64,000 bases of DNA from Sorangium aterium. Its GTDB lineage: Bacteria > Myxococcota_A > Polyangia > Polyangiales > Polyangiaceae. The DNA lies in NCBI RefSeq assembly GCF_028368935.1, contig NZ_JAQNDK010000004.1, positions 372,001 to 436,000 on the forward strand, written 5' to 3'. Below, one piece after another: positions 1 through 64,000 of the stretch. The position numbers were made by a program, and so were the translations under genes. The notes under the pieces are model-generated. The model made no database searches and was not told the origin of the DNA. It was given only the letters and a program-made list of their open reading frames with translations. Within the stretch, counting starts at the first letter, position 1; every line of letters begins with the position of its first letter.

Positions 1-2
1 CC

Positions 3-1706
3 GACGGAGACCCGTGCTCGGCCGACGTCTGCGTCGCCGGGGCGCCGAAGAACCTTCCGGCGCCGGCGACGACGGAGTGCAGCGGACCCGACGCGACCGG
101 AGCGCGCTATTGCGATGGGAACGGCGCCTGTGTCGAGTGCCTCGTCGCCGGCGATTGCCTGAGCAACGTCTGCGTCGAGAACCGCTGTGTCGCGCCCGAT
201 TGCGGCGATGGCGCGACGAACGGCGCCGAGACCGGCGTCGACTGCGGCGGCTCGGATTGCGTGCCGTGCGCGGATCTCGAGGCCTGCCTCACCGGCGCGG
301 ACTGCCGGAGCGGGATCTGCGAGGACGGCAGGTGCCGCGCGTCGTCGTGCACCGACGGCGCGACGAACGGGGCGGAGACCGACGTCGACTGCGGCGGACC
401 GGCGTGCTCGCCTTGCGCCACCGGCAAGACGTGCGCCGCGGACGGCGACTGCCTGGGCGGCCGCTGTTCAGGGACGACGTGCCTCCCGTCGTGCACCGAC
501 GTCGCCCGGAACGGCGCGGAGACCGACATCGACTGCGGCGGCCCCGCGTGCGTCGGGTGCGCCGCCGGCATGCGCTGCGCCCTCGGGCGCGACTGCCTGA
601 GCCACGTGTGCAGCTCGGCAGGCACCTGCGCCGCGCCGGTCTGCGGCGACGGCGTGGTCAACACCGCCGCCGAGGCGTGTGATGACGGCAATACGAGCAA
701 CACGGACGCGTGCCTCACCACGTGCGTCGCCGCCTCGTGCGGGGACGGGTTCGTCCGCGCGGGCGTCGAGGCGTGCGATGACGGCAACGCGAACAGCACC
801 GACGCCTGCCCCACGAGCTGCGCGCGCGCCGTGTGCGGCGACGGGTTCGTCCGCGCCGGCGTCGAGGCGTGTGACGACGGGAACCGGAACGCGGGCGACG
901 GGTGCAGCCCAGGGTGCCTCCTCGAGGGCTGCGGCGACGGCGCGATCCAGGCCGGCGAGGAGTGCGACGACGGAAACACGAGCAGCACCGACGCCTGCCC
1001 CATCACCTGTCGCGCCGCGAGGTGCGGCGACGGCTTCGTGCGGGACGGCGTCGAGGGCTGCGACGACGCCAACACGTCGAGCGGTGACGGCTGCAGCGCG
1101 GGCTGCGTCGTGGAAGCCAGGTACACCTGCCGGGGCACGCCGAGCGTGTGCTCGTACTCGAAGGAGCGCAACTGCGGCGACGCGGAGGACGACGACCTCG
1201 ATGGCGAGACGGACTGCGCCGACCCGGACTGCGCGCTCGGATGCGACAATGCCGTCGGCGCGTGCTCGCCCGGGCAGGTGCTGTGGGTGCAGTCGTCCAT
1301 GGACATACCCAAGACCGTCACGGATCGCGCTGTCGCTGCCAGCGTCCTCCCGGTCGTCTCGAGGGGCACGATCCGGCGCGTGACGCTCGAGCTCGATATC
1401 GCGCATTCGTTCGACGGAGATCTCGATATCTCGCTCACCTCTCCGTCGGGTACGACGGTCGATGTGTCGAGCGACAATGGCGGCTCCGGCGACAACTACC
1501 GGAAGACCGTCTTCGACATGGGCTGCGCGACCGCGGTCACGGGAGCGATGGCGCCGTTCCGCGGCTGCTTCCGCCCGGAGTCGTCGTTCGCGGCCTTCCT
1601 GTCGGGGCCGGCGAACGGCACGTGGACGCTCCGGGTCGGGGACGACGCCGGGTCCGACTCCGGCACGCTGACCGCGTGGTCCCTCGCGCTCTGCATCGAG
1701 CCGTGA
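3..1706 (+). CDS. Cysteine-rich repeat surface protein with C-terminal P domain (5' truncated)
   Basis: The frame is open from the left window edge, so the true start lies outside. About 430 residues are Cys-rich. First come repeats of the type NGAETDVDCGG...C..C, then five or more copies of CGDG...G.EACDDGN...DAC, which match the Myxococcus cysteine-rich repeat (DUF4215). A short unit with acidic DxD spacing follows (DDLDGETDCADPDC). The last ~130 residues (from about 1315) form a beta-rich P/Homo-B domain like that of proprotein convertases, with the core SFDGDLDISLTSPSG and a terminal GTWTLRVGDDA. Such proteins are secreted or surface-bound in myxobacteria. No catalytic domain is visible in the part present. 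It is followed at 111 bp by rnhA on the same strand. Family assignment is strong; function is unknown. Confidence 0.85.
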   Translation, partial: DGDPCSADVCVAGAPKNLPAPATTECSGPDATGARYCDGNGACVECLVAGDCLSNVCVENRCVAPDCGDGATNGAETGVDCGGSDCVPCADLEACLTGADCRSGICEDGRCRASSCTDGATNGAETDVDCGGPACSPCATGKTCAADGDCLGGRCSGTTCLPSCTDVARNGAETDIDCGGPACVGCAAGMRCALGRDCLSHVCSSAGTCAAPVCGDGVVNTAAEACDDGNTSNTDACLTTCVAASCGDGFVRAGVEACDDGNANSTDACPTSCARAVCGDGFVRAGVEACDDGNRNAGDGCSPGCLLEGCGDGAIQAGEECDDGNTSSTDACPITCRAARCGDGFVRDGVEGCDDANTSSGDGCSAGCVVEARYTCRGTPSVCSYSKERNCGDAEDDDLDGETDCADPDCALGCDNAVGACSPGQVLWVQSSMDIPKTVTDRAVAASVLPVVSRGTIRRVTLELDIAHSFDGDLDISLTSPSGTTVDVSSDNGGSGDNYRKTVFDMGCATAVTGAMAPFRGCFRPESSFAAFLSGPANGTWTLRVGDDAGSDSGTLTAWSLALCIEP

Positions 1707-1817
1707 TCGCAGGGCGGCGCCGCCGCGCGCGGGCCGCCCGCCGAGCGCGCCTCGAGGGCTGCGACGAGGGCAGGCGCGGCCGCGCCCGGCCGGCCCGATC
1801 GGCCGCGCTCGCCTGGC

Positions 1818-2615
1818 ATGGTCCCCGTACCGGCGGCCTTCGATCCATGCCAGGGTGCGCCCGTGCCCTGGGTCCGCGCATCGCTTCGAGGTCAAACGGT
1901 CTATGCTCGCGCCGACGCCGCCGGCGCCTTTGTCGCGGAGGAGGGCGGTGGCGTCGAGATCCGCTACAAGCCGCACGACGGCCGCAGATACAAGGCGCGC
2001 GCCGAGAACCTGACCGTGGTCGACCCGAAGGTCTTGCCCGACGAGACCTGTGGGCCTGCGGAAGCGGTCGTGAAGGCGCGCGCCGGCGAGCAGCCCGAGG
2101 GGGGCGCGGCCGCCCCGGCGCCGGCCGGGCGCGCGCAGCGCAAGGCGCCGGCGCGGGGGGAGTCCGGCGCGGCGCCCGTCCCGGAAGGGGCCGTCATCGT
2201 CTACGCGGACGGGGCGTGCTCGGGGAACCCGGGGCCCGCGGGGCTCGGCGTGGTGATCATCGACGGCGGCCGGCGGATCGAGCGCAGCGAGTTCCTCGGC
2301 ACCGCGACCAACAACATCGCCGAGCTGACGGCGATCCTCCGCTCGCTCGAGGAGGTGGAGGAGCCGGGGCGGCCCATCGTCATCCACACGGACAGCCAGT
2401 ACTCGATCGGCGTGCTCCAGAAGGGGTGGAAGGCGAAGGCGAACGCCGAGCTCATCGCCTCGCTGCGCGAGGCGCTCGCCGCGCGGCCGCGCGCGCGCCT
2501 CGTGTATGTGCCGGGGCACGCGGGCGTGCTGCTCAACGAGCGCGCCGACGCGCTCGCGCGCGAGGCCGTCCGCGAGCGCGCGTCCCGTCGGACGGTGTAC
2601 CCCGGCTCCGGCTGA
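1818..2615 (+). CDS. rnhA: Ribonuclease HI with an N-terminal extension
   Basis: This enzyme hydrolyses the RNA strand of RNA:DNA hybrids in replication and repair. The C-terminal ~130 residues are a complete RNase H fold. The DEDD set is visible: D131 in YADGACSGNPG, E169 in NNIAEL, D192 in HTDSQYS and D244 in NERADALA, plus the flexible-loop His234 in VPGHAG. About 120 residues precede it. The first ~80 look like a small beta domain ending DETC, followed by an Ala/Pro/Gly linker (about 85-123). This extension is not the usual caulimovirus-type hybrid-binding domain, as far as can be seen. The ATG at 1818 is the first in frame. Next is the SurA-like gene, 63 bp downstream on the same strand. 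Confidence 0.93.
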   Translation: MVPVPAAFDPCQGAPVPWVRASLRGQTVYARADAAGAFVAEEGGGVEIRYKPHDGRRYKARAENLTVVDPKVLPDETCGPAEAVVKARAGEQPEGGAAAPAPAGRAQRKAPARGESGAAPVPEGAVIVYADGACSGNPGPAGLGVVIIDGGRRIERSEFLGTATNNIAELTAILRSLEEVEEPGRPIVIHTDSQYSIGVLQKGWKAKANAELIASLREALAARPRARLVYVPGHAGVLLNERADALAREAVRERASRRTVYPGSG

Positions 2616-2678
2616 GTCCGGGGCGCGCGGGGCCGGAAACGCGTGGAACCGCCTGGGGCCCAGTGGTAGAGGCGCGCG

Positions 2679-3695
2679 ATGCGTGTTCCGCTCCGCCTCG
2701 CGCTCGCCGGGCTCGTCGCCGCCGCCGCCTTCGCCTCGCCGCTCGCCCACGCGGTCGTGAGCGAGCGGATCGTCGCCGTCATCGGCGATCGCGCCATCCT
2801 GCTCTCGGATCTGCGGCAGCGGGCTCGCCCCTTCCTGCTGCAGATCCAGGCCCGGGTCCCGCCGGGCGCGCAGCAGGCGGCGGCCGAGTCGCAGGTCTTC
2901 CGCGATCTCCTCCAGAAGATGGTGGACGAGGAGCTCGAGGGGCAGGCCGCCGAGAAGGCCAATATCCGCGTGACCTCCGAGGAGATCGAGAACGCCTTCC
3001 GGAACATCGCGGCGGCGGAGCAAGTGACGGTCGAGGAGCTGTTCCGGATGGCGCGGGCGAGCTCGGGGCTCACCGATCAGGAGTACCGCGACGAGATCCG
3101 CCGGCAGATCCTCGAGGGGAAGATGCTGCAGCTCCGGGTGAAGGGCCGGGTGCGCATCACCGAGCAGGACGTGCGGTCCGCCTTCGATCGGCTGGTGCGC
3201 GAGGAGCGCCGGCGGCGCGACTACCACCCGGCGTGGATCGTCCTGCGCGTCCTGCCCGGCTCGAGCGCCGAGGCGGTCGAGGAGCGCCGCGCGCTCGCCG
3301 CGGCGCTCGCGGAGCGCGCGCGCGGCGGCGAGGATTTCGCGGCGCTCGCGCGGCAGTTCTCGGACGACACAGCGACCCGCGAGGAGGGCGGCGACCTCGG
3401 GGTCCGCGCGCCGCAGGGGACGCAGGCCGCGGCGACCGGCCAGCGCGAGGTGATGGCCCCGGAGCTCGAGGCCGCGCTGATGGCGATCGAGCCGGGCGGC
3501 GTGACCGCGCCGATGCGCGCGGGCGACGCGTTCGTGGTCATGAAGCTCCTGAGCCGCCAGCCGTCCCGCTTCACGACGCTCGAGGCGGCTCGCCCGGAGG
3601 TCTTCCAGCGGCTGCAGGCGGAGATCATGACGAAGGCCAAGCAGAAGTGGCTCGACGATCTGAAGCGCGGGACGCACGTCGAGGTCCGGCTCTGA
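2679..3695 (+). CDS. SurA-like peptidyl-prolyl cis-trans isomerase
   Basis: This is a periplasmic chaperone/foldase for outer-membrane proteins. Residues 1-25 are a signal peptide (MRVPLRLALAGLVAAAAFAS, then ALAHA-like processing). A SurA N-terminal helical region follows, opening with VVSERIVAVIGDRAILLSDL, which is the canonical start of mature SurA. A single PPIC rotamase domain lies at roughly residues 185-275, with FAALARQFSDD, GGDLGV and the A.EPGGVTAPMR...AFVVMKL pattern. At 338 residues it is shorter than E. coli SurA, which has two parvulin domains. The downstream YkgJ-like reading frame overlaps its 3' end. Confidence 0.9.
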   Translation: MRVPLRLALAGLVAAAAFASPLAHAVVSERIVAVIGDRAILLSDLRQRARPFLLQIQARVPPGAQQAAAESQVFRDLLQKMVDEELEGQAAEKANIRVTSEEIENAFRNIAAAEQVTVEELFRMARASSGLTDQEYRDEIRRQILEGKMLQLRVKGRVRITEQDVRSAFDRLVREERRRRDYHPAWIVLRVLPGSSAEAVEERRALAAALAERARGGEDFAALARQFSDDTATREEGGDLGVRAPQGTQAAATGQREVMAPELEAALMAIEPGGVTAPMRAGDAFVVMKLLSRQPSRFTTLEAARPEVFQRLQAEIMTKAKQKWLDDLKRGTHVEVRL

Positions 3696-4207
3696 CGCGC
3701 AAGGGCGCGCGGGCCGCGACGGGCGGGGCGCGCGCGGGCGGCGCGAGCGGCGAGGGAGACGCGGCCGTCCCCGAGTGCACCGCGTGCGGCACCTGCTGCT
3801 TCTCGACCCTGCCGGAGTACGTCCGGGTCTTCGGCTGCGACCACGATCGCATGGACGATCGCGCGCGAGGGCTCACGCGCTTCATCGGCAACCGCTGCTA
3901 CATGCGCATCGAGGACGGCCGCTGCGCCGCGCTCACGCTGGACGCGGAGCTCGGCCGCTTCCTGTGCTCGATCTACGAGGTGCGGCCCGACTGCTGCCGC
4001 GCGCTCGAGCGCGGCAGCGGCCAGTGCCTCGGCGAGCTGAACGAGAAGCGGGAGCGGCCGCTCCTCGCGCTCGAGGCGCTCCGCCGCCGCGCGGGCGGCG
4101 AGGGCGGCGACGGCGTTGCGGTCTCCGCGGGCGGCGCGAGCGGCGAGGGAGACGCGGCGGGCGCCTGCGGCGCGAACGGCGCGGGGACAGCCGGCGGCGC
4201 CGTGTAG
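3647..4207 (+). CDS. YkgJ-family cysteine-cluster protein
   Basis: The core (residues 44-130 from the GTG) has the metal-binding layout of YkgJ/UPF0153 proteins: CTACGTCC, then C at about 64, RCYM, RC, FLCSIYEVRPDCCR and QCLGE. These proteins are thought to bind Zn or an Fe-S centre; substrate is unknown. The start is uncertain. No ATG exists. GTG 3647 gives 186 residues and overlaps the foldase gene by 49 bp. CTG 3692 would overlap the foldase stop as CTGA and give 171 residues. The core is flanked by two identical 32-bp direct repeats, 3734-3765 and 4127-4158, in the same frame (both read AGGASGEGDAA). The last ~40 residues are low-complexity Gly/Ala. It converges on the pseudokinase gene, 18 bp away. 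Confidence 0.75.
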   Translation: MARRSEARDARRGPALTRKGARAATGGARAGGASGEGDAAVPECTACGTCCFSTLPEYVRVFGCDHDRMDDRARGLTRFIGNRCYMRIEDGRCAALTLDAELGRFLCSIYEVRPDCCRALERGSGQCLGELNEKRERPLLALEALRRRAGGEGGDGVAVSAGGASGEGDAAGACGANGAGTAGGAV

Positions 4208-4225
4208 GCGTGGCCGGCGCCGCGG

Positions 4226-5695
4226 TCAGGGCGACGCGTCCCTGTCCTCCACCGGCGGCGCGCCCGCGTCGATCGCGCTGCGATCGATCCGCATGCTCAC
4301 GTCGAGCGTGACCGTCTGCCCCTCGGAGACGGTGATCGTGCGCTTCTCCTCGGGCGCGTTCGGGTGCCGGAACGTGACGTAATGCCGTCCGGCCTGGAGC
4401 GGGATCGCCCGCGCCATCGGCGTCACGTCGATGAGCTCCCCGTCGATGACGACCTCTGCCCACGGCCTGGCGAGGACCTTCAGGTAGCCGCGCTCCTCCG
4501 AGCGCTCGCCGGGCTGCCGGACCTCGGCGCTGGGCGGCTCCGCGGCGTCGTGCTGGCGGAGGCTGAGCTCGATGAGCGCGCCGCCCGCGACGACCAGCGC
4601 GAAGATGCCGACGAGCCGGCCCACATCGGGCGCGAGCGACGGCGCGCTGCGCTGCGCTGCGGCGGGGCGCGCGGAAGGCGCCTGCGTGGGCGGCAGCTCG
4701 TCGCCGCCGAGCTTGGCCGCCGCGAGGGCGCTCGCGATGAGCGCGCGCGGCTGCGGATGACCGCGCTCCGCGAGCTCCTCGGCCAGGGCGTCCGCGACGG
4801 CGCGGCCGTTGTCGTAGCGCTGCTCCGGCTCTTTCTCGAGGCACCGGAGCACCACGCGCTCCAGGCCGCGCGACACGTCGGGCACGAGCCCCCGCAGCGG
4901 CTGCGGCGGCGCGTTGCGGATCCGGTGCGCGACGGCCCTGCCCTCGGCCCACCGGTCCTCCTCGCGCTCGCGCGGCGCGCCGGGCGCGGCCGATGCGCGG
5001 TTCGACGCGTGATTCGAAGCACGGCTTGCTTCCTCCGGCCCCCCCTTCGGCTCGTCGAACGGGCGCACCCCGGTGAGCATCTCGAACAGCACGACGCCCA
5101 GCGCGAACACGTCCGCCTGAGGCCCGGGCTCCGCCCCGAGGATCTGCTCGGGCGCCATGTAGTCGGGCCGCGCGAACGTGTCGCTGCCCTCGAACGGCTC
5201 CGGCAGCGAGGGTTGCCGGCCGTCGGACGCCGCCGCGAACTCGAGGATCTTCACGCCGCCCGCGGGCGTGACGATGACGCGCTCGGGGCGCAGCTCCCGG
5301 TGCACGACGCCCCGCTCGTGCGCGTGCCCGAGGCCGCGCGCGATCTCCAGCGCGATGGCCGCCGCGGCGCCCTCGTCGAGGCGGCCGGCGCGCGCGCACA
5401 GGGCCGCGAGCGTCGGCCCCGAGAGCGGCTCCAGCACGAGCCATATCCGGTCCTCGTCGCGCTGGAAGTCGTGGATGTCGATGATGTTCGGGTGCCGGAT
5501 GCGCGCGAGGATCTTCGCCTCGCGCTCGAGGCCGGCCGCGAACGCGCTCGCGGCCGACACCGTGGGCTTGAGCGTCTTGATCAGCGCCGCCCGGCCGAGC
5601 CCCGCGTGCTCGGCCCGGTACGTCACGGTGAGCGCCCGCGACGAGACGGCCTCGCGCAGGATGTACGGGCCGAGCTGCCTCTGGTCGGCGCCCAC
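4226..5695 (-). CDS. Membrane-anchored Ser/Thr pseudokinase with PEGA domain
   Basis: This is a Hanks-type kinase fold with degenerate catalytic residues. Residues 10-300 are kinase-like: beta3 Lys40 (AALIK) and alphaC Glu59 are kept, as are APE (181-183) and D195VFALG. However, the glycine loop is absent (REAVSSRALTVTY), HRD is HRE (132-134, followed by LRPERV instead of LKPEN), and DFG is EFA (152-154). It is therefore probably a pseudokinase. A Pro/Ala linker, a TM helix (361-379) and a C-terminal PEGA domain (403-468, GYLKVLARPWAEVVIDGE) follow. The start is GTG (5693-5695), immediately after the TAA of gpmI with no gap, so translation is probably coupled. It may bind rather than phosphorylate partners. 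Confidence 0.88.
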   Translation of the reverse strand: MGADQRQLGPYILREAVSSRALTVTYRAEHAGLGRAALIKTLKPTVSAASAFAAGLEREAKILARIRHPNIIDIHDFQRDEDRIWLVLEPLSGPTLAALCARAGRLDEGAAAAIALEIARGLGHAHERGVVHRELRPERVIVTPAGGVKILEFAAASDGRQPSLPEPFEGSDTFARPDYMAPEQILGAEPGPQADVFALGVVLFEMLTGVRPFDEPKGGPEEASRASNHASNRASAAPGAPREREEDRWAEGRAVAHRIRNAPPQPLRGLVPDVSRGLERVVLRCLEKEPEQRYDNGRAVADALAEELAERGHPQPRALIASALAAAKLGGDELPPTQAPSARPAAAQRSAPSLAPDVGRLVGIFALVVAGGALIELSLRQHDAAEPPSAEVRQPGERSEERGYLKVLARPWAEVVIDGELIDVTPMARAIPLQAGRHYVTFRHPNAPEEKRTITVSEGQTVTLDVSMRIDRSAIDAGAPPVEDRDASP

Positions 5696-7327
5696 TTACC
5701 GCTGTCGGACGCGGAGCGTGCGCCCCGTCATCGCCGCGGGCTGCGGGAGGCCGAGGATCTCGAGCATCGTCGGCGCCACGTCGCAGATGCGGCCGCCGGA
5801 CCGGAGCACGACGCCGGGGTCGTTCTTGTTCAGGTAGTAGAGCGGCACCGGGTTGAGCGTGTGGGCGGTGTGCGGGTTGCCGTGCTCGTCCTTCATCTGC
5901 TCGCAGTTGCCGTGGTCCGCGGTGATGATCAGCGCGCCGCCGGCCTCGCGTACGGCGTCCCCGATGGCGCCGAGCCCCTTGTCGACCGCCTCGTTGGCGT
6001 GGATGGCGGCCTCGAGGATGCCGGTGTGCCCGACCATGTCCGGGTTCGCGAAGTTCACGAGGATGAAGTCGTACTTGCCGCTCTTGATCGCGGCCACGAC
6101 CTCGCTCGCGACGCCCGCCGCGCTCATCTCCGGCTTCTTGTCGTAGGTGGCGACGTCGCGCGGCGAGGGCACGAGCTTCCTGTCCTCGCCCGGGAACGTC
6201 TCCTCGCGGCCGCCGTTGAAGAAGTACGTGACGTGCGCGTACTTCTCGGTCTCCGCGCACCGGAGCTGCGTGAGCCCGGCGCGGGCGATCATCTCGGGGA
6301 ACGACTCGGTCACCTCGTCCTTCGGGAACGCGACCGGCAGCTTCAGCGCCGCGTCGTACTCGGTCATGCCGCTGTAACAGTGCTCCTGGAAGGCGAAGAC
6401 CGGCTTGCCCCGGTCCGAGAGGAGCTCCAGCACCTCGGCCGGCAGGTTCCGCCGCGTGAGCATCGCCGAGATCTCGCGCATGCGGTCGGGCCTGAAGTTG
6501 ACGGAGAGGCCGACCTCCTCTCCCTGCCACTCCCAGCGGGGCTCCTGCGAGGCGAAGTCGGCCACGAAGTCGCCCTTGATGCCGCTGTAGTCGCCGATGC
6601 GGACGGGCTCGACGAACTCGTCCGTCTTCCCGGCCGCGTACGACTGCTGGATCGCGTCGAACGCCGTGTCGGCCCGCGGCGCCTCGCCGCGCACGATCGC
6701 GGTGTAGGCCTTCATGACGCGGTCCCAGCGCTTGTCGCGGTCCATGGCGTAGTACCGGCCCGAGATGGTGCCGATGACGCCGATGCCCTGGAGCGCCTCC
6801 TCGATCTTCTCGACGTAGCCCCACGCGCTCTTCGGCGGCGTGTCGCGGCCGTCGAGGAACGCGTGCAGGACGAGGGGCACCTCGTGGAACTTCGCGAGCT
6901 TGATCAGCGCGAGGAAGTGGTCGAGCGACGAGTGGACGCCGCCGTCGGAGACGAGCCCGAAGAGGTGCACCCGGCACTTGCGGTCCTGCGCGACGCGGAA
7001 CGTCCGGTCGATGATCTCGTTCGAGCCGAGCTTGTTCTCGGCGATCGCGACGTCGATGCGCGAGATGTCCATCAGCGCGATCCTCCCCGCGCCGAAGTTC
7101 AGGTGGCCGACCTCGCTGTTGCCCATCTGCCCCACCGGGAGCCCGACGTCCGGGCCGCTCGTCCCGATCAGCGTCTTCTCGGAGTCGCGCTTGATCGCCT
7201 CGAGGTTCGGCATCGCCGCGAGGGCGATCGCGTTCTGGTCCTTTTCTTCGCGCTCGCCGAATCCATCGAGGATGCAGAGGACGAGCGGACGGGGGCGTTG
7301 CGTGGGGGAGGGGGCTGCTTCGCTCAT
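5696..7327 (-). CDS. gpmI: 2,3-bisphosphoglycerate-independent phosphoglycerate mutase
   Basis: This cytosolic Mn-dependent enzyme interconverts 3- and 2-phosphoglycerate in glycolysis and gluconeogenesis. It has 543 residues, slightly longer than the usual ~510. The phosphatase-domain start is CILDGFGEREEKDQNAI (metal Asp21). The catalytic Ser71 lies in MGNSEVGHLNFGAGR. The transferase domain contains DGVHSS, DGRDTPPKSA and NFRPDRMRE. The distal metal site is ITADHGNCEQM. The start chosen is ATG 7327; longer open frame upstream lacks similarity. It is divergent from the Uma2-like gene across 102 bp, which must hold its promoter. The stop TAA abuts the GTG of the pseudokinase gene. Confidence 0.96.
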   Translation of the reverse strand: MSEAAPSPTQRPRPLVLCILDGFGEREEKDQNAIALAAMPNLEAIKRDSEKTLIGTSGPDVGLPVGQMGNSEVGHLNFGAGRIALMDISRIDVAIAENKLGSNEIIDRTFRVAQDRKCRVHLFGLVSDGGVHSSLDHFLALIKLAKFHEVPLVLHAFLDGRDTPPKSAWGYVEKIEEALQGIGVIGTISGRYYAMDRDKRWDRVMKAYTAIVRGEAPRADTAFDAIQQSYAAGKTDEFVEPVRIGDYSGIKGDFVADFASQEPRWEWQGEEVGLSVNFRPDRMREISAMLTRRNLPAEVLELLSDRGKPVFAFQEHCYSGMTEYDAALKLPVAFPKDEVTESFPEMIARAGLTQLRCAETEKYAHVTYFFNGGREETFPGEDRKLVPSPRDVATYDKKPEMSAAGVASEVVAAIKSGKYDFILVNFANPDMVGHTGILEAAIHANEAVDKGLGAIGDAVREAGGALIITADHGNCEQMKDEHGNPHTAHTLNPVPLYYLNKNDPGVVLRSGGRICDVAPTMLEILGLPQPAAMTGRTLRVRQR

Positions 7328-7429
7328 GGCGGCGGAATCTACAACGAACCCGCGGCGATCGGAGGGGGGCTGCTCACGGAATTTCGCCGGGCGAGCCGCC
7401 GCGCCCGGCGTGCATGCTAACATCCGACC

Positions 7430-7996
7430 ATGTCCGACTGCGCCCGTCGCGCCACGTACCAGGATGTGCTTGACACGCCGCCGAACCAGGTGGCGGAGGT
7501 CCTGAACGGCGTCCTCCACGCGACGCCGCGCCCTTCCGTGTTCTCCCGCAACGTGACGTCGGTGCTCGCGGGGGAGCTTTACCTGCCATTTCGCCGCGGC
7601 ATCAAGGGGCCTGGCCGGTGGGCGCTGCTTGTCGAGCCCGAGCTGCACCTCGGCACCGATCCGGACATCGTGATCCCCGACATCGCCGCGTGGCGCCGCG
7701 ACCGGATGCCGCAGATCCCGATGCGGAACGCGGCGATCTTCCTCGCGCCCGACTGGGTGTGCGAGGTGATCTCGCCGTCCACCGAGGCGCTCGATCGCCG
7801 CGACAAGATGGAGATCTACGCGCGCGAGCTCGTGGCGCACTACTGGCTGATCGACCCGCGGCTCCGGCTCCTGGAGGTCTACCGCATCGACGGTGGGCGG
7901 TTCGTGCGCGTGGGGGCGTGGGAGGGTGACGTCACCGTGCGCGCGGCGCCGTTCGACGCCGTGGAGATCGAGCTCGGCGTTCTTTGGCAGGAATAG
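7430..7996 (+). CDS. Uma2-family (DUF820) putative endonuclease
   Basis: This 188-residue protein has the PD-(D/E)XK-like Uma2/DUF820 layout: N-terminal EVLNGVLHATPRPS, then EPELHLGTDPDIVIPDIAAWRRD (the conserved D and PD pair), WVCEVISPSTEALDRRDKMEIYA (the E-x-S and K of the nuclease core) and HYWLIDPR. These proteins are abundant in cyanobacteria and myxobacteria. They are predicted nucleases, and their biological role is not established. Start ATG 7430. Its stop codon lies inside an 11-bp tandem repeat (7988-8036). Confidence 0.88.
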   Translation: MSDCARRATYQDVLDTPPNQVAEVLNGVLHATPRPSVFSRNVTSVLAGELYLPFRRGIKGPGRWALLVEPELHLGTDPDIVIPDIAAWRRDRMPQIPMRNAAIFLAPDWVCEVISPSTEALDRRDKMEIYARELVAHYWLIDPRLRLLEVYRIDGGRFVRVGAWEGDVTVRAAPFDAVEIELGVLWQE

Positions 7997-8036
7997 CGCA
8001 GGAATAGCGCAGGAACAGCGCAGGAACAGCGCAGGA
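7988..8036 (+). repeat. 11-bp tandem repeat, about 4.5 copies
   Basis: The unit CAGGAATAGCG occurs twice, then CAGGAACAGCG twice, then a partial CAGGA. The first unit encodes the last residues (Gln-Glu) and the TAG stop of the Uma2-like gene. Because 11 is not a multiple of 3, each added unit would shift the frame, but a stop is already supplied by the first copy. Confidence 0.95.
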
Positions 8037-8494
8037 TCTGCCGTCTCCGGACGGCGTCGGGCCGCGCGCCCTCGGGGGCTCGAGCGGCGCACGCGCCGGG
8101 CAAGGCGCGTGAGCTCATGATCGGCGTCGCGACGGGCCGGAGCGCCCGGGGGCTCGGAGAGCGCCGCGTGGCGGTGACCCTCGAGCGGCAGGTCGCGCCC
8201 TCCGCTCGATCAGCTCAGCGTGGTTCGGGTCAGGACGCTGTGTGCCCTCATTGCGCGCTTGCCCCGTGAGAGATCCGGTTGTCTTGCATGATCCGCTCTC
8301 TCCCTCTCTCGTCACACATCGCGTAGTGCGCCGACGGGATACTCGGCCGATGGGGACCTTTATCGTGATTGTCACCCCGCGAGAGGGGAAGCGACAGCCG
8401 TCCGCTGGATGTGGCCGGGGCGTGCGGCTTGCATGGACGTCGAGGACGCACGGCCATGTTCGGCGCTCATCATGAGCAGCCGTCGCACGGGGGG
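7997..8494. other. Intergenic region between the Uma2-like gene and the WHGY-repeat gene
   Basis: About 500 bp without a convincing gene. The left end holds the 11-bp tandem repeat. The remainder is mixed sequence with several short overlapping open frames that have no recognisable features. It presumably carries the promoter of the small secreted protein that starts at 8495. I see no tRNA, no clear terminator and no clear -35/-10 pair. Confidence 0.6.
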
Positions 8495-8821
8495 ATGAAC
8501 ATGAAGCGCATCAACATCATCGGCATGCTGGCCGCGACGCTCGCATGCCTCGGGGTAGCGCAGCTCGCCTCGGCCGCAACCACGACGCCCGTCGAGGAGC
8601 TCGTCCTCGTCGCGGAAACACGAGCTCCCGTCGCCGCGGATGCACCCAACGCTCGTCCTGCACGCCAGCGGCCCTGGTATGGTCACTGGTACAGGCCCTG
8701 GCACGGGTACTGGCATGGTCATTGGCACGGGTACTGGCATGGTCATTGGCACGGGTACTGGCACGGTCATTGGCATGGTCACTGGCACGGTCATTGGCAT
8801 GGCCTCTGGTACGGGTACTGA
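8495..8821 (+). CDS. Secreted Trp/His/Gly/Tyr tetrapeptide-repeat protein
   Basis: A 108-residue protein. Residues 1-27 are a good signal peptide (MNMKRINIIGMLAATLACLG, cleavage after LASA). A short mature segment (28-60, TTPVEELVLVAETRAP...) follows. Residues 61-108 are twelve consecutive tetrads with Trp at every fourth position: WYGH WYRP WHGY WHGH WHGY WHGH WHGY WHGH WHGH WHGH WHGL WYGY, ending exactly at the stop. It is exported and could bind metal (His) or form an aromatic amyloid-like or glycan-adhesive structure; none of this is proven. ATG 8495 follows a G-rich stretch; a second ATG at 8501 is also possible. I know no named family with this repeat. Confidence 0.8.
   Translation: MNMKRINIIGMLAATLACLGVAQLASAATTTPVEELVLVAETRAPVAADAPNARPARQRPWYGHWYRPWHGYWHGHWHGYWHGHWHGYWHGHWHGHWHGHWHGLWYGY
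8675..8818 (+). repeat. 12-bp coding minisatellite (W-H/Y-G-x tetrads)
   Basis: Twelve in-frame units of about TGGCAYGGBYAY, many arranged as a higher-order 24-bp repeat (WHGY then WHGH). Codons vary between copies (cat/cac, ggt/ggc), so the amino-acid pattern is more regular than the DNA. This suggests that selection, not only slippage, maintains it. Confidence 0.92.
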
Positions 8822-9013
8822 CGGTGACATGGCCTGTGGCGGCCCGATGGCGGCCTCGCACCCTCGGCCGGGGGACACCCGAGGGGGGCAGGACGAAACG
8901 CTGGGGGCGCTGGCATCGCGGCGCCGCGAGGCAGGAGAGCGGGACGAGCGGCCCCCATCCCGTCTCGCTCTCGTCGGTCAGGATCGCGAGCGGGCATTAC
9001 CGGAGGGAGCTGC

Positions 9014-9562
9014 ATGGAGGGAAAACGGAACAGCCGGAGCCACGCCGCAGCCCTGGTCGCCGTCGTGGGCCATCTAGGCCTCGTCGTCATGGGGGCTCTC
9101 CAGATCCACCCCGAGGGAGACGGTTGGCCGGCGCGGGCGCTCGCGTATTACGGGGCGCTCTCCGGGGCCGAGAGCGGCTATGCCTTCTTTGCTGACAGCA
9201 TCACCCCGCTGCCGAGGGCCATCTTTCATGTCTCGGACGCCGGCGGCGCGACCATCACCGACGCCCTCGAGTCGGGCGCCAGCCGCGAGACGGAGATCCG
9301 GATCCTGAACCTCATCACGCCTTTCTTGAACGTGGAGGACCCGACGATCCAGCGCTCGATCGCCGCCTCGTGGGCGGGCAAGGTGCTGGCGAGACACCCC
9401 GCGGCCGAGAGCGTCCTCGTCCGACTGGAGACGTACGATCTGCCGTCGATGCGGGAGTACCGGGAGGGGAAGAGGTCCAGCTGGAACCTGCAGTACGAGG
9501 CGAAGTTCATGATCCGCTCGAGGCTCCGGACCTCTCGAGAGGCGAGCGGCGGTGCGCGGTGA
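9014..9562 (+). CDS. Unknown membrane-anchored protein coupled to an HTTM protein
   Basis: A 182-residue protein that I do not recognise. Residues 10-30 are a hydrophobic N-terminal anchor (AAALVAVVGHLGLVVMGALQ). The rest looks soluble and probably faces the periplasm (FHVSDAGGATITDAL, LVRLETYDLPSMREYREGK). The length, topology and adjacency suggest an accessory subunit of the following multi-pass protein. The start ATG is preceded by an excellent ribosome site, GGAGGGAG (9002-9009). The stop TGA overlaps the GTG start of the next gene (GTGA at 9559-9562), which implies coupled translation. Confidence 0.8.
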   Translation: MEGKRNSRSHAAALVAVVGHLGLVVMGALQIHPEGDGWPARALAYYGALSGAESGYAFFADSITPLPRAIFHVSDAGGATITDALESGASRETEIRILNLITPFLNVEDPTIQRSIAASWAGKVLARHPAAESVLVRLETYDLPSMREYREGKRSSWNLQYEAKFMIRSRLRTSREASGGAR

Positions 9563-10629
9563 AGGACCCTTCGAACTGCGCCCGCGGGCCGGCCGAAGGC
9601 AGCGCGCCCGCGCGCGTCCTCCGCTCGATCGAGCGCTTCGCGCTGGCGCCGGCCTCGGCGGCGCCGCTCGCGGCCCTCCGCATCGGGCTCGCGGCCGTGC
9701 TCTTGCTTCAAGCGGCGCTCGTCGCGCCCGCGCTCTTCGAGCTCTACGGGCGGTCCGGGATCCTCCAGGGGCCTCTGCGCGACGTGTTCGCGAGGACCGA
9801 GCTGCCTCGCATCGGCTGGGCGGTGGAGCTGCTCGCCCCGCTCGGGATCGGGGAGGATCCGGTCATCCTGGGCACGGGGGTGATCTACGTCGTTGCCCTT
9901 GCCGCGCTCCTGGTCGGTTGGTGCACAAGGGCCGCGGCCTTCCTGGCGTGGCTCACCCACCTGATGCTGGTGACGACGGCGAGCTCCACCGTCTATGGAG
10001 TGGACAGCTTCGCCAGCATCTTTCTCTTCTATCTCCTCTGGGTGCCCTCGGAGGCCGCCTTCTCGATGGATCGCCGGCTCGGGCGCGTGCAGGGAGGGCC
10101 CACGCCGGCGGCCCGGCTCGGGCTGCGCGTGGTGCAGCTGCATCTCTCGTTCGCTTACCTGGTCAGCGGGCTGGGAAAGGCCGCGGGCGAGCCATGGTGG
10201 GACGGCGAGGCGATCTGGCGTTCGGTCATGTTGCCGGAATACCGGCAGTTCGACTTCTCGTGGCTGGCCCACGCCCCCTGGCTCGCGGCGGTCGCCGGGT
10301 GGACGGTGCTGCTCGTGGAGATCGGCTATGGCTTCCTGATCTGGCCGCGCCGCACGCGGCTGCCCTGGGTCGTCGCCACCGTGGCGCTGCACGCCGGGAT
10401 CGCCTTGTTCATGGGGCTCCTCGTGTTCGGCGCCCTCATGGCGGTGCTCACCATCGCCGCGTTCGCGGTGCCGAGCGAGCCCCCCGGGCCTGCGGCTCCA
10501 GCTGGCGCGGCGCCGGGGCGGTCCGCGCGTCCCCCCTTCTGGCGAACGGCGCCCCTGGATAAGCTGTCGCAGGTTCGATCATGTCGCGCACGGCCATCCC
10601 GACCTGGTGCATCGCTGTGGTGCTGGTGA
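9559..10629 (+). CDS. HTTM-domain (gamma-carboxylase-like) membrane protein
   Basis: A 356-residue multi-pass protein resembling the HTTM domain shared with vitamin K-dependent gamma-carboxylases. Features include LAALRIGLAAVLLLQ, F.LYGRSGILQG, a run of helices, SSTVYGVDSFASIFLFYLLW, RLGLRVVQLHLSFAYLVSGLGKA, PWWDGEAIWRSV and a final amphipathic/TM stretch. Bacterial HTTM proteins are widespread, and their reaction is mostly unknown. The start is GTG at 9559, overlapping the previous stop. The last ~45 residues are Pro/Arg-rich, and their coding overlaps the start of the NUDIX gene by 49 bp in another frame, so the true C-terminal conservation is doubtful. Confidence 0.85.
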   Translation: MKDPSNCARGPAEGSAPARVLRSIERFALAPASAAPLAALRIGLAAVLLLQAALVAPALFELYGRSGILQGPLRDVFARTELPRIGWAVELLAPLGIGEDPVILGTGVIYVVALAALLVGWCTRAAAFLAWLTHLMLVTTASSTVYGVDSFASIFLFYLLWVPSEAAFSMDRRLGRVQGGPTPAARLGLRVVQLHLSFAYLVSGLGKAAGEPWWDGEAIWRSVMLPEYRQFDFSWLAHAPWLAAVAGWTVLLVEIGYGFLIWPRRTRLPWVVATVALHAGIALFMGLLVFGALMAVLTIAAFAVPSEPPGPAAPAGAAPGRSARPPFWRTAPLDKLSQVRSCRARPSRPGASLWCW

Positions 10630-11051
10630 GGCACCGGAGCCGGTTCCTCCTCGTGCACGAGCGCAAGCACGACCAGCGCTGGTATCTGCCGGCGGGCCGC
10701 GTCGAGCCGGGGGAGACGTTCGCGGAGGCGGCGCGCCGCGAGGCGCTGGAGGAGACCGGCGTGCCGGTGGAGCTGGAGGGCATCCTGCGCATCGAGCACA
10801 GCCCGGGCCCCCTGCAGGCGCGCTTCCGGGTGATCTTCCTCGCGCGCCCTCGGGACGCCACGCCCCCGAAGAGCCAGCCGGACGAGCACTCGCTCGAGGC
10901 GCGCTGGGTCACGCTGGAGGAGATCGCGGCCTTGCCGCTGCGCGGCCCCGACGTGGAGCTCTATTGCAGCGACGTGCTGGCCGGAGCGCATGTCTTCCCG
11001 CTGTCGCTGCTCGGGGCCGAGGGGGAGCCGCTCCTCGTGAGCGGCCGCTGA
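10581..11051 (+). CDS. NUDIX hydrolase
   Basis: A 156-residue NUDIX pyrophosphohydrolase. The Nudix box is intact: GRVEPGETFAEAARREALEE followed by TGV, at about residues 38-60, with the catalytic REALEE helix. The N-terminal PTWCIAVVLVR strand and the later RFRVIFLARP and EARWVTLEEIAAL segments match the family fold. The substrate (nucleotide sugar, dNTP or mRNA-like) cannot be told from sequence. The start ATG lies inside the 3' end of the HTTM gene. The neighbouring GNAT gene is convergent. Confidence 0.93.
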   Translation: MSRTAIPTWCIAVVLVRHRSRFLLVHERKHDQRWYLPAGRVEPGETFAEAARREALEETGVPVELEGILRIEHSPGPLQARFRVIFLARPRDATPPKSQPDEHSLEARWVTLEEIAALPLRGPDVELYCSDVLAGAHVFPLSLLGAEGEPLLVSGR

Positions 11052-11103
11052 GGCGGCGCCTCTCGGGCCATGGCGATCCTGCCCGCCGCGCGGCGGCTCG
11101 TGC

Positions 11104-11577
11104 CTACAGCTTCAGCTTCATCCCCTCGTGGCTCGCCACGAAGCCGAGCCGCTCGTAGAAGCGGTGCGCGCGCAGCCGCGCCTTGTTCGAGGTGAGCTGC
11201 ACCCGGAAGCACCCCCGCCGCCGCGCCTCGTCGATGGCCCATCGCATCATCGCCTCGCCGATCCCGCGGCCCCGCAGGCCCGGGTCCACGATGACGTTCT
11301 CGATCTGCGCCACGCGTGCTCCGCGGTTCGCCACGTACTGGATGAGGGTCAGGTGGAACGCGCCGGCGACGCGCCCGTCGACCTCGGCGACGAGCAGCGC
11401 GTTGTTCGGATCTTCCGCGATGGCGGCGAGCGCCTCGCCGTAGCGCGGATCGAGCGGCGGACCGGGGTGGTCCGTCTTCGCGTTGCCCTCGTCCGGGATC
11501 GAGAAGAGATGGACGATCACGGGCAGGTCCGCCTCGGTGGCGCGGCGGACGACGGGTACGAGCTGCGGCTGGCTCAT
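11104..11577 (-). CDS. GNAT-family N-acetyltransferase
   Basis: A 157-residue single-domain GNAT. RRATEADLPVIVHLF is the typical first strand and helix. Motif A is VIVDPGLRGRGIGEAMMRWA, which holds the acetyl-CoA pyrophosphate loop R-G-x-G-I-G. Motif B has QLTSNKARLRAHRFYERLGF. The acceptor substrate is unknown. The start chosen is ATG 11577 (MSQPQLVPVVRRA); the longer frame upstream encodes only Arg-rich noise. It is transcribed toward the NUDIX gene. Confidence 0.93.
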   Translation of the reverse strand: MSQPQLVPVVRRATEADLPVIVHLFSIPDEGNAKTDHPGPPLDPRYGEALAAIAEDPNNALLVAEVDGRVAGAFHLTLIQYVANRGARVAQIENVIVDPGLRGRGIGEAMMRWAIDEARRRGCFRVQLTSNKARLRAHRFYERLGFVASHEGMKLKL

Positions 11578-11976
11578 GCACGCATCCTGCCACAACGCAT
11601 GGCCGTCCCGGGCTTCGTGCGTCGTCCGCCCGCGCTGGCCGCGCCCCCGCCGACCACAGGCGCGCAGGCGCCTCCGCTGCGGGCGAACACGTAAGCGGGG
11701 AAGCAAGGGAATCAGAGAAGCACGGAAGCGCGGAAGCACGGAATCATGGAAGCAAAGGGGCAGGGAAGCAGAGGCGCAGAGAAACAGACGATCAGGAAAG
11801 CAGAGATGCTGAGAAGCAGCGGCGCGGGGAGCGGGAAGTGTGAATGAAAAGAACTGCAGGAGTTCTTCCTTTTCAGGCCCGTAGGATTCGCCTTCATGCC
11901 CGAGTGTGATCTAGACACAAGCGATCAAGCCGTGCAGAGTCGACGCACCATCATGTCGACCCGGAGGACCGTGTAG
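11578..11976. other. Intergenic region with a purine-rich degenerate repeat tract
   Basis: About 400 bp. Positions roughly 11690-11840 are strongly purine-rich on the + strand. They consist of degenerate GGAAGCA/GAAGCACG-type units spaced about 8-10 bases, unlike the C-rich coding sequence around it. A hairpin lies at 11849-11867. The right end carries the ribosome site GGAGG (11963-11967) of the cupin fusion gene. It also has TGTGATCTAGACACA, a loosely dyad-symmetric sequence that could be an operator. Confidence 0.7.
11849..11867 (+). promoter_or_regulatory. Hairpin / dyad AAGAACT-N5-AGTTCTT
   Basis: A perfect 7-bp inverted repeat with a GCAGG loop, followed by CCTTTTC. It could terminate a transcript of the purine-rich tract or serve as an operator for the gene starting at 11977. 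The short T-run favours a weak terminator. Confidence 0.5.
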
Positions 11977-13152
11977 ATGCGCGTAGTCAACACAGCCGAC
12001 ATCCTCGCGATCGAGCCTCTCAAGGCGGATGAGCGCACCCTGCTGGGGCTATTCAAGGATATCCGGAAACACTCGGAGCTCTCGGCTTACCTGCCGGAAG
12101 CTTGCCGCCTCTCCTTGAGATGGATCCGCCTCCTCGAAGGTCAGCCGCTCAAGCCTCGTTCGCTCCCTGGCAAAGGCATGCTCGTCATCACCGAAGGCTC
12201 AGGCGAGGTCATCGGGGGCTCGCGCCGGGGCGTTCGGGCGGGAGACGTCGTGATGGTCCCTCCCGGCGGGCTGCAGGGGCTCGTGGGCGGCGCGCCGGAC
12301 GGGCTCTCCGCCCTGTCCGTCCATTTCGAGGAGTTCGATGAAAGCGAGGCTCGCTGGGAAACGCCGTGTCTGTGCGCGGCGCTCGGGCGGGAGGACAGCG
12401 CGGAGGAGGTGGCCCCGGATCGCGCCGTGTCCCCGGTGGATCTCCTCGTCGAGGAGAACGAGGTCCACGCGCGGGAGTTCGCGGGCAGCCCCTTGATGCA
12501 GCTCATCCGGTCCGAGCGCGCCCTCCGGGACGACGTGAAGCGGCGGATGCTCGGCGCGCTCCAGATCTGGTCGAACGCGTTCCAGAAGGTCCTGTGCGCC
12601 AGGGTCGTCTTCGAGTCGCACCCTGGGGCCATCGCGATCGCCGAGCGCCACCTCGCCGACGAGGTCGGGCACAACCGGAGGCTCTCCCGGATGCACGACC
12701 CGCGGAGCTCGCCGTCCTGGGACCGCGGCATCGCCGCGGCGTCGTCCTGGTTCATCGAGCGGATGGGCTCGGCGTCCACCGAGGAGCGGACGGTCCTCGT
12801 CCACTTCGTCATCGAGCGCTGCGCCGACGTGCTGCTCACGGCGGCCCAGCAGATCTTCCCCGACTCGGACTACTTCGCGACGCACGCCGAGGTGGACGCC
12901 GAGCACTTCAAGCTCGGGCACAGCCTTCTGAAGGGCTTCCCCGGCCTCGACCTCGGCCCGCTGCGGGGCGCGCTCACCGAGGGCTGGCAGATGATGAACC
13001 TGATCTGCCAGCGCATCAGCGACATCGCTGCGGGGGACGGCGACGCGGCCACCGAGATGCCGGCGGGCGGCGCGAGCCCCGGCGAGCTCGCCCGCGATCC
13101 TCGGCGCGAGCTGACGGCCGTGCTGGATGGCCTCTACGGCGGTGTGATGTGA
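11977..13152 (+). CDS. Cupin - haem-oxygenase-like (HDO/TenA-type) fusion protein
   Basis: 391 residues with two parts. Residues ~40-120 are a cupin-like beta-barrel (GKGMLVITEGSGEVIGGSRR, RAGDVVMVPPGG) with few histidines, so it may be a sensing or binding cupin rather than a catalytic one. Residues ~165-350 form a helical bundle with metal-ligand spacing like haem-oxygenase-like diiron proteins: E223-x-H225-x3-E229-x2-H232 (AERHLADEVGH), E280 in HFVIER, and H303-x3-D307-x-E309-H310 with H315. Members of this superfamily oxidise small molecules (UndA, SznF, BesC) or act in thiamin salvage. The start ATG has GGAGG nine bases upstream. No pathway partners are adjacent. Confidence 0.72.
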   Translation: MRVVNTADILAIEPLKADERTLLGLFKDIRKHSELSAYLPEACRLSLRWIRLLEGQPLKPRSLPGKGMLVITEGSGEVIGGSRRGVRAGDVVMVPPGGLQGLVGGAPDGLSALSVHFEEFDESEARWETPCLCAALGREDSAEEVAPDRAVSPVDLLVEENEVHAREFAGSPLMQLIRSERALRDDVKRRMLGALQIWSNAFQKVLCARVVFESHPGAIAIAERHLADEVGHNRRLSRMHDPRSSPSWDRGIAAASSWFIERMGSASTEERTVLVHFVIERCADVLLTAAQQIFPDSDYFATHAEVDAEHFKLGHSLLKGFPGLDLGPLRGALTEGWQMMNLICQRISDIAAGDGDAATEMPAGGASPGELARDPRRELTAVLDGLYGGVM

Positions 13153-13166
13153 ACCGCTGAAACGCC

Positions 13167-13206
13167 GAGGGAGAGGGAGAGCCGTTCGCTCTCTCCTCTC
13201 CCCCTC
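13167..13206. terminator. Purine/pyrimidine hairpin between convergent genes
   Basis: GAGGGAGAGGGAGAGC (13167-13182) can pair imperfectly with GCTCTCTCCTCTCCCCCTC (13188-13206). It sits between the convergent cupin-fusion and mdh genes, so a bidirectional terminator is likely. Just to the right, GCTGCTGGCGCGCGT is repeated twice with a 3-bp gap. Confidence 0.55.
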
Positions 13207-13275
13207 GCTGCTGGCGCGCGTTCCGCTGCTGGCGCGCGTGCGCTTCGTGGCGCGCGGCGCGCCGCGCGTCCGGCG

Positions 13276-14217
13276 CTAGCTCGAGGCCTTCACCACGTCG
13301 GTGATGCCCTGCACGCTCTTCGCGCTCTTCGCGAGCATCTCCTTCTCTTCTGCGGTCAGCGGCAGCTCGACGATCTTCTCGATGCCCTTGCCGCCGAGGA
13401 TGACCGGCACGCCCATGAAGATGTCCTTGTACCCGTACTCGCCGTCCAGGTAGGCCGCGACGGGGAGCAGCCGCTTCTGGTCGAGCAGGTAGCTCTCCGC
13501 CATCGCGACGGCGCTCGAGGCGGGCGCGTAGTAGGCGCTCGTCCCCATGAGCTGGACGATCTCGCCGCCGCCCTTGCGGGTCCTCGCGATGAGGGCGTCG
13601 AGCTTCTCCTTGCTGATGAGCTCGGTCGCGCGCACGCCGTTGATCGTGCACGCCGACGGGATGGGCACCATGTCGTCGCCGTGGCCGCCGAGGACCATCG
13701 CGCGCACGTCCTTCACGGAGACGTTCGCCTCGCGCGCCAGGAACAGCTGGAAGCGCGCGCTGTCGAGCACGCCCGCCATGCCGAGCACGCGCTCGCGCGG
13801 GAAGCCGGTGCGGCGCTTGAACTCGTAGACCATCGCGTCGATCGGGTTCGAGATGACGATCACCAGCGCGTTCGGGCAGTGCTCCTTCGCGCCGTCGGCC
13901 ACGCTGCGGATGATCGGCAGGTTCGTCGCGACCAGGTCGTCACGGCTCTGGCCCGGCTTGCGCGGGATGCCGGCGGTGACGATGAGGACGTCGGCCCCTG
14001 CACAGTCCGCCCAGCTCGAGGTGCCCTTGATCGAGGCGTCGTAGCCCAGGACGGCGCCGTTCTGCTCGAGGTCGAGCGCCTTGCCTTTCGCGAAGTCCGT
14101 CTTCTGGGGGATGTCGAACAGCACGACGTCCCCGAGCTCCTTGCGCGCGATGAGGGCCGCGAGCTCCCCGCCGATGTTGCCGGCGCCGATAAGGGCGATC
14201 TTTCTTCGGTTTGCCAT
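13276..14217 (-). CDS. mdh: Malate dehydrogenase (LDH-like type)
   Basis: This is the NAD-dependent oxidation of malate to oxaloacetate in the TCA cycle; cytosolic. 313 residues, the normal length. The Rossmann nucleotide loop is IGAGNIGGELAAL, and the acidic D of the NAD ribose site is in VVLFDIPQ. The substrate loop AGIPRKPGQSRDDLVATN carries the Arg pair that selects malate over lactate. Also present are SNPIDAMVYEF and the catalytic His in VLGGHGDDMVPI. Start ATG 14217 (MANRRKIALIGAG) is preferred over a GTG/ATG six codons upstream. It is divergent from purC. Confidence 0.96.
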   Translation of the reverse strand: MANRRKIALIGAGNIGGELAALIARKELGDVVLFDIPQKTDFAKGKALDLEQNGAVLGYDASIKGTSSWADCAGADVLIVTAGIPRKPGQSRDDLVATNLPIIRSVADGAKEHCPNALVIVISNPIDAMVYEFKRRTGFPRERVLGMAGVLDSARFQLFLAREANVSVKDVRAMVLGGHGDDMVPIPSACTINGVRATELISKEKLDALIARTRKGGGEIVQLMGTSAYYAPASSAVAMAESYLLDQKRLLPVAAYLDGEYGYKDIFMGVPVILGGKGIEKIVELPLTAEEKEMLAKSAKSVQGITDVVKASS

Positions 14218-14345
14218 GGGCGGCCCTATTACCACCCCCCCGGCCGGAGACCAACGGGGCTCCAGGGCGGGCGCGGGGGAGGGAACTCGGCCGGCGCCTG
14301 CGAAACCTGTCGACTCGGCCCGCGAGCCCGGGTAAGCCGCGCCCC

Positions 14346-15341
14346 ATGGTCACCGAGGACGATCTGCGCACCGCGCTCGGCAGGGTGCTCGAGCGCACCT
14401 CGCTCGCGGGCCCCTTCGCCCGCTACGAGGGCAAGGTGCGGGACTGCTACACGACGCCGGATGGCCGCCGCCTGCTCGTCGTCACCGACCGCATCAGCGC
14501 CTTCGATCGCGTGCTCGGCACGCTGCCGCTGAAGGGCCAGGTGCTGAACCGGCTGTCCGCCTTCTGGTTCGAGCGCACGCGGAGCGTCGCGCCGAACCAC
14601 ATGATCTCCCAGCCCGACCCGAACGTCCTCGAGGCGATCGAGTGTGTGCCCCTGCCGGTCGAGATGGTGGTGCGCGCCTACGTGACGGGCGTGACCTCGA
14701 CAAGCATCTGGACGCACTACGCGCGCGGCGAGCGCGTCTTCTGCGGCCACCGGCTCCCCGACGGCCTGCGGAAGAACGAGCGCCTGCCACAGCCCATCCT
14801 GACGCCGAGCACCAAGGCGCCGAAGGGCGGGCACGATCTCTCCGCCTCGCGCGAGGAGATCCTCGCCCTCGGCACCATCGCGCCGCGCGACTTCGACGCC
14901 GCCGCCGAGATGGCCCTCGCGCTCTTCGAGCACGGCGCCCGCGCGTGCGCGGAGCAGGGGCTCATCCTCGTCGACACCAAGTACGAGTTCGGCAAGGACC
15001 GGGACGGGAACATCGTCGTCATCGACGAGATCCACACCCCCGACTCGTCCCGCTTCTGGTTCGCCTCGTCCTACGGCGAGCGCTTCTCGGCCGGCGAGGA
15101 CCCGGAGTCCTTCGACAAGGAGTACGTGCGCCGCTGGCTCGCCGCGCGCGGCTTCCAGGGCGACGGGCCGATCCCCTCGATCCCGGACGAGATCCGGATC
15201 GAGGCGTCCCGCCGCTACATCGAGGCGTTCGAGCGGATCACCGGGGCGGCGTTCGTCCCCGACCTCGAGGACCCGGCGGTGCGCATCCCGCGCAACCTGG
15301 GGCCTCGCTCGGCAGCGCGCCCGACCTCGAGCAGCGGCTGA
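14346..15341 (+). CDS. purC: Phosphoribosylaminoimidazole-succinocarboxamide synthase
   Basis: This enzyme (SAICAR synthetase) joins aspartate to CAIR in purine synthesis. 331 residues. Present are YEGKVRDCYTT, DRISAFDRVLGTLPLKGQVL, the CVPLPVEMVVRAYVTG region, STKAPKGGHD, LILVDTKYEFGKD and EIHTPDSSRFW, all hallmark segments. Start ATG 14346. The C-terminus is unusual: after IPRNLG it reads PRSAARPTSSSG and stops. Reading one base out of frame from 15302 instead gives 35 codons that match the end of PurS. The last ~12 residues of PurC are therefore probably a neo-tail created by a deletion or frameshift. Confidence 0.95.
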   Translation: MVTEDDLRTALGRVLERTSLAGPFARYEGKVRDCYTTPDGRRLLVVTDRISAFDRVLGTLPLKGQVLNRLSAFWFERTRSVAPNHMISQPDPNVLEAIECVPLPVEMVVRAYVTGVTSTSIWTHYARGERVFCGHRLPDGLRKNERLPQPILTPSTKAPKGGHDLSASREEILALGTIAPRDFDAAAEMALALFEHGARACAEQGLILVDTKYEFGKDRDGNIVVIDEIHTPDSSRFWFASSYGERFSAGEDPESFDKEYVRRWLAARGFQGDGPIPSIPDEIRIEASRRYIEAFERITGAAFVPDLEDPAVRIPRNLGPRSAARPTSSSG

Positions 15342-15409
15342 AGAAGATGACGGACGAGATGCTCGCCAACACCGTCATCGAGGATTACGAGGTCACGATC
15401 GCGCCGTAG
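15302..15409 (+). pseudogene. Remnant of purS (FGAM synthase small subunit), C-terminal ~30 codons
   Basis: In the frame +2 relative to purC, codons from 15302 to the TAG at 15407-15409 read ASLGSAPDLEQRLKK, then MTDEMLANTVIEDYEVTIAP. The LANTVIEDY core is the signature C-terminus of PurS, the ~84-residue subunit that works with PurQ and PurL. No upstream PurS sequence exists, because that frame is only the shadow of purC. The fragment overlaps the last 40 bases of purC. The simplest reading is that an ancestral purC-purS pair lost the purS 5' half, fusing the remainder out of frame. Confidence 0.7.
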
Positions 15410-15433
15410 CCCTGGCCCCGCGGGGCCGGCGGA

Positions 15434-16357
15434 TCAGGCCTCGGGCGCGACGAGCTTCTTCGCCCAGAGGATGGCGTCCTTGCGGGCGCGGCCGACGACG
15501 AGGTGCCGCGCCAGCACGGCCGAGCGGCGGAAGCCGTTCGCGAGGAGGGCGGCGCACAGCTCCTGGTCGTCCGCAGGGGCGAAGGTGAACGTGCTCACGG
15601 CCTTCTCCTCGACGAGGCGGTCGCAGAGCGCGCCGATGGCGGCTGTCGTGGCGAGCCGCTCCGACTCGTGGCGCGGCGAGCTCAGGAGCTCCAGGAACGA
15701 GTTGCCGAAGCACGACTGCATCTCCCACGCGGCGTGCAGCGTGAAGCCGCCCCGCGCGGACAGCACGTAGCCCGTCCGCACCGCGTCGCGCCCGAACGGC
15801 TCGAAGCCCGTCAGCGCCCGCCCTGCCCGCTGCGCGGCCGAGGCCGCGCGCCGCAGCTCGGCGCTGCTCGCGGGCGCGATCTTGATCGCGGGCAGCGGCC
15901 GCGCCTCGGCCTCCCGGAGCAGCCGCCGCGCGCGGGCGATCGTGCGCTCCGCGAGCAGGACCGCCGGCGAGGCCGCGACGTCGTCGCCCTCGCCGCCCTC
16001 CTCGCCGTCGCCGCTCGCGCGCAGCCGCGACGTCATCTCGGACACGACCGCCCCGAGGATCCAGGCGTCGCTGCGCTTGTAGAAGCCGGGGATCGACCCC
16101 TCCCGCGTGAACCCGAGGCGGGTCCACGTCGGCACCTCGTCGCGCTCGACCAGCGTGAAGATCTTCTCGACCCCCTCGCGCTTGGCGGTCGACAGGACGA
16201 AGCTCCGCTTGGACGGCGTAGGCCCCGCGCGGAAGTCGACGATGCGGAGCGTCCGGTGCCGTCGATTGACCAGGAGACAGAGCGAGACGGAGTCGTTCCG
16301 GAACAGGAGCTCGTCGACACCGCTGCTCGCCGTCGAAGACAAGTTTGTCGCTGCCAT
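15434..16357 (-). CDS. Double GNAT-like acetyltransferase, uncharacterised
   Basis: 307 residues. The N-terminal half (about 45-115) has an acetyltransferase-like end, FTLVERDEVPTWTRLGFTRE then GSIPGFYKRSDAWILG, reminiscent of beta-lysine/AblB-type N-acetyltransferases. The middle (120-190) is an Ala/Arg helical linker. The C-terminal half repeats a GNAT-like layout (GYVLSARGGFTLHAAWE, FTFAPADDQELCAALLANGF, HLVVGRARKDAILWAKKL). A clear R/Q-x-x-G-x-G/A acetyl-CoA loop is not visible, so activity is uncertain. It has its own promoter region with an ATTGCA-rich dyad 47 bp upstream of the start. Confidence 0.65.
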   Translation of the reverse strand: MAATNLSSTASSGVDELLFRNDSVSLCLLVNRRHRTLRIVDFRAGPTPSKRSFVLSTAKREGVEKIFTLVERDEVPTWTRLGFTREGSIPGFYKRSDAWILGAVVSEMTSRLRASGDGEEGGEGDDVAASPAVLLAERTIARARRLLREAEARPLPAIKIAPASSAELRRAASAAQRAGRALTGFEPFGRDAVRTGYVLSARGGFTLHAAWEMQSCFGNSFLELLSSPRHESERLATTAAIGALCDRLVEEKAVSTFTFAPADDQELCAALLANGFRRSAVLARHLVVGRARKDAILWAKKLVAPEA

Positions 16358-16403
16358 ACCCCCTCGCGCTCGGCGCAGACGTGACGCCTCGGCTCAGACG
16401 TTC

Positions 16404-16434
16404 ATTGCAGAATTGCAAATTGCAGATCTGCAAT
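16404..16434. promoter_or_regulatory. Candidate operator: three ATTGCA direct repeats ending in a 16-bp palindrome
   Basis: ATTGCA occurs at 16404-16409, 16412-16417 and 16419-16424 (spacing 8 and 7). The last copy forms a perfect palindrome ATTGCAGATCTGCAAT at 16419-16434. The site lies 47-77 bp upstream of the double GNAT-like gene (minus strand). It is AT-rich compared with its surroundings, so it is a strong candidate binding site for an unknown regulator. Confidence 0.75.
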
Positions 16435-16496
16435 GCCCCGTAGCAGCCGAGGCCGACAGCGTCAACGATGTCGGCGGGATCGCGGTGAGGAGGGGG

Positions 16497-17411
16497 TCAG
16501 GGGGTCGCGGCGAGCCGGCTTGCGTCGGTCGGCTTGACCCCGAGGGCCACGAGCGCCTCCTGGAGCCGGGAGCGCTGGAGGGAGATGCGGGTCGGCATCC
16601 CTCCGGAGATCTTGAAGGTCTCGAGGAAGTTCACCCCGCTGTCGAACCGGGCGGCGAAGGTGATGCTGTCGTTGTCGACGACGACGGAGATGGGCGCGCG
16701 CTCCTGTCCGATGAGGAGGAGCAGGGTCTTGTCGTAGGCCCCGCCCCGCTGGGAGGCGTCGACTAGGACGAGGCCCGGCTCGACGCGCTCGTAGCGGAGC
16801 GCGATCCGGCGGGTCTCGGCTTCCATGGTGGCGAGCTCGGCGCCGGCCTGGTCGATGGGGGTCCAGAGCGACGGGTCGGAGAGGCCTGACGCGAGGTGCC
16901 GGACGATGAGGCCGAAGAGGGCCTGATCGCGGGGGCGGGCGCGGAGCGCGCGGTCCATGCGGGTGGCGGCCGGGCCCGGGACGCCGATGCGGGTGTCGAT
17001 GGCGCGGGCGTCGTCGTCGCAGCCGGGGTAGGGCTCGACGCCGCCGCGCATCCACTTCGCGCCGCTGGCGAGGCCGTCGAAGTCGACGTGGCAGACGAGG
17101 GTGTCGACGCGCCCGGCGCGGGCGACGAGCTCCGGCGTGATCATCTCGGGGCAGGCGCCGTGCTCGGCCTTGGTCGACAGGACGAAGCGGGGATCGCCGG
17201 CGAAGCGCGCGTGGTGGGCGCTGTCGTGGTGATCGACCCAGGCGGCGAGCCGCGGCCCGAGGTCCTGGATGAGGGGGAGAGTGACTGTCTCGAAGCTCTT
17301 GCCCCCCGCCTCCGAGGCGAAGGCGATATCGAGGACGGCGACGTTGCCGCGCAGATCGCGGGCGCGGGGGAGCTTGCGGGGGGAGGCGAAGGCGAGATCG
17401 AATCCGTGCAT
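16497..17411 (-). CDS. DHH-phosphoesterase-like protein with rearranged motif order
   Basis: 304 residues. It shows signatures of the DHH superfamily in an unusual order. First come VAVLDIAFAS (36-45) and AAWVDHHDSAHH (motif III, about 56-67), then DTLVCHVDFDGLASGAKW (like motif I, THxDxDGxxSA, about 103-120). The C-terminal ~100 residues contain VVVDNDSITFAARFDSG and FKISGGMPTRISL, which could be a divergent DHHA1 substrate-binding domain. The usual order is motif I before DHH, so this may be a circular permutation, or the similarity may be partly coincidental. DHH proteins cleave phosphodiesters (NrnA, RecJ, GdpP). Start ATG 17411. It is divergent from the exported protein at 17715. Confidence 0.6.
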   Translation of the reverse strand: MHGFDLAFASPRKLPRARDLRGNVAVLDIAFASEAGGKSFETVTLPLIQDLGPRLAAWVDHHDSAHHARFAGDPRFVLSTKAEHGACPEMITPELVARAGRVDTLVCHVDFDGLASGAKWMRGGVEPYPGCDDDARAIDTRIGVPGPAATRMDRALRARPRDQALFGLIVRHLASGLSDPSLWTPIDQAGAELATMEAETRRIALRYERVEPGLVLVDASQRGGAYDKTLLLLIGQERAPISVVVDNDSITFAARFDSGVNFLETFKISGGMPTRISLQRSRLQEALVALGVKPTDASRLAATP

Positions 17412-17714
17412 GGCGTGGCTTCCCGGGGAGGCAGGTACCGTCCAGCCGGGCGACCCGGCGCGTGCCGCGTCGGGCGCCCTGCTCCATACACCCGAAACGC
17501 TCGAAGCGCTGCGGTGGAGGACCTTTCTCGGGCGAGGCCTGAATGATCCGCTAGGATGATCCGACCAACGGCAGGGGCGGCTCGGCGTGCCGGGCGGCCC
17601 TGCAGTGCGCCGCCGCGCAGAGCAGGCCGGCGGTTCCAGGGAGACTCGACAGGTGGAGACCGCGCTCGGGCTCGCCGCGCGAGCCGGGCTGCCGGCCTGT
17701 GTCGGAGGAAGTGG
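17412..17714. other. Divergent intergenic region
   Basis: About 300 bp between two divergently transcribed genes, so it must hold both promoters. It contains two close copies of ATGATCCG (around 17541-17562) and, at the right end, the ribosome site GGAGGA (17704-17709) for the exported protein. No gene is supported. Confidence 0.6.
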
Positions 17715-18815
17715 ATGAGAAGCAACGTTCTGGGACTCGGTCTTCTGGCTCTTGGGGGGGTGCTCTGCGCGGGGCTCCCGGGCGCGCCGGCCGTCTCCGA
17801 GGCGAGGGCAGAGCCCGCCCAGGTGGTGGTCTCGGCCGCGCAGGTGACGGGGGCGGCCGCACAGGCGACCGCGACGGTCGGGCAGGCGGTGTCGGGGCCG
17901 GCGTGCAAGCTGAAGGGGACGGCGCCGGTGGCCAAGGGCGCCCGGCTGCATGACGCGCCGAGCGGCGGGCGGGCGGTCGCGAGCTTCACCGGCGCGCTGG
18001 TCCCGATGACGCTGAGCGCGATCCCGGCGGATCCGGCGGCGGGCCGCGCGCGGCTGAGCACGTCGGACAGCTCGCCTGCGCTGCGGATCGACGGTTATAT
18101 CCCGCCCTCGGACGTCGCGGTGTTCACGACGCGCGACATCCCGGTGATCGCCGGGCACGTGTGGATCTCGAGCGCGCAGAAGGTGAAGCTCGTCGCGGCC
18201 ACGGGTGATTCGCTGCGCGCGGAGCTCTTGATCTCCGGGTCCGAGGGGCAGACGGCGAAGGCCTCGGCGCCCTGCGACGCCTTCGCGCTGCAGCGCGGCG
18301 CCTCCATGAAGATGGAGATCCCCGGCAGCGCGCGCGGCTACCTGATGAAGACGTCGACGATCGAGCTCTTCGATCGCGCTGGCGGCGACGTGATCTTCAC
18401 GCTGAAGATGCTGGAGGGGGCGGCCCAGCTCTTCTGGAGCACCGAGGCGAAGCCCGGCTTCGTCCACATCATGTCGCGGGGCGACCTCACGATCGACGCC
18501 TGGGCGCGCCTCAAGGATCTCGAGCCGCTGAAGAAGGGCGAGATGATGGACCAGTACATCCCGCCGACGACCGCGGTGGCCGGCGCGCAGCTCGCGCTCG
18601 ACAAGGCGCCGCCGATCGTGAAGGCGACGAGGGCCATCCCGGTGCGCGCGCGGCGCGACGAGAAGGAGAAGCCGATCGGCGAGATCGAGGCCGGCGCGGA
18701 GATCTACCTGCTCGAGACGGTGGCAGGCTGGACCAACGTGCTCCCGAAGGCGCTCGGGATGACGCCGCCGGACGAGGGCGGCTTCTGGATCCCCGCCTCG
18801 GAGACGCCGAAGTAG
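17715..18815 (+). CDS. Exported protein of unknown function
   Basis: 366 residues. Residues 1-32 are a signal peptide (MRSNVLGLGLLALGGVLCAG, processing near SEARA). The mature part is beta-rich, with two regions resembling SH3-type modules: KGARLHDAPSGGRAVASFTGA (about 75-95) and RAIPVRARRDEKEKPIGEIE followed by YLLETVAGWTNVLP (about 305-345). It is probably periplasmic or envelope-associated. The ATG at 17715 is preferred because of GGAGGA six bases upstream. The next gene, an exported HEAT-repeat protein, follows 130 bp downstream in the same direction. Confidence 0.8.
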   Translation: MRSNVLGLGLLALGGVLCAGLPGAPAVSEARAEPAQVVVSAAQVTGAAAQATATVGQAVSGPACKLKGTAPVAKGARLHDAPSGGRAVASFTGALVPMTLSAIPADPAAGRARLSTSDSSPALRIDGYIPPSDVAVFTTRDIPVIAGHVWISSAQKVKLVAATGDSLRAELLISGSEGQTAKASAPCDAFALQRGASMKMEIPGSARGYLMKTSTIELFDRAGGDVIFTLKMLEGAAQLFWSTEAKPGFVHIMSRGDLTIDAWARLKDLEPLKKGEMMDQYIPPTTAVAGAQLALDKAPPIVKATRAIPVRARRDEKEKPIGEIEAGAEIYLLETVAGWTNVLPKALGMTPPDEGGFWIPASETPK

Positions 18816-18945
18816 CGAGGGCGCGCGGGCCCGCCGGGCGGGCCGCACACGCCCGGACGACGCGCCGCAGCGCCGGTCCGGGCGTGTGCGGCGCTGTGCT
18901 CGAGGCGTCAACTCTCGAGGGGTCTCGCCGCGCCGGGCGATTAGG

Positions 18946-21618
18946 ATGGCGCGCATGTCCAGATCGCCGTTTCGTTTCCGGCGGCCTCGCCTTGGCGCCG
19001 CGGCCGGGCTGATCGCAGCCTCCGCCGCCGTCGGTGGCAGCGCCGCCGCGCAGGTCGCGCCCGTGGTGCTCCCTCACGCGGCGGGCCAGCAGGCGCTCGC
19101 TGTCCGCATCGATGCGGGCGGGGTCACTGCCCGCGCCTGTCCAGCCGCGGCGGCGTGCGCGCCCGACGGCGGCAAGGTCCTCGCCGTGCCTTCCGAGGTA
19201 GCGCCGCTGCTCGGCGGCGCGCGCGTCGTGCCGGTCACCCTGGCCGACGGCAAGCGCCTCGCCAAGATCGAGGTGCCGGCCGCAGGAAAACCGGCGGGCG
19301 TCGGCGCGCCGGAAGGCGCGGGCGGCAGCTGGGTGATGCTGCTCGCGGCGCCGCTCGCGGGGAAGGGGACGGAGCCGCTGGTGCTCTGGAGCGGCTGGAC
19401 CGGCGTCGCGACCGGGGAGCACGGCGAGGGGCGGAGCGACGCCGTGGTCGTGGAGCCGCTCGGCAGCGGCAACCGCGTGCTCGTCGGGCAGCTGCGAGAC
19501 GACGTGACCCTCTGCGGGCGGCCGGCGCTTGTCGGCGCGAGCGAGGTCGATCCCCGGACGATGACGCTCCTGAAGGGGGCCAGCTTCCAGAACCTCCCGG
19601 CGGAGGAGCGGCGCGCCGCGGGCAAGGTGGTCGCCGAGCGCCGCGATGCCGACGCGCCGGCGGCTACCTTCCGGCTGCTGCGCCCGACCGCCGCGTCGAG
19701 CGCGGTCGGCAAGCGCTTCGCGGAGATCGCCGACGGCGACCCGAAGACCGCGTGGTCCGAGGGCAAGGTGGGCGCGGGCCGGGGCGAGTTCGTGTCGTTC
19801 TCGTCGGCGGACGAGGTCGGGATCACGGGCCTCGGCCTGCGCATCAAGCCGTCCGACGGCGTCGAGGGCGGCGCCGCGCCGCGCACGCTCTTCGTGGCGA
19901 CGCCCGATCGGCTCTTCCAGGTGAGCCTGCCCGAGGACGCGTGGCTCAAGGAGTCCGCCGGCTACGAGGTGAAGCTCCCCGAGGAGATCAAGGCCTCGTG
20001 CATCGCCGTCGTGCTCGACGACGCGTACGCGCCGGCGGGGGCCGGGAGCCGCGGCGCGCCCTCCGCTCCGGAGGTGCGGGTCACGATCGCCGAGGTCACG
20101 GCGCGCACGGCGTTCGACGGGCAGGGCCCGGCGGCGCTCGTGGGCGCGCTCGCGGGCGGCGGCGAGCGATCCAGGGCGGCGGCGGCGCTGCTCGCGCGCG
20201 GCGGACCGGAGGCGGTCGAGGCGGCGATCGCCGGCTATGACAGGCTCGACCCCGCGGGCAGGCAGCTCGCCCGGGGTGTGATCGACACGGCGCCATGCGC
20301 GGTGCAGATCCCGTTCCTCACCGCGCGGCTGGCGTCCGGCGCGGCGTCGGCGGCGCAGCCCGCGCCCGGCGCGGCATCCGCGGGGCGCGTGTCCGGCATG
20401 GCAGCGGCGCTGGGGCGCGCCCCTCGCGCCGCGCCGCCAGAGCCCGATCCCGAGCTCCACCACGCGCGCGATCGCATCCGCCGTTGCGGGCGCGCGGCCG
20501 CGCCGGCGCTCGCGGAGATCGTGAAGGCGGGCGCGCCCGCGGCCAGGGTGGTGGCGGCCCGGGAACTCGCGCTCGTGGCGCCGGTCGAGGCGATCCCGGC
20601 GCTGCTCGACGCCCTCGCCGGGGCGCGCGGCGCGGCGCGGAGGGAGCTCCGCGCTGCGCTCGCGCTGGCGGCGCGGAGCGAGCGGGCCGCTTCCGTGGTC
20701 GAGGAAGAGATGCAGCTCGAGCGGCTCCGCGCCCGGCCGGAGGACGCGCAGCTCGATCTGCTGCGCGCGCTCGGGCCGGCGCTCGGGCGGGTGAAGGGCG
20801 GCGGAGCGGCGTTCCAGGCGCTCGCTTCGGCGGGCGGCGCTCCCTTCGATCGGCGCTACCTGCTGCAAGCGCCGGCCGCGGCGCTCGCGCGCGCGGGCGA
20901 GGCGCCGGCGGAGGCGTACCTCCGGGCGTCGCTCCGGAAGGACGCGGACGCGCACGTGCGCCTCCGCGCGGCCGAGGTCACGGCGGACGTGCCGGCGCTC
21001 GCGCCGGACCTGCTCGCGGCGGCCTCCGATCCGGAGGCGCGCGTGCGGGAGGCGGCGATCGTGGCGCTCGCGCGCGCGGCCTCTGCCGGCGCGAAGCTGC
21101 CTGCCGGCGCGGGCGAGGCGCTCGCGGCGCGGCTCACCTCGGACCCGTGGACGTTCATCCGGGGCGGCGCTGCGCTCGCGATCGGCGCGATGCCGGCGAC
21201 GACGGCGGGCGACCGGGCGCTCGTCGGGGCGCTCGCCGACAGCTCGCCCGAGGTGCGCCAGCACGCGCTCGACGGCCTCGGCGCGCACCGCGCGACCGCG
21301 CACATCGAGGCCGTGCGCGACCGGGCGGAGGACAAGGAGGAGGACGTCGAGGTGCGCGCGCGGGCGATCCTCGCGCTCGGAGCGATGTGCGACGCGAGCT
21401 CGGTCGACCTGTGGACGCGGCTCGCGCTCCGCGCGAAGTCGCCGATCGGCGAGCACGATCAGCGGCTCGGCTCGGCGGCGCTCGCGGCGCTCGGGTCGGT
21501 GCACCCTGCAGATCTGCCCGCGCGCCTCAAGCCGCTCCTCGACAAGGGCACGCCGCACGGCCTGCGCGAGGCGGCGAGGGCAGCGCTCTCCGCGCCGCCG
21601 CAGTGCCGCCGCCGCTGA
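18946..21618 (+). CDS. Exported HEAT-repeat protein with a discoidin-like domain
   Basis: 890 residues. The start (MARMSRSPFRFRRPRLGAAA) is a twin-arginine-poor but otherwise plausible signal peptide, ending near SAAAQ. Residues ~235-385 hold a discoidin/NADase-type glycan-binding-like fold (IADGDPKTAWSEGKVGAGRG, TGLGLRIKPSDG, VRVTIAEVTAR). From ~400 to the end it is Ala/Arg-rich, with repeated HEAT/PBS-lyase-like helix pairs (e.g. AAPALAEIVKAGAPAARVVA, DSSPEVRQHALDGLGAH). It is probably an envelope scaffold for protein-protein or glycan contacts. A second start at 18955 is possible. Confidence 0.75.
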   Translation: MARMSRSPFRFRRPRLGAAAGLIAASAAVGGSAAAQVAPVVLPHAAGQQALAVRIDAGGVTARACPAAAACAPDGGKVLAVPSEVAPLLGGARVVPVTLADGKRLAKIEVPAAGKPAGVGAPEGAGGSWVMLLAAPLAGKGTEPLVLWSGWTGVATGEHGEGRSDAVVVEPLGSGNRVLVGQLRDDVTLCGRPALVGASEVDPRTMTLLKGASFQNLPAEERRAAGKVVAERRDADAPAATFRLLRPTAASSAVGKRFAEIADGDPKTAWSEGKVGAGRGEFVSFSSADEVGITGLGLRIKPSDGVEGGAAPRTLFVATPDRLFQVSLPEDAWLKESAGYEVKLPEEIKASCIAVVLDDAYAPAGAGSRGAPSAPEVRVTIAEVTARTAFDGQGPAALVGALAGGGERSRAAAALLARGGPEAVEAAIAGYDRLDPAGRQLARGVIDTAPCAVQIPFLTARLASGAASAAQPAPGAASAGRVSGMAAALGRAPRAAPPEPDPELHHARDRIRRCGRAAAPALAEIVKAGAPAARVVAARELALVAPVEAIPALLDALAGARGAARRELRAALALAARSERAASVVEEEMQLERLRARPEDAQLDLLRALGPALGRVKGGGAAFQALASAGGAPFDRRYLLQAPAAALARAGEAPAEAYLRASLRKDADAHVRLRAAEVTADVPALAPDLLAAASDPEARVREAAIVALARAASAGAKLPAGAGEALAARLTSDPWTFIRGGAALAIGAMPATTAGDRALVGALADSSPEVRQHALDGLGAHRATAHIEAVRDRAEDKEEDVEVRARAILALGAMCDASSVDLWTRLALRAKSPIGEHDQRLGSAALAALGSVHPADLPARLKPLLDKGTPHGLREAARAALSAPPQCRRR

Positions 21619-21747
21619 CGCGGCAGGCCGGCCTCCGCGCGCGCCGTTCGCGCGCCAGGCAAGGTCGCTGCCGAAGCAGCTTGCGCGCTTCGACTTCTGG
21701 GGCAGCCCCTTCGGACCACGGCTGTTCCATCGAGAGAGCGCCAGCGC

Positions 21748-22383
21748 TCATCTCACGCCGCGGCCTGCCCGCCGCGGCAGCACGGCGCGCGCGCGCGCGA
21801 GCCACTCGCCGAGCGACGTGGCGTCCGCGGGGACCGCGTCGAGGTCGGCGTCCTCCGCCACGCGCACCATGGCGGCGCCGTCGCCCGGCATCATGCCCTT
21901 CGCCGCGAGCATCGCCTGCGCCCTGAGGGGCGACATCTCCTCGGTCGCCTTCTCGCCGAGCAGCGCCAGGATCCAGCCTCCGAGCGCCGGCGCGGCCACG
22001 CCGCCGATCACGTCGGGCGGCGAGGACAGGGCCGACGAGACGCGCCGGATGCCCTCCGCGATCGCCTCGCGGCGCGCCGGATCGCGGTCGATGTCGCGGA
22101 CGAACGCGAGGATCTCGCACCCCGCCTCCTGCGCGTCGAGCGCCGCGCCCAGCACGTGGTGCGTGTCCTCGTGGGCCGCGCCGCGCGCCTGGTACTTCCG
22201 GATGCTCTTCCACTCGCGGGCGCCGCCGACGACCCATCCGCTCGGCTGGACGCGCGAGAGCAGCGTGAAGAGCACGCCGGGGTGCTTGTCCGACTGGTAG
22301 GCGGGCGCCCCGGCGCGGCTGCCCAGCTCGCTCTCGCCCTCGCCGACAAGGAAGACCCGGATCCGCTCGGGCGCCTTCATCAC
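21748..22383 (-). CDS. Toprim-like (DUF4276/RloB-type) putative nuclease partner
   Basis: 211 residues. RVFLVGEGESELG at the N-terminus (E15, E17 or E19) and AFVRDIDRDPARREA (D97-x-D99) match the Glu and DxD acids of Toprim-like DUF4276 proteins. In many genomes such proteins are encoded next to an AAA/ABC-type ATPase. The rest (GGWILALLGEKATEEMSPLR, AAMLAAKGMMPG) is helical and not diagnostic. The ATG overlaps the stop of the ATPase gene by 4 bp (ATGA, 22380-22383), so the two are coupled. Its likely role is effector nuclease of a two-gene defence or repair system; this is inferred. Confidence 0.68.
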   Translation of the reverse strand: MMKAPERIRVFLVGEGESELGSRAGAPAYQSDKHPGVLFTLLSRVQPSGWVVGGAREWKSIRKYQARGAAHEDTHHVLGAALDAQEAGCEILAFVRDIDRDPARREAIAEGIRRVSSALSSPPDVIGGVAAPALGGWILALLGEKATEEMSPLRAQAMLAAKGMMPGDGAAMVRVAEDADLDAVPADATSLGEWLARARAVLPRRAGRGVR

Positions 22384-23456
22384 GGCCGCGGCCCTCCTCC
22401 GAGGAGCGGCGCCTCGTCACCGCCGTTGGCGTAGCTCAGCCAGAGCTCCCCCAGCGCGTACACCCTCGCCCGATCCTCGAAGCCCGGCGTCTCAAGGATG
22501 CGCGTGGCCCTCATTCCGTGCTCGCCCGCGCGGGTGACGACCGTGACCTCCTCCGGCTGCAGCTCGTTCACGACGAGCGGGCTGTGCGTCGCGAGGAGGA
22601 CCTGGGTCTTCTCGGAGACGAGGCGCAGCGCGCGCATCACGTCGGCGATGCGCGCGGGGTGCAGCCCGTGCTCGGGCTCCTCGACGAGGAGCAGGGGCGT
22701 CGGATCGAGGTGCGGCAGCGCCGCGAAGGCGAGGTAGTACAGCATGCCCTCGCTCATCAGCGACGCCGGCACGACGGCGCCGCCCTCGAGCTTCACGCCG
22801 ATGGCCTTCGTCGTGGAGCTCGGGTTGGCGAGGTGGAGGCTCTTCACGCTGGGGAACAGGCGGGTGAGCTCCTCGTTCAGATCGACGTACGCCGACAGGT
22901 CGCGGCTGATGACGGCGTCGTAGACGGCCGGCAGGCCGGTGCCGCGCTCGTCGGCGAAGCAGAGCGGGTGCCCGTCGGGGATGAGCGGGTGCGGGGCCCT
23001 CAGCGCGTCGGGATCGAGCCGGAGCATCTGGGCCCCGCGCAGCGCCTGGACGATGTCCATGGCAGGGCGCTCGGGGCTGGGCCCGCCGCCCGCGTCGTCG
23101 TCCCCGTCTGCGTCGTCGAGCAGGGAGGGGGGCTCGAGGTCCCTGGGGAACGACATCGACCGGACCCGCCCCCCGACGTCGAGCTCCACGCGCCACGTCG
23201 TGCTCGCCGCCGACACCTCGAACACGGCGCCGCCCGGGGCCTTGCTCGTGGGGCCGGCGCGCCCGAGCGTGTCCGGCGACGGCGCACCGAGCGCCCGCTC
23301 GAGGACGGAGGAGAGCGTGCGGAGCGCCCGCAGCACCGTGCTCTTGCCGCTGTCGTTGGGCCCGATGAGCGCATGCAGCGGCGTCAGCTCCAGCGTCGCG
23401 TCCTGGACGCAGCCGTAGCCCTGGATGCGGAGCTGCTCGACGTAGGGTCGGTCCAT
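22380..23456 (-). CDS. OLD/RecF-like AAA ATPase
   Basis: 358 residues with an SMC/ABC-type split ATPase. Walker A is GPNDSGKST at ~32-40, preceded by IQGYGCVQDATLELTPLHAL, the usual OLD/AAA_21 opening. A short insertion (about 100-175) follows instead of a coiled coil. PASLMSEGMLYYLAF is the degenerate signature, LLLVEEPEHGLHP is Walker B with the catalytic Glu, and VLLATHSPLVVNEL is the H-loop. The C-terminal Toprim of true OLD nucleases is missing and is supplied by the coupled downstream gene. The start ATG at 23456 is preferred; an ATG at 23474 is also open. Confidence 0.88.
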   Translation of the reverse strand: MDRPYVEQLRIQGYGCVQDATLELTPLHALIGPNDSGKSTVLRALRTLSSVLERALGAPSPDTLGRAGPTSKAPGGAVFEVSAASTTWRVELDVGGRVRSMSFPRDLEPPSLLDDADGDDDAGGGPSPERPAMDIVQALRGAQMLRLDPDALRAPHPLIPDGHPLCFADERGTGLPAVYDAVISRDLSAYVDLNEELTRLFPSVKSLHLANPSSTTKAIGVKLEGGAVVPASLMSEGMLYYLAFAALPHLDPTPLLLVEEPEHGLHPARIADVMRALRLVSEKTQVLLATHSPLVVNELQPEEVTVVTRAGEHGMRATRILETPGFEDRARVYALGELWLSYANGGDEAPLLGGGPRP

Positions 23457-23535
23457 CGAGGTCGAGGCCAGCATAGCCGCTCGCTCGGCAGCAAGGAACT
23501 TGGCCCGCCCTCGCCAGCCCCTCTACGCCGCGGTC

Positions 23536-23976
23536 ATGCGCCGCCTCCCGTCGATCGCGCTCGTCGTCCTCATCGCGCTCGCCGTCCCCGTGGCGAGCGG
23601 CCTCGGCGAGCGGCACGCCAGCGCCAGCGTCGCCTATGAGTCGCCTTACACCTTCGAGCAGACCTTCGGCACGGCGCTGCGCCTCGTGCGCGTCGATCTC
23701 GGCTTCAAGATCGTCGAGAAGGACGTCTCCAATGGTTACCTGCTCTTCGAGTACCGGAGCCCGGAGAGCGGCGGCAGGGCGACGCAGGGGGCGATCGAGG
23801 TCGTGGACGGCCGCGCCGGGGTGCACGTCGCCGTGCAGCTCCCGGCGATGCCGCAGTACCACGAGCAGGTGCTCCTCGACGGGCTCGTGAAGAAGCTCGC
23901 CACCGAGCACGGCGACCCGCCGAAGAAGGCGCCCCCAGGCGGGGGCGCCCCTCCCCCTGACGCGGGCGCGCCCTAG
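23536..23976 (+). CDS. Small exported protein of unknown function
   Basis: 146 residues. MRRLPSIALVVLIALAVPVA... is a signal peptide with cleavage likely after HASA. The mature domain (YTFEQTFGTALRLVRVDLGF, KIVEKDVSNGYLLFEY) resembles a short alpha/beta DUF of the kind common in envelope proteins (a BamC-like feel, not proven). The C-terminal tail is Pro/Gly-rich. It converges tail-to-tail with boxB; the stops overlap by 4 bp (23973-23976). Confidence 0.72.
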   Translation: MRRLPSIALVVLIALAVPVASGLGERHASASVAYESPYTFEQTFGTALRLVRVDLGFKIVEKDVSNGYLLFEYRSPESGGRATQGAIEVVDGRAGVHVAVQLPAMPQYHEQVLLDGLVKKLATEHGDPPKKAPPGGGAPPPDAGAP

Positions 23977-25415
23977 CCGCGCCGCACGTACTCGAAGTCG
24001 ACGGGCTTGCCCTTGAGCCCCTTCGCCGGCGCCGCGATCCAGTTCGCCATCTGCTTCGGATCGAACACCGGCTTCTCCATCAGGCTCTTCACGTAGGCCT
24101 CGTCGCTCGCGGTCGGCACCCACGCGTCGCGCCGGCGCTCCCACTCCTCCTTCGAGAGCGGGTTGCCGTCGACGTCGAAGTGGAGCCCCGCGTAGATCCC
24201 CGAGCTCCGATGGAAGCGCCGGCTCGGCAGGCTCAGCCTGAACGACACGCCCGACGCCTCGATCACCCGGTTCATCTTGTCGATCCCGCGCTGCGAGTCG
24301 GCCACGTACTCGTCGCGCAGCACCTCGTTCATCGCGTTCCTCAGCGGCACCTCCTCGCGCCGCCAGCCGGTCACCGCGCCGCCCCCGGCGGCGGGCGCCT
24401 GCGGCACGTCGATCACGTACACGCCGTCGAGCGCCCGGTGGTCGTCGTACGACGCCTCCTTCGCGCGGCCCTTCACGCTCGAGGCGAAGAACGACGCCGC
24501 GTTCGACGAGATCTCCCCGCCGAAGAGGTCCAGCGACAGCGAGTACCAGAGGTTCAGGTACTTCTGCATCGTCGGCAGATCGATGCCGCCCTCGGCGCGC
24601 GCATCCTCGTTCCTGTTGCGCTTCATCAGCTCGCACGTGCGCTCGACGATGCGGAGCAGGCCCGTCTCGCCGACGAACATGTGGTGCGCCTCCTCGGTCA
24701 GCATGAACCGCGTCGTGCGCGACAGCGGATCGAAGCCGCTCTCCGCGAGCGCGAGCAGCTGGTACTTGCCGTCGCGATCCGTGAAGTAGGTGAACATGAA
24801 GAACGAGAGCCAGTTCGTGCACGGCTCGTTGAAGGCGCCCAGGATCCTCGGCTTGTCCGGGGCGCCGCTGCGCCGCTCCAGGAGCGCCTCCGCCTCCTCC
24901 CGGCCGTCGCGGCCGAAGTGGCTGTGCAGGAGGTACACCATCGCCCAGAGGTGCCGCCCCTCCTCGACGTTCACCTGGAACAGGTTCCGCAGGTCGTAGA
25001 CGCTCGGGCAGCTCTGGCCGAGCAGCCGCTGCTGCTCCACGCTCGCGGGCTCCGTGTCCCCCTGCGTCACCACCAGGCGCCGCAGCATGTTCCGGAGCTC
25101 CCCCGGCACCTCTTGCCACGCCGGCTCGCCCAGGTGGTCGCCGAAGCCGATCGTCCGGTCCGCCACCCGATCCGCGAGGAAGATGCCCCAGCGGTACTCC
25201 GGCATCTTCACGTAGTCGAAATGCGCCCACCCCTCGTGGTCGACGCTGATCGCCGTGCGCAGGTAGATGTCGTCCGCCTGAAAGCCCTCGGGCCCCGTCT
25301 CCCGCCACCAGTCCAGGAACTTCGGCTGCCACGCCTCGAGCGCGCGCTGCAGCTTCCTGTCCGACCCGAGGTCGACGTTGTTCGGGATCCTCTCCGAGTT
25401 GACCACCGCGCTCAT
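23973..25415 (-). CDS. boxB: Benzoyl-CoA 2,3-epoxidase, oxygenase subunit BoxB
   Basis: This is a class I diiron monooxygenase component that, with the reductase BoxA, epoxidises benzoyl-CoA in the aerobic hybrid benzoate pathway. 480 residues, the family length. The diiron ligands are visible as two E-x2-H motifs: EEGRHLWAM (E152/H155) and TEEAHHMFVGE (E242/H245). YLNLWYSLSLDLFGGEISSN and the C-terminal IYAGLHFDVDGNPLSKEEW are typical. The start ATG overlaps the boxC stop (ATGA, 25412-25415). boxA and the benzoate-CoA ligase are not in this window. Confidence 0.94.
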   Translation of the reverse strand: MSAVVNSERIPNNVDLGSDRKLQRALEAWQPKFLDWWRETGPEGFQADDIYLRTAISVDHEGWAHFDYVKMPEYRWGIFLADRVADRTIGFGDHLGEPAWQEVPGELRNMLRRLVVTQGDTEPASVEQQRLLGQSCPSVYDLRNLFQVNVEEGRHLWAMVYLLHSHFGRDGREEAEALLERRSGAPDKPRILGAFNEPCTNWLSFFMFTYFTDRDGKYQLLALAESGFDPLSRTTRFMLTEEAHHMFVGETGLLRIVERTCELMKRNRNEDARAEGGIDLPTMQKYLNLWYSLSLDLFGGEISSNAASFFASSVKGRAKEASYDDHRALDGVYVIDVPQAPAAGGGAVTGWRREEVPLRNAMNEVLRDEYVADSQRGIDKMNRVIEASGVSFRLSLPSRRFHRSSGIYAGLHFDVDGNPLSKEEWERRRDAWVPTASDEAYVKSLMEKPVFDPKQMANWIAAPAKGLKGKPVDFEYVRRG

Positions 25416-27172
25416 GTACGCCTCCAGTCGAATTCGGGGCGCTCCGGCCGCCCGTACACCGTCAGCGCGCCCCGCTGGCCCACCGCGTTGGGGCGCTGGA
25501 AGATCCAGTTCTGCCAGGCAGACAGCCGCGAGAAGATCTTCGTCTCCATCGTCTCCGGCCCGCAGAAGCGCAGGCTCGCCTCCATCCCGGTGAGCGCGTC
25601 GGGCGACAGGCTCACCCGCTCCTCGATCGCGAGCCGCACCTCGTCGTCCCAGTCCATCGCGTCCGGCGCGAAGGTGCAGAGGCCCTCCTCCAGCGCCTCC
25701 TCGGCGGACAGGAGGCCCGTCCTCTCCTTCAGCGCTGCCACGCGCTCCGGCGCGCCGAGGAAGCGCGACGCGAGCCGCGTGAGGCCGTTCGACATGACGA
25801 GCGGACCGAAGTTCAGCGAGCTCAGCGCAATTGACGCGGGCGACGCGGGCGCCCCTGCCTGCCCCGCGTCTCCTCCGCCGTCCAGCATGTAGGAGCGGTC
25901 CGCCGCGAGGGCGAGCTCGAACAGGCTCCCCGCGAAGCAGGAGCCTGGCTCGATCAGCGCGAACACGCTGCGCGCCGTGAGGTCGAGCCGCTTGAGCACG
26001 CGCCGCATGTGGAGCAGCACCTCCTTCACGAACCAGTCGTCTCGGCTCGCCCACAGCGCCTCGTCCGCGGCCCGCACCGCGGCGGGAGAGCCGGACGTCC
26101 GCAGGAGCACGAGGCCCACCGTCGGGTGGTTGAAGCGGAGGTCGAGCAGCGCGTCGTCGAGCTCGCGGAACGCGCGGAGCGCCCACAGGTCCGCGCCCGC
26201 CCGGCGCATCCCCGCGGCGTCCGTCGACACCTCGCGCCCTTCGCCGTCCGGTCCGAGCACGCGGATCTCCGCGGTCCTCGCGGCGCGGTCGACCCTCATC
26301 GACACGTGGCGGTAGTCGCAGGTGGACACGTCGCCCGCCGTGGCGCGCCGCGCCTCGAGCGGCGGGAGCCTCACCCCGGGCCCCGCCCTGTCCGGCGTCG
26401 CCGCCGCGAGCTCGGCGGCGCGCTGGGCCACCGCCTGCTCGAAGCGGCTCTTCGGGATCGAGCGATCGACGAGGCCCCACTGCTCCGCGCGCTTGCCGCG
26501 CACCCCCTCGGCCAGCGTCGAGAACACGTCCGCGAGGTCTCGCCGCACCTTGCGCTTGTCCACGAGCCGCGTGAGCCCCCCGGTCCCCGGGAGCACGGCG
26601 AGCAGCGGCGTCTCCGGGAACGAGACGGCGCTGCTCCCGTCGTCGGAGAGGAAGATCTCCTCGCACGCCAGCGCGAGCTCGTAGCCGCCGCCCGAGGCGA
26701 CGCCGTTCAGCGCCGCGAGGTAGCGCTGCCCGCTCTCGGAGCACGCCTCCTCGAGCGCGAGGCGCGTCTCGTTCGTGAACTTGCAGAAGTTGACCTTGAA
26801 CGCGTGCGTCGACGACCCGAGCATGTAGATGTTCGCGCCCGCGCAGAAGATCCGCGGCTGCGCGCTCGTCACGACGACCGCCTTCACCTCGGGGTGCTCG
26901 AAGCGCAGCCGCTGCACGATGTCGGCGAGCTCGATGTCGACCGCGATGTCGTAGCTGTTGAGCTTCAGCTGGTAGCCGGGCCGCGCCGCCGCGTCCTCGT
27001 CGACGTCCATCGCCACGCGCGCGATCGCCCCCTCGAACGAGAGCTTCCAGTGCCTGTAACGACCTGGCTCCGTCTCGAAGCGGAGGGGCGCGTCCTCGCC
27101 GGACGAGCCGTCTTCCCGGGCCCTGGTCTGCGGCGCCGGCGCCGCGGAAGGAGGAGAGGTGGTCGCTTCCAT
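25412..27172 (-). CDS. boxC: 2,3-epoxybenzoyl-CoA dihydrolase BoxC
   Basis: This enzyme hydrolyses the epoxide and opens the ring, giving dehydroadipyl-CoA semialdehyde and formate. ~586 residues with two crotonase-like regions: VVVTSAQPRIFCAGANIYMLG and YLAALNGVASGGGYELALAC in the N-half, and FALIEPGSCFAGSLFELALA in the C-half. The terminus ENWIFQRPNAVG-like (WQNWIFQRPNAVG) is characteristic. ATG 27172 is chosen; a GTG at 27190 would add six residues. It is the first gene of the boxC-boxB operon, transcribed away from boxR. Confidence 0.93.
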   Translation of the reverse strand: MEATTSPPSAAPAPQTRAREDGSSGEDAPLRFETEPGRYRHWKLSFEGAIARVAMDVDEDAAARPGYQLKLNSYDIAVDIELADIVQRLRFEHPEVKAVVVTSAQPRIFCAGANIYMLGSSTHAFKVNFCKFTNETRLALEEACSESGQRYLAALNGVASGGGYELALACEEIFLSDDGSSAVSFPETPLLAVLPGTGGLTRLVDKRKVRRDLADVFSTLAEGVRGKRAEQWGLVDRSIPKSRFEQAVAQRAAELAAATPDRAGPGVRLPPLEARRATAGDVSTCDYRHVSMRVDRAARTAEIRVLGPDGEGREVSTDAAGMRRAGADLWALRAFRELDDALLDLRFNHPTVGLVLLRTSGSPAAVRAADEALWASRDDWFVKEVLLHMRRVLKRLDLTARSVFALIEPGSCFAGSLFELALAADRSYMLDGGGDAGQAGAPASPASIALSSLNFGPLVMSNGLTRLASRFLGAPERVAALKERTGLLSAEEALEEGLCTFAPDAMDWDDEVRLAIEERVSLSPDALTGMEASLRFCGPETMETKIFSRLSAWQNWIFQRPNAVGQRGALTVYGRPERPEFDWRRT

Positions 27173-27261
27173 ACCCGACGAGCCCACCACCGCGCCGGGG
27201 TTCAGTCAAGCAGTATAGTTCTTGTTGGTCCGGCTTTCATGAAATATAGTGCATCGACGAG
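27173..27261. promoter_or_regulatory. Divergent boxC/boxR control region
   Basis: Only ~89 bp separate the divergent starts, so both promoters and the BoxR operators must lie here. The region is AT-rich against a GC-rich background. It has two TATAGT copies: CAGTATAGTT (27211-27220) and AAATATAGTGCAT (27243-27255). These are plausible BoxR half-sites. Confidence 0.65.
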
Positions 27262-28152
27262 ATGGCGTCCCGTCACACATCGCGCAGGGCGCGGGCAGGT
27301 CAGGGGCCGGAGGCCGGCGCGGCGGGCGCCGCGGACGGCGCGCCGCCGATCCTCGCGCGCCTCGGCGGTCGGCTCCGGCTGCGGCGGACGGAGCTCGCGC
27401 TCACCTTGCGTGAGCTCGCCGGGCTCGCCGGCGTGAGCGAGCGCTTCCTGGTGCTGCTCGAGAGCGGGCGGGCGAACGTTTCCGTGGTGCGGCTTGAGGA
27501 CATCGGCCGCGCGCTGGGCACCTCGGCCGCCGCGCTGCTCTCGGCCGGCGAGCTCGGCGAGGAGGCGCCGCCGCGCGGCCGGTCGGCCGGCGAGGCGGGG
27601 GGAGGGGCGGGCGCGCCCCTCGTCGCGCTGCTCGGCCTGCGCGGGGCCGGCAAGACCACGATCGGCGGCCGCGCCGCGGCGCGGCTCGGCGTGCCCTTCC
27701 TCGAGCTCGACGGCCTCGTGGCCTCGCGCGCGGGGATGAGCCTCGCCGCCCTGTTCGAGATCCACGGAAACGCCTACTACCGGCGGCTGGAGCGCGAGGA
27801 GCTCGCGCGGCTCGAAGGCGCGCGCGCCCACGGGATCGTGGCCACGGGCGGCGGCCTGGTGACCGATCCGGCGACCTTCGAGCGGCTGAGGCGCTGTGCG
27901 GTGACGGTGTGGCTGCGGGCGACACCCGAGGACCACTGGCGCCGCGTGGTCGAGCAGGGGGACGCGCGCCCCATGGCCAACCGGGCCGACGCCATGAAGG
28001 AGCTCCGGGCGCTCTTCCAGGCGCGGCGCGCGCTCTATGAGCAGGCCGACTTCGCGGTGGACACGTCGGCGCTCGGTCTCGCGCGCTCTGTCGATCGCGT
28101 GGTCAAGATCGCGCGCGAAGCTGGTAGAAGGAACGCGACGCGCTCGCCTTGA
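27262..28152 (+). CDS. boxR: BoxR/BzdR-type regulator: HTH fused to shikimate-kinase-like domain
   Basis: 296 residues. Residues ~30-92 are an XRE-type helix-turn-helix (LRLRRTELALTLRELAGLAG, SERFLVLLESGRANVS). After a Gly/Ala linker, residues ~117-285 are a shikimate-kinase-like fold: P-loop LLGLRGAGKTTIG, LDGLVASRAGMSLAALFEIH, YYRRLEREEL, GIVATGGGLVTD, ARPMANRAD. In BzdR/BoxR this domain binds benzoyl-CoA, which relieves repression. The enzyme activity is not expected. It is divergent from boxC, the standard arrangement. Start ATG 27262. Confidence 0.92.
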   Translation: MASRHTSRRARAGQGPEAGAAGAADGAPPILARLGGRLRLRRTELALTLRELAGLAGVSERFLVLLESGRANVSVVRLEDIGRALGTSAAALLSAGELGEEAPPRGRSAGEAGGGAGAPLVALLGLRGAGKTTIGGRAAARLGVPFLELDGLVASRAGMSLAALFEIHGNAYYRRLEREELARLEGARAHGIVATGGGLVTDPATFERLRRCAVTVWLRATPEDHWRRVVEQGDARPMANRADAMKELRALFQARRALYEQADFAVDTSALGLARSVDRVVKIAREAGRRNATRSP

Positions 28153-28179
28153 GTCGGGGGCGCGCTCCCCCTCCTCCCC

Positions 28180-29898
28180 ATGTCCATGCCGCGCCTCAAA
28201 ATTCTCTTCGTGGTGTCCGAGTGCGTTCCCTTCAGCAAGACAGGTGGTCTAGCCGACGTGGCGGGCGCGCTGCCGATCGCGCTCGCCGCGGCCGGTCACG
28301 ACGTGCGCGTCGTGATGCCGGCGTACCGTGTCGCCAAGCGCTACCTCGCCCGCCAGATCGCGCTCGCCGAGCAGCGGCCCGCGGGCAGCGAGGCCGTCGC
28401 CGCGCCGGCCGTCGCCGCTGCGGCCGCCGGTAACGGGCTCGCCGCCTCAGCGGCTGACGCGGTTCCATCGGCCGACGCCGCCCCGGCTGCCGATGCCGTC
28501 CCGGCGGCCGACGCCGTCCCGGCGGCCGACGCCGCTCCGGTGGCCGACGCGGCCCGAGGCGAAGACGGCGAGCCTCCGGCGGAGCGCTTCGTGCCGCACC
28601 GGCTACCGCTCTCGCTCGGCGTGCCCCTCGGCGGTGGCGAAGCGTGGACCGCCGTCTGGGAGACGCGCCTCGATCCCGGGACGCCCGGCGCGCCTGCGCC
28701 CCGCGTGTACCTGCTCGAGCACGACGTGCTCTACGATCGCGACGGCATCTACGGCGACCCGCACGGCGAGTTCGGCGACAACCTCGCCCGCTACGCGCTC
28801 CTGTCGCGCGGCGCGCTGCAGCTCTGCCACGCGCTCGAGTTCTGGCCGGACATCGTCCACGTCCACGACTGGCAGTCGGCGCTCGTCCCGCTCTACCTCA
28901 ACGTGCTCGAGCACCGGTCGCCGCTCGCGCGCGCCGCGTCCGTGCTGACCATCCACAACCTCGGCTACCAGGGCTGGTTCAACAAGGGACAGCTCCCCAC
29001 GACCGGGCTCGGGTGGGATCAGTTCCACAGGTTCTGCCTGGAGGCGTACGACAGCATCAACCTGCTCAAGGGCGGCATCTACAACGCCACGCTCGTCTCC
29101 ACGGTCTCCCCCAGGTACGCGCAGGAGATCCAGACGTGGGAGGGCGGGGAGGGGCTCGACGGCGTGCTGCGGGATCGCGGCACCGACGTGATCGGGATCC
29201 TCAACGGCATCGACGATTCCATCTGGAACCCCGCGACCGATCCCCACATCGCGGCGCCGTTCTCCGCCGAGGATCTCGGCAACAAGCGCCTCTGCAAGGC
29301 GGCGCTCCAGCGAGAGATGGGGCTCGAGGAGCGCCCCGACGTCCCGCTCCTCGGGCTCATCAGCCGCCTGGCGACCCAGAAGGGGATCGACATCCTCGCG
29401 GGCGCGCTCGATCACATCCTCTCGCTCGACGTCCAGCTCATCGTCCTGGGCTCCGGCGAGCGCTGGGCCGAGGACCTCTTCTCGCGGATCTCCGGCGCGA
29501 GCGACCGCTTCCGCGTCTACGTCGGCATGAACGAGGGGCTCGCCCACCGCATCGAGGCGGGCGCCGACCTCTTCCTGATGCCGTCGCGCTACGAGCCCTG
29601 CGGGCTGAACCAGATGTACAGCCAGCGCTACGGGACGCTGCCGGTCGTGCGCGCGGTCGGCGGCCTCGACGACACGGTCGAGAACAACGTCACCGGCTTC
29701 AAGTTCGAGGAGATGTCGTCGAGCGCGCTCGGGAACACCGTCGCGTGGGCGGTGCACCTCTACCGCGCCGACCCGGCCTACTTCCGGTCGATGCAGCTGC
29801 GGGCGATGAAGAAGAACTTCGGCTGGGCGCAAGCCGCGCGGCAGTACGAGGCCCTCTACCGCCTCGCGATCGCCCGCCGCACCGGCCGCCCGTTCTGA
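28180..29898 (+). CDS. glgA: Glycogen synthase (ADP-glucose type) with an Ala-rich insertion
   Basis: This GT5 enzyme elongates glycogen from ADP-glucose. The N-terminal KTGGLADVAGALP loop (about 20-32), VHVHDWQSALVPLYL, IHNLGYQGWF, SPRYAQEI, GILNGID, GLISRLATQKGIDIL, and the C-terminal EPCGLNQMYSQRYG and GGLDDTVEN are all present, so the enzyme looks complete. The family is normally ~480 residues. Here it has 572, because residues ~64-135 are an Ala/Pro/Asp low-complexity insertion with six-residue AADAVP-type repeats (28441-28557). It follows boxR by only 27 bp, but this link is probably incidental. Confidence 0.93.
   Translation: MSMPRLKILFVVSECVPFSKTGGLADVAGALPIALAAAGHDVRVVMPAYRVAKRYLARQIALAEQRPAGSEAVAAPAVAAAAAGNGLAASAADAVPSADAAPAADAVPAADAVPAADAAPVADAARGEDGEPPAERFVPHRLPLSLGVPLGGGEAWTAVWETRLDPGTPGAPAPRVYLLEHDVLYDRDGIYGDPHGEFGDNLARYALLSRGALQLCHALEFWPDIVHVHDWQSALVPLYLNVLEHRSPLARAASVLTIHNLGYQGWFNKGQLPTTGLGWDQFHRFCLEAYDSINLLKGGIYNATLVSTVSPRYAQEIQTWEGGEGLDGVLRDRGTDVIGILNGIDDSIWNPATDPHIAAPFSAEDLGNKRLCKAALQREMGLEERPDVPLLGLISRLATQKGIDILAGALDHILSLDVQLIVLGSGERWAEDLFSRISGASDRFRVYVGMNEGLAHRIEAGADLFLMPSRYEPCGLNQMYSQRYGTLPVVRAVGGLDDTVENNVTGFKFEEMSSSALGNTVAWAVHLYRADPAYFRSMQLRAMKKNFGWAQAARQYEALYRLAIARRTGRPF
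28441..28557 (+). repeat. 18-bp coding repeat inside glgA
   Basis: Repeated GCGGCCGACGCCGTCCCG-like units encode (S/A)ADA(V/A)P. They lie in the insertion between the first beta-alpha units of the GT5 N-terminal domain. They look like slippage expansion and are probably a flexible surface loop. Confidence 0.85.
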
Positions 29899-29994
29899 TC
29901 GCGCCCGCGCCCCCGGCGGAGGCGCTGCGCGATCGGCTCGTGCCTCCCTCGAGAGAGGCGCGCGCCCCCCTCGCGGGGAGCGCGCCCGGGCGCG

Positions 29995-31248
29995 TCACTC
30001 CTTCTCGGGCTCGGGGGCGGCCGGCGCGGCCGGCGCGGCCGGCGCGGCCGGCTGCGCGGCCCCGGTGGCCTCGCGCGTCGCCGCCTGGCTCTTCGCCATG
30101 AGCGAGCGGGAGAGCGCGCGGTGCTTCCCCTCGATCACCGACACGAAGCTCGTGACGACCGGCAGGAACAGGGCAGGGGAGGTGATCCCCTTGTCCGTCA
30201 GCTTGGGCTCCGCCGCCTTCACGTCGCGGATGAAGCCGGCGATCGCGGGCTCCATGATCTTGGCCCACGGGTCGGTCTGGTGGGTCGAGCCGTACTCCTT
30301 GAGCGCGGCCGCGGACGCCTCCAGCTTCTGGAGCGCGGTCTTCTCCGCCGCGGGATCGACGTTCTTGCTGGCGAGGATCAGCATGAGCGCGCGCGCGTCC
30401 TCGAGCGCCGTGATCGCCTCCTTCTGTCCCTCCTCCGCCTTCGCGAGGTCGGGCAGGTGGGACGAGTGCCACGCGGACACCGCGAGGCCGAGCTTGTCGG
30501 AGTGCGCGTCGAGCTTCTGGAAGTCGGCGACGAGCTTCGCGTGGAGCTCCTTGCCCTTCGCGAAGCTGTCCTTCTTGTACTCCTCGCGCTGGTAGTAGTT
30601 GGCCGCCGCGGCGATGTTCTTCGCCAGCTCCGTCGCGAACGGCGCGTACTCGGCGAGCGCGGCGTCGACGTCCGCCATGGCCGGCTCCTTGAGGCTGAGG
30701 GCGACGGTGCAGGCGCGCGCGTTGCGCTCGTGCGGCGCGCGCGCGCTGAAGTTGATCGGCCGGCGCTCATCCACCTTGCCGGGCGGCGCCGTCGGGCCCT
30801 TGGCGACGGGGGCGCCGGTGCCTCCCGGCGCTGCGGCGGTGCCGGGCAGGCCTGTCGTCTTCGGCGCGGCGGCGGCGCCGGGCGCCTTCGCGGGGAGCGG
30901 GCCCTTCGCGGCGTCTCCGGCCTTCGCCTGATCGTCGTTGCCGAAGCTCGGGATCTTCTTCTCGCTGGGCTCGTCCTTGCCGAGGCTCGCGAGGTACGCG
31001 TCGCGGGCCTGCTTCAGCGAGAGCGTCCCGAAGTAGCAGACGTCGACGCGGTACTCCTTCATCGACTGCGGGTCGACCTTCGCCATCGGCGACACGGGCG
31101 TCCGCAGGCTCGCCTTTCCCTTGTTCGCGTTCGCCGCCGCGGAGCTTGCCGGCTCCGGCTGGGGAGGAGGCGGGTCCTCCTTGCAGCCGGCAGCACCGCT
31201 GGCGACGAGCACGAGCGCGATAGAACAGAGAGACCTGACGGAAATCAT
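29995..31248 (-). CDS. DUF3829-like lipoprotein
   Basis: 417 residues. The signal has a lipobox-like end (MISVRSLCSIALVLVASGAA then GCKED), so it is lipid-anchored. A Pro/Ala/Gly linker (about 100-160) follows an initial Y.VDVCYFGTLSLKQARDAY segment. The helical domain (about 165-395; YAPFATELAKNIAAAANYYQ, DPWAKIMEPAIAGFIRDVKA) resembles DUF3829. The C-terminal (AAPAAP) repeats correspond to a GCGGCCGGC tandem at 30017-30052. Function is unknown. Start ATG 31248. Confidence 0.75.
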   Translation of the reverse strand: MISVRSLCSIALVLVASGAAGCKEDPPPPQPEPASSAAANANKGKASLRTPVSPMAKVDPQSMKEYRVDVCYFGTLSLKQARDAYLASLGKDEPSEKKIPSFGNDDQAKAGDAAKGPLPAKAPGAAAAPKTTGLPGTAAAPGGTGAPVAKGPTAPPGKVDERRPINFSARAPHERNARACTVALSLKEPAMADVDAALAEYAPFATELAKNIAAAANYYQREEYKKDSFAKGKELHAKLVADFQKLDAHSDKLGLAVSAWHSSHLPDLAKAEEGQKEAITALEDARALMLILASKNVDPAAEKTALQKLEASAAALKEYGSTHQTDPWAKIMEPAIAGFIRDVKAAEPKLTDKGITSPALFLPVVTSFVSVIEGKHRALSRSLMAKSQAATREATGAAQPAAPAAPAAPAAPEPEKE

Positions 31249-31471
31249 TCGGTGTGCCTCCTCGGCTGGCGCAGGAACGGGCGCATCATGCCTAAGCCGG
31301 CGGCGCTTGCAACACCCGGCCAGGGGCGAGAACTTGCGGCCCTGGTCGGGAAAACCCCGCCCTCGGCCCAAAACACGCGACGCCGCCCGGTTCTTCCGGG
31401 CCTCCGCCGGGGCCGTCCTCGCCGGGCCTCCGCTGTGGCTGACGAAACGTTCCGGGTCTAATGTCCGCCGC

Positions 31472-32284
31472 GTGAAGCTGCGAACCTTGACCCTGGACGA
31501 GCTGACCATCGACGACGAGCGCTCCTTCCGCCACGTCGCGCTCTACGACGATCTGAAGCAGGCACTCCGGCGCGACGGGTACCGCTTTCGCGTGCCCGAG
31601 GGCGATGCGAGCTGGGATCGCGTCGTCTTCTTGAACCTGACGTTCTGGAGCCAGAGCGAGCAAGGCGACCTGATCGCCGGCGATCACCTCGCCGCCGACG
31701 TCGTCGCGCACGTCGCGTGGCATCACCTCGCCCACCGCGCGCTCACGGCCGCGGGCGGCGGCGCTCCGCCCAGCGCGGAGTCGCTCCTGCTCGCCGAGGC
31801 CATCGCCAGCGCGTTCGATCTGTACCTCGTCGGGCGCCTCCTTGGGCACGCTCCCAGCTCCGACTTCCTGGCCACGCAGGTGCCCGCGATGGCCGAGGCG
31901 GCCGAGGCGGCCGGCCTCTCCGACGCCGGGTTCGAGGCGCTCCTGGAGGGCGTGTCCGCGGACCCGGAGCGCGCCTTCGAGGACCTCCGCGCCCTGCTGT
32001 TCGACGTCACCACGGCGCTCGTGCGCTGCGATCGCCTGAGCCGCGCCGCGGAGATCCTCGCCGGCTTCGACGCCCACCGGTTCGCGCCGCTACTCCACCA
32101 CTACGAGCTGTCGAACTGGATCCTGTCGACCCGCGCCTCCGGGTCCGCCCCCGCCCCCGATCCGGTCGCGCGGGCCGTCGACGCGGCGCTGCGGAGCGCG
32201 CCGGTCTCGCTGGAGTGGCTGGAGCAAAGCTGGGTGCGCCCGCCCGCGCCCCTGCCCGCGCTCGCCGGCGAGCCCTCCGCCTAG
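31472..32284 (+). CDS. Uncharacterised protein with a His-rich helix
   Basis: 270 residues from GTG 31472 (MKLRTLTLDELTIDDERSFR). I recognise no family. It is mostly helical. A conspicuous segment DVVAHVAWHHLAHRAL (about 73-88) is followed ~15 residues later by LLLAEAIASAFDLYLVG, which recalls metalloprotease-type H-x3-H...E layouts but lacks a strict HExxH. The C-terminus is Pro/Ala-rich. The next gene starts 84 bp downstream on the same strand, so the two may be co-transcribed. Confidence 0.65.
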   Translation: MKLRTLTLDELTIDDERSFRHVALYDDLKQALRRDGYRFRVPEGDASWDRVVFLNLTFWSQSEQGDLIAGDHLAADVVAHVAWHHLAHRALTAAGGGAPPSAESLLLAEAIASAFDLYLVGRLLGHAPSSDFLATQVPAMAEAAEAAGLSDAGFEALLEGVSADPERAFEDLRALLFDVTTALVRCDRLSRAAEILAGFDAHRFAPLLHHYELSNWILSTRASGSAPAPDPVARAVDAALRSAPVSLEWLEQSWVRPPAPLPALAGEPSA

Positions 32285-32368
32285 GCAAATCCAGCGGGAT
32301 CCGGCGGAATCCCGCGGCCCCGAGCCGGGCGAAGCGGGCGGGCCCGAGGACGACCGCCCTGGTCACCT

Positions 32369-34969
32369 GTGAAGAAGATTGCGCGTGCTGGCGAGCTGCG
32401 CGATTCTCTTCTCAAGGTGCAACTCGCCTGCTCTCTCTGCAGGACCTACGTGGAGATCGGTGTAGGACGCGAGATGCGTCCGTCCTTGCCGTTTGTCTGC
32501 AAGACGTGTCGCGCGAAGAGCAAGCAGTCCGCGTCCGAGAGGGGTGAGCCACGGTCTTCCCCCTCGGGCGTTCCGAGCTCCGCGAACGGACGCGACCGGC
32601 GGGAGCCATCGAGCGAGCCCGAGCGCGTGAAGCCTTCCTCCGGGCGCCGCTCGGAGACGGGGGCCGGGCTGTCGAGCGATGTGCTGGACGCCGAGACGAC
32701 GCTCCCGGGCGCTGACATCCAGCGCCGGCTGGAGACCGCGGGCGACACGGAGCGGCGCGCAGCGCCGGCGCCGGCCGCGCGCAGGCGAGGGCTCACGCTC
32801 GCGGAGCGGATCGCCCAGCAGGAGCTGGACGCCGCGCCCGAGTCCAGCCCGAGGGCGCACCCGCTGGATGCGTTCGACGCGGCGGCCGAGGCCTCGCTCG
32901 AGCACGCCGTCGTGACGCCGGACGGCGGGCTGGGCCGGCGCGAGGTCCCGGCGCGGCATCGCACGTTCGCCGGCCTCTCCTGGGACGACGCGCCGCGCCC
33001 CGTGGCGGCGCCGGGCGGCCGGAGCCCATCCGCGCTCCCTCCCGCGGACTCGGATCCCGTCTCGATCCAGGACCTCGCGCAGATGCTCTCCCCGGGGATC
33101 GAGCCGCCCTCGCTCTCGTTCGGCTCGCACGCCATCGAGGAGGAGCGCGCGAGCCAGCCCGCGCCTCCGCTCGAGCCCGCCGCCGCACCCCGCGCGACCC
33201 CGCGCACGCCGGTCCCGGCGCGACCGCCTGCGCGGCGCGAGCAGCGCGTCACGGCGGCGCTCGCGCGTCCGCGGACCGCCGCTGTCCCGCGCGCCGGCGG
33301 CTCCTCGCGGCCCATCGCGCCGCCGTCGGAGATGCCGCCGGCGCCGCTCTCCGAGATACCGTCGGCGCCGCTGTCCATCGACGAGGGCCGGCCGTCGTCG
33401 CACCGCTCGTCGCCCGAGCTCCGGCTCCAGGATGTGCAGGCCATGGCGGCGCTCGCCCCGCAGCCCATGCCGTCCGCGCGGCGCGCCCGGTCCGGCCCGA
33501 GCGCCGCGCAGCCCGCCGACGCCTCTCCAGCGGACCTCGCCTTGCTGGGTTCGCTCGCCCCGTCGCCGGCCGCGAGCTCGCCGCGCGCCGCCGAGGAGCA
33601 GCGGCGAGACCGCGCCAGGTCCAAGGCGGCCGAGGCGCAGGGCGCCGCGGGAGGGCAGCGGGATCAGGGGAGCGACGACCGGCCGTCGCACGAGCCCCTC
33701 GCGCTCACGAACCTCTCTCCGCGGTCGACCGCCCACGCGGCGGGCGACTGGCACAGCCAGGCCGAGCCTCGCGGGCGCGCCGAGCGCAAGGAGACCTCGG
33801 GCCTGATCGACCTGCGCAGCATGGCGCCGCCGCCCGGCGCGGAGGGTGAAGCGCGCCGCAACGAGGACCGGGCCGATGACGAGATCCTGAGCATCAACGG
33901 CGGGCTGTTCGACGACGCCGCCGCTGGGCGGAGCTCGGACCCCTCGTTCCCCTCGCAGCCCGTCGAGCCCGAGCTCCCTGCCGTCGAGGGGCACACGTCG
34001 TCCGGGGAAGAGACGCCGGTGCGCACCTCGATCACGGCCGGCTCCCTCGTGTCCGAGAAGCTGCGCGCCCTCTCGACGCCGGCATCGCGCCAGAACCTGG
34101 CGCTCGCCGGCTGGGTGACCGTCGTCTTCATCGTGTTCGGCGCTGCGCTCTACCTCGCGCAGGCTCACGGCCGCTCGTCCAGCGCCGTGGCGACCCAGAA
34201 CGCCCCCGCAGGCAGCAGCGGCGCGCTCGAAGCGGCGCGGCATCCGTCGATGGCCGCGACGGCTCCCGCTGGCCAGACCGCCGACCGGGAGCCGTCTCTG
34301 GATGACGAGCCGGCCGCGGATCCGCCGTCCGCCGCTCCCGGCCCTGCGGAGCAGGCGCTGGCCGCCTCCGCCGGTCCGGCCGGCGAGCCAGCTGCACCCC
34401 CGCAGCCCGTGCAGGCAGGGGCTGCTCCTGGGGCGGCACCCGAGCCCACCGCCGCGCCAGCAGCGACCGCCGCCGCACCAGCGGCGACCACCGCGCTAGC
34501 AGCGACCGCCGCGCCGGCGGCGAGCGCCGCGCCAGCGGCCACCGCTGCGCCGGCGGCGACCTCCGCGCCGCGAGCCAGCGAGAAGCGTGATGGTTCCGAG
34601 CGCCCTGCCCGGGCCACGGCGCCGAGCGAGCCCGAGCGCGCCAAGCCGGCGGGCAAGCAGCCGCCGCCGGGCGCGCCGCTCCTTCCGGCGAAGGACGAGC
34701 CAGCGCGCTTCGATCAGAGCGCGGCGTCCAGCGTCCTCGCGTCCGCGGCGGCGGCCGCCGCCGGGTGCACCGGCGAGGGCCTCACCGGCACGGCCCGCGT
34801 GGCCGTCACCTTCGCGCCCACGGGGAAGGCCATGTCGGCGCGCGTGGAGGGGGGCGACCTGGTCGGGACCGCCACCGCCGGGTGCATCGCCGCTGCATTC
34901 CGCGACGTCGCGGTGCCGCCTTTCGAAGGAATTCCGGTCACCGTCATGAAGCAGGTGAAGATCCGCTGA
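32369..34969 (+). CDS. Zinc-ribbon, single-TM protein with TonB-C/AgmX-like C-terminus
   Basis: 866 residues. The N-terminal 50 residues hold two Cys pairs, CSLC (21-24) and CKTC (44-47), a zinc-ribbon as found on the cytoplasmic end of myxobacterial motility and kinase-related proteins. Residues ~50-570 are a disordered Pro/Ala/Ser linker. One TM helix lies at about 577-597 (GWVTVVFIVFGAALYLAQA). A second Ala-rich linker (A-A-P-A-A-T repeats, about 680-740) is followed by a ~75-residue domain (CTGEGLTGTARVAVTFAPTG, FRDVAVPPFEG..VTVMKQVKI) like the AgmX/PglI and TonB C-terminal folds. It may span the inner membrane and reach partners in the periplasm. Start GTG 32369. Confidence 0.78.
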   Translation: MKKIARAGELRDSLLKVQLACSLCRTYVEIGVGREMRPSLPFVCKTCRAKSKQSASERGEPRSSPSGVPSSANGRDRREPSSEPERVKPSSGRRSETGAGLSSDVLDAETTLPGADIQRRLETAGDTERRAAPAPAARRRGLTLAERIAQQELDAAPESSPRAHPLDAFDAAAEASLEHAVVTPDGGLGRREVPARHRTFAGLSWDDAPRPVAAPGGRSPSALPPADSDPVSIQDLAQMLSPGIEPPSLSFGSHAIEEERASQPAPPLEPAAAPRATPRTPVPARPPARREQRVTAALARPRTAAVPRAGGSSRPIAPPSEMPPAPLSEIPSAPLSIDEGRPSSHRSSPELRLQDVQAMAALAPQPMPSARRARSGPSAAQPADASPADLALLGSLAPSPAASSPRAAEEQRRDRARSKAAEAQGAAGGQRDQGSDDRPSHEPLALTNLSPRSTAHAAGDWHSQAEPRGRAERKETSGLIDLRSMAPPPGAEGEARRNEDRADDEILSINGGLFDDAAAGRSSDPSFPSQPVEPELPAVEGHTSSGEETPVRTSITAGSLVSEKLRALSTPASRQNLALAGWVTVVFIVFGAALYLAQAHGRSSSAVATQNAPAGSSGALEAARHPSMAATAPAGQTADREPSLDDEPAADPPSAAPGPAEQALAASAGPAGEPAAPPQPVQAGAAPGAAPEPTAAPAATAAAPAATTALAATAAPAASAAPAATAAPAATSAPRASEKRDGSERPARATAPSEPERAKPAGKQPPPGAPLLPAKDEPARFDQSAASSVLASAAAAAAGCTGEGLTGTARVAVTFAPTGKAMSARVEGGDLVGTATAGCIAAAFRDVAVPPFEGIPVTVMKQVKIR

Positions 34970-35003
34970 CGACGGGTCGAAAGCTTTCTATCCTCCCGCC
35001 GCT

Positions 35004-36704
35004 GTGCTGGTAGCGCTTCGGGTCAAGAACTTCATCCTGATGGACGCCCTCGAGCTCCGGCTCGAACCTGGGTTCAACGTGCTCACCGGCGAGACGGGCG
35101 CGGGCAAGTCCATCGTCGTGGGTGCGCTCTCGCTGGTCCTCGGCGGCCGCGCGAGCGCCGAGCAGGTCCGCCCCGGCGCGGACGAGGCCGAGATCGAGGC
35201 GCTCTTCGACGTGCGCGGCTCCGATCGCGCGATGGCGATGCTCGACGCCGCCGGCATCGCGAGCGAGGGCGAGCTCGTGGTCCGCCGCGTGGTCCAGGCG
35301 ACCGGCCGCTCGCGCGCCTACCTGAACGGCCGCCTCTGCACCGCGGGCGAGCTCCAGGCGCTCGCCCCGGAGCTCGCCGACGTCGCCTCGCAGCACGAGA
35401 GCGTGGCGCTGACCGATCCGTCGACGCACCTCGGCTACCTCGATCGCTTCGGCCGCCTCGTGCCTGCGCGCAGCGAGCTCGCGGCGGACGTCAGCGCGCT
35501 CGAGGCGCTCACCGCCGAGCTCAGGGCCGCCCGCGAGCTCGAGCGCGGCCGCGGCGAGCGCGAGGCGTTCCTCTCCTTCCAGCTCCAGGCCATCGACGCG
35601 CTGTCGCCGCGCCCCGGCGAGCTCGCCGATCTCGCGGCCGAGCGCAACCGGCTCCGCCACGCGGGCCGCCTGCACGACATCACGCGGCGCGCAGCGTCCC
35701 GCCTCGATCAAGGGGACGACGCGATGTGCGACGAGCTCGCGCGCCTCGCCTCGGAGCTCCGAGCCGCGGCGGAGATCGATCCCGCGCTCGACGATGTCGC
35801 CCGCGCGGTCGACGGCTGCTGGACGGAGCTCAGCGAGGCGGCCCGCCAGATCGCCCGTTACGCCGAGCGCGCGGAGGCCGACCCGGATCGCCTCTCCGAG
35901 ATTGAGGATCGCATGTACCGCCTCGAGGGCCTGCTCCGGCAGCACGGCCCCACGCTCGACGACGTGCTCGCCGCGCGGGCGCGCCTCGCCGCCGAGCTGG
36001 AGCGCCTCACGGGGGTCGAGAGCCACGTCGCGGACCTCGAGCGGCGGCGCGACGCCTTGCTCGCCGTCGCCGCCGAGCGCGCCCGCAAGCTCTCGGCGAA
36101 GCGGCGGAAGGCCGGCGAGAAGCTCGGCGCCGCGATCTCCGCGGAGCTCGCCGATCTCGGCATGGGCGGGGCGCGGGTCGTCGTGGACATCGAGCCGCAC
36201 GGCGGCGGCGACCGCGCCGAGCTGGTCGTCGACGGCGCCCGCCTCGGCCAGGACGGCATCGACCGCGTCGAGTTCCTCATCTCGCCCAACAAGGGGATCG
36301 AGCCTCGCCCCCTGCGCCGCATCGCCTCGGGCGGCGAGCTCTCGCGCGCCCTGCTCGCCCTGAAGCGGGTGCTCGCCGAGTGCGGGCCCGCCGGGCTCTA
36401 CGTCTTCGACGAGGTCGACAGCGGCGTCGGCGGCGCCGTCGCCGACAAGATCGGGCGCGCGATCGGCGACGTGGCGCGCCACCACCAGGTGCTCTGCATC
36501 ACCCACCTCGCGCCCATCGCGGCGTTCGCCGGCGCTCACTTCGTCGTCGCCAAGGAGAACGCGGGCGGCATCGCCAAGAGCTCGGTCACGCGCGTCGACA
36601 AGAAGGACCGCATCGCCGAGGTGGCGCGGATGCTGTCGGGGGCGAAGGTCACCGGCGCGTCCATCCGGGCCGCGACGGAGCTGATCGAGGCGGCTCGCCT
36701 CTAG
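35004..36704 (+). CDS. recN: DNA repair protein RecN
   Basis: An SMC-like ATPase for double-strand-break repair, cytosolic. 566 residues, normal. The N-terminal Walker A is LTGETGAGKSIV (about 29-40), then the GYLNGRL-like AYLNGRLCTAGEL segment and VASQHES. A central coiled coil spans ~150-360. The C-terminal signature is IASGGELSRALLALKRVL, Walker B is YVFDEVDSGVGG, and the H-loop is VLCITHLAPIAA. The start is GTG 35004. It lies 34 bp after the TonB-C-like gene and is convergent with the ThyX-family gene. Confidence 0.96.
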   Translation: MLVALRVKNFILMDALELRLEPGFNVLTGETGAGKSIVVGALSLVLGGRASAEQVRPGADEAEIEALFDVRGSDRAMAMLDAAGIASEGELVVRRVVQATGRSRAYLNGRLCTAGELQALAPELADVASQHESVALTDPSTHLGYLDRFGRLVPARSELAADVSALEALTAELRAARELERGRGEREAFLSFQLQAIDALSPRPGELADLAAERNRLRHAGRLHDITRRAASRLDQGDDAMCDELARLASELRAAAEIDPALDDVARAVDGCWTELSEAARQIARYAERAEADPDRLSEIEDRMYRLEGLLRQHGPTLDDVLAARARLAAELERLTGVESHVADLERRRDALLAVAAERARKLSAKRRKAGEKLGAAISAELADLGMGGARVVVDIEPHGGGDRAELVVDGARLGQDGIDRVEFLISPNKGIEPRPLRRIASGGELSRALLALKRVLAECGPAGLYVFDEVDSGVGGAVADKIGRAIGDVARHHQVLCITHLAPIAAFAGAHFVVAKENAGGIAKSSVTRVDKKDRIAEVARMLSGAKVTGASIRAATELIEAARL

Positions 36705-36738
36705 AGCGGCGTACCCAGGGAGGGTCGCGCGGCGCGGA

Positions 36739-38271
36739 TCAGCTACGCGCGAGCGCGTAGTCGTTCAGATCGACGCGGATCAGGTCCTTGAGCCAGGGGT
36801 GCACCGTGATCGCGGTGCGGTAGAGCCCCTGGGCCATGCGCCGGTAGCTCGTGTGCCCCTGCTTCGCCGAGCGGAGCTCGATGACGTGGAAGAGCTCGCG
36901 CAGGTTCAGCGTCCAGAGGGTCCTCACGCGGAAGCCGAGCGGCACCGCGTACTGCGACTCGAGGGGGTAGCGCTCCTCCATCGCGCTCCACGCGTCGCGC
37001 GCGGCGAGCATCGCGTCCTGATACGCCTCGGCGTGGCCGAGCTCCGAGAGGGCCTGCGGCGTCTCGAAGCCGAGCCTGCAGGTGAGCCGCTGCGTCGCGG
37101 GCGTCAGCATCCGGTGGCGCTGCAGGTCGCGGTACGCGCCGTAGTCGAGCATCAGCTCGAAGGTCATGCTCGACGCCTCGAACGCGCGCGGCGGTGCGTC
37201 GTACGGGCCGCGCTTCTCGCACGCGGCCTTCGCGATCCCGATGAGCTCCGGCAATGTCGCGCGGCGGAGCGCGTCGCTCAGGTTGTAGGCGTGCACGCCC
37301 GGATCGCTGCCGTCGTACGCGAGCGCGAGCGCGACGCGCTCCAGCGCGTCCTTGTCGTAGCGCACCAGCCGGACGGGCTGGTTGATCACCATCGTCGCGC
37401 TCACGCCCTCCTCCGGCGGCGTGTAGACCCGCTTCATCGCCGCGGCGACCGTGGCCTGCAGCGTCTGCCGGAGCTCGTTCGGCGCGGCGTACTTCACGAG
37501 CGTCGGTGTCACGGCCAGCGCCGCCGTGTGCATCTCGCGGGCGACCCTGCGCACCTCCTCGAGCGGGTGCGACAGCATCTTCGTGAGCAGGATCTCGAGG
37601 GCCCTCGCGTTCGCGGTGAGGCCGATGTTCGTCCGCGTCCCCGCCGGCAGGAGGCCGCGCAGGAGATCGCACGCCTGCGCGCGCAGCGCGCCCTTGTAGG
37701 CCGCGTCCGACATCTTCTCGGGCTTCGGCGAGCGCGCGCCGAGCCGCTCGGTCACCCTGGGGACGAGGTCGAGGTAGGTCGCGAAGAGCCGCTCGCTGGA
37801 CGCCTTGTATTTCGCGGCGTGCTCGGCGTCGAGCTCCGGCAGATCGATGAACGAGTGCTGATCGAAGACCACGTAGCGCGTGCTCTTCTCCGTGTACGAG
37901 CCGAGCCGCAGGTCCTCGATCACCTTGGAGGCGACGATGCTGACGTTCTCGATCGCGAGGTGCACGACGGCGTGCTCGGCGACCGACGCGTGGCCGTAGC
38001 CCACGACCCATTTCTCGTGGAAGCTCCGCGCCTTGTCCGACGCGAACGCGAGGCCCCGGCGCGGCCGGCCGTCGGCCTCCGGGGCGACGTCGAGCTCCTC
38101 GTCGCCGAGCAGGCGCGCCAGGTTGGTGCGCAGATCGTCCCGGCTGCGCGAGTAGTACGCGAACAGGACGGCGATGACTTCTTCCGGCAGACCCGACAGC
38201 GAGAAGACGTCGGCCGTCGGGCTCGACACATACGGCGCGATGCGGGCACGCGACGCTTCGTCCAAGGCCAT
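36739..38271 (-). CDS. thyX: Double-length ThyX-family (FAD-dependent thymidylate synthase-like) protein
   Basis: ThyX makes dTMP from dUMP using FAD and methylene-folate. The family is ~220-250 residues, but this protein has 510 and seems to be two THY1 units. The N-half has VGYGHASVAEHAVVHLAIENVS and SYTEKSTRYVVF, the ThyX pattern, but ASKVIEDLRLGSY replaces the RHR motif. The C-half has MTFELMLDYGAYRDLQRHRM (RHR at ~385-387), then TPATQRL and the closing FRVRTLWTLNLRELFHVIELR. Catalysis is likely formed by the C-half or across both. Start ATG 38271 (MALDEASRARIAPYV). Confidence 0.85.
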   Translation of the reverse strand: MALDEASRARIAPYVSSPTADVFSLSGLPEEVIAVLFAYYSRSRDDLRTNLARLLGDEELDVAPEADGRPRRGLAFASDKARSFHEKWVVGYGHASVAEHAVVHLAIENVSIVASKVIEDLRLGSYTEKSTRYVVFDQHSFIDLPELDAEHAAKYKASSERLFATYLDLVPRVTERLGARSPKPEKMSDAAYKGALRAQACDLLRGLLPAGTRTNIGLTANARALEILLTKMLSHPLEEVRRVAREMHTAALAVTPTLVKYAAPNELRQTLQATVAAAMKRVYTPPEEGVSATMVINQPVRLVRYDKDALERVALALAYDGSDPGVHAYNLSDALRRATLPELIGIAKAACEKRGPYDAPPRAFEASSMTFELMLDYGAYRDLQRHRMLTPATQRLTCRLGFETPQALSELGHAEAYQDAMLAARDAWSAMEERYPLESQYAVPLGFRVRTLWTLNLRELFHVIELRSAKQGHTSYRRMAQGLYRTAITVHPWLKDLIRVDLNDYALARS

Positions 38272-38420
38272 GCCCCTGCTTCTACTCCCAATCGCCGGCC
38301 GGACGGTCGACAAAACTCGGTCCTGATCGACAGATCCGGCCCACGTCAGCTCACCGCCGCGTCGGCCCTCGTGGCCGGGGCTGGCCGGCGCGCGTGGTCC
38401 GGGCGCGGCGCGCAATTGAC

Positions 38421-38510
38421 GTCGAGCGCGTCGAGCGCGTCGAGCGCGTCGAGCGCGTCGAGCGCGTCGAGCGCGTCGAGCGCGTCGAGCGCGTCGAGCG
38501 CGTCGAGCGC
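38421..38510. repeat. Ten perfect copies of the 9-bp unit GTCGAGCGC
   Basis: It lies in the 247-bp gap between the stop of map (38519) and the start of the ThyX-family gene (38271), both on the minus strand. All ten copies are identical. A 9-bp unit would code DAL/VER if translated, but no gene of the window uses it. It is perhaps a spacer or transcript-stability element. Confidence 0.95.
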
Positions 38511-38518
38511 GCTCTGCG

Positions 38519-39337
38519 TCAGAGCGCTCGCGCCGCGGAGACGGCGAACGGATCGGCGAAGATCTCGCTGTTCGCGAGCGGCCGGCTGCGACGGGTCAGC
38601 ACCTCGCAGCCGTTCCTCGTCACGACGATGGTGTGCTCGAACTGCGCCGACAGCGAGCGATCGGCCGTCAGCGCGGTCCACTTGTCTTCCTGGATCTCGA
38701 CCTCGTAGGTGCCGAGGTTGATCATCGGCTCGATCGTGAAGCACATGCCGGCGCGGAGGCGGGCGCCGCTGCCGTACTTGCCCACGTGCGAGACCTGCGG
38801 CGCCTCGTGGAAGCGCCGCCCGATGCCGTGCCCGACGAAGGCCCGCACCACCGAGCAGCCCTCGCCCTCGGCGAATTCCTGGATGGCGGCCCCGATGTCG
38901 CCGAGGCGCGCCCCGTCCCGGACCTGGGCGATGCCGAGCTGCAGGCTGCGCCGGGACACCTCGGTCACGTGCTTCGCCTCGGCCGACGGCTTGCCGATGT
39001 AGAAGGTCGCGGACGTGTCGCCGTAAAAGCCGTTGTAGATCGTGGTGACGTCCACGTTGATGATGTCCCCCGGAACGAGGACGCGGTCGCACGGGATGCC
39101 GTGGCAGACCACCTCGTTGATCGAGGTGCAGACGCTCTTCGGGAACCCGTGGTAGTTGAGCGGCGCGGGGTAGCCGCCGCGGCGGATCGTGTCCTCGTGG
39201 ACGAAGGTGTTGATGTCCTCGGTGGTGATGCCGGCGCGGATCATTTCGCCGACGCCGAGGAGCGTCTCCGCAGCCATCTGTGAGGCTGTGCGGAGGGCGT
39301 CGACTTCCTTGACCGTCTTGATGCTCACGTTGCTCAC
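38519..39337 (-). CDS. map: Methionine aminopeptidase, type I
   Basis: This enzyme removes the initiator Met from nascent proteins. 272 residues. All five metal ligands can be placed: D in IINVDVTTIYNGFYGDTSATF (two Asp), H in VGHGIGRRFHE, E in FTIEPMINLG and E in SAQFEHTIVV. The substrate His is in PAPLNYHGFPKSVCTSINEV. It lacks the N-terminal zinc-finger extension. The start is GTG 39337, overlapping the TGA of the upstream lipoprotein gene (GTGA). Confidence 0.96.
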   Translation of the reverse strand: MSNVSIKTVKEVDALRTASQMAAETLLGVGEMIRAGITTEDINTFVHEDTIRRGGYPAPLNYHGFPKSVCTSINEVVCHGIPCDRVLVPGDIINVDVTTIYNGFYGDTSATFYIGKPSAEAKHVTEVSRRSLQLGIAQVRDGARLGDIGAAIQEFAEGEGCSVVRAFVGHGIGRRFHEAPQVSHVGKYGSGARLRAGMCFTIEPMINLGTYEVEIQEDKWTALTADRSLSAQFEHTIVVTRNGCEVLTRRSRPLANSEIFADPFAVSAARAL

Positions 39338-39927
39338 GGCGCAGACAGCTCCCCGAGGACGACGGCCTCCTTGACGGCCGCGGCGACCTCCGCTGTATCA
39401 GGTGAAAGGTGCCAGTGGATCTCCGGCTCGCCAGCCTCGCCGGCGAAGCGCCGGATGAAGGCGATGAAGGTGAGCCCGCGGAGCCGCGCGTCGATCGCCT
39501 TCGCGACGCCGAACGCGCGGCTCTGCGGCCGGATGTGGAGCTCGAACGTCCGGTCCGGCGCCCGGGGTGTGGCCAGCGGAGGGTAGCCGACCTGGATCCC
39601 GAGGTGGTAGGTGCTCTGCTCGCCGATCGAGTCGACGGTCACCGTGTTGACGCGGACCCGCGCGACAACGTCTGCCGTCTGCGCCCTCTCGCGGAGGAAC
39701 GGGTCCGATCTGGGCGAGGGGCCGTCCAGCGAGAAGCCCACGGCGGCAGGCTCGATGTTGTCGTCGAAGACCTCGCGCGCGCGCCCCTCCCATGCGGGCA
39801 GGCCGGCCTCTGGATCGACGGACGCCGCGGGGCGCTCGTGATCGGCGACGCAGCCGCCGGCGGGGCCAAGGGCCGCCAGCGCGGCGAGCGCAAGGCGCAA
39901 AGGTGCAGCACCGGCGGCAGGGATCAT
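39334..39927 (-). CDS. Probable lipoprotein upstream of map
   Basis: 197 residues. The start ATG 39927 gives MIPAAGAAPLRLALAALAAL, then GPAGGCVAD. The AGGC sequence is a plausible though imperfect lipobox. The mature domain (TADVVARVRVNTVTVDSIGE, TFELHIRPQSRAFG) is an unassigned beta-rich fold, followed by AFIRRFAGEAGEPEIHWHLSP. It is coupled to map by a GTGA overlap, although no functional link is known. Confidence 0.72.
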   Translation of the reverse strand: MIPAAGAAPLRLALAALAALGPAGGCVADHERPAASVDPEAGLPAWEGRAREVFDDNIEPAAVGFSLDGPSPRSDPFLRERAQTADVVARVRVNTVTVDSIGEQSTYHLGIQVGYPPLATPRAPDRTFELHIRPQSRAFGVAKAIDARLRGLTFIAFIRRFAGEAGEPEIHWHLSPDTAEVAAAVKEAVVLGELSAP

Positions 39928-40230
39928 CCTTGGGGCCAGAGCTCGTAGCACGTCGGCCGTTCCCTGTCAGGACCCGGCACACACCGGCGACATGCGCTGC
40001 CGAGCCTGTTTTGCCCTCGTCGCGATCCGATTCGCGATCCGCCTTGCGCTCGCTCTCCATCGATCCGGCCGAGCGATCGTCCAACGGCGGTCGACCCCGC
40101 CCGGTGCGGAGAACCTATTCTCCTGTCCTACCGCAGGTGCTAGCGTTCTCCGGCTTGCCGGGCTGGGTTTCCTGGCTTTTGCGATTGCACAGAGCGCAGG
40201 GACAGGGCCTGCGCCGGCTGGAGGAGGAAC

Positions 40231-41085
40231 ATGAAAGCGAAGAGGCTCCTGGGAGCGGCGCTGGCTCTGGGGCTGGGCCTTGCGGCGATCACGAGTGCGA
40301 CCGTGGCGGCTGCCCAGCAGAAGCCGGGGAAGAGCGGGGCGCCTGCCGCGGCTCCTGCCAAGCCGGCCGATACGCCGGTGACGAAGAAGACGATCGCGCT
40401 GACGCCCCCGGGCATCGCCTGGGGGATGACCACCAAGCAGGTGGCGGCGGTCATCGACAAGATGCTCGATGAGGCGTACGTGCCGCGTTACAAGGCGATC
40501 TCGCCCGGCGTGAAGATGCGGGCGCTCGACGCGGAGCTCGCCGAGGAGAAGAGCGCGTTCCGCCGCAGCCGCATCGACTTCGGCAGTTTGCCGACCGGCA
40601 TCGACGGGACGCCGCTCAAGGGCGAGTACACCTACCTCAACAAGGAATCGATGATGACGCTGACCCGCGACAGCGGGAAGCGGTACTTCTTCTTCATCCA
40701 GGACAAGCTCTGGAAGATCATCGACGAGCACCCGCTGGGCGAGAAGGCCGCCCGCGGGAAGGACTATGCGTCCGCCGTGGTCAAGCTCGCGACGGCGTTC
40801 GGGGTGCCTGGCCGCGTGACGCCGCCTGCTCCGGACAAGGGCCGCTACGTCAACGAGGTCGACTGGAAGGACGCCGCCACGCACTTCCGCGCGATCGAGC
40901 GGAGCGACTCCGAGATCGCGTTCGCCTACGAGGACCTGGTGACGCTTGGCAGCCTCGAGTCGCTTCGCCCCAACAAGCCGGCCGACACGAACGCCATCGA
41001 CCCGGCCGTCGCCTCCGCCGTCCGCAAGGAAGAGCCCCCTCCCGGCCCGCCCCCCTCCGCCGACAAGCCCGGCAAAAAGAAGTAG
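40231..41085 (+). CDS. Exported protein of unknown function
   Basis: 284 residues. MKAKRLLGAALALGLGLAAI plus VAAAQQ is a clear signal peptide. A Pro/Lys/Ala linker (about 30-55) is followed by IALTPPGIAWGMTTKQVAAVID, a compact alpha/beta domain of a type seen in myxobacterial envelope proteins (FGVPGRVTPPAPDKGRYVNEVDW). The C-terminus is Pro/Lys-rich (PPPGPPPSADKPGKKK). The ribosome site GGAGGAGG lies just upstream of ATG 40231. A long palindrome follows the stop. Confidence 0.8.
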   Translation: MKAKRLLGAALALGLGLAAITSATVAAAQQKPGKSGAPAAAPAKPADTPVTKKTIALTPPGIAWGMTTKQVAAVIDKMLDEAYVPRYKAISPGVKMRALDAELAEEKSAFRRSRIDFGSLPTGIDGTPLKGEYTYLNKESMMTLTRDSGKRYFFFIQDKLWKIIDEHPLGEKAARGKDYASAVVKLATAFGVPGRVTPPAPDKGRYVNEVDWKDAATHFRAIERSDSEIAFAYEDLVTLGSLESLRPNKPADTNAIDPAVASAVRKEEPPPGPPPSADKPGKKK

Positions 41086-41117
41086 CTCTTCTTACCGCTC
41101 CGTCCCGGCAGCCCAGC

Positions 41118-41241
41118 TGAGGCGGTCACCCGCACAGGAGACGGGCCCAGATCGGCGTTTTCGGCGCGCAAGCGCACTCCCAGTGCGCTGAGCACCGAAA
41201 ACGTCGAGATGGGCCCGTCTCCGCAGCGGGTGCCCGCCTCA
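41118..41241. terminator. 124-bp near-perfect palindrome between convergent genes
   Basis: Centre CCC at 41179-41181. Inner arms AGCGCACT/AGTGCGCT, then CGTTTTCGG/CCGAAAACG, GGAGACGGGCCCA/TGGGCCCGTCTCC and outermost TGAGGCGGTCACCCGC/GCGGGTGCCCGCCTCA, with short internal mismatched bubbles. The right end contains the TGA stop of the NifU-C-like gene. It could be a bidirectional terminator or a mobile palindromic element. Confidence 0.85.
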
Positions 41242-41595
41242 AGCGAGGGAGGCGCCGTCGGGAACGCGCATTCCGTTCGTCACGACGACCCGTGCGGACG
41301 GCGCGACCGCGAGCACCGCTGGCTCGATCACCGCGCGCGCGGTGAGCATGGCCCCGGGGCAGCCCGAGCATGCGCCGGCCAGGTGGAGCGTCAGGTGATC
41401 GGGCTCGACGGCCACGATGTAGAGCTCACCGCCGTCGGCTCGGACGAGCGGCGCGATCACCTCGCGGCAAACCTTGAGAAGCTGATCGATGGAAGCCGGC
41501 ATGGGGGTGAGCTCGGCAGCGCGAGCCAGTCGCCACAGCCTAGCACGGTAGCGCTCGATAAGGAGATCTCCCCCAGGCCCGCCGCCGACCGTCAC
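41239..41595 (-). CDS. NfuA/NifU C-terminal-like Fe-S scaffold protein
   Basis: 118 residues. The NifU-C fold is complete: IDQLLKVCREVIAPLVRADG, GELYIVAVEPDHLTLHLAGA, CSGCPGAML (C-x2-C cluster ligands) and TARAVIEPAVLAVAPSARVV. These proteins hold or carry a 4Fe-4S cluster. The start may be the first codon at 41595 or a later ATG (MPASIDQLL, about 41502). The stop lies inside the 124-bp palindrome. Confidence 0.88.
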   Translation of the reverse strand: MTVGGGPGGDLLIERYRARLWRLARAAELTPMPASIDQLLKVCREVIAPLVRADGGELYIVAVEPDHLTLHLAGACSGCPGAMLTARAVIEPAVLAVAPSARVVVTNGMRVPDGASLA

Positions 41596-41638
41596 GGCAC
41601 CCGAGCCGCAGGCCGGGGGGCCGCCCCGGAGCTCGCGC

Positions 41639-42526
41639 TCAGAGCGTCGAGACGAGCGCGGCGACGCCGGCGTCGGCGGCGAGCTCCGGGGCGCGCTGCG
41701 CCGCAGCGCCGAAGGTGCGGCCGGCGATCTCCACCGTACCGCTCCAGGGGCCCGAGGCGGTCTTCGCCGGCAGGTCCAGCTTCTCGAGCGCCTCGGTGTT
41801 GACGTCGGGCGTCACCGGTCCGCCGTACGCCTTCGCGCCCTTCCACGCGAAGACGTAGAGCAGCGGCGTCGACTTCAACCCGTCGCGCTTGGCGAGCTCG
41901 GCGATGTCGCGCTTGGCCGCCTCCTGCAGCCGGTACGCGTAGGCGCGGAACGACCAGCCCGTGACGAAGAGGCCCTGGAGCTCGCCGCCGCTCCGCGTGA
42001 CCGGGTGCACGGCGACCCACTGGAGATCGGGGCCGTTCCTGACCCCGCGCATCTCCTGCATCTCCCCGAACGCCTCGACGACGCCGCTGCCCGGCGCCAG
42101 CACCTTCCTGAGCTCGGGGAACGAGGCCAGGACGGACCTGTTCGCGAGCATGTCCGGATCGGCCTCGCTGCGCAGCACCGTGCCGCTCGGATCGGCGAAA
42201 GAGAAGAAGGTGCTCTTGGCGAACTCGAGCTCCTTCACCGAGGCGCGCGCTCCCGCGATCGCCTTCTGGAGCCCGAGCAGGTTCGCGCCCGGGTCGGTGT
42301 CCACCAGCGCCGCGAGCTTCTGCGAGCCCGCGGGGAGGCCGGTCCGCACCTGGCCGACGTCCTCCGCGACCAGCGGCGCGAGCTTGGCGCAGAGCTCCGC
42401 GGCGTGCTTCTGGGACGTCTTGCCGTCCTCCTGACACGCGCTCGCGCTACCGAGCGCGGCGGCCAGCGCACAGGCGAGCACGGCAGGCTTGCTTTCGCTT
42501 CGGGCGAAGGTGGAAGAGCGCATCAT
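41639..42526 (-). CDS. Lipoprotein of unknown function
   Basis: 295 residues. MMRSSTFARSESKPAVLACA with LGSASAC gives a lipobox and Cys at ~31. The mature protein has a helical first half (KHAAELCAKLAPLVAEDVGQ) and a mixed second half resembling a double-Cache/PAS-like sensory fold (ADPSGTVLRSEADPDMLANR, VEAFGEMQEMRGVRNGPDLQ, VHPVTRSGGELQGLFVTGWS). A Cache-type ligand sensor is only an impression. It lies upstream of the NifU-C-like gene at 43 bp. Confidence 0.75.
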   Translation of the reverse strand: MMRSSTFARSESKPAVLACALAAALGSASACQEDGKTSQKHAAELCAKLAPLVAEDVGQVRTGLPAGSQKLAALVDTDPGANLLGLQKAIAGARASVKELEFAKSTFFSFADPSGTVLRSEADPDMLANRSVLASFPELRKVLAPGSGVVEAFGEMQEMRGVRNGPDLQWVAVHPVTRSGGELQGLFVTGWSFRAYAYRLQEAAKRDIAELAKRDGLKSTPLLYVFAWKGAKAYGGPVTPDVNTEALEKLDLPAKTASGPWSGTVEIAGRTFGAAAQRAPELAADAGVAALVSTL

Positions 42527-42579
42527 CGAGAACGACTCTCCGAGGCGAGCGGAGTTCCGGCGGCCGGGACCATCGCGCC

Positions 42580-43923
42580 TCACAGGGTTTCCGGGGTTAC
42601 AAAGATGATCTCGACCCGGGCGTTGCGGGCGCGCTCGCTGCCCCCCGGATCGACGACCGGGGACGCGGATCCCGCGAGGAACGGCGCGATGGACGGGCTC
42701 GCGGGCGCCCCCGCGGCGGCCGTTCCTCGCGCCGGGCCCAGGGCGCGGACGACGGCATCGGCCCGCGCCGACCATGCAGGCTCTTCCCTGGCGCTGAGCT
42801 CCCGGTCCGTGTGCACGACGACGGCCACGGGAAAGGAGGGGTGCGCCGTGGCGACCAGCGCAAGGTCGTGGAGGCGCGCCTCGCCGGCCTTCGTGAGGGC
42901 GTTGCCGGCGAACAGCCCGCGAAGCGTGACAACGATGCCGCGATCGTCGCGGACGGGCGACCAGGTGCCTGCGGCCGACAGCTCTGCGAGGAGCGCATCA
43001 CCGGCGCCAGGCGCGCGGGTCACCGGCGTGGCGGCGCGGCGCGCGGCCGTCAGCGCGGCGAGGCAGCCCGCCCGGGCGCGGGAAGCCTGGTCGATCGGCG
43101 CCGGGATGGCGCGGGTGGAGCCGCTCGCCTCCGCGAGCTCCGCGTCGAGCTTCTTGATCGCGGCGGTCGCTCCCTCGAGCTGCGCCGCGAGCTCGGCGCT
43201 GCCGGGCTGGGCGCCAGCGGGGCTCGCGGTCGCGGGCTGGGCTCCGGCGGGGCTCGCCGCAGCGGGCTGCGCGCCTGCAGGGGTCGCGGCAGCGGGCTGG
43301 GCGCCAGCGGGGCTCGCGGCAGCGGGCTGGGCGCCAGCGGGGCCGGCGCTTGCGGGCTGCGCGCTGTCCGGCGGCGCCGGCGCGATCAGGAGGCGCGCCG
43401 CGCCGCACAGCAGGCGGGCCTGGAGCGCGAGCGAGCGCGCTGCGGCGAGGCGCGCCTTCTCGCGATCCGCGTCGGCCTTGCCCGACGGGACCACGGGTTG
43501 CGCGTCGCGGGCGACCTTGGTCCGCATGTCGAGCGCGTCGACCTCGGCCGCGACGCGCGACTGCTCGGCCTCGAGGCCCGCGAGCGACGCCTCGCCGGCG
43601 GAGCGCTGCGCCTTCGCCTCGGTCTCGGCCGCCTCGGCCCGAGCCACCCGCGAGAGCGCTTGCGCGTGCGCATGCGCCGCGATGGCCTGCTCGCCCAGGA
43701 TCTGCGCCCCGGATCGATCCTCGCTCTCGAGCGCGGCGAGCGCGTCGCCGCGGAGCTTCTCCGCCCGCGCGAACGCGCCCGGCGCGTACCGCTTCGACTC
43801 GGCGGCGACCGCCCCCGCGCGGACATGATCGAGCTCATCGAGCACCGCTGGCCGCGGGATCGGCGCGCACGCGCCGAGGAGCATCCCCGCGATGGCGACC
43901 CCTGCGAGGCGACGCGCGCTCAA
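42580..43923 (-). CDS. OmpA-like lipoprotein with DUF4398-like helical region
   Basis: 447 residues from TTG 43923 (MSARRLAGVAIAGMLLGAC, lipobox LGAC). Residues ~25-130 are Ala/Glu helical and resemble DUF4398. The linker (about 180-235) holds five to six nine-residue PAGAQPAAA repeats, coded around 43208-43370. The C-terminal ~120 residues look like a divergent OmpA peptidoglycan-binding domain (GIVVTLRGLFAGNALTKAGE, ending SERARNARVEIIFV). The TTG overlaps the TGA of the upstream gene (TTGA), so translation is coupled. Confidence 0.78.
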   Translation of the reverse strand: MSARRLAGVAIAGMLLGACAPIPRPAVLDELDHVRAGAVAAESKRYAPGAFARAEKLRGDALAALESEDRSGAQILGEQAIAAHAHAQALSRVARAEAAETEAKAQRSAGEASLAGLEAEQSRVAAEVDALDMRTKVARDAQPVVPSGKADADREKARLAAARSLALQARLLCGAARLLIAPAPPDSAQPASAGPAGAQPAAASPAGAQPAAATPAGAQPAAASPAGAQPATASPAGAQPGSAELAAQLEGATAAIKKLDAELAEASGSTRAIPAPIDQASRARAGCLAALTAARRAATPVTRAPGAGDALLAELSAAGTWSPVRDDRGIVVTLRGLFAGNALTKAGEARLHDLALVATAHPSFPVAVVVHTDRELSAREEPAWSARADAVVRALGPARGTAAAGAPASPSIAPFLAGSASPVVDPGGSERARNARVEIIFVTPETL

Positions 43924-44705
43924 GGCCTGCCCTCCTGGCCCGCGGGAGCCGTCGCCTTGGCGGCGCCGCCCTTGGGCCCGGCGCCTGGCGCCGCGGCGGC
44001 GGCCCGCTCGGCCCCCCGCGTCGCCGGCCTCGCCTCCTTGGGCGTCGCGCCTCTCTTGCCGGCCTCGATCCGCTGCGCTTCGACGTCCGCCGCCGTCCTT
44101 GTCGCCTCGCGCGCCTCGGCCTCGATCCGATCGAGCTCCGCCGCGGCGCGGCCTCGCCGCGCCTGCGTCTCTTCGAGCAGCGCGCGCGCCCGCTCGAGCT
44201 TCGTCTCGACCTCGCGCGCGCGCTTCGCGGCCTCCACGGCCGTCGCCTCCGCCGCAGCGGCGCGCAGCAGCGTCCTCGCCGTCTCCGCCCACTCGAGGGC
44301 CACCGCGTCGAGCTGCCGCGCGTGCGCCGCGTCGCCCGCCGCGCGCGCGCCCTGGGCGCGCTGGAGCGCGCGCTTCGCCTGCGCCACCGGCTCGGCCACG
44401 ACCCTCGCGGCGCTCGGCGAAGGCCCGCTCGCTGCGATCGGCTCGACGGGCGGCGTCCCGACGGCGGCCTTCTCGCCGTCGACGGCCTTCTCGCCGGCGA
44501 CGGCTGCGGGCGGGGGCGCGACGCGGCCCTCGATCTCGCGGAGGATCTGCGCCGCCTTGGCGCCGTCGCCGGGGGGCGGCGCGGGCACGGCGGCGAGCGG
44601 CTTCTCTCCTCCGCCGTGCGCCAGGGCGTCGGCGCTGCCGAGCGTGGCCGCGAGGGCGAGGAGCAGCGCCTGGCTCGACCGGCGCTGCCGCGCGTCACAG
44701 GGCAT
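43920..44705 (-). CDS. Exported Ala-rich coiled-coil protein
   Basis: 261 residues from ATG 44705 (GTG 44720 possible). The signal is SSQALLLALAATLGSADALA. A Pro/Ala linker precedes a long Ala/Glu/Arg helix (about 105-220; VAQAKRALQRAQGARAAGDA, LEWAETARTLLRAAAAEATA), related in style to DUF4398/TolA-like helices. The C-terminus is low complexity. It is coupled to the OmpA-like lipoprotein gene, so both probably act in the cell envelope. Confidence 0.7.
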   Translation of the reverse strand: MPCDARQRRSSQALLLALAATLGSADALAHGGGEKPLAAVPAPPPGDGAKAAQILREIEGRVAPPPAAVAGEKAVDGEKAAVGTPPVEPIAASGPSPSAARVVAEPVAQAKRALQRAQGARAAGDAAHARQLDAVALEWAETARTLLRAAAAEATAVEAAKRAREVETKLERARALLEETQARRGRAAAELDRIEAEAREATRTAADVEAQRIEAGKRGATPKEARPATRGAERAAAAAPGAGPKGGAAKATAPAGQEGRP

Positions 44706-44811
44706 GGGGCGGGAACGCACGTCCGCCAGGTAGCAAACAGGGCTTCCGCGAGCAAGCGCAGCGGCGCCGCGGCTGCAGGGACGCGCGCGTGGCCGACGCG
44801 GGCAGCTCGCG

Positions 44812-45294
44812 TCACTCCGGAAGGAAGTTGCGGATGGCCCAGTCGATCTGCTGCTGATGCCGCTCGACCAGCGCCTTCGCGCCGCCCGCCTCGTGGAGGA
44901 AGACGCGATCGTCGTTGACGAAGACGGTGAGGTAATAAAGGTGCGCTTCCTTCCCCTCGTCGTGCCCGAAGCGCAGCTGGACGCCCGGCTGGCCGTTCCG
45001 GGCCTTCACGTCGGTCTTGCCGAGCAGCGCGTAGCCGCCGCCCTCGCGCAGCCGCTTCTCGATCACGCGGGACCAGAAGGCGAGGTCGCCCTTCGGATCG
45101 TTCTCGAACGCGCGGATCCCGATCACCAGCCCTTCGGCGGTGGTCGCGCGGTACTCGTCGTCGCCGTAGCGATCGCCGAGGTCGACGAACCCCGGCGGGG
45201 TCGCCGGGACGAAGGGCCGGCCGCAGCCGATCGGCGCCGCCGCTCCGGCGAGCGAGGCGAGGAGGACGAAGGCGTGGCGAAGGGAGTGGTTCAT
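44812..45294 (-). CDS. Small lipoprotein of unknown function
   Basis: 160 residues. MNHSLRHAFVLLASLAGAAA, then PIGCGRPFVP, is a lipoprotein signal. The mature domain (FVDLGDRYGDDEYRATTAEG, LYYLTVFVNDDRVFLHEAGG) is a single alpha/beta unit of the PsbP/LpqN type by appearance. It follows the DUF4349 gene by 14 bp and is likely co-transcribed with it. Confidence 0.78.
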   Translation of the reverse strand: MNHSLRHAFVLLASLAGAAAPIGCGRPFVPATPPGFVDLGDRYGDDEYRATTAEGLVIGIRAFENDPKGDLAFWSRVIEKRLREGGGYALLGKTDVKARNGQPGVQLRFGHDEGKEAHLYYLTVFVNDDRVFLHEAGGAKALVERHQQQIDWAIRNFLPE

Positions 45295-45308
45295 CGGAGG
45301 CGCCCGGT

Positions 45309-46232
45309 TCACAGGTTGAGGAGCCGCGAGAGGCCGAGCTCGTTGAGCCAGTCGATGGGGAGCCGCGGTCCCGACGGGGCGAGGGTCTCCGTCGAGCGCG
45401 GCTGGAAGGTCACGGTGAGGGTCGAGAAGGCGACCCGATCGCGCAGGAACTTGAGCCGCCCCTCGAGGCGCTCGAGCTCGCTGGACACGCGCGCGAGCTC
45501 GCGCTCCAGCTGGATCGACTCCTCGACCTTGGCGGCCTTCTCGAGGAGCTTCTCCAGGCGATCGCGCACGGCACGCGCGTTCCGGATGCGGATGCCGAGA
45601 TCGAGGAACTCCTCGGTCACGTCCTCGGCGACCACGTTGCGCTGGAGGATGTCGCCGAGCCCCTCCAGGCGCTTCAGCGCCTCGTCGAACCGGGCGGCGG
45701 GGATGCGGATCGTGATCGTCCGATCGTCGCGGCGGGCGAGGAAGCCGCCGAGATCCCGCGCGAGCGCTTCGACCTTGCCGAGCGACGCGCCCACCTCGAA
45801 CACCGCCATCGCGATGTCCGCCGTGTAGACGAGGAGGGGCGCGCGCGCCGCGCTCACCTCGCCGGCGGCCTGGGGCGCGCCCTGCGGTGCGGCGCCGGAC
45901 GAGGTCGGCGCCGGCTGCGGCGTAGCGGCGGTCGGCGCCGGCCTCGCCGCCGGGGGCTGAGCGCCGCCGCCGGGCGCCGGCGGCGGCGCAGCCTTGGCGA
46001 AATCCCCCGCCGCCGACACCTCGGCGTCGTACGACTCCTCGCGCACCGACCCCGAGCGCGTCGACGCGCCGGTCGTCTGCATGACGCCAGGAGGCATCCC
46101 TGCCACCGGGGCCGGCGCCGCTCCGTACGACGGCGAGCTGGAGGCGTCGCGCGCCGCCGAAGGGGCGGAGCTGCAGGCGGTGGGGCCGGCGAGCGAGGCA
46201 AGGAGAGCCCAGACGGGCAGCGTTCTTCGCAT
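45309..46232 (-). CDS. DUF4349 lipoprotein
   Basis: 307 residues from ATG 46232 (MRRTLPVWALLASLAGPTAC, lipobox). A Pro/Ala linker precedes the DUF4349 domain (about 130-290): LLVYTADIAMAVFEVGASLG, FLARRDDRTITIRIPAARFD, VVAEDVTEEFLDLGIRIRNA, and a coiled coil ending with FLRDRVAFSTLTVTF. It is probably membrane-associated. No C-terminal TM helix is seen, unlike many family members. Confidence 0.88.
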   Translation of the reverse strand: MRRTLPVWALLASLAGPTACSSAPSAARDASSSPSYGAAPAPVAGMPPGVMQTTGASTRSGSVREESYDAEVSAAGDFAKAAPPPAPGGGAQPPAARPAPTAATPQPAPTSSGAAPQGAPQAAGEVSAARAPLLVYTADIAMAVFEVGASLGKVEALARDLGGFLARRDDRTITIRIPAARFDEALKRLEGLGDILQRNVVAEDVTEEFLDLGIRIRNARAVRDRLEKLLEKAAKVEESIQLERELARVSSELERLEGRLKFLRDRVAFSTLTVTFQPRSTETLAPSGPRLPIDWLNELGLSRLLNL

Positions 46233-46316
46233 GGTTCCTCGGAGCATGGAGCCGGTGGCAGGCGCTCAACGCGCCGCTTCGGCCGACCTTACACCAGGAG
46301 CGCCTCCGGGCGGCGC

Positions 46317-46868
46317 CTACGCCGCCCCGGGCACGCGGCGGAGCTGGCGCGCCCAGTACGAGACGCCCGCGGCCGCGCCCGCGATCGCCGACGCGGCGAG
46401 CATCGCGGTCAGCGCCGAGGGGAGCGCGATCGCGGCGAAGACCGCCGCGAACTGCACCGCCGTGGCGAGCTTGCCAGGGATGTTGGCGCTCGCCGTCGAC
46501 AGGCGCGCGCCCTGGAAGCGGCGGCTCACCGCGATCCAGAGCGCGAGCGGCAGCTCGAGGAGCTCGCGGGCGAGCAGCGCCGGGATGCCCCAGAGGGGGA
46601 GCGCGCCGCTCTCGAGGAGCGTGCCCACCACCGCGAGCGCGAACACCTTGTCCGCGATCGGGTCGACGATCGCCCCGGTGGGCGTCACCTGACCGGAGCG
46701 GCGGGCCAGCCAGCCGTCGAGCACGTCCGTCAGGCCTGCGCAGCAGAGGACGGTGAGGGCGAGCGCAGGCTGCGTGGCCACGATCGGGAACAGCGCCGCC
46801 AGCGGCAGCCGGGCCAAGCTCAGGAGGTTCGGCGGAAGCGCGAGATCGCGCGGAGACAGGGGCGACAT
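46317..46868 (-). CDS. CDP-alcohol phosphatidyltransferase
   Basis: 183 residues with several TM helices. The catalytic motif D-x2-DG-x2-AR-x8-G-x3-D-x3-D is intact in TDVLDGWLARRSGQV then TPTGAIVDPIADKVF. It makes phospholipids such as PGP or related lipids from CDP-diacylglycerol; the alcohol cannot be told from sequence. It is upstream of the DUF4349 lipoprotein gene at 84 bp and in the same direction. Confidence 0.9.
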   Translation of the reverse strand: MSPLSPRDLALPPNLLSLARLPLAALFPIVATQPALALTVLCCAGLTDVLDGWLARRSGQVTPTGAIVDPIADKVFALAVVGTLLESGALPLWGIPALLARELLELPLALWIAVSRRFQGARLSTASANIPGKLATAVQFAAVFAAIALPSALTAMLAASAIAGAAAGVSYWARQLRRVPGAA

Positions 46869-47025
46869 GCGAGGAACTCCACGCGCCGCATGCGACGCAG
46901 AAGCCGGGACCCTGACCCGCGTCGAGCGCGGTCGAGCCCGCCTTAACCCAGTCGAGCGCGGCCCTGCCCGCCGCGCCCCGGCCGGCAGCCGCGCCGGTCC
47001 GCTTACCGCGAGGCGCCGCCGAGGA

Positions 47026-47460
47026 TCAGCTGGCCACGCGCACCGTGAGCACGGGGATGTTGCTCTTCCGGATCACCTGCTCGGCGACGCTCCCGAGGAA
47101 GAGGTGCGTGATCCCCCGCCGGCCGTGCGTGCCCATGACGATCATCGCCGCCCCCTGCTCCTCGGCGGCGGCGAGGATCTCTGTCGCAGGGTCGCCCTCG
47201 CGCAGCGCCGTCGAGAGCCCCCCCGTCTGCGCCGAGAGCTGCTGGACCGCGCGCGACGCGGCGGCGCTCACCTCGGCGTGGAACCCGGGCATCAGCGCCG
47301 GCTCGAGCCCGGGGTACGTGTAGACCGGGAGCTGATAGACGTGCAGCAGCACGACCTGGTGCCCGAGCCTCGCGCCCAGATCCCTCGCGAGCTCGATGGC
47401 CTTCATCGAGGCCGCCTCGAAGTCGACGGGCACCAGTATCACGTTCGCGCCTTCCTTCAT
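47026..47460 (-). CDS. Universal stress protein (UspA family)
   Basis: 144 residues from ATG 47460 (MKEGANVILVPVDFEAASMK). The Usp nucleotide-binding motif G-x2-G-x9-G-S is complete in MGTHGRRGITHLFLGS, with VAEQVIRKSNIPVLTVR at the end. It binds ATP and acts in stress survival. The longer frame upstream is not supported. A 276-bp gap separates it from the next gene upstream. Confidence 0.94.
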   Translation of the reverse strand: MKEGANVILVPVDFEAASMKAIELARDLGARLGHQVVLLHVYQLPVYTYPGLEPALMPGFHAEVSAAASRAVQQLSAQTGGLSTALREGDPATEILAAAEEQGAAMIVMGTHGRRGITHLFLGSVAEQVIRKSNIPVLTVRVAS

Positions 47461-47736
47461 CGCGCTCTCCTCGCACGCGGGACGGGTGTCCCATCGAACT
47501 TCGACCGTCGCTGACCTCCCGGACGCTTTCGCCGCTGGCGGAGGCGCGTCGCGCGCATCTTGGATCCAAAAATTGGCCACTCCCAGGAGAAATCGTTCCG
47601 CCGAGGCCGCGCTGACGCCCTGGGCGGTATGCAGCGCGCTGGGGCGCCGGGGCCGATCCGCCCGGATTCCGGCGGCAAATCGGGTGTCACGCGGGCGCGC
47701 CGCGGCGAGCACGGCAGCGCAGGAGCGCGGCCGCGA

Positions 47737-48201
47737 TCACCTGGCGGACTGCTGGGGCCGCATGCGCGCGCGATCGAGCGCGCTGTCGAGATCGACGTCG
47801 TCGGCAGGGGCGGGCGCCGCGGGTGCAGGCTCGCCGCCGGCGCGCGCGCGCTGGTGCTCCGCGGCGCGCTGGCTCTGCCGCGCGCGCTCGAGGGCGCTCT
47901 GGTTCGCGCGCACGAGCGAGGACAGCAGCGAGCACTGCGCCCTCCGCCGCGCCACGTAGGCGGCGTCGCGCGCGGAGGGCGAGCGCGGGTTCCTCCGCTC
48001 CTCGCGCTCGGCGATCGCGAGCGCCTGCTCGGCCTGCTTCAGCTCGGCGATCGCGAGCGGGGAGAGCGGGTTGTCCCGCGCCTGCACGACGGCGGCGCGC
48101 GCCGTGACGAGCTCGGGAGGCGGCCCGGCCGCGCTCCGAGCGCAGCCGGCGAGCGAGAGCGCCAGCGCGAGCGGGACCGCGGCGCGCGCGCGGCCCGTCA
48201 C
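47737..48201 (-). CDS. DUF4398-like lipoprotein (second of a coupled pair)
   Basis: 154 residues from GTG 48201 (MTGRARAAVPLALALSLAGC, lipobox LAGC). The mature part is one Ala/Arg/Glu helical region (LVTARAAVVQARDNPLSPLA, IAELKQAEQALAIAEREERR) of the DUF4398 type, with a Pro/Ala tail. Its GTG overlaps the TGA of the upstream paralogue (GTGA). Confidence 0.8.
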   Translation of the reverse strand: MTGRARAAVPLALALSLAGCARSAAGPPPELVTARAAVVQARDNPLSPLAIAELKQAEQALAIAEREERRNPRSPSARDAAYVARRRAQCSLLSSLVRANQSALERARQSQRAAEHQRARAGGEPAPAAPAPADDVDLDSALDRARMRPQQSAR

Positions 48202-48554
48202 TCGGCCCGCCCCGCGAGCGTGCTCGCCTCGTCCAGCGTGCGGCCCGCGGCGTCGCGGAGCCCCGCCTCCCTCACCATGAGCGTCGAGAGCTCCGCGTCG
48301 ACCTCGGCCCTCCGCAGCAGCCAGCGGGCTCCTTCCTTGTCGCCCACCGACAGCCGCCGCCTCGCCTGGGCGAGCTCGCTCTTCGCCAGGGCGAGGTGCA
48401 TCGCCGAGCGCCGGTCCGCGCCCGCGCCCTCCCGCTCCGCCGCGCGGATCGCCGAGAGCGCGTGGGAGAGCTCGGGCGGCGCCGCCGGCGATCGAATGAC
48501 GGCACATCCGGCGAGCTCCAGGGCGGCGAGCACGAGCGCGGCTTTGGCGAACAT
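48198..48554 (-). CDS. DUF4398-like lipoprotein (first of a coupled pair)
   Basis: 118 residues. MFAKAALVLAALELAGCAVI has the lipobox LAGC. The helical domain (LSHALSAIRAAEREGAGADR, LAKSELAQARRRLSVGDKEG) matches DUF4398. It is paralogous to the following gene and to part of the OmpA-like lipoprotein at 42580. All three are probably periplasmic and associate with peptidoglycan or OmpA-type partners. Start ATG 48554. Confidence 0.82.
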   Translation of the reverse strand: MFAKAALVLAALELAGCAVIRSPAAPPELSHALSAIRAAEREGAGADRRSAMHLALAKSELAQARRRLSVGDKEGARWLLRRAEVDAELSTLMVREAGLRDAAGRTLDEASTLAGRAE

Positions 48555-49338
48555 TTGCGTGGATTCCCGATCTCACAGCGCCAGGTGGCACCGTTGTGCA
48601 CCGTGGCGCATCTCGGGCGCCTTTGTGCATCGACCAGGCCAGCGCGCTCCCCTGCGCGCGAGCTTCTCGCTCCAGCGGGGGCGTTCCGCTGCGTGGCCCG
48701 AATGCATGCCGCGGCCCTCGTGCCGTTTCCGGCGCTCGCGCAAAGGATTGCGTGATCCCGCATCGCCTTACGGCGCCTCCGACGGCACGCGCCCCTCGCG
48801 CCGCGCGATACCCCGATCGCGTGCAACAGCGCTTGCGGCAAGTTGTCAGGAGAGTGAACTCCCGGCCTCGACCATCCCACCGATCCGATGACCGAGGGAA
48901 GCCTCCAGGGACAGGCAGCCGGCGGCCAGGGACACAGAGATCGCCACCAGGGACATGGGCAAGAGCCGGGCGCGGGCCGAGGTGCTCCTGCAAGGGACAG
49001 GGAGGCTGCGTATCAGGGACGTGCGGTGAAGCGTCAGGGACCCACATGCGTGCCGCGAGGGACAGGGGGCGACGCGCCAGGGACACCCCGGCGCATCGTC
49101 CTCTGTCCCTGGAGCCGTTCTGTCCAGGCACGCCACGTGTATCCCTGTGGCCGTGTCGCGAAGCTCCCGAGCCTCGCGCGCTTCGATAAGGGCCCTGCGC
49201 CTCTCGGGGCGCACGAGCTCGGGAGTGACGCGTCGAGGTCCTTGTGAAGGGGAGCCCGGTTCACGGCTCTCCGGAATGGATGCCCGGGATTGCCGCTCCG
49301 GACAGGGGGTCCGGCGCCGCAACCCAGGGGAGGTCGAG
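48555..49338. other. 784-bp divergent intergenic region
   Basis: No gene is supported. The left 330 bp contain scattered GTGCA/TGCAT sequences, with promoter elements presumed for the lipoprotein pair. The right part is dominated by the phased CAGGGACA array (48906-49085) and an inverted copy (49104-49111). The ribosome site of the next gene is GGGGAGG at 49326-49332. Confidence 0.7.
48906..49111. repeat. Helically phased array of CAGGGACA octamers
   Basis: Copies start at 48906, 48927, 48948, 48992 (AAGGGACA), 49014 (CAGGGACG), 49035 (CAGGGACC), 49057 (GAGGGACA) and 49078, so spacing is 21, 21, 44, 22, 21, 22, 21. An inverted TGTCCCTG lies at 49104. The period of ~21.5 bp is two helical turns, placing all copies on one DNA face. 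The 22-bp steps break reading frame, which argues against coding. Confidence 0.88.
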
Positions 49339-50220
49339 ATGGCGAAGAAGAAGAGCGATATCGAGCAGTGGTCGGACGTCGTCCAGCAGATGAGCGCCGG
49401 CAATCTCCCGGCGATCACGGTGCCCTTGCACGTGCTCCTCGGGGAGGCGGTCGACGTGGCGAAGTTCTGCGACAAGTACTGGAAGACACAGGTCGATGCC
49501 CAGAAGCGGGTGACCCGCCTGGGCCTCGAGTCGGCGGTCCCGAAGGACGGCAAGAAGGGGGACGCCGCGCGCCTCGGGCCGAGGACGGCAGAAGAGATCC
49601 TCTCGCTGCAGCGCGCCACGCAGGAGGCGCAGACGCGGTATCTCCTGACCGTCGAGAAGAACAAGAGCCCTCGCGAGCGCGGGAAGTTCTTGCTGGGGGA
49701 GATCTCGGCGACGCTGACCTTCTATTTCGACGACGGCGTGGACGACGCAAAGGACGAGATGCTGGCCCGCATCGAGGCGGCGCACGCGGAGGATCCCGAC
49801 ACGGCCGACGCCCTGGCGAGCGCGCTGGACGACTACGCGCTGCTCGGGGAGAAGCACCGCGACGCGCTCGACGGGCTCGGCGGCTTCGAGTCGGCTCACC
49901 TCGACGAGGCGCGCGCCGTGGCGGCCGAGCTGCGGAGCCGGCCGGCGCAGGCGGAGGCGATCTCCAGGCAGGCACAGGAGGCGCTGCTGCTGCGCAACAA
50001 GCTGGCGACGCTGCTGGTCGAGCGCATGGGCCTCGTGCGGAACGCGGCGCGCTTCGTGTTCCGTGGCCAGCCGGAGATCGTGCGCGATGTGACGAGCGCG
50101 TACGAGCGCCGCAAGCGCGCAGCGGCCCGGCGGGCCAAGGCGACGGCGGCACCCTCGCCCGCAGCACCCGCGCCGGCGACGCCTTCGCCAGCGGCGCCAG
50201 CGATGCCCCTGGAGGGCTGA
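49339..50220 (+). CDS. Uncharacterised helical protein
   Basis: 293 residues from ATG 49339 (MAKKKSDIEQWSDVVQQMSA), with a good upstream purine-rich ribosome site. No signal or TM is present. It is predicted mostly helical (LHVLLGEAVDVAKFCDKYWK, DDVDDAKDEMLARIEAAHAE-like acidic helices, ALLLRNKLATLLVERMGLVR) with a Pro/Ala tail. No family is recognised. It is divergent from the DUF4398 lipoproteins, and the phased octamer array lies in its promoter region. Confidence 0.72.
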   Translation: MAKKKSDIEQWSDVVQQMSAGNLPAITVPLHVLLGEAVDVAKFCDKYWKTQVDAQKRVTRLGLESAVPKDGKKGDAARLGPRTAEEILSLQRATQEAQTRYLLTVEKNKSPRERGKFLLGEISATLTFYFDDGVDDAKDEMLARIEAAHAEDPDTADALASALDDYALLGEKHRDALDGLGGFESAHLDEARAVAAELRSRPAQAEAISRQAQEALLLRNKLATLLVERMGLVRNAARFVFRGQPEIVRDVTSAYERRKRAAARRAKATAAPSPAAPAPATPSPAAPAMPLEG

Positions 50221-50305
50221 GCGGCAGGCGAGGGGGCTCGCCTCGCCGCGGCAAGCGATCCAGAGCGCGATCGCAGCCCGAGACACAGGCGTCGAGCGAC
50301 GGTGC

Positions 50306-50343
50306 CCCAGGGAAGCCCAGCGCTTCCGCTGAGCTTCCCTGGG
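50306..50343 (+). promoter_or_regulatory. 38-nt hairpin upstream of the toxin-antitoxin pair
   Basis: CCCAGGGAAGC (50306-50316) and GCTTCCCTGGG (50333-50343) are perfect inverted repeats. Inside them AGCG-CTTC-CGCT makes a second stem. It ends 26 bp before the antitoxin ATG. It could terminate the previous gene or be the operator for antitoxin autoregulation. There is no T-run. Confidence 0.7.
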
Positions 50344-50369
50344 CGGACCCCGGATGGTACGCTGCGGTC

Positions 50370-50606
50370 ATGAGCGCGCTGCGAGCCAAAGTGCACGGCG
50401 GCCGGCTGATCCTCGACGAGCCGACGAGCTTTGCCGAGGGGACCGTGATCGAGCTCGTGGTGGCCGACAACGACGACCTGGACGGAGAAGAGCGGGCTCG
50501 TCTCGACGAGGCGCTCGAGGTGTCGCTGGCGAGCGCGCGCGAAGGCACGATCGACGCGGACGAGTTTCTGGCGGAGATCGCGCGCCTCGAGCCGGCGCGC
50601 GGATGA
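50370..50606 (+). CDS. Antitoxin of a ParE/RelE-type toxin-antitoxin pair
   Basis: 78 residues. The N-terminal KVHGGRLILDEPTSFAEGTV is an AbrB/AF2212-like beta segment, and the C-terminal acidic helix (EERARLDEALEVSLASAREG, TIDADEFLAEIARL) would cover the toxin. The ATGA overlap with the downstream toxin (50603-50606) is typical of type II systems. No family motif is absolute. Confidence 0.82.
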   Translation: MSALRAKVHGGRLILDEPTSFAEGTVIELVVADNDDLDGEERARLDEALEVSLASAREGTIDADEFLAEIARLEPARG

Positions 50607-50920
50607 AGCGAGCCCGCATCCGGCTCACCAAAGAGGCCGTCCGCCAGGCGAGGGAAGCGGCCGCATGGTGGATCGAGAACCGACCTGCCGCTCCTTCCCT
50701 GTTCCGCGAGGAGCTCGCGGCCCTGCTCAGCCTGCTCAGGACAGCGCCCGAGGCCGGAGCACCGCACGCGCACCGGCGGATCAAAGGCGTTCGCCGCGCT
50801 CCACTCCCGACATCGCGTTACCTGGTCTACTACGTCGTTGACCGCGAGAGCGGAGAGGTCCTTGTGCTGGCCGTCTGGAGCGCCCTGCGCGGGCGGCCGC
50901 CGCAGCTCTCGCTGGAGTGA
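50603..50920 (+). CDS. ParE/RelE-family toxin
   Basis: 105 residues. MKRARIRLTKEAVRQAREAA and the helix WWIENRPAAPSLFREELAAL are followed by the conserved core RAPLPTSRYLVYYVVDRESG, EVLVLAVWSALRG. ParE poisons gyrase and RelE cleaves mRNA; which applies here is unclear, though the RYLVYYVVD...VLAVW pattern favours ParE. Start ATG 50603 overlaps the antitoxin stop. Confidence 0.88.
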   Translation: MKRARIRLTKEAVRQAREAAAWWIENRPAAPSLFREELAALLSLLRTAPEAGAPHAHRRIKGVRRAPLPTSRYLVYYVVDRESGEVLVLAVWSALRGRPPQLSLE

Positions 50921-51046
50921 GCGGCAGCCGGGTGGACTCGTGCACGTAGGCGCGACGCTCGTCGTCCGTTTTCTCCTGGAGCCGTAGCGCCGGAATAGCC
51001 ACGGTGGCGCAACTCCGCGTCGACGCGACGCTCCGAGCGAGAGGAC

Positions 51047-52966
51047 GTGAGCCCCCCGGCGTCTCTGCCAGCCTCCGCGAATAAATGCCCCGCGCCGGCC
51101 GTCTTCCGTCCGCCGGCTTCTTTCTCAGCGCTCGCTGCTTCCGCTACTCTGGCAATCGCTGTGCCGCCCGTCGACCCCAACCTCCGCACCACGATCGTCC
51201 ACGCGTTCGCCGTCACGGTGGCGGATCCGTCCAGCCTGGTGCGCACCACGTCGCGCGGCGGGACCGACGACCCCGCGAGGAGCAGCAGCCGCGGCCCGTC
51301 GATCCTCCCCGAGGTCGGCCAGATCGTCGGCGGGCTCTACCGCCTCGGGCGCCTCCTTGGGCAGGGCATGTTCGGCAAGGTCTACGTCGCCCAGCGGATC
51401 GACGTCCCCGAGCACCAGGTCGCCCTCAAGCTCATGCCCCGCTCGCTGTACGCGATGCGGAACGTCGAGCGAGAGCTCGTCATGCTCGCGACCGTCGGGC
51501 ACCCGCACGTCGTCCAGCTGAAGGACCACGGCATGAACGCCGACTACGTGTGGCTCACCATGCCGGTCTACGAGGGCGAGACCCTCGCCCAGCGGCTCGA
51601 GCGCAGCCCCCTCGGCCTGCGCGAGGCGCACGACATCTTCCTCGCCGTCGCGCGCGGGCTCGAGGCGCTCCACGCCGCCGGGCTCCGGCACCAGGACGTC
51701 AAGCCCGACAACATCTTCCTCGCCAGGTTCGCAGGCCGCGTCCACCCCATCCTGCTCGACCTGGGCGTGGCCGCGGAGCGGGAGGCCTCCTTCTGCGCCG
51801 GCACCGCGCTCTACGCCTCGCCCGAGCAGCTCCGGGCGCTGAACGGCTTCCCCGGCGCCGTGCCGCTCTCGGAGAAGATGGACACCTACGGGCTCGCCAC
51901 GACCCTGCTCTACTCGCTCGTGAACCCCAGGGACTTCCCGGGCGAGTCCGCGCAGAGCCGCACCGAGCTCGCCGAGGCGCACGACGTCCGCGCCGACAAG
52001 CCGCTCGCCGACAACGCGCTGCCAGACCTCACCGGGCGCCCGCGCGAGATGTTCCAGGCCGCGCTCAGGCGATGGCTCGCGATCGATCCGAACGAGCGGC
52101 CGTCGATGACCCAGCTCGCCGAGGAGCTCGACGTGCTGCTCGAGCCGGAGCGCGAGGCGGAGCGCGACGCGGAGCGGCTGCGGATCAAGCAGAAGACGTC
52201 CTACCTGCGCGCGCGGATCGCGGCCGGCGCGATGACCCTCGTGGGCTGCGCGGTCGTGCTGCTCGGCTTCTCGAAGCGCGAGACGCTGCGGCTCGCGAAC
52301 GAGCTCGAGCAGGCCCGCCAGCGGGGCGCCGAGTCGTTCGACAAGCTCGATACCTGCGTCGCCAGCCACCAGATCGCCCAGTCCGAGGCGATCGCGTGCC
52401 GCGGCGCCCGCGAGCAGGATCGCGCGGATTTCAACGCGACGCTGGCCACCCTCCAGAAGAGCGGCTCCACGTCGGAGGCGGAGCACGCCCGCGAGATCCA
52501 GGCGCTGCACGCGACCCAGGCGGCGCGCCTCAAGACGTGCGAGGACAGCGCGGCGGCCGCGCAGAAGGCGGCCATGGCCGAACACGAGCGGCTCGCCGAG
52601 GTCGAGAAGGCGCGCGCCGCCGTCACCGCCGAGCGCGACGAGGCCAGGGCGCTCGCCGACCAGCGCTCGGCGGACCTCGCCAACGCGGCGCAGCTGCGGG
52701 CCGCGTGCGACGCGGAGCGCGCCAGCTGTTTTGCGGAGCGCGATCGCCTGAAGGCCGACCCGTACGAGCCGGACGAGCCCGCCACCCCGCCGCCTGCGCA
52801 CGCGCCGCCTGCGCACGCGCCGCCCGCCGCGAGCGGCGCGCCGCCGCAGGCGCCGCAAGCGCCGCAGCCGGCGAACACGGGCGCTTCCCCCGCCGCAGGC
52901 GCTCCGGCGCCGGCGGCCCCAGCAACCCCGGCGGCCCCAGCGACGTCCACCGCGGCTCCTCCTTGA
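51047..52966 (+). CDS. Membrane Ser/Thr protein kinase with periplasmic coiled coil
   Basis: 639 residues. The kinase domain spans ~95-375: GRLLGQGMFGKVYVA (P-loop), K128 in VALKLM, HQDVKPDN (215-222; HRD is HQD, the Asp is kept), DLG instead of DFG (238-240) and SPEQ. It is probably active. A TM helix at ~390-408 (AGAMTLVGCAVVLLGF) is followed by an Ala/Glu coiled coil (~410-570) and a Pro/Ala tail. The start GTG 51047 gives ~90 low-complexity residues before the kinase; a later GTG at 51161 may be the real start. The substrate is unknown. Confidence 0.88.
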   Translation: MSPPASLPASANKCPAPAVFRPPASFSALAASATLAIAVPPVDPNLRTTIVHAFAVTVADPSSLVRTTSRGGTDDPARSSSRGPSILPEVGQIVGGLYRLGRLLGQGMFGKVYVAQRIDVPEHQVALKLMPRSLYAMRNVERELVMLATVGHPHVVQLKDHGMNADYVWLTMPVYEGETLAQRLERSPLGLREAHDIFLAVARGLEALHAAGLRHQDVKPDNIFLARFAGRVHPILLDLGVAAEREASFCAGTALYASPEQLRALNGFPGAVPLSEKMDTYGLATTLLYSLVNPRDFPGESAQSRTELAEAHDVRADKPLADNALPDLTGRPREMFQAALRRWLAIDPNERPSMTQLAEELDVLLEPEREAERDAERLRIKQKTSYLRARIAAGAMTLVGCAVVLLGFSKRETLRLANELEQARQRGAESFDKLDTCVASHQIAQSEAIACRGAREQDRADFNATLATLQKSGSTSEAEHAREIQALHATQAARLKTCEDSAAAAQKAAMAEHERLAEVEKARAAVTAERDEARALADQRSADLANAAQLRAACDAERASCFAERDRLKADPYEPDEPATPPPAHAPPAHAPPAASGAPPQAPQAPQPANTGASPAAGAPAPAAPATPAAPATSTAAPP

Positions 52967-53077
52967 GCGCCGTCGCTGGAAGCGCCCGGAGGCGGCGCAC
53001 GTCGCTGCCGCCAGGCCACCTCTGCTTGTGGCGATCGCCCGGGGAGGCTATCCGTAGGTCCAGGGAAGGCGAGGGCC

Positions 53078-54070
53078 ATGGGTGACATTTCTCGACGTGA
53101 AATGCTGCGTCGGTTGAGCGCGGCGGGCCTCGTCCTCGGGGGCGCGGGCGGGCTCGCGGCGGTCCGGTGGGACCGCGGCGGCAGCGCCGCCGCCGCCGCC
53201 GAGCGCCAGCAGACGCGGGACTACCGGCTCCGCGACGCTCCTGCCGACCTGCCGCAGCTCGTCGTCGCCCGCGCCGGCGCCGAGGCGCTCGCCGGGGGCG
53301 CCCCGGACCCGGCCGCCTTGGTCCGGAAGGCGGTCGACGCCCTCGGCGGGATGCGGCGCTTCATCTCGCGCGGGGACATCGTGGTCGTGAAGCCGAACAT
53401 CGGCTGGGATCGCACGCCGATCCACGCGGCCAACACGAACCCCAAGGTCGTGGCCGAGGTGGTGCGCCTCGCCTACGACGCCGGCGCCAAGACCGTCATC
53501 GTGACGGACGCCTCGTGCAACGAGCCGAACCGCTGCTTCCAGCGCTCCGGCATCTGGAAGGCCGCCTACGACGTCGGCGCGGAGGTCGTCATCCCCGCGG
53601 CGCACCGCTTCCGCGGCATGCGCCTGAAGGGCGAGGTGCTCGACGACTGGCCCGTCTACACGCCGCTCGTCAACGCGGACAAGGTCATCAACGTCCCGAT
53701 CGCGAAGCACCACAACCTGTCCAGGTACACCGCGGCGATGAAGAACTGGTACGGGGCGCTCGGCGGCCGGCGCAACCGCCTCCACCAGAACATCGACGTG
53801 TCGATCGCCGATCTCGCGACGTTCATCCAGCCGACGCTCACCATCGTGGACGCCGTCCGCGTCCTCATGCGCAACGGGCCGCAGGGCGGGAACGTCGCCG
53901 ACGCGAAGGACATGCACACCGTGATCGCGACGACCGACCAGGTCGCCGCCGACGCGTACGGCTGCCAGCTCATCGGCCGCAAGCCGGAGGAGATCCCGTA
54001 CCTGAAGATGGGCCACGAGCGGGGCCTGGGCACGATGCACTGGCAGAACCTGCGGCTCGCTGAGGTGTAG
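53078..54070 (+). CDS. DUF362 protein with Tat-type signal
   Basis: 330 residues. MGDISRREMLRRLSAAGLVL then GGAGGLAAV is a twin-arginine signal (SRREML), so it is exported folded. The DUF362 domain follows: RGDIVVVKPNIGWDR, NTNPKVVAEVVRLAYDAGAK, CNEPNRCFQRSGIW, INVPIAKHHNLSRYTAAMKN, WYGALGGRRNRLHQ. DUF362 proteins are often partnered with Fe-S proteins and are proposed to bind cofactors or clusters. It is followed after 5 bp by a polyferredoxin gene. Confidence 0.9.
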   Translation: MGDISRREMLRRLSAAGLVLGGAGGLAAVRWDRGGSAAAAAERQQTRDYRLRDAPADLPQLVVARAGAEALAGGAPDPAALVRKAVDALGGMRRFISRGDIVVVKPNIGWDRTPIHAANTNPKVVAEVVRLAYDAGAKTVIVTDASCNEPNRCFQRSGIWKAAYDVGAEVVIPAAHRFRGMRLKGEVLDDWPVYTPLVNADKVINVPIAKHHNLSRYTAAMKNWYGALGGRRNRLHQNIDVSIADLATFIQPTLTIVDAVRVLMRNGPQGGNVADAKDMHTVIATTDQVAADAYGCQLIGRKPEEIPYLKMGHERGLGTMHWQNLRLAEV

Positions 54071-54075
54071 TACTC

Positions 54076-56004
54076 ATGGCAAACCTCGATCCGACGCCGG
54101 CTGCGCCGGCGCACCGTGAACCGGCGGCAGGAGCGGGCGCGGCGCCCGCGAAGGCGAGCGCCGCACCGAGCGTGGCGCCGCCCGCGAAGGCGAGCGCGGC
54201 GCCGCCCGCCGCATCCGCGAAGGAGGCCCGCTCGGGCGCGCTGTTGCGCGTGGTGCGCAAGGCCGGCTCGATCGTCCGGCCCGCCCCGAAGCGCCGGCCC
54301 GGCTCGGGGCTGCCGGCGCGCAAGGTGATCCAGGTGCTCGTCTGGGTGCGCCGCGCCGTGCAGGCGGGCTGCCTCGGGCTGTTCCTCTACTTCCTGTTCC
54401 AGACGGGCTTCCGCGGCTCGTTCGCCTCCGCAGAGGCGCGCGTGCGCCTGCCGCTCCCCGTCGAGGGCTTCCTCCTCGCCGACCCGTTCGTCGGCGCGAT
54501 GACCCTGCTCTCGACGCACACCGTCTACCGCGGCCTGCTCTGGTCGCTCGGGATCCTCGCGCTGACGCTCGTCTTCGGGCGCGTGTTCTGCGGCTGGATC
54601 TGCCCCTTCGGCACCCTCCACCATTTCTTCGGGTGGATCTTCCCGTCGCGCTACGGCAAGGGCGGCAAGCGCGTCGAGGCGAACAAGACGTACACGCGGC
54701 AGCGGGTGAAGTACTACCTGATGTACGCCTTCCTCGCGGCGAGCGTGGCCGGCAGCGCGATCGGGGGGCTGTTCGATCCGATCTGCGTGGCGGTCCGGGC
54801 GATCGGGCTCGCCGTCATCCCGGCCGCGCAGTACGTCGTCAGCGTGGTGACCGGCTCCGCGGCCGGGACCGGGAGCCGATCGGTGCAGCTCGCCGCGGAC
54901 CACACGCAGGACTTCCTCGCGGCGAGCGTGTGGCAGACGAAGCAGTTCTACTTCCACCAGACGTGGTTCGTCGGGATCCTGTTCGTCGCGATCCTCTTCA
55001 TGAACCGGTTCATCCCGCGGTTCTGGTGCCGCGTGCTCTGCCCGCTCGGCGCGTTCCTCGGCGTGTTCGCGCGCTTCGCGCTCTTCGGGATGCAGAAGGA
55101 TCACGCGAAGTGCACCGACTGCAACCTGTGCCTCGTGCACTGCCAGGGCGCCGACTCGCCCCAGGGCGGGGTGAAGTGGCGGCAGGACGAGTGCCACATG
55201 TGCCTCAACTGCGAGAGCGCCTGCCCCGAGGACGTCATCAAGTTCCGCTTCCTGCCGAACCGGAAGAGCGCCCTCGTGACGCCCGACACGGGCCGCCGCA
55301 CCGCGCTCGCGACCGCCGCGGCCGGCGCGGTGATCATCCCGACGGCGCGCATCGCCGACGTGCTCGACGCGAACTACGACCACCGCGTGATCCGGCCCCC
55401 GGGTTCGGTCGAGGAGCGCGAGTTCCTGGAGCGGTGCATCCGGTGCGCCGAGTGCATGAAGGTCTGCCCCAACAACGCGATCCACCCCGCGTTCTTCGAG
55501 GCGGGCATCGAGGGGCTCTGGACGCCGATCGTCATCCCGCGCATCGGGTACTGCGAGCACTCCTGCGTCCTCTGCGGCGACGTCTGCCCGACCGGAGCGA
55601 TCCAGAAGATCACCGAGGAGCAGAAGATGGGCGTCGGCCAGAAGCCGATCTCGATCGGCACCGCGTTCTACGATCAGGGGCGCTGCCTGCCCTGGTCGAT
55701 GAGCGTGCCGTGCATCGTCTGCGAGGAGTTCTGCCCGACGTCGCCCAAGGCGATCTGGGTCGAGGAGGTCGACATCCCGAAGCGCGAGCCGGTGGCGGCC
55801 GAGAGCGGCAAGGAGCCGCCGATGAAGATGGTCCACGTGCAGCGTCCGCACGTCGATCCGTCGCTGTGCATCGGCTGCGGCGCGTGCGAGAAGGTGTGTC
55901 CGGTGCAGGACAAGCCCGCGGTCTACGTGACCAGCGTCGGCGAGACCCGCTCGAAGACGAACGTCATCCTTCTCGAGGACACGGACTACAACAAGGCGTC
56001 TTGA
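54076..56004 (+). CDS. NapH/NosR-like membrane polyferredoxin
   Basis: 642 residues. After an Ala/Pro/Lys linker come about six TM helices with CGWICPFGTLHH and CRVLCPLGAFLG motifs of the NapH/NosR type. Then the soluble Cys clusters: CTDCNLCLVHC, CHMCLNCESACPE, CIRCAECMKVCPN, CEHSCVLCGDVCPT, CIVCEEFCPT and CIGCGACEKVCPV, enough for about six 4Fe-4S clusters. It probably moves electrons from the quinone pool or cytoplasm to an exported partner such as the DUF362 protein. Start ATG 54076. Confidence 0.92.
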   Translation: MANLDPTPAAPAHREPAAGAGAAPAKASAAPSVAPPAKASAAPPAASAKEARSGALLRVVRKAGSIVRPAPKRRPGSGLPARKVIQVLVWVRRAVQAGCLGLFLYFLFQTGFRGSFASAEARVRLPLPVEGFLLADPFVGAMTLLSTHTVYRGLLWSLGILALTLVFGRVFCGWICPFGTLHHFFGWIFPSRYGKGGKRVEANKTYTRQRVKYYLMYAFLAASVAGSAIGGLFDPICVAVRAIGLAVIPAAQYVVSVVTGSAAGTGSRSVQLAADHTQDFLAASVWQTKQFYFHQTWFVGILFVAILFMNRFIPRFWCRVLCPLGAFLGVFARFALFGMQKDHAKCTDCNLCLVHCQGADSPQGGVKWRQDECHMCLNCESACPEDVIKFRFLPNRKSALVTPDTGRRTALATAAAGAVIIPTARIADVLDANYDHRVIRPPGSVEEREFLERCIRCAECMKVCPNNAIHPAFFEAGIEGLWTPIVIPRIGYCEHSCVLCGDVCPTGAIQKITEEQKMGVGQKPISIGTAFYDQGRCLPWSMSVPCIVCEEFCPTSPKAIWVEEVDIPKREPVAAESGKEPPMKMVHVQRPHVDPSLCIGCGACEKVCPVQDKPAVYVTSVGETRSKTNVILLEDTDYNKAS

Positions 56005-56053
56005 CCGCGCACGCCGGCTCCGCGCGGCGGGACCACGACAGGAGGCAGCTCGG

Positions 56054-57202
56054 GTGCGCACGCTTCGCTTCTACGGAACCTTCTCGCTCGCCGCGCTGTG
56101 CGCGCTCGCCGGCTGCGGCGAGCCGTTCACGGCGGCCGGCGCGGACGCCACGTCCACGTCGTCGAGCGGCGGCGAGGGCGGCGCCGGTGGCGCCGGCGGC
56201 GATGGGGGCGGGGGCAGCGGGGGAGGCGGGGGCCCGGCTTCGTCGTCCGCCGCGTCGGGCGGGGGCGGCGCGGGCGGGTGCGGCGCGTGCAAGGACGGGG
56301 AGTTCTGCACGGCCAGCGAGACGTGCGTCGCCTGCGCTGCTCGCGGCGGCCTGCTGTCGTTCGGCGCGCTCTCGGAGGTCGAGGTGGCGGGGGCGATGCC
56401 CGCGTTCCCGCGCGTGCGCGCGGAGGCCGGAGAGGGCGAGGCGACGCTCCGGCTCGTCTACACGGCCAAGTTCGGATCGGACGACACGAAGATCGCCACG
56501 GCCACCGGGCGGCCCTGGACGGCTGGCGAGGCCGTCTCGAGCTTCGTGGTCGACGATGCGGGCCAGGAGTCGGGTCCGCTCCTCCTGCCCCTGGACGCGC
56601 CCTCGCCGGTCGAAGGCTTCCCTGCGGGCTCGCTGCTCTTCGATCGCCTCCCCACCGAGCCGGGCAGCCTCCCGCAGCTGCTCGTCGCGGATGGGATCGA
56701 GGCGACGCAGGCGAACGCGCTCCCTGCGCTCAACCCGGACGGGGGGAGCCGCTCCGTGGCGGTCGCCCACGGGCTTCGGCCCTCCTACCGGTACTGGTTC
56801 ATGAGCAGGCACCAGGAGGGCGGCGGGACCACGAGCCGGCTCGTCACGAAGCGCGCAGAGGATGCGGAGGTGCAGGTGCTCGACATCCACCTGCCAGGCG
56901 ACTGCCCCGCGCAGGGAGACGACCTCGCCCCGTGGGTGACGCCCGACGGCAGCCTGCTCTTCTTCCAGGCGCCCTACAGCGCGCGCGGCGAGTGCGAGGC
57001 GGCGTCGGTGCTGCGGAGCTTCTATGTGGCGCTCGGGGACGACGGGCTGCCCGTGGACGGTCAGCCGGCGAGGATGCTGCTGCCGAACCTGGCCCCGACC
57101 GTCGCCGTCATGACCCCGTCGCTCTCTCCGGACGAGTGCACGCTCTACCTGGCGTCCAACAAGGACGGGCAGCAGAAGCTCTACTCCGCCTCTCGGCGGT
57201 AG
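56054..57202 (+). CDS. Gly/Ser-rich lipoprotein with WD40-like (PD40) motif
   Basis: 382 residues from GTG 56054 (MRTLRFYGTFSLAALCALAG then C, lipobox). The linker (about 30-75) is Gly/Ser. CGACKDGEFCTASETCVACA is a small disulfide unit. The C-terminal region has FVVDDAGQESG, GDDLAPWVTPDGSLLFFQAP and SLSPDECTLYLASNKDGQQK, like PD40/TolB-type beta-propeller blades. The function is unknown. It lies 49 bp after the polyferredoxin, perhaps in the same operon. Confidence 0.8.
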   Translation: MRTLRFYGTFSLAALCALAGCGEPFTAAGADATSTSSSGGEGGAGGAGGDGGGGSGGGGGPASSSAASGGGGAGGCGACKDGEFCTASETCVACAARGGLLSFGALSEVEVAGAMPAFPRVRAEAGEGEATLRLVYTAKFGSDDTKIATATGRPWTAGEAVSSFVVDDAGQESGPLLLPLDAPSPVEGFPAGSLLFDRLPTEPGSLPQLLVADGIEATQANALPALNPDGGSRSVAVAHGLRPSYRYWFMSRHQEGGGTTSRLVTKRAEDAEVQVLDIHLPGDCPAQGDDLAPWVTPDGSLLFFQAPYSARGECEAASVLRSFYVALGDDGLPVDGQPARMLLPNLAPTVAVMTPSLSPDECTLYLASNKDGQQKLYSASRR

Positions 57203-57290
57203 CCGGCGCGACGCGTCGGGATCGAGGGTGGGAGGCCTTCAGCGCCGCCCGGCCCGAGGTGGGCCTACCGGGGCGCGGGGAGGCGGGGGC

Positions 57291-58943
57291 TCACTGCGCG
57301 CGGAAGCCCTCGGCAGGGCGGAGGCGCGCGGCGTAGAGGCTGGGCACGATCGTGGCGGCGAGGCAGATGAGGATGGCGATGCAGCCCGTGATGATGAACT
57401 CCTGCGGGCGCGCCTGGACGGGCAGGTGGGAGATGAAATAGACCTTCGGGTCGAGCGGGAAGCCGTACACAAGGAGCCCCTTGCACACGGCCACGCCGAG
57501 CAGGAGGCCCAGCGTGGTGCCCGCGACGCCGATGATCCCGCCCTGGTAGAGGAAGATGCGCAGGACGGCGGCGTCCGTGGCCCCCATCGCCTTGAGGACC
57601 GCGATCTCCTTCTTCTTGTCGAGGACCACCATGATGAGGGTCGCGATCACCGTGAACGCGGCGACCACGATGATGAGCGCCAGCACCGCGCTCATGCCGA
57701 TCTGCTGGATGCGCAGCGCCGTGAAGAGCCCGTGGTTCAGCTCCTCCCAGTCCATCGTGTAATAGAGCCCGCTGCCGAGGAGCTTGCTGATCTCGCGCGC
57801 GATGCCGCTCGCGTTGTCGATGTCGTCGACCTTCATCTCGACGCCGGTCACCGTGTCGCCCTGGTCGTAGAACGCCTGCGTCTCGTAGAGATCGGCGTAC
57901 GCCAGCTTGGTGTCGTACTGCTCGAAGCCGGCCTCGAAGATCGCGATGACCCGGAATCGCTTGGCGACCGGCGGCTTGATGGCGCCGTTCGCGAACGAGA
58001 AGCCGATCGTGGGCGAGGTGACGGTGACGCACTGGCCGAGCTCGAGGGACAGGTTCTTGGCCAGCGCGGCGCCGATCACGATGCCCGGCATCTTGGCGAT
58101 CTGCTCCTTGTCGGCGCAGGGGTCCGGATCGACCTCGGGCGGCAGCTCGTCGTCATCGGGGAGGACGCTCCCATAGCCGCCCTGCGGCTCGATCGCGCCC
58201 CGCGGGGCCCCCTCGGCGACCGCGACCTCGGCCTCCTCGTCCCTGGCGTCCGGCGCGCCGTCGGCCTCGGCCGCGCGCGAGGTCGGGGGCGCGAGCGCGG
58301 CGTCGCGCGCGGCCGCGGCGCGCTCGTCCTCGCGGATCCGCGCCTCGTAGGCCTTCAGCAGATCGATCTCGGCGCCCGCGTCCGGCGCGGGCGCGTCCGG
58401 CGCGAGCGCGCCCCGCGCCCCAGCGTCCGGCTCCAGGACGGGGACGTCGGGCAACGACGGCACGGCGCGCTCGGCGGGCTTCGAGCCAGGACGACGCAGC
58501 CCGGCGAGATCGCCGCCCGGGAGGATGTGACGGGGCAGGTCGAGCACGGCCGTGGAGGCGCCCTCGGCCCCCACGCCGAGGCTCCTGGCCGGGTCGACCC
58601 CCTTGACCAGGACGCCGGTCGCCGTCGCGTCGCCGTGCGTCAGCATCATGGGGTTGATGCTGAACGGCGCGACGCCGATGACGCCGGGGACCTTGGAGAC
58701 CTGCTCCATGATCGTGCGGTACTCACGGAAGTCCGTCGAGTACTTGATCACCAGGACGTGCGCGTTGACGCCCAGGACCTTCTCGCGGAACTCCGCCTGA
58801 AAGCCCCCGGTCACGCTCATCACGGTCGCGAGCGCCGCGACCCCGAGCGCGACCCCGAGGATCGCGAACGTGGTGCCGACCGAGATGAACGCCCGCTTCT
58901 TGGAGCCGAGATATCGCAGCGCGACCTCGATAGGGTAGCTCAT
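57291..58943 (-). CDS. LolC/LolE-family ABC transporter permease with large insertion
   Basis: 550 residues, versus ~400-415 for LolC/E. The N-terminal MSYPIEVALRYLGSKKRAFI and first TM (FAILGVALGVAALATVMSVT) with GFQAEFREKVLGVNAHV are canonical. The periplasmic domain contains an inserted low-complexity acidic/Ala segment (about 150-285; PDAPAPDAGAEIDLLKAYEA). Three C-terminal TM helices follow, with LDKKKEIAVLKAMGATDAAV (the FtsX coupling segment). It releases lipoproteins from the inner membrane. The LolD ATPase is not adjacent. Confidence 0.9.
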   Translation of the reverse strand: MSYPIEVALRYLGSKKRAFISVGTTFAILGVALGVAALATVMSVTGGFQAEFREKVLGVNAHVLVIKYSTDFREYRTIMEQVSKVPGVIGVAPFSINPMMLTHGDATATGVLVKGVDPARSLGVGAEGASTAVLDLPRHILPGGDLAGLRRPGSKPAERAVPSLPDVPVLEPDAGARGALAPDAPAPDAGAEIDLLKAYEARIREDERAAAARDAALAPPTSRAAEADGAPDARDEEAEVAVAEGAPRGAIEPQGGYGSVLPDDDELPPEVDPDPCADKEQIAKMPGIVIGAALAKNLSLELGQCVTVTSPTIGFSFANGAIKPPVAKRFRVIAIFEAGFEQYDTKLAYADLYETQAFYDQGDTVTGVEMKVDDIDNASGIAREISKLLGSGLYYTMDWEELNHGLFTALRIQQIGMSAVLALIIVVAAFTVIATLIMVVLDKKKEIAVLKAMGATDAAVLRIFLYQGGIIGVAGTTLGLLLGVAVCKGLLVYGFPLDPKVYFISHLPVQARPQEFIITGCIAILICLAATIVPSLYAARLRPAEGFRAQ

Positions 58944-59150
58944 CGCGGTGCCCTCCTAGCAGAACGCGGCGCGCGCGGCACGCTGGGCCGCCATGGTCGG
59001 CGACGGGCCGACCCGCGGTCGACGCGCACTCACCTCCGCCTTTCGCGCGCGGGGTCCGCATGATCTCGCTTCCCGGACCGAACGCCTGCTAGAATCCAAT
59101 CCTGTCGCAGCTGCCGGCATGTGGCGTGCACTTCTGCCCGCGAGCCTTTC

Positions 59151-61067
<1,917 letters not shown>

Positions 61068-61119
61068 GCGCGCGCTCGGCGGGGGCCCTGCTCGCCGTGG
61101 CCCGTGATAAGCCGCAGGC

Positions 61120-62502
61120 GTGACCCCGATCGATCACCTCATCGACGCCGTCCCCGAGGACGTGCTCGGCATCTGTCGCCGCCTCCGCGAGCGCGGCAAG
61201 CGCGGCTGGATCGTGGGCGGCTGCGTGCGCGACCTGCTCCGCGGGCAGGACGCCAAGGACTGGGACGTCGCGACCGACGCGCGGCCGGAAGAGGTCGTGG
61301 CCGCGTTCCGGAAGGTGATCCCGACCGGGATCCAGCACGGGACGGTGACCGTCCTCGTGCGCGGCGTGCCGTACGAGGTCACGACCCTGCGCGGCGACGG
61401 GACCTACAGCGACGGCAGGCGGCCGGATCGGGTCGAGTTCGTGGACGACATCACCGCCGATCTCGCGCGGCGGGACTTCACCATGAACGCCATCGCGATC
61501 GATCCGGTGGACGGGCACCTCATCGATCCGTTCGGCGGGCGGAGCGATCTCGAGGCGAAGATCATCCGCGCGGTCGGGGATCCGGGCGCGCGGTTCGCCG
61601 AGGACGGGCTGCGGGTGCTGCGCGCGGCGCGCTTCGCCGCGACGCTGGAGGGCACGCTGGACCCCGAGACCGAGCGCGCCATGGGCACCGCGCGGTCGCA
61701 CCAGACGTTCCGCTGCGTGAGCGCGGAGCGGGTGCGCGACGAGTGGCTGAAGGCGATGCGCGCGCGCCGCCCGAGCGTGGCGTTCGAGATCATGCGCCGG
61801 ACGGAGCTGCTGGCGATCACCTGCCCGGAGATGATCGAGTCGGTCGGGTGCGAGCAGAACCGGTGGCACGCCTACGACGTGTGGGGGCACGCGATGGCCT
61901 GCCTCGACGCGTGCAAGCCCGAGCCGATCCTCCGCGTGGCGGCGCTGATGCACGACATCGGGAAGCCGAGGACGCGCGAGTTCTCCGAGAAGACGAGGGA
62001 CTACACGTTCTATGAGCACGAGCGGGTCGGGGCCGAGATGGCCGACCCGATCCTCACGCGGCTCCGCTTCTCGAACGACGAGCGCGCGCGGATCGTGGCG
62101 CTCATTCGACACCACCTGATCTGCTACGACGACACCTGGACGGACGCAGCGGTGCGCCGCTGGCTCCGCCGGGTGACCCCGGCGCTGGCGCCGGATCTCT
62201 ACGAGATCGGCTTCGCCGACGCGCTCGGCAAGGGGCGCGAGGCGACCGAGGACATCGCCACGATAGGGCGGCTCCGGGAGCGCGTGGACGCGCTGCTCGC
62301 GGCGGGCGCGGCGCTCTCCGCCAAGGATCTCGCCGTGAACGGCAATCGATTGATGAAGGAGCTCGGCATTCCGCCGAGCCGGCTCGTCGGCGAGCTCCTG
62401 GAGCGCCTCGTCGAGCTCGTCACCGAAGAGCCCGAGGCGAACACGCCCGAGCGCCTGCTCGCGGCGGCGCGCGAACTCGTCGCCTCGAAGAGCACAGTCT
62501 AG
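61120..62502 (+). CDS. cca: CCA-adding tRNA nucleotidyltransferase / poly(A) polymerase family
   Basis: 460 residues from GTG 61120. The nucleotidyltransferase head is intact: GWIVGGCVRDLLRG, DWDVATDARPEEV (catalytic DxD), RRDFTMNAIAID, DPFGGRSDLEAKIIRAVGDP and FAEDGLRVLRAARFAA. An HD-type domain follows with AALMHDIGKPRTRE (about 290) and IRHHLICYDDTWTD. It probably repairs tRNA 3' CCA ends; poly(A) polymerase specificity cannot be excluded. The HD module suggests additional phosphatase activity. Confidence 0.93.
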   Translation: MTPIDHLIDAVPEDVLGICRRLRERGKRGWIVGGCVRDLLRGQDAKDWDVATDARPEEVVAAFRKVIPTGIQHGTVTVLVRGVPYEVTTLRGDGTYSDGRRPDRVEFVDDITADLARRDFTMNAIAIDPVDGHLIDPFGGRSDLEAKIIRAVGDPGARFAEDGLRVLRAARFAATLEGTLDPETERAMGTARSHQTFRCVSAERVRDEWLKAMRARRPSVAFEIMRRTELLAITCPEMIESVGCEQNRWHAYDVWGHAMACLDACKPEPILRVAALMHDIGKPRTREFSEKTRDYTFYEHERVGAEMADPILTRLRFSNDERARIVALIRHHLICYDDTWTDAAVRRWLRRVTPALAPDLYEIGFADALGKGREATEDIATIGRLRERVDALLAAGAALSAKDLAVNGNRLMKELGIPPSRLVGELLERLVELVTEEPEANTPERLLAAARELVASKSTV

Positions 62503-62862
62503 CGCCCCCGGCCGTCGCAAAGGTGCGAGTCCCGCCGCGGAGCGGACGAGGGGAGCCGCCAGGATCGCTGTGCGCCGCGCTCGCCGCGTGTGCCCGAGGG
62601 TGGTCTCGCCGGGCTGCCCCGGGCCGCCTCGTCGCGCGTCGCTCCCATTCACCCGCCCTCGGCCATCTCCTCGCTCCTTTGGTGAGCCTGTCCCAGAGGG
62701 CGAGTCGAATGGTCGTGGACAAGGTCCCTGGACCGACAACGGTGGTCGGTTGTCTACCTCCTGTCGGGCTAGATTATTTCATGTCGATCGCGTCCATCGG
62801 GACGTGAGTCTGGTAACATCCGTCGCTGCGCATTGTCGCGTTCCCCGATGTGGAGGTCAATT
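62503..62862. other. 360-bp intergenic region upstream of the vWA lipoprotein
   Basis: No gene is supported. GACAACGGTGGTCGGTTGTC (around 62735-62754) contains interleaved 6-bp inverted repeats (ACCGAC/GTCGGT and GACAAC/GTTGTC) just before a promoter candidate, so it is a possible operator. The 5' UTR then runs to GGAGG at 62852-62856. Confidence 0.6.
62750..62778 (+). promoter_or_regulatory. Candidate sigma-70-like promoter
   Basis: TTGTCT (62750-62755), a 17-bp spacer and ATTATT (62773-62778) match the -35/-10 spacing. Transcription would start near 62785 and give a ~78-nt leader to the TTG start at 62863. The A/T-rich -10 stands out in this GC-rich DNA. Confidence 0.55.
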
Positions 62863-64000
62863 TTGAAGCTCTCGACGAAGACGCTTGTTGGGCTGGTTGG
62901 TCTGGGTTTGCTTGCGGCCGCGGCAGCCATCGGTGGGTGCTCCGGCGGGGGTGGTGAGGCGAGCCCCGGCAACAGCGGCTCTGGGAGCGGCAGCGGCAGC
63001 GGCGGCAGCGGCGGCAGCGGCGAGACGTCCGGGAGCGGGTTCGGGAACGGCGGTGAGTTCGATGTCGGCTCAGGGACCGGGGACAAGGACGGGGGGCTCA
63101 ACGAGGATACGGCGTGCATCGCGACCCGATTGCAGGCCGATTACCAGCAGCGCCCGGCCGATATCATCTTCATCATCGACAACTCGGGGAGCATGACGGA
63201 CGAGATCAACAGCGTCCAACGGAACATCAACCAGAACTTCGCCTCGATCATCGCGGCGAGCAAGATCGATTACCGCGTCATCATGCTCTCGAAGCACGGC
63301 AGCTCGGACGTCGAGCAGTCGGTCTGCATCGAGGCGCCGCTCGGCAGCGGGAGCTGCTCGCCGGTCCCGCAGAACCCGAACACCAACCCGCCGCACTTCT
63401 ACCAGTACAGCCTGGAGATCGGCAGCCTCGACTCGCTCTGTCTGGCGATCGACACGCTGAATGGGGCGATCCCGCCCAAGGGAGAGGCCACGTCGCCCGG
63501 GTGGTCGCAGTGGCTGCGGACGGACTCGCTGAAGGTGTTCGTCGAGATCACCGACGACGGCGTCAACTGCACGACGAGGTCGCTCGGCGCGGACAAGGCG
63601 GTCTTCGAGGAGGGGGCTGACATCACGCTCTTCGACATCGACGATGATGAGCCCGCGAACAAGAACGTCGCCGGCGGCACCAAATCGGCAGAGGCCTTCG
63701 ACGCGGCCCTGACGGCGGTCGCGCCGGAACTTTTCGGCTCGAAGGACGCGCGCAACTACAAGTTCTTCAGCTTCGTGGGCATCAAGGAGAACACCCCGCC
63801 GACCGCCCCCTGGCCGCCGGAGGCGCCAGCCACCTGGGAGCAGTGCCGGCCGGACTCGGTCGATCCCGGGACGACCTATCAGGTCCTCAGCGTCATGACC
63901 GGCGGGCTGAGATACCCGATCCAGCAGCACGCCACCTACGATGCGGTGTTCCAGGCCATCGCGGACAGCGTGATCTCGGGCGCCAAGCTGTCGTGTGAGA
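62863..64000 (+). CDS. von Willebrand factor A-domain lipoprotein (3' truncated)
   Basis: The frame opens with TTG 62863 (MKLSTKTLVGLVGLGLLAAA then AAIGGC), a lipoprotein signal with GGAGG six bases upstream, and runs off the right edge after 379 codons. A Gly/Ser linker (about 28-60) is followed by ADIIFIIDNSGSMTDEINSV, the vWA MIDAS DxSxS motif (about 108-114 by rough count). Later parts (KVFVEITDDGVNCTTRSLGA, FFSFVGIKENTPPTAPW) fit a vWA fold with a Cys-containing insertion. It is probably surface-exposed and metal-dependent in ligand binding. No ATG start exists, so automated callers may shorten or miss it. Confidence 0.88.
   Translation, partial: MKLSTKTLVGLVGLGLLAAAAAIGGCSGGGGEASPGNSGSGSGSGSGGSGGSGETSGSGFGNGGEFDVGSGTGDKDGGLNEDTACIATRLQADYQQRPADIIFIIDNSGSMTDEINSVQRNINQNFASIIAASKIDYRVIMLSKHGSSDVEQSVCIEAPLGSGSCSPVPQNPNTNPPHFYQYSLEIGSLDSLCLAIDTLNGAIPPKGEATSPGWSQWLRTDSLKVFVEITDDGVNCTTRSLGADKAVFEEGADITLFDIDDDEPANKNVAGGTKSAEAFDAALTAVAPELFGSKDARNYKFFSFVGIKENTPPTAPWPPEAPATWEQCRPDSVDPGTTYQVLSVMTGGLRYPIQQHATYDAVFQAIADSVISGAKLSCE

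Follow-up and report, generated by a model that had tools for sequence, protein, structure and literature searches.

Rows of short repeats tied to a particular protein are known from several systems. SARP regulators, which have an OmpR-type winged helix (Trans_reg_C) and a BTAD domain, use two or three direct heptamers placed beside the -10 element with a spacing of 22 bp. In plasmid iterons, direct repeats recur about every two helical turns by the Rep gene, with inverted copies at the promoter of this gene and extra arrays elsewhere. REP sequences with their RAYT transposases, as well as CRISPR loci, also link a repeat array to a protein family and include dispersed copies. BldC, a MerR-like protein of Streptomyces, assembles cooperatively and head to tail on directly repeated sites whose number varies, each of 9 bp and with an AT-rich core (PMC5859096).

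The arrays that we describe here resemble the BldC sites in the variable number of direct repeats in regulatory DNA, but they consist of motifs of 7–10 bp every 20–22 bp, GC-rich in most members, and they accompany an unrelated protein of about 290 amino acids whose motif changes between paralogs. No match to a MerR-type winged HTH was found in this family in scans of Pfam, NCBIfam and PDB. Like SARP sites, they are short direct repeats that may serve as regulator sites; unlike them, they reach 13 units beside the genes of close members and 23 elsewhere, and the family gave no match to the Trans_reg_C and BTAD domains. They share with iterons repeats about two helical turns apart beside the gene of a putative binder, together with inverted copies near this gene and further arrays elsewhere. 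By contrast with iterons, they are chromosomal and have several paralogs per genome, and we found neither a match to a Rep family nor a plasmid or phage homologue of the protein, which leaves an iteron of the plasmid type without support; an iteron was among the readings that an earlier note on this DNA had offered. They differ from REP/RAYT and CRISPR systems in their motifs of 7–10 bp, in the presence of arrays at orthologous loci and in that no transposase or Cas match appeared among the scanned proteins. CRISPR was set aside in particular because the array motif of 8 bp contrasts with long near-identical repeats (about 23–47 bp) separated by unique spacers, and no Cas family was found among the seven neighbouring proteins scanned. 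A search of the open-licence literature for tandem or direct repeats and motifs in Sorangium found no report of such arrays, and in a review of myxobacterial genomics the two mentions of “repeat” that came up refer to CRISPRs and to the protein S genes.

Judging from sequence comparisons, we are inclined to think, with slightly more confidence than doubt, that these arrays are multi-site binding platforms for the protein encoded directly downstream, which would be a DNA-binding protein with a cognate array, probably regulating itself, and with additional dispersed sites.

The array in the window

The window, that is, the whole stretch of 64,000 nucleotides of Sorangium aterium DNA that was analysed, contains a gap of exactly 784 bp (48555–49338) between a DUF4398 lipoprotein-like gene on the minus strand and a gene of the family considered here on the plus strand. 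Eight direct units lie in this gap on the plus strand, all with at most one mismatch from CAGGGACA and separated by steps of 21, 21, 44, 22, 21, 22 and 21 bp. The features are as follows:

48906–48955, plus strand: distal block, three CAGGGACA units at 48906, 48927 and 48948, step 21 bp
48970–48977, plus strand: degenerate unit slot within the 44-bp double step
48992–49085, plus strand: proximal block, five units at 48992, 49014, 49035, 49057 and 49078, steps 22, 21, 22 and 21 bp
49058–49110, no strand assigned: 25-nt inverted repeat with a 3-nt loop and arms 84% complementary, made of the last two units, the linker and the inverted copy
49104–49111, minus strand: exact inverted copy TGTCCCTG, 26 bp start to start after the last direct unit
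49339–50220, plus strand: array-associated family gene, 293 amino acids to the stop
49417–49419, plus strand: codon of Thr27, in the column of Asn26 of the L160 paralog, the residue that tracks the base before GGAC

The eight phased units, the one double step, the single inverted copy and the size of the gap between a lipoprotein-like gene and an unknown gene are as the earlier note had read them; the 25-nt inverted repeat at the array end did not figure there. The placement of all units on one face of the DNA holds as a phasing of about two turns and fails as exact facing: by arithmetic, assuming 10.5 bp per turn, unit eight is displaced by ~4 bp, and a common face is only approximate across the family because the mean step per array ranges from 20.5 (L163) to about 21.7 bp (L181).

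Matches to CAGGGACA with one mismatch number 61 across the window, against 35.7 expected, a count reached in none of 100 shuffles. Genome-wide, too, the spacing exceeds chance: three GGACA at 20–22 bp occur 30 times in the 13.47-Mb genome (G000) versus twice for the reversed control pattern, some of the matches, here and in other genomes, being coding repeats. The same count with three AGGGAC at 19–22 bp is unspecific when taken alone (six matches, four of them in the window array, against three for the control). Three GGGACA at 21–22 bp are also too unspecific alone, with real matches in 28 and control matches in 16 of 183 genomes (the 16 counted by eye). A sigma-54 promoter 3′ of the array was considered and rejected; GGCACG-N4-KTG is visible by eye in L007–L009, but the GC of its -12 element is not conserved.

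The terminal inverted repeat raises the alternative that the array is transcribed and that its repeats or its hairpin act in the leader RNA, which we regard as very unlikely. The sense orientation in cis would agree with it, as would a consensus fold of the hairpin in which three of the 31 predicted pairs show two-sided change and a folding z of -1.85 on the plus strand. Nevertheless, several pairs of this fold are broken, the minus strand folds almost equally well (z -1.49), no Rfam family was matched at gathering score, the 21-bp ladder common to direct and inverted copies is expected of DNA and not of RNA, and the direction of dispersed arrays with respect to genes varies. A decoy RNA of the CsrB/RsmZ type, which would display CARGGA motifs in hairpin loops, was considered and dropped as well; in the predicted folds, the last units of the window array lie in a stem.

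Within the genus, the orthologous place in two other genomes (G004 and G005) carries the same array, with 72% identity over about 445 bp, and in G005 it is flanked by the same lipoprotein and family genes as in the window. A double step of 43–44 bp located five units before the end also occurs in L008, L009, L013, L014 and L015; the five-unit block after a double step is found in five of the seven other CAGGGACA elements compared, L011 being unbroken and L002 degenerate.

Arrays upstream of other family genes

To describe the geometry we used 29 cis arrays whose motif was entered by hand, counting neighbour distances up to 70 bp. These distances measure 19–22 bp in 171 of 188 cases and exactly 21 bp in 136 of the 188. 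The cis arrays hold 5–13 motif copies and many end in one or two inverted copies on the 21-bp ladder; in total there are 223 direct copies and 26 inverted ones, the latter present in 20 of the 29 arrays. Among the 21 inverted copies placed within 100 bp after the last direct unit, 17 stand at 26–28, 48–50 or 68–70 bp, offsets that are shifted by 2 because the 8-mer frames differ by one base between motif types, so that a single frame gives a ladder of ~26, 47 and 68 bp. A GGAC core is kept in 24 of the 29 arrays and all 24 are oriented toward the family gene. The divergent promoter region proposed in the earlier note fits the locus, except that the array belongs with the right-hand gene. The geometry expected for cooperative binding is well supported by a step of 20–22 bp that is kept while the motif changes and by many inverted copies that fall on the 21-bp ladder. 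Four arrays (L142, L163, L160 and L146) are built of two alternating unit types, giving a super-repeat of 41–42 bp that possibly corresponds to two half-sites or a dimer.

We called an array when a chain of at least five 7-mers, one mismatch allowed, occurred at 20–22 bp within about 700 bp upstream of the gene. In the main sample of 49 members with at least 400 bp of upstream sequence, which are related and not independent, 28 have such a chain at period 21 and 21 have none, whereas chains of at least five occur in 0–3 of the 49 at the other periods tested, with the exception of period 11, whose double step is 22. The null, taken from 16 arbitrarily chosen 20-kb stretches of related genomes, gave a chain in five of 203 upstream windows of genes. 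Arrays are often, though not universally, found upstream of family genes (28/49 vs 5/203). For L174, counted among the 28, the scored chain is a low-complexity run; this member also has an CATCCGGACA array. Left out of the 49 were L178 and L183, with less than 400 bp upstream, and the C-terminal fragments L185, L186, L192 and L193, of which L185 shows a chain of five. No array was detected for six rows of the tree set (L148, L150, L151, L157, L179 and L182). In L169 and L170 an array, with motif CCCGGACA, is found only 5.5–6.3 kb upstream, and the residue in column 26 is K. In a later set of members, most of which come from other families of the class, an array is present in five of the ten cases with enough upstream DNA (L303, with 83 bp, was excluded and L312 was left out); one more has four units, and none has a chain of at least five at other periods. 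Among distant members, seven of 20 have a chain, five of them judged clear, the other two being probably coding (L278) or of low complexity (L264).

Neutral minisatellites, multiplied by slippage and devoid of function, are the explanation to which we give the least credence. Some arrays are indeed nearly perfect tandem copies (23 units in L255 and 17 in L237), so slippage does occur, and the arrays next to IleRS/AAA genes have drifted. Against a neutral origin, spacers differ while the motif is kept in many arrays, that of the window included, and spacing, direction and the phase of the inverted copies are kept across genera. The constant ladder and direction combined with a variable motif form the trace that would be expected of a cooperative DNA-binding protein with evolving specificity.

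The protein family

The gene downstream of the array belongs to an undescribed multi-paralog family of the Myxococcota, whose members are candidate DNA-binding proteins. The window protein gave no match to Pfam up to an E-value of 1, nor any to PADLOC. When 31 members were compared with Pfam, NCBIfam, PHROGs and PDB, only weak and scattered matches appeared: NCBIfam “PQLLE” in ten of the 31 (the best of these matches, E down to 6e-4), Pfam ScsC_N in seven (best E 0.003), a PHROGs “HTH DNA binding protein” family in three (best E 0.048) and a PHROGs “replication initiation protein” family in a single member (E 0.12). These scans found no recognised DNA-binding domain, and no transposase-like match among the members scanned. 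The fold is predicted to be all-helical; the AlphaFold2 model, built from only four sequences, is poor (pLDDT 57.6, pTM 0.49) and retrieved nothing with Foldseek (best E 0.35).

The family was detected in 29 of 183 genomes in an order-level search (six-row alignment, E ≤ 1e-5), which also gave further places, mostly fragments, outside the fetched sample; in 26 of 377 genomes at phylum level (31-row alignment, E ≤ 1e-8); and in 38 of 317 at class level (31-row alignment, E ≤ 1e-15). The genome of the window has three array-bearing paralogs, with CAGGGACA, CATCTGGACA and CATC[A/G]GGACA, as well as two divergent paralogs without array (C3:76774 and C2:2046). Besides the window gene, the array-bearing ones are C4:484463 and C4:1778474. 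Homologues also stand behind arrays in Minicystis (CCGGGACA), G001 (CCGGGACA) and G045 (CCCGGACA). Genes on the other side of the array vary among family loci. In the window, a ParE-like toxin gene (Pfam PF05016, 50354–50920) lies just 3′ of the family gene and is preceded by a small ORF, possibly an antitoxin.

Motif divergence and the N-terminal residue

The motifs of paralogs differ (CAGGGACA, CATCTGGACA, CATCAGGACA, CCTGGACG) while step and direction persist; distant families show GTATATGC, CCCATGACC and TTCTTGACC, and members fetched later or distant ones include GCGGGACA, GACTTTGCA and GCGCCCGTC. The motif is kept within clades of orthologues. In the protein tree, the CATCTGGACA, CATCAGGACA and CATCCGGACA clades (CATC[T/A/C]GGACA) are separate, each with at least three genomes and with supports of 93/84, 100/99 and 94/80, respectively, of which only that of the CATCAGGACA clade passes both marks. 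That the motif differs between members while the spacing stays constant suggests that every member recognises a separate row of sites.

Only three positions, all N-terminal, differ three ways between these clades, namely 18, 26 and 27 of L160 (S/Q/T, N/S/K and I/L/V). Column 26 has K or R in five of the six members with C before GGAC and in none of the 18 others (24 members in all). This is the best of 261 columns (Fisher 1.4e-4, about 0.04 after correction for the 261 columns), an association that is confounded by descent and in which the clades on which the hypothesis was formed are part of the test. When the columns are ranked by mutual information, 18 comes first and 26 second. The exceptions, with C and without K or R, are L161 (T) and the distant L262 (N). 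A contact of Lys or Arg to the G opposite C would be chemically sensible.

The identification of the adjacent protein as the binder, which we infer, draws on linkage, on clade-wise agreement and on this single residue-base association. The main alternative is that another, shared regulator or nucleoid protein family binds the arrays, the helical protein being merely its most frequent target; we consider this unlikely. It would account for the lack of a recognised DNA-binding fold in the helical protein, for arrays beside unrelated genes, including AAA_21 and DUF4276 genes, and for CATCTGGACA arrays in genomes that yielded no intact gene to match. It fits less well with motifs that vary among the paralogs of a single genome in step with the protein clades, with a residue of the adjacent protein that tracks a motif base and with the family gene being the neighbour that recurs.

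The CATCTGGACA clade includes several altered genes. L177 (G003) and L180 (G005) lack the N-terminus, and L182 (G001) is counted among such copies; L180 and L182 have no array, whereas L177 retains three array units directly before its shortened frame. This N-terminally truncated gene is the only CATCTGGACA gene of G003. The G005 homologue is located behind an ABC-transporter-like gene, with no sequence gap there.

Proposed mode of action

If the encoded protein is indeed the binder, each of its copies would occupy one unit, at intervals of about two helical turns, with cooperative assembly, and binding at the cis array would regulate the gene's own promoter. Paralogs would read different motifs by means of N-terminal residues, at columns 18 and 26 of L160, and would therefore avoid cross-talk. 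The dispersed arrays would be further target sites of the protein, serving regulation or local chromosome organisation. More tentatively, and with somewhat less than even confidence, we propose a hitherto undescribed class of sequence-specific DNA-binding proteins, distributed among several classes of the Myxococcota, in which each gene has its own “address” array, protein and motif co-diverge while the 21-bp geometry stays fixed, insulated paralogs each mark a handful of chromosomal sites, and one or two N-terminal residues set the code (Lys/Arg for C, Asn for T and Ser for A before GGACA, in the CATCNGGACA clades).

A candidate DNA-binding family without clear database match gains likely recognition sequences, which makes binding immediately testable. 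Close paralogs with arrays one base apart and matching residue differences constitute a natural experiment in specificity and in the evolution of paralog insulation. Should the dispersed arrays prove to be bound, they may reveal an undescribed way of organising or regulating large myxobacterial genomes.

Dispersed arrays

Arrays with identical or related motifs turn up at a few further positions, most of them intergenic, in these genomes. A sequence model of the proximal block plus the inverted copy, searched in six genomes of the genus, gave strong matches in three of them (G000, G004 and G005), those with the CAGGGACA orthologue of the window, two weak matches in G001 and none in G002 and G003. 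Strong CAGGGACA elements away from the gene are present in the genomes that carry the CAGGGACA gene; the model retrieved elements at the non-orthologous places G000 C2:2347547 and, less complete, C3:1808487, G004 2326606, and G005 C259 and C249.

Of 28 dispersed (trans) arrays of five genomes, 19 have a commonest 8-mer that coincides exactly with a cis motif of their genome, a raw match count in which CATCTGGACA dominates. Left out of the 28 were L238 (an array inside an ORF), L071, the L244–L246 group, L261 and all of G002. Six of the 19 are CATCTGGACA arrays of G003, resting on its truncated gene. The nine that strictly do not match are three CATCTGGACA arrays of G005, one tie, three of the degenerate IleRS/AAA locus and two of G004 with CACGGACA or mixed CCCGGACA. 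We had considered that the IleRS/AAA array switched motif together with the G001 gene; this idea was dropped, because a strict count shows the locus to be degenerate in G000, G004 and G001.

The CATCTGGACA arrays of G002, G003 and G005, three genomes in which no intact gene to match was seen, weigh against linking gene and array strictly one to one, unless they are served by other paralogs or by genes missing from the assembly. Searches of the draft genome G002 gave no family gene, and four of its arrays (L257, L258, L259 and L260) lie at or near contig ends, so that family genes may be concealed where the assembly breaks at arrays. Both G003 and G005 have members of the CATCCGGACA clade.

Such dispersal would also be compatible with a selfish or mobile repeat, the array being the end of an element or a dispersing repeat that the protein helps to spread, as for REP sequences and their transposases. 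We judge this improbable. Dispersed copies in varied contexts, the inverted terminal copy with its palindromic end and near-identical linkers at non-orthologous loci all point in its direction, to be weighed against the lack of any transposase-like match or plasmid or phage homologue in our searches and against several dispersed arrays that three to five genomes of the genus have in common at orthologous positions. One of these lies at the 3′ end of a PPSR-type regulator gene, as read from its sequence, in G000, G002, G003, G004 and G005. A transposon end, considered for the array, was dropped.

Returning to the arrays as binding platforms, the direction of the dispersed ones bears on the choice between a regulator and a nucleoid protein. 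They are not preferentially directed at gene starts: of 19 locus groups, about eight point to a gene start and 11 to a gene end (by eye, on home-made gene calls). In three locus groups, arrays lie near AAA ATPase genes that are similar to the PADLOC candidate HEC-01 and are in many cases accompanied by DUF4276 or a comparable partner. These arrays are L072, L075, L077, L235, L240, L242, L243, L253 and L254, with scans for L077, L235 and partly L243: AAA_21 was confirmed in the L077 and L235 groups and recognised by eye in the L243 group, and a DUF4276 gene was confirmed next to L077 and L243 but not L235.

Two minor observations concern other places. A long 21-bp repeat CCCCAGGACACCAAGGGCCAG in G001 (C1:11603834–11604855) looks coding and is probably unrelated to the arrays. 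In G165 (L144, 692–2570, minus strand), an CCAGGACA array lies between a family gene and a divergent AAA_21/OLD-like ATPase gene, and the upstream DNA of L143 (G166) looks the same as that of L144.
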